Source: Candidatus Altimarinota bacterium (GTDB taxonomy: Bacteria > Patescibacteriota > Gracilibacteria > RBG-16-42-10). Taken from it: DNA of 9,356 nt. Both the position numbers and the translations under genes were made by a program. Positions 1-9,356 of the stretch are shown in pieces. Each line of letters starts with the position of its first letter. Positions within the stretch are counted from its first letter, which is position 1. Under the pieces are notes generated by a model. That model was not told where the DNA came from and ran no database searches. It worked only from the letters and a program-made list of their open reading frames with translations. The stretch spans positions 1 to 9,356 of the forward strand of contig JAGNZB010000045.1 in assembly GCA_017984655.1 (NCBI GenBank). Direction: 5' to 3'.

Positions 1-61
1 GGAGCGCCTGTACAATCATCGCCATCAACAACATTGAAAGCAGTTTTTTGATGTTGGTCTG

Positions 62-95
62 AAGCTGCCTTTCTGAAGTGATTGGCAGCTTTTTT
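62..95 (+). terminator. Rho-independent terminator of the gene left of the window
   Basis: An 8-bp perfect stem (AAGCTGCC at 62-69 with GGCAGCTT at 84-91) encloses a 14-nt loop and runs into a row of Ts (90-95). The T run lies only on the right, so it ends rightward transcription. It probably serves a + strand gene whose last codons are in bases 1-61, where two frames (stops at 49-51 and 60-62) stay open from the edge far enough to be candidates. I cannot tell which is used. The next gene begins 20 nt after the T run. Confidence 0.8.
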
Positions 96-96
96 A

Positions 97-102
97 TATA
101 CT
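97..102 (+). promoter_or_regulatory. Possible -10 element of the acetyltransferase gene
   Basis: TATACT sits directly after the terminator T run, 13 nt before the ATG at 115. Transcription would then begin around 109, giving a leader of about 6 nt. No convincing -35 hexamer is seen at the right distance, so this rests on the -10 match and on the need for a new promoter after a terminator. Confidence 0.3.
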
Positions 103-114
103 TATCCCTTTTTT

Positions 115-801
115 ATGAAGACAACTATGATTGATCAAAGCCGATTGCAAATTCTCGCACCAGAAAATGATCTGGATCTCACAGACTTAGCGCCGTTACT
201 GGTGCCAGCTTACAAGCAAGTATTTGGCGATGAAACATGGTGTGAAGGTTGGAAATGCCGCCGCTGCAACAAGAAGTATGCACTGCGTGATCCGGGTGTC
301 GTCAATGGCGATTGCTGTGGGCAGCAGCTTGAAGAGTTCTACAGTGATACAGATGTGTTGAAAATGTTCCAAGAGCTGCTGCTGCGACGTTATCAGCTGC
401 GTGTAGTGATGGAAGGTCGTGAGCGTGTGGTGGGGTTTCAATGGGGATGGCAGGATACTTTGAAAGGTATGAATAGTAAGCTGGATCTTTGGCCAGAAAT
501 TCTAGAACAGTTGGGTGCTACTTTGAAAACCAAAGGTTTGTATGGTGATGCGATGTATTATTGGTCAGAAAGTGGTGTATTGCCGGATTTTCGTCGGTTG
601 GGATTAGCAAAGCTCATGTACCAAGATATTCGCCAAGTGTTGATGCGGGATGTGCGTACGAAGCTACTACGAACGACACCAAGATCGCCTCAATATCAAT
701 TCTCTCGTCAGCAAGGAGATGTTGTGGTGTTGAATTATAGCGAAAATACTCGGGATCGTCGTGTCATGGATGATCGGGTTCTTCTAGCTGGTGTGCTCTA
801 A
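115..801 (+). CDS. GNAT-like N-acetyltransferase with an embedded cysteine cluster
   Basis: A 228-residue protein, probably transferring an acyl group from acyl-CoA to an amine; the substrate is unknown. The main support is a motif-A-like stretch after a predicted beta strand (VLPDFRRLGLAKLMY, about 155-169), containing the R-x-x-G-x-A pattern that binds the CoA pyrophosphate. A beta strand (RERVVGFQWGW, 102-112) fits the GNAT core before it. Unusually, the N-terminal part carries Cys43, a CxxC pair (48/51) and a CC pair (67/68), resembling a small zinc ribbon. An upstream in-frame TTG at 82 would lie inside the terminator stem, so the ATG at 115 is preferred; an ATG at 127 is also possible. 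There is no Shine-Dalgarno sequence. The gene is followed 26 nt later by a zinc amidohydrolase gene, likely in one transcript. Family call moderate, function unknown. Confidence 0.7.
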   Translation: MKTTMIDQSRLQILAPENDLDLTDLAPLLVPAYKQVFGDETWCEGWKCRRCNKKYALRDPGVVNGDCCGQQLEEFYSDTDVLKMFQELLLRRYQLRVVMEGRERVVGFQWGWQDTLKGMNSKLDLWPEILEQLGATLKTKGLYGDAMYYWSESGVLPDFRRLGLAKLMYQDIRQVLMRDVRTKLLRTTPRSPQYQFSRQQGDVVVLNYSENTRDRRVMDDRVLLAGVL

Positions 802-827
802 TATTTAAGTTTTTAACTGATTATCTT

Positions 828-1643
828 ATGAATGAACCAGTCATCATTGATTCGGGTATTCCTGGTCCTACTGTAGTAATTCTGGGAGGCGTGCATGGGG
901 ATGAAACATGTGGAGTGGTTGCGATTGATTCGCTCCGGAAGCTGCGTATCAAGAAAGGAAAGTTGATACTTATTTATGGCAACCCTCTGGCCATTGAGCG
1001 TGGTGTTCGTTTTGTTGACGAGAATCTCAATCGGTTATTTTGTCAGGATCATGATCTCTCGGAGAAAGTGAAGAGAAGTTATGAGTACAGGAGATCCAGA
1101 CAAATATTACCTTACCTAGATACTGCTGATTATGTACTCGATCTTCATGCTAGTTTCACTCCTGCGAGTAAGCCGTTTATTATTTGTGAGCAAAATGCTC
1201 GCGAATACGTCCAGTATTTGCCTCAATCGTTGATTTGTTATGGGTTTACTCGACTAGAACCAGGCGGAAGTGATGGGTATATGAATCGATCGGGTAAGGT
1301 TGGTATCTGTATTGAATGTGGCTATTTGAAGGACAAGGGGACAGCTGATGCTGCTACTCATGCAGCCAACGTTTTTTTGCAAACAGTGGCCATGGTAGAT
1401 GGACCATCGCTGTTACTCAATCAATCGCAAGCATATGTAGAAGCTTATGATCTTTATTACACGCAGACTGATAATTTTCGACTGTGTAGGCCATTTGCTG
1501 ATTTTGAACCAATTAAGCAGGGCGAGATTATCGCTTATGATGCTGATGTTGCTATCGAGTCTGAACTCGATCAGCAAATCCTCTTTGCTACTGATGCCAA
1601 CCGGCCTCTAGCAGAAGGATTTTTGCTGGTGCGAGGTGTGTGA
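828..1643 (+). CDS. Succinylglutamate desuccinylase/aspartoacylase (AstE/AspA) family zinc hydrolase
   Basis: A 271-residue member of the M14-like carboxypeptidase/amidohydrolase superfamily, which hydrolyses N-acyl amino acids or related amides. The zinc-site motifs are present in order: GGVHGDE (His23, Glu26), the substrate-binding N-x-N-R block (ENLNR, 65-69), the third ligand His107 in VLDLHAS, and the likely catalytic Glu163 in GICIECG. A predicted beta-rich C-terminal part (about 200-271) matches the family layout. Length is close to that of short AspA-like proteins, and no signal peptide is seen, so it should be cytosolic. The start ATG has no Shine-Dalgarno sequence. The stop is TGA, the only one in the window. 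Position behind a GNAT-like gene suggests that one enzyme adds and the other removes an acyl group, but that is inference. The actual substrate cannot be read from the sequence. Confidence 0.85.
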   Translation: MNEPVIIDSGIPGPTVVILGGVHGDETCGVVAIDSLRKLRIKKGKLILIYGNPLAIERGVRFVDENLNRLFCQDHDLSEKVKRSYEYRRSRQILPYLDTADYVLDLHASFTPASKPFIICEQNAREYVQYLPQSLICYGFTRLEPGGSDGYMNRSGKVGICIECGYLKDKGTADAATHAANVFLQTVAMVDGPSLLLNQSQAYVEAYDLYYTQTDNFRLCRPFADFEPIKQGEIIAYDADVAIESELDQQILFATDANRPLAEGFLLVRGV

Positions 1644-1691
1644 AAATACTATCAAATTACTCCCTGTAGAGAGAGGTATGCAGTGGTCCAC

Positions 1692-1721
1692 TTACGGAGG
1701 TGAGCGAAAATGTGGTACAAT
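1692..1721 (+). promoter_or_regulatory. Probable extended -10 promoter of the glycosyltransferase gene
   Basis: TGGTACAAT (1713-1721) matches the extended -10 pattern TGnTAnnnT. A weak -35 (TTACGG, 1692-1697) lies 18 bp upstream. Expected initiation near 1728 leaves a leader of about 18 nt to the ATG at 1746 and excludes the in-frame GTG at 1725 as start. A perfect inverted repeat AGTGG-T-CCACT (1682-1692) abuts the -35 and might be an operator, but its arms are only 5 bp. Confidence 0.5.
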
Positions 1722-1745
1722 TAAGTGGATATTGAATACTTCTCC

Positions 1746-3056
1746 ATGCGAATTGGTATAGATGCCCGGTTATATGGTCCCCGTTTCGGTGGCGTTGGTC
1801 GTTATACCCAGGAGCTGATCGACCATTTAGCTCGTCTCGAGCAAGAGCATGAGTATATCTTGTTCTTCAATGAAGAAGACTATTCTCAGTATTTGGCGCC
1901 CAGTGCCCGTTTTAGTAAACGGAGAATCACTGCTAAGAAGGGGACATTGGAGGAACAAACTGGCTTTGTGAAGGATCTCCATCGTGAACAGCTTGATGTG
2001 ATGCACTTCACTAATTTTGATGTGCCTGTTTTCTACAAGAAGCCGATGATCGTCACGATTCATGATTTGGCAGAAATGAAGTTTCCTGATGCTAAGAAGC
2101 AAGGCTTCTTGCAGAAAATGCAGCAGAATATGATGATTAGTAATATCAATACTAATAGCAAAAGGATCATTACTGTTTCACAAACTATCAAAGAAGAAGC
2201 GATCAAGTTGATTGGTGCACCAGTTGATAGAATTCGGATTATTTATAAAGCGATCAGTGATAGTTATAAGAGCGATGTCTACGATGAGAAGCTGGTGGAT
2301 TCTCTCAAAGTACGTCTTGGTATCCACCAACCCTATATTTTGTCAGTGGGCTTTTGGCATAGTTATAGCAATGTTGTTAATTTGATTCGTGCCTACAATC
2401 TCTTCCGTAACCGCTATAATACCAATAATCAATTAGTAATTGTCGGCCGGCCTGATGATCAAGAAGCGGCTATTCGCCAAGTGATTACCGAGCTTGGTCT
2501 TGGTAGTCAGGTGATACTCGCGGGCTTTATGGATGAACGTGATCTACCACTGTTGTATCGTGGTGCTCAGCTCTATATCAATCCTGCATTGGATGATGGT
2601 TTTGGTTCTGCAGTGCTGGAATCAATGGCTGCACATGTGCCCGTGGCTACTGCCAATGTCGGTGCTGTTGCTGAGATTTGTGGTGGTGACAATGCGATTT
2701 ATTTTGAACCTCAAGATATTACCAACATGGCGGAAGCGATGCATCACTTGTTTGATGACGCGGCTTTGAGCAAGTCTTTGGCTGAGAAAGCTTTTGATCA
2801 GGTCAGTAAGTATAATTGGGCAGAGACAGCGCAAGCTACATTGGCTGTCTACCAAGAAGTAGCTACCGAACTTGGGGTCACTAGTACTAATGCCCCTGCT
2901 GCCGGTGGGATGTTGTCGAATCTAGCAAGTAGCGTGACCAATGCTGCGAGTTCAAGCGTCAATTCTGTTACACAAGCTGTCTCCAACAAAGCCAGCGCTC
3001 TCCAAAATCAGGGTAAAGAGGCGATCAGCAAAGTGACTAATCGTAGTAGTAAATAA
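1746..3056 (+). CDS. GT4-type glycosyltransferase with altered catalytic motifs and a Ser/Ala/Asn-rich tail
   Basis: A 436-residue GT-B fold protein that would transfer sugar from an activated donor, as in envelope polysaccharide assembly. The N-terminal domain opens with MRIGIDARLYG and the acceptor-side loop GGVGRYT (15-21), and contains HDLAEMKFP and VSQTIKEEA. The C-terminal domain has the donor-binding strands VIVGRP and VILAGF and an EX7E-like motif. Two conserved features differ: the first Glu of EX7E is Asp284 (D-x7-E292), and the usual basic residue before Asn in the donor loop after SVG (200-202) is Ser208. Residues from about 383 form a Ser/Ala/Asn/Val-rich tail, probably an amphipathic helix, which is not part of the GT4 fold. 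The ATG at 1746 is chosen over the GTG at 1725 because family proteins begin with this motif and the promoter lies too close to the GTG. A DciA-like gene follows after 2 nt. Confidence 0.85.
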   Translation: MRIGIDARLYGPRFGGVGRYTQELIDHLARLEQEHEYILFFNEEDYSQYLAPSARFSKRRITAKKGTLEEQTGFVKDLHREQLDVMHFTNFDVPVFYKKPMIVTIHDLAEMKFPDAKKQGFLQKMQQNMMISNINTNSKRIITVSQTIKEEAIKLIGAPVDRIRIIYKAISDSYKSDVYDEKLVDSLKVRLGIHQPYILSVGFWHSYSNVVNLIRAYNLFRNRYNTNNQLVIVGRPDDQEAAIRQVITELGLGSQVILAGFMDERDLPLLYRGAQLYINPALDDGFGSAVLESMAAHVPVATANVGAVAEICGGDNAIYFEPQDITNMAEAMHHLFDDAALSKSLAEKAFDQVSKYNWAETAQATLAVYQEVATELGVTSTNAPAAGGMLSNLASSVTNAASSSVNSVTQAVSNKASALQNQGKEAISKVTNRSSK

Positions 3057-3058
3057 TC

Positions 3059-3367
3059 ATGGACGCTCTAGGGTCATTGTTGCCTCGTGAGTTAGCTCGT
3101 CGTCATTTGATGGCTCCAGTACTCGCTGCACAAGTAGTTGACGCGTGGAAGGTGGTTGTAAAAAAGATCGTACCAGCCGTGGAGAAGTACACGCAAGCGC
3201 TTACATATAAGCAGGGATTTCTGACAGTGATGTGCTTCAATAGTAGTGTTGCGGCTGAGCTCCAGCTTCGTCATGATCTTTTGCATGCTGAATATGCGCT
3301 CTTATTCCCCAAGAAACCAATTATGATTCGTTTTCGGACTGGGGGACAGGTAGACCAAGGGCGATAA
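3059..3367 (+). CDS. DUF721/DciA-like small protein
   Basis: A 102-residue protein resembling the DUF721 domain, the fold of DciA, which assists loading of the replicative helicase DnaB in many bacteria. Visible family traits are a helical N-terminus with the conserved Trp30 (VVDAWKVVV), the hydrophobic strand GFLTVMCFNSS (53-63) followed by AAELQLRHDLL, and a closing strand IMIRFRTG (88-95). It starts 2 nt after the glycosyltransferase stop, so it is likely co-transcribed and translated by reinitiation. There is no Shine-Dalgarno sequence. Its last 47 nt overlap the end of ruvB on the opposite strand. The overlap and short length make this less certain than its neighbours, but the order of domain features is specific. 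DciA function is inferred; a diverged DUF721 member with another role is possible. Confidence 0.7.
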   Translation: MDALGSLLPRELARRHLMAPVLAAQVVDAWKVVVKKIVPAVEKYTQALTYKQGFLTVMCFNSSVAAELQLRHDLLHAEYALLFPKKPIMIRFRTGGQVDQGR

Positions 3368-4358
3368 ATGTCTTGTTCGTCGCTTTGCGTCCTTGTGGGG
3401 TTCTTTCAATGAAGCCTTCTTGAACGAGATATGGTTCATACATCGAGAGAATAGTCTCTTCAGTTTCATTGCAAGCAGATGCTAGTGTGCGGATTCCGAT
3501 TGCTCGACCTGAAAACTTTTCTGCCAAGATACTGAGGAGCATCATGTCATTGTTGTCCAGGCCTTGTTCATTGATCCCTAGCTTTTTGAGACACTGGAGG
3601 ACAAAGGCGTCCTCAATATGGATCACATCAGAAATGTTGGCGAAGTCACGGATGCGTTTTAATAGTCGATTGGCAATTCTCGGTGTACCTCGTGCTCTTT
3701 GGGCAATAATCATGGCTGTAGAATGACTGATTGTCAGGTCAAGTAGTTGCGCAGTACGAGTAATGATATGAGCTAGCTCATCCACTGTGTAGAACTGGAG
3801 ACGGAAGATTTCCCCAAATCGATGTCGAAGTGGTGCTGAGAGATCTCCTCCACGAGTGGTGGCACCGATGAGGGTGAAGGGGGGGAGTGGTAGCGAAATT
3901 GCTTCGCTGGTGTGCCCTTTGCCAACAGTAATGTCGAGACGATAGTCTTCCATTGCAGTATAGAGGATCTCCTCCAGAGGTAGCTTGAGGCGGTGAATCT
4001 CATCAATGAAGATGATGCTATGGGGTTTGACTGTACTGAGGAGACTGATGATGTCGGCAGGTTTTTGTAATGCTGTGCCAGCACTGATCACGATGGGACT
4101 CCCCATCTCATGGGCAATGACACCTGCAAGGGTAGTTTTGCCTAGTCCTGGTGGTCCTACGAGCAAGAGGTGGTCCAGCGCTTCTTTGCGCTTGAGTGCT
4201 GCCTGAATGAAGACTGTCAGATTGTCCTTCACTTCACTTTGGCCAATGTATTCATTGAGTGTCTTGGGTCTGAGACTCATTTCCCAAGCCTCATCATGCA
4301 TGAGATGTTGGGTTATCGGTTTTGGGACTGTCGTATTAACGCTGGTGGTTTTGCGCAT
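3321..4358 (-). CDS. ruvB: Holliday junction branch migration ATPase RuvB
   Basis: A 345-residue AAA+ motor that forms hexameric rings on either side of RuvA and pumps DNA through Holliday junctions. In order: the RPKTLNEYIGQ family opening (30-40), Walker A GPPGLGKT (68-75), Walker B IIFIDEIH (115-122), the presensor-1 hairpin region that contacts RuvA (about 140-162), sensor 1 GATTRGG (165-171), the arginine-finger segment SAPLRHRFG (174-182), sensor 2 GTPRIANRLLKR (224-235), and a winged-helix DNA-binding domain from about 262. Length is typical. The ATG at 4358 overlaps ruvA by 23 nt, indicating coupled translation. Met20 or Met27 are possible alternative starts, but homologues usually carry some residues before the RPxxLxEYIGQ motif. 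The 3' end overlaps the convergent DciA-like gene by 47 nt. Confidence 0.97.
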   Translation of the reverse strand: MRKTTSVNTTVPKPITQHLMHDEAWEMSLRPKTLNEYIGQSEVKDNLTVFIQAALKRKEALDHLLLVGPPGLGKTTLAGVIAHEMGSPIVISAGTALQKPADIISLLSTVKPHSIIFIDEIHRLKLPLEEILYTAMEDYRLDITVGKGHTSEAISLPLPPFTLIGATTRGGDLSAPLRHRFGEIFRLQFYTVDELAHIITRTAQLLDLTISHSTAMIIAQRARGTPRIANRLLKRIRDFANISDVIHIEDAFVLQCLKKLGINEQGLDNNDMMLLSILAEKFSGRAIGIRTLASACNETEETILSMYEPYLVQEGFIERTPQGRKATNKTFIALGLPVPQSENES

Positions 4359-4899
4359 ATTTTTGGAGTGCTAAGGTTACAGCTTGGCCACTGGAGACAT
4401 CTTTGGGAATATCTTTGAGCAGTTCTTCAACTGTTGTTGGATCATAGCCGAGATTGAGAAGTGTTGCGTGTGCATCTGCATGTGGTCTACTGCTTGGTAG
4501 GAGAGTGGGAAGGTGAGGGTTTTCTGCCAATTCGATCAAGATCTTGAGGGCAGTCTTCTTGCCGATACCACTGATGTTTTCGAAGAAGTGCTTGTCTTGC
4601 TTGAGCAGTGCTTGATGGAGGGAGTCTATGCCAGATGCCAAAATATTCAGACCAGTCTTGGGGCCGATGCCCGAAATATTGGTCAAGATCAGGAACCATT
4701 GTTTCTCTGCTTGGCTGCTAAAGCCAAAGAGCTGGTAGTTGTCACTGGTGAGGTGGGGGTGGATAAAGAGGATGATCGCTTCGCCTGGCATGAAGTGATA
4801 GTGCCGAGGAACAAGGACTTCATACCCAATTGAGTTGGTGACTATGAGTAGCAAATTGTCTTGGCGGTTGAGAATAGTGCCGGAAAGGTAATGAATCAT
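4336..4899 (-). CDS. ruvA: Holliday junction DNA-binding protein RuvA
   Basis: A 187-residue protein whose tetramer holds the four-way junction and recruits RuvB. The N-terminal OB fold (about 1-62) begins MIHYLSGTI and ends QLFGF. Its acidic-pin region reads TSDNYQ (51-56), keeping Asp53 where better-known RuvAs have an acidic pair. Two helix-hairpin-helix motifs follow: NISGIGPKTGLNIL (74-87) and NISGIGKKTALKIL (108-121). The C-terminal RuvB-binding domain III is at about 141-183 (LNLGYDPTTVEELL, GQAVTLALQKYA), after a short linker. The protein is slightly shorter than the roughly 200-residue norm. It lies upstream of and overlaps ruvB. No ruvC is adjacent on either side here. No Shine-Dalgarno sequence precedes the ATG, and I could not identify a convincing promoter in the 87 nt shared with the divergent membrane-protein gene. 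Confidence 0.96.
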   Translation of the reverse strand: MIHYLSGTILNRQDNLLLIVTNSIGYEVLVPRHYHFMPGEAIILFIHPHLTSDNYQLFGFSSQAEKQWFLILTNISGIGPKTGLNILASGIDSLHQALLKQDKHFFENISGIGKKTALKILIELAENPHLPTLLPSSRPHADAHATLLNLGYDPTTVEELLKDIPKDVSSGQAVTLALQKYAQNHQR

Positions 4900-4986
4900 A
4901 GTGGCAAGGGGTGTAAAGAGGGGTGATCTTGCGGTATTGCTTGAAATGTTGTAATCCTAGCTGCGTTCATTTAAAAGAATTTATTT

Positions 4987-5394
4987 ATGAATGTAGCTCA
5001 ATTTTTATCTTTGGCATATTGGTTTGAGTTGAACCCTCCTGGTGACTTTGTCTATCTGTCTCAGTCGATTGTTTTGGTAGTTGGTGTCTTTGTAGGAGCG
5101 ATCTTGGTGCAGTTGATTGCGCGTTTTGGTAAGATGAACGGTATTGTTCGCAAGTTCTTACGTCGTTTACCTGGTCCGATGTATCTAGTGAGCATCATTG
5201 CTGCTTTCTTACTTTTTGCTCGCTATCAGCGTGCGAGTTATATCGGTATGCGATTCTTTTTTCTGCTCACATTCTTACTGTTTGTGATTTGGTTGGTAGT
5301 GGTCTCGATCAAGTTTATCCGATCCTATCGTCGTGAAGTGACTGCTTTTGAAAAGAGAAAGGAAAACAAGAAACTCAAACGTCGCCATAAGTAA
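4987..5394 (+). CDS. Small membrane protein with three predicted helices, function unknown
   Basis: A 135-residue protein I do not recognise. It has three hydrophobic stretches: about 22-45 (SIVLVVGVFVGAILVQLIA), 64-80 (PMYLVSIIAAFLLFARY) and 88-110 (MRFFFLLTFLLFVIWLVVV). The basic loop between helices 1 and 2 (RFGKMNGIVRKFLRR) and the strongly basic C-terminal tail (112-135, many Lys/Arg) place both in the cytoplasm by the positive-inside rule. Helices 2 and 3 would form a hairpin with a short external turn. There is no signal peptide cleavage site and no enzymatic motif. It is divergent from ruvA, with 87 nt between, and its TAA stop lies one nucleotide from the stop of convergent yqeY. The coding call is supported by length, topology and fit between neighbours, not by homology. 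Confidence 0.8.
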   Translation: MNVAQFLSLAYWFELNPPGDFVYLSQSIVLVVGVFVGAILVQLIARFGKMNGIVRKFLRRLPGPMYLVSIIAAFLLFARYQRASYIGMRFFFLLTFLLFVIWLVVVSIKFIRSYRREVTAFEKRKENKKLKRRHK

Positions 5395-5395
5395 A

Positions 5396-5842
5396 TTATT
5401 GCAAACTGGCAGTGACGGCTGTTTTGACAACATTTCCGTCAGCGTCGCTGCCTAGTTCTTTCATCACCAGTCCCATCGCTCTACCAAAGTCAGCTTTGCT
5501 AGTGATGTTGTTTGCTACCAGGATTGATTTAACACGCTCGGTGACTTGGTCTACAGAAAGTTGAGCAGGTAAATAAGCCTCGATCAGGATTATTTCAGTT
5601 GCCTCTTTTTCAGCAAGATCTGAGCGGCCAGCAGCTGCGAATTGTTGCTTGGAGTCCTGACGCTTTTTGAGTTCTTTTCGTAGAATGGTGATCGTAGTAG
5701 CATCATCAAGTTCTTTGTTGCTATCTACTTCCACTTGCTTGAGTGCAGCGCTCAACATGCGTAGTGCTGTAACTTTCTCGCTAGCACCAGATTTGAGGGC
5801 TAGTTTGATATCATCATTGAGCTTGGATTGGAGGGGGGACAT
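5396..5842 (-). CDS. yqeY: GatB/YqeY domain protein
   Basis: A 148-residue protein matching the full length of the stand-alone YqeY family. This family is related to the C-terminal tRNA-binding part of GatB, a subunit of the amidotransferase that makes Gln-tRNA and Asn-tRNA. The diagnostic block is the helical stretch KELKKRQDSKQQFAAAGRSD (about 57-76) followed by EKEATEIILIEAYLPAQLS. The N-terminus (SPLQSKLNDDIKLALKSGA, then VTALRMLSAALKQVEVD) also fits the family. The C-terminal helix pair (ITSKADFGRAMGLVMKEL) corresponds to the segment shared with GatB. YqeY is often encoded near translation or DNA-primase genes, but here it stands alone on its strand between a membrane protein and the sigma-4 protein. 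A role in tRNA-dependent amidation is assumed from the family only. No Shine-Dalgarno sequence precedes its ATG. Confidence 0.93.
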   Translation of the reverse strand: MSPLQSKLNDDIKLALKSGASEKVTALRMLSAALKQVEVDSNKELDDATTITILRKELKKRQDSKQQFAAAGRSDLAEKEATEIILIEAYLPAQLSVDQVTERVKSILVANNITSKADFGRAMGLVMKELGSDADGNVVKTAVTASLQ

Positions 5843-5972
5843 AACAATGTTTAAGCATCTTTAGAGTACACATTTTGTTGGCATTTTCCTAGGTGAGTGC
5901 ATTGGGTAATGCTCATCATTGACACAAAAGTCTAGGGGGAGTTTTTGTTGTGTATTAGCTGAAAAGGTTGGT

Positions 5973-6001
5973 TTGACATGTGGTTTTTTCACAAGTATAG
6001 T
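5973..6001 (+). promoter_or_regulatory. Strong sigma-70 type promoter of the sigma-4/winged-helix gene
   Basis: TTGACA (5973-5978) is a perfect -35, and TATAGT (5996-6001) is one base from the -10 consensus. The spacer is exactly 17 bp. Initiation near 6008 gives a leader of about 22 nt before the ATG at 6030, with no Shine-Dalgarno sequence. This is the best promoter in the window and shows that the gene start is not truncated. Confidence 0.85.
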
Positions 6002-6029
6002 GACACCCGAGATTAGCTAACCAGCCCAT

Positions 6030-7091
6030 ATGAATGGTACCCCCTCCACATACTCCTCATGGCAGAAATTGGCTCTCAATGATGTCATTGAGGAGATGTT
6101 CATGGTGCTGACAGATAAAGAACGTGAAGTATTGATTCGTCGCTATAGTTTACACAACCAGCCCAAGGAGACATTGGAGAAAATCGGTGCTGGATTCACA
6201 GTGACTAGAGAGCGTGTTCGTCAGATTGAAAATGCTGCCCTCAAGAAGCTCCGCCGCACCCTGAGTAATACGAAGCTCAAAGATGTAACCAAGGCGGCTT
6301 TTGAGATTTTGGAGACCAATGATGGACTGCTGCTAGAATCAAAATTGATTCAGAAGATTATTCAAAACATCACTGATATTTCTATCGATAGTAATATCAT
6401 CAAGTTGGCACTGAGTATTGATGAAAATGTGGTAAAGGTGAAGAAAAATAGTTTGTTCAAACCAGCTTGGCGTCTCGACAATATTCATGAGCGTGTCATG
6501 CGCGATATCATCGACACTAGTTATGAGACTCTCAAAAAAGATCAGGACGCGATGTCCAACCAGGAAGTGATCGAAAAAGTAGTCAAAAAGTACCCACTCA
6601 AAGCGACGCCAAAATTTGTCACCGCTTGCCTGGAAGTAAGTAAGTTATTCAAGAAAGTAGAGGCTGGTTGGGGACTAATGGAATGGCGTCATATCAATCC
6701 TAAGAGTATTCGTGACAAGGCTTATATTGTTTTGAAGCGTGCTGAGAAGCCTCTCCATTTTATGGAGATTGCCAGCCGAATTATCGAAGCTGAATTCGAT
6801 CACAAGCTTGTCACCGTGCAAGCTGTCCATAATGAGCTTATTCGTGGTGATCATTTTGTACTCGTTGGTCGTGGGCTTTATGCTTTAAAAGAGTGGGGCT
6901 ACGTCGAAGGTACTGTCAGTGATGTGATCGAGCGTATTCTCAAAAAAGCACAGAAACCGCTTGAGAAATCTGAAATCGTCAAACGTGTCCTCGCCGTCCG
7001 CCAGGTCAAAATTGGTACGATCGCCCTCAATCTCCAAAAGAATCCAAAATTCGTTCGTGTTGGTCGTGCTGTGTACGAGTATCGTAGCTAA
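6030..7091 (+). CDS. Sigma-70 region 4 protein with tandem winged-helix (HARE-HTH-like) repeats
   Basis: A 353-residue DNA-binding protein, probably a transcription factor contacting RNA polymerase. Residues 26-76 match sigma region 4: LTDKEREVLIRRYSL, then the 4.2 helix-turn-helix TLEKIGAGFTVTRERVRQIE and NAALKKLRR. No region 2 (-10 recognition and core clamp binding) precedes it; only about 25 residues do, and a strong promoter lies immediately upstream. The rest appears to be four winged-helix units ending in similar wings: about 83-149 (ending PAWRL), 155-219 (ending GWGLMEW), 226-291 (ending GRGLYALKEWGY) and 296-352 (ending GRAVYEY). The third, with KAYIVLKRAEKPLHFMEIA, resembles the HARE-HTH domain of the delta subunit RpoE. 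It cannot act as an ordinary complete sigma factor. A regulator that occupies the sigma-4 site on the beta flap, or a -35 binding activator, would fit. The exact role is inference. Confidence 0.88.
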   Translation: MNGTPSTYSSWQKLALNDVIEEMFMVLTDKEREVLIRRYSLHNQPKETLEKIGAGFTVTRERVRQIENAALKKLRRTLSNTKLKDVTKAAFEILETNDGLLLESKLIQKIIQNITDISIDSNIIKLALSIDENVVKVKKNSLFKPAWRLDNIHERVMRDIIDTSYETLKKDQDAMSNQEVIEKVVKKYPLKATPKFVTACLEVSKLFKKVEAGWGLMEWRHINPKSIRDKAYIVLKRAEKPLHFMEIASRIIEAEFDHKLVTVQAVHNELIRGDHFVLVGRGLYALKEWGYVEGTVSDVIERILKKAQKPLEKSEIVKRVLAVRQVKIGTIALNLQKNPKFVRVGRAVYEYRS

Positions 7092-7112
7092 ATTCGTTTT
7101 ACCTTTACATTC

Positions 7113-7170
7113 ACATTCACCTTTACTTTTCTTTCCGAGCGCTTTGCTTTTGAAAGGTAAAGGTGAATGT
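7113..7170. repeat. Long inverted repeat between convergent genes, possible bidirectional terminator
   Basis: A 14-bp perfect inverted repeat (ACATTCACCTTTAC, 7113-7126, with GTAAAGGTGAATGT, 7157-7170) continues inward, after a 4-nt bulge (7127-7130), with 5 more pairs (CTTTC 7131-7135 with GAAAG 7152-7156) around a 16-nt loop. It lies 21 nt past the sigma-4 gene stop and 10 nt past the ligA stop, where a shared terminator would be expected. Neither side carries a T run, so it is not a classical intrinsic terminator. One arm is pyrimidine-rich and contains a doubled ATTCAC. Confidence 0.75.
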
Positions 7171-7180
7171 AAAAGGCTAC

Positions 7181-9256
7181 TTATTGTGCTAGTGCTTTCT
7201 CTACTTCCTCTTCAGATAGGACTGGGATATGTAGTTCTTGTGCTTTTTTGAGTTTGCTACCTGGTTCTGCACCGCAAATCAAATAATCAGTCTTGGTGCT
7301 GACACTATTTTGCACATTACCACCCCTTTTTATAATGGTCTCTTTGAGTTGTTCTCGCCCAAAGTTTACTAGGCTGCCGGTGATTACAAAGTGTTTGTCT
7401 GTGAAGAAGTTGGTGATGACTTGTTGATAGTAAGCTGATGCTGTTGGGCGCACACCCACAGTGTGAAGCTTGTGGAGAAGTGCAATACTTTCTGGTTCCT
7501 GAAACCAAGCCCGAATACTGGTAGCAATCTCTGGCCCAAATCCATCGACATCAAGCAGTTCTTCTTCAGTCATGGTGATCAAGTACTCAAGCAGGGGATG
7601 CAGTGCTGTTGTCGGAGTTGTTTCATACTCCTGCACTGCTGCTAAAGGTACGTGAGCCTTGGCGATCATCACCAAGTCTCTAGCTGTCTCTTCACCAATA
7701 TGCCGAATCCCAAGTGCGAATAATAATCGTGATAGGCTGATCTTTTTCGCATCTTCAATTGCCTGGAGTAGCTTGGTGATTTTTTTCTCTTTGAAGAGGG
7801 GAAGGTCTTTGAGGTCTTTTTCAGTCAACAAAAAAATGTCGCCGATATCGCTACAAAGATCTCGTGCCAACAATGCATCAATGGCTTTCTCTCCCAAGCC
7901 ATCGATATCAAATGCTTTTTTTGAAGTGGCATGAATCATTTGTTCGCGATGCTGGGCAAAGCAGGATTTGTTGCTACAACGAATGATAGTACCTTCATTC
8001 TCTTCAATCGTAGGTGAGTAACAAATTGGGCAATGTTCTGGGAATGCGAATTGTTGTTCGCTGCCCGTACGTAGCTCTGGTAAGACACGCAATATCTCTG
8101 GAATGACGTCACCAGCTTTGTGAATGATGACAGTATCACCAATGCGAATATCTTTCCGTTCTAATTCTTTTTTATTATGTAGCGTGGCTCTTCTGACCGT
8201 GCTGCCAGCGAGATCTACTGCTCTGAGCTCTGCTACTGGTGTCAGTGCGCCTGTGCGGCCAATCTGAATCGTAATCCCTTCGATCACCGTCGATGCTTCG
8301 CTCGCTGGGAATTTGTATGCTGCCATTGCTCTAGGTGTCTTTGCGGTATAGCCAGCTTGTTCTTGGATTGCCAATTCATTGACCTTGACGACGATGCCAT
8401 CGATATCAAAGGGGAGGCTGTCACGAATCTTGGCAATCTCATTGTAGAATTCTTCAATACCGTTGATGTCATTGACCAGTTTTGTATAGGGGCTCACCAT
8501 GAATCCTAATGTACGGAAGTACTGGAGTATTTGTGCTTGAGTTGTTGGCTGTGGTGATAGATTATTGGCGCCAAGTGTGTAGACAAACATCCCCAAGTCG
8601 CGATCTGCTGCAATAGTGGGATCTAACTGTCGTAGTGATCCTGCTGCAGCATTCCGAGGATTGGAAAATAATTCCTTGTCTTCTGATTTGAGCTTGGTAT
8701 TTACTTTCTCTAGGCTTTTCCTAGGCATATAGACCTCACCTGAGAGCTCGATAGTCAGTGGCTGCGGTAACTGTAATGGCACGCCATATACAGTCTTGAT
8801 TGTATGGGTGATATCTTCTCCGATCACTCCATCACCCCGAGTAAGGCCTTTGACCAACTGTCCATTTTGATAGTGCAAACTGATGTTGAGACCGTCGATT
8901 TTGAGTTCACAAAAATACTGCCACTGTTTTGTTGGTAGTAGTCTCTTCAGTCGTTCTTCCCAGTCAAGTAATTCTTCAGTACTAAAGATGTCACTCAGAC
9001 TCCATTTTCGAGTAAGGTGGGGGACCTTTGGTAGTCGACCACTGAGCACACTACCAATTTTCTGACTGGGTGAGTCTGGCGTGATCAAGTCTGGATAAGC
9101 ACTTTCTAGAAGGATTAGCTCTTGTTTCAAGTCATCACGAGCGGCTTCAGAAAAAAGCAGCTTGTTCTCGGTGAAATAATGGTAACTCCACTCAGCCAAG
9201 ATTTGTCGTAATTTTTCCAGACGGGTAGCCGCCTCTTGATGTGATAATGATCTCAT
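7181..9256 (-). CDS. ligA: NAD+-dependent DNA ligase LigA
   Basis: A 691-residue ligase that seals nicks in replication and repair using NAD+. Domain Ia (about 1-65) is followed by the adenylation domain with the catalytic lysine in CELKIDG (Lys119), TRGDG (139-143), GEVYMP (Glu174), NPRNAAAGSLRQLDP (199-213), DIDGIVVKVN (Lys291) and YKFPA (Lys315). The OB fold includes GRTGALTPVAE and AGDVIP. A four-Cys zinc finger follows (409, 412, 427, 432), then helix-hairpin-helix repeats (about 440-600, including FDIDGLGEKAID and LGIRHIGEE) and a BRCT domain (about 615-691, FVITGSL ... KTDYLICG). Length is close to the usual 670. In domain Ia, Tyr25-His26 match the NMN-binding pair, but the D-A-E-Y-D motif reads E-A-A-R-D (37-41). 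The gene lies 10 nt downstream of htpX on the same strand and converges on the sigma-4 gene. Confidence 0.97.
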   Translation of the reverse strand: MRSLSHQEAATRLEKLRQILAEWSYHYFTENKLLFSEAARDDLKQELILLESAYPDLITPDSPSQKIGSVLSGRLPKVPHLTRKWSLSDIFSTEELLDWEERLKRLLPTKQWQYFCELKIDGLNISLHYQNGQLVKGLTRGDGVIGEDITHTIKTVYGVPLQLPQPLTIELSGEVYMPRKSLEKVNTKLKSEDKELFSNPRNAAAGSLRQLDPTIAADRDLGMFVYTLGANNLSPQPTTQAQILQYFRTLGFMVSPYTKLVNDINGIEEFYNEIAKIRDSLPFDIDGIVVKVNELAIQEQAGYTAKTPRAMAAYKFPASEASTVIEGITIQIGRTGALTPVAELRAVDLAGSTVRRATLHNKKELERKDIRIGDTVIIHKAGDVIPEILRVLPELRTGSEQQFAFPEHCPICYSPTIEENEGTIIRCSNKSCFAQHREQMIHATSKKAFDIDGLGEKAIDALLARDLCSDIGDIFLLTEKDLKDLPLFKEKKITKLLQAIEDAKKISLSRLLFALGIRHIGEETARDLVMIAKAHVPLAAVQEYETTPTTALHPLLEYLITMTEEELLDVDGFGPEIATSIRAWFQEPESIALLHKLHTVGVRPTASAYYQQVITNFFTDKHFVITGSLVNFGREQLKETIIKRGGNVQNSVSTKTDYLICGAEPGSKLKKAQELHIPVLSEEEVEKALAQ

Positions 9257-9266
9257 GCTGGCTGGA

Positions 9267-9356
9267 CTATTTATTCATCCCTCGCAGGATGCGGATACGA
9301 TCCTCAAGTGGGGGATGTGTGGAAAATAACTTGCTGATTGTGCCACCCTTGAGTGG
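9267..9356 (-). CDS. htpX: C-terminal end of an HtpX-like M48 zinc metalloprotease (partial)
   Basis: The last 29 codons and TAG stop of a gene that enters from the right edge. The readable end contains KLFSTHPPLEDRIRILRGM, which matches the characteristic close of HtpX and related M48 membrane proteases (STHPP-x-x-x-R-I-x-x-L). These enzymes degrade misfolded membrane proteins from the cytoplasmic face. The HExxH zinc site and membrane helices lie outside the window. ligA starts 10 nt downstream on the same strand, so the two are probably co-transcribed. The family call rests on this short but distinctive segment; another M48 member cannot be excluded. Confidence 0.85.
   Translation of the reverse strand, partial: PLKGGTISKLFSTHPPLEDRIRILRGMNK

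Follow-up and report, generated by a model that had tools for sequence, protein, structure and literature searches.

Alpha-CTD and sigma region 4 (sigma-4) are the two parts of RNA polymerase that read upstream promoter DNA. In split sigma factors, of the SigO/RsoA type, the region-2 partner carries no region 4 of its own. For the delta subunit, the sections of PMC7749165 consulted place the N-terminal domain (NTD) between the beta' shelf and jaw, with crosslinks via residues 82-90, including Y82, P83 and Y85, and describe the acidic tail as thought to displace nucleic acids. Chimeras in which sigmaA region 4 (sigmaA4) is joined through a linker to the flap tip helix are described in the consulted part of PMC10245118. 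Patescibacteria form a very large group of bacteria whose genomes are small and whose gene regulation has been little studied. Here we describe a family from this group in which sigma-4 stands without region 2 and is followed by four predicted winged-helix units.

The window, by which we mean the whole 9,356-nucleotide stretch of Candidatus Altimarinota DNA that was analysed, belongs to a genome of 1.05 Mb in 92 contigs; its nearest named relatives are Candidatus Abawacabacteria, with a family protein 81-82% identical. The gene lies at 6030..7091 on the forward strand, as do all features described below, and encodes a sigma-4/four-winged-helix protein of 353 aa, identified by an ORF call with orthologues found. 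Its sigma-4 domain is encoded at 6075..6275 (residues 16-82), and Pfam Sigma70_r4 (PF04545) scores 49.5 bits (cut-off 24.1) at residues 26-75. Regions 2 and 3 are absent from the Pfam families listed for the protein up to E 1, with no PF04542. Sigma-70 region 4 with its reading helix is present and region 2, the part for -10 recognition and core binding, is absent, so that Pfam upholds the preliminary description of a sigma region 4 without regions 2 and 3. Elsewhere in the window, positions 3059-3367 encode a short DciA-matching protein (26.7 bits, Pfam cut-off 24) and positions 4987-5394 a small protein, membrane-like by its letters and with no Pfam family above cut-off, which has a counterpart, with gene order conserved, at the related locus L003.

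A survey across Patescibacteria, which the preliminary description had proposed for this domain order, found full-length matches in 95 of 99 related genomes, its own included; the four genomes lacking one (G028, G055, G059 and G066) are 71-88% complete. For the phylum-wide count the profile was restricted to the C-terminal part, under which RpoD is not expected to match; it detected the family in 215 of the 379 genomes sampled (198 of the 341 best ones, and all 37 from the same class), leaving 164 with no match. The best E was 5.7e-18 or lower in each matching genome, and the protein is mostly single copy, with one match in 200 genomes and two in 15. A truncated sigma factor is ruled out by the full-length matches in the related genomes together with a complete RpoD in the same genome. 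Homologues with region 2, by which the preliminary description would have counted this copy as a truncation, did not turn up among the relatives searched, none of which has region 2 plus the shared winged-helix part on one chain. A phage or plasmid gene was likewise rejected: tblastn of the whole protein returned 28 phage records, none covering 80% of the query, and the 10 listed of these match over 20-26% of it, around sigma-4; among plasmids, the C-terminal part matched a single record, described below.

Second copies, about 40% identical to the first, were seen at L005, L006 and L007 and in the 15 two-match genomes (for example G060, G091 and G004), several of them at a distance of 5-8 kb; the promoter-like sites at L005, L006 and L007 are weaker. 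Among the relatives of the distant member L085, which are 78-83% identical to it, P0127 is filed as Candidatus Limnocylindria and P0143 as Verrucomicrobiae, labels that we take to reflect putative mislabelled bins. A third, P0121, is filed as Candidatus Saccharibacteria, for which cultured, genetically tractable species exist according to the consulted part of PMC10633639. The words 'RNA polymerase' and 'transcription' never occur in the main text of that paper, and the sections of PMC11665869 and PMC6744442 examined make no mention of the family. We found no study of the family in the open-licence literature searched, which is not proof of absence. Database names for its members include 'hypothetical', 'sigma factor-like helix-turn-helix' and 'RNA polymerase delta subunit', with 'DNA-binding phage protein' as one of a few further names, and the protein database already lists the pairing of both Pfam domains in an automatic tabulation. 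As far as we have seen, the modules are known and the repeats, the spread, the predicted filled groove described below and the conserved promoter are undescribed.

The -35 reading helix of the sigma-4 domain is VTRERVRQI (6201..6227, residues 58-66). R60, E61, R62, R64 and Q65 are invariant in 35 of 35 diverse members (alignment A2), and the other positions are T59 in 33, I66 in 30 and V63 in 28 of the 35. In primary sigma factors these positions serve to read and hold the -35 box (R584, E585 and Q589 of sigma-70). RpoD of the same genome, which is complete and has kept its own region 4, reads VTRERIRQIE where the window protein reads VTRERVRQIE. As a separate observation, the rpoD frame (G000:C49; loci L002 and L079), spanning regions 1.1 to 4, has no stop before an adenylate kinase domain and forms a 643-aa frame, which is either a natural fusion or a lost stop.

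A region 4 with no region 2 could also be one half of a split sigma factor acting with a separate region-2 protein. We regard this as highly improbable, because each of the three region-2 proteins identified in the genome, RpoD and two of ECF type, has its own region 4. Nor is there a neighbour gene, as a conserved operon partner would be, that the window and the 28 named loci all have in common, the commonest neighbour clusters occurring at 15 and 14 of these loci. As the genome is about 93% complete, an overlooked region-2 partner is possible.

Downstream of sigma-4, AlphaFold2 on 46 sequences predicted four successive helix-helix-helix-strand-strand units at residues 83-149, 154-216, 227-286 and 296-351 (mean pLDDT 84.9, pTM 0.70), and the homologue P0127, 37% identical to the window protein, gave a matching layout (pLDDT 89.7, pTM 0.71). 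The pTM is only about 0.7 in both cases and the models are not fully independent, since the alignment for P0127 (A3) includes the window protein and class members of the first alignment. Winged helix 1 (wH1; 6276..6479, residues 83-150) rests on AlphaFold2 and on profile links to wH2 and wH4, and winged helix 2 (wH2; 6486..6686, residues 153-219), with a delta-like WGLxxW motif, on AlphaFold2 and hhalign. Winged helix 3 (wH3; 6699..6902, residues 224-291) is a HARE-HTH unit by Pfam, with PF05066 at residues 227-289 scoring 41.5 bits against a cut-off of 25.9, and the likeness to HARE-HTH first noticed for this unit is thereby confirmed. It is also the best conserved part of the protein, with a mean identity to the window protein of 0.66 over 34 other members. 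Winged helix 4 (wH4; 6909..7088, residues 294-353) gave a second PF05066 match, below cut-off, and aligns with wH3 by hhalign.

Profiles of the units, built on the 35 diverse members, indicate that the four are repeats, joined in five of six pairs at 1.1e-6 or below. In these single hhalign comparisons E was 3.8e-10 for wH3-wH4, 8.2e-9 for wH2-wH3, 8.5e-8 for wH1-wH2, 1.5e-7 for wH2-wH4 and 1.1e-6 for wH1-wH4, with a weak 0.0084 for wH1-wH3; sigma-4 is unlike all four units (E 0.029 to 0.64). The four winged helices of the preliminary description, which it would have given up had prediction placed none outside residues 226-291, are thus predicted in two homologues, and the model of the protein alone has them beyond that range as well. 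Foldseek returned three hits with E < 0.001 in both models, two human UFL1/DDRGK1 chimera chains and SelB (1lva), whose C-terminal part also has tandem winged helices. An RNA-binding or translation factor of the SelB kind is nevertheless the least probable explanation that we considered, as 1lva superposes with TM-scores of 0.20-0.29 and an rmsd above 14 A, so that at most the tandem arrangement is shared, and the invariant promoter-reading residues favour DNA.

The models further suggest how sigma-4 may be separated from the polymerase. VIA-align superposed 7kuf_B, titled as sigmaA region 4 plus beta flap tip, on the window model with 83 of 85 residues matched at 1.7 A (range 15-135 of the model) and on the homologue model with 84 of 85 matched at 1.8 A (range 10-131); we interpreted the superposition from these residue ranges and counts. 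As sigma-4 extends only to about residue 82, it must be helix 3 of wH1 (6390..6419, residues 121-130), the predicted filler of the beta-flap-tip groove of sigma-4, that matches the flap tip helix of 7kuf_B. In both models this helix appears to occupy the groove. Foldseek alignments were more varied, with just 60 and 70 columns for 7kuf_B (window and homologue, respectively), reaching little past sigma-4, 121 and 122 columns at 6.4 and 5.0 A for 7kug_D, and 113 and 119 columns at 3.6 and 8.3 A for 6ido_A. In favour of such a plug, positions 124, 126, 128 and 130 are hydrophobic in 94-100% of the 35 members, and basic residues are few save at position 125 (K/R in 51%) and at position 121, which is variable (29%); in wH3 and wH4, by contrast, the helices are polar. 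The hydrophobic pattern agrees with that of the flap tip at 11 of 12 positions, in the best of nine registers, picked after the fact. The filled groove may itself stem from an AlphaFold bias toward the sigma-4/flap contact, learned from the known chimeras.

If real, the filling in cis argues against flap docking and for sigma-4 as a DNA reader. It bears directly on the idea that the protein is a competitor that docks on the flap tip and displaces region 4 of a sigma factor. In favour of this idea, the sigma-4 fold is intact, the flap tip of the same genome is ordinary (LTAEERLLRAIFGEKA), and phage regulators act at the sigma-4/flap contact, as stated in the consulted part of PMC3985653; with the groove apparently taken by wH1 helix 3 in both models, we consider flap competition improbable. 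Of the role first suggested for the protein, an action on RNA polymerase or promoters stays likely, and the displacement of sigma-4 from the flap is weakened. Competition for -35 DNA would fit the models better.

Promoter-like DNA in front of the gene provides a further link to the -35 box. The site TTGACA-17-TATAGT at 5973..6001 (-35 TTGACA at 5973-5978, 17-nt spacer, -10 TATAGT at 5996-6001) is the best sigma-70-type site in the window, with 11 of 12 matches, and ranks first of 14, in agreement with its earlier description as the strongest promoter there. The 14 sites are not above the number in shuffles (15.2, sd 3.8), and the weight of this one therefore comes from conservation upstream of orthologues and not from the site count in the window. 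We compared genes preceded by 70 nt or more of free DNA, picking the family by BLAST and scoring the best site; short or cut upstream DNA removed 2 family genes and 70 others at class loci, and 2 family genes and 63 others at divergent loci. A near-consensus promoter is conserved before family genes. At class loci a perfect -35 precedes 21 of 28 family genes and 7 of 82 neighbours (Fisher 4e-11), and at divergent loci 11 of 18 and 1 of 25 (Fisher 5e-5), the latter being the safer comparison because related genomes are not independent. The perfect -10 separates the groups less (12/28 against 18/82, p 0.048, class; 8/18 against 5/25, p 0.10, divergent), and a perfect -35 together with a perfect -10 stands before 9/28 (class) and 7/18 (divergent) family genes but 0/82 and 0/25 others. 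Similar results were obtained without the gap filter, where 32 of 45 family genes and 11 of 210 others have a perfect -35, in a looser scan (59 of 81 upstream regions), and, with gaps of at least 70 nt, when two short motifs picked the family (21/27 against 7/83; 10/17 against 2/26), a pick that left one family gene per set among the controls and is superseded by BLAST. Perfect TTGACA-16 to 18-TATAAT promoters are rare, at 0 to 56 per genome on both strands, and their counts show no clear split by eye between genomes with and without the family. These upstream sequences may point to high expression and to autoregulation through the gene's own -35 box. A near-perfect promoter may, however, mean just high expression, which counts against reading the protein as a regulator.

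The main rival to a -35 reader is a delta-like subunit of RNA polymerase, with its HARE units docked between the beta' shelf and jaw, as in delta, and its sigma-4 touching either the flap or -35 DNA, so as to tune initiation or recycling. Besides the HARE-HTH match above cut-off, the NCBIfam delta model TIGR04567 matches residues 226-295 at 8.7e-8, but its 32.2 bits fall short of the 42-bit cut-off, and profile matches to solved delta chains are non-significant (E 0.18 and 0.29, the latter for wH2 aligned to Bacillus delta). The invariant tryptophans W219 of wH2 and W289 of wH3 stand at the place matching the delta WGLRSW motif, just after which come the delta crosslink residues Y82, P83 and Y85; the own genome holds no other HARE match at E up to 10, and some source databases name the family delta subunit. 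By analogy, too, the nearest studied HARE domain, the delta NTD, binds polymerase, which would count against the -35 reader. On the other side, the protein has no acidic tail and ends in wH4, its net charge is +17 (positive in 32 of 35 members; wH4 alone +9), and the 164 sampled genomes with no match do without it, which tells against the -35 reader as well. No delta chain is among the 50 VIA matches listed, which carries no weight against delta. On balance we judge a delta-like role unlikely, yet not far-fetched.

HARE-HTH proteins outside the family were also tallied, in 30 of the 379 genomes. At E up to 0.01, 21 of 22 genomes without the family lack a HARE-HTH match, G141 having another HARE protein; in eight genomes with the family the HARE matches fall inside the family protein, and G185 has one extra HARE protein. 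The frames concerned, L102 (G185) and L103 (G141), are about 250 aa long, lie outside the family and score higher with PF05066 than the family members searched alongside. Another small subunit, omega/Rpb6 (PF01192), went unmatched at E up to 0.01 in all 50 Patescibacteria genomes searched, half of them with the family and half without (25 each), but matches 14 of 14 control genomes. Judging from these profile searches, the polymerase of these 50 genomes may have no omega, or one too diverged to be recognised; as a discriminator for presence of the family, omega was uninformative, at 0 of 50 with and without it alike.

Relatives with alpha-CTDs point to promoter DNA as the target. The C-terminal part matched one plasmid record, from Abditibacteriota, whose 568-aa protein P0241 (L115 26-1732) is annotated RpoD, has no region 2 in Pfam and shares the sigma-4 and winged-helix part at 26% identity over residues 15-349. 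P0241 has no recognised alpha-CTD. A protein search with it returned 10 entries: itself, P0242-P0246, P0247 (Patescibacteria type), P0250, and P0248 and P0249, which are ordinary sigma factors matching only 10-11% of the query. In all six of P0242-P0246 and P0250, sigma-4 is preceded by alpha-CTD domains of RNA polymerase, one to three in number, and no region 2 is listed in any. Of these six, P0244 and P0245 score above the HARE-HTH cut-off and P0242, P0243 and P0246 give sub-threshold matches; for P0250 no HARE-HTH match is reported. In a plasmid search, the alpha-CTD part of P0246 matched genes for RNA polymerase alpha in several records. The stringing together of alpha-CTD and sigma-4 in these relatives indicates promoter DNA as the target.

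Taking these results together, we tentatively favour a regulator of promoters, perhaps of its own promoter too, that reads -35 DNA as a stand-alone protein and does not take the flap from sigma-4. Its sigma-4 would read TTGACA-like DNA without flap docking, the polymerase-docking groove being plugged by the protein's own wH1 helix 3, and wH3 and wH4 would contribute extra contacts to DNA or polymerase. Occupation of the -35 box would exclude region 4 of RpoD, the housekeeping sigma factor, and hold down strong promoters, probably including its own. With less assurance, we put forward as a possibility that the family is a new class of transcription factor made from polymerase pieces, in which sigma-4 reads the -35 box, a winged-helix mimic of the flap tip plugs and so frees it from polymerase, and delta-like units, joined by alpha-CTDs in relatives, add contacts; such a protein would be a core promoter-occupying regulator across much of Patescibacteria. 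The presence of this protein of polymerase-type modules in 95 of 99 related genomes and in 215 of the 379 sampled from the phylum makes the family a candidate core part of the Patescibacteria transcription machinery.

Each of the known systems shares some of these features. MzaA, the sigma-70-like protein of the MZA anti-phage system, resembles the window protein in sigma-4 only, and its curated model scores the window protein at 63.9 bits, short of the cut-off of 800. With the N-terminal HARE domain of delta (RpoE of Bacillota) the protein has in common a HARE-type winged helix and a WGLxxW-like end; it differs in its four predicted units in place of one, its fusion to sigma-4 and its missing acidic tail. 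Region 4 of RpoD/SigA has the same fold as the window sigma-4 and a near-identical reading helix, whereas the window protein is without regions 1, 2 and 3 and its flap groove is predicted to be filled by its own helix. The crystallography chimeras of sigmaA4 and beta flap tip (7kuf, 7kug and 8d5v) likewise hold sigma-4 and a flap-tip-like helix on one chain; in the window family, for which a clear full superposition was obtained with 7kuf_B only, the helix is natural and part of a predicted winged helix. If this plug is real, the family would provide a natural sigma-4 freed from polymerase. The P0241 group differs in its length of 566-960 aa and in the alpha-CTDs of P0242-P0246 and P0250, and its alpha-CTD/sigma-4 members would then represent the same kit, assembled otherwise.
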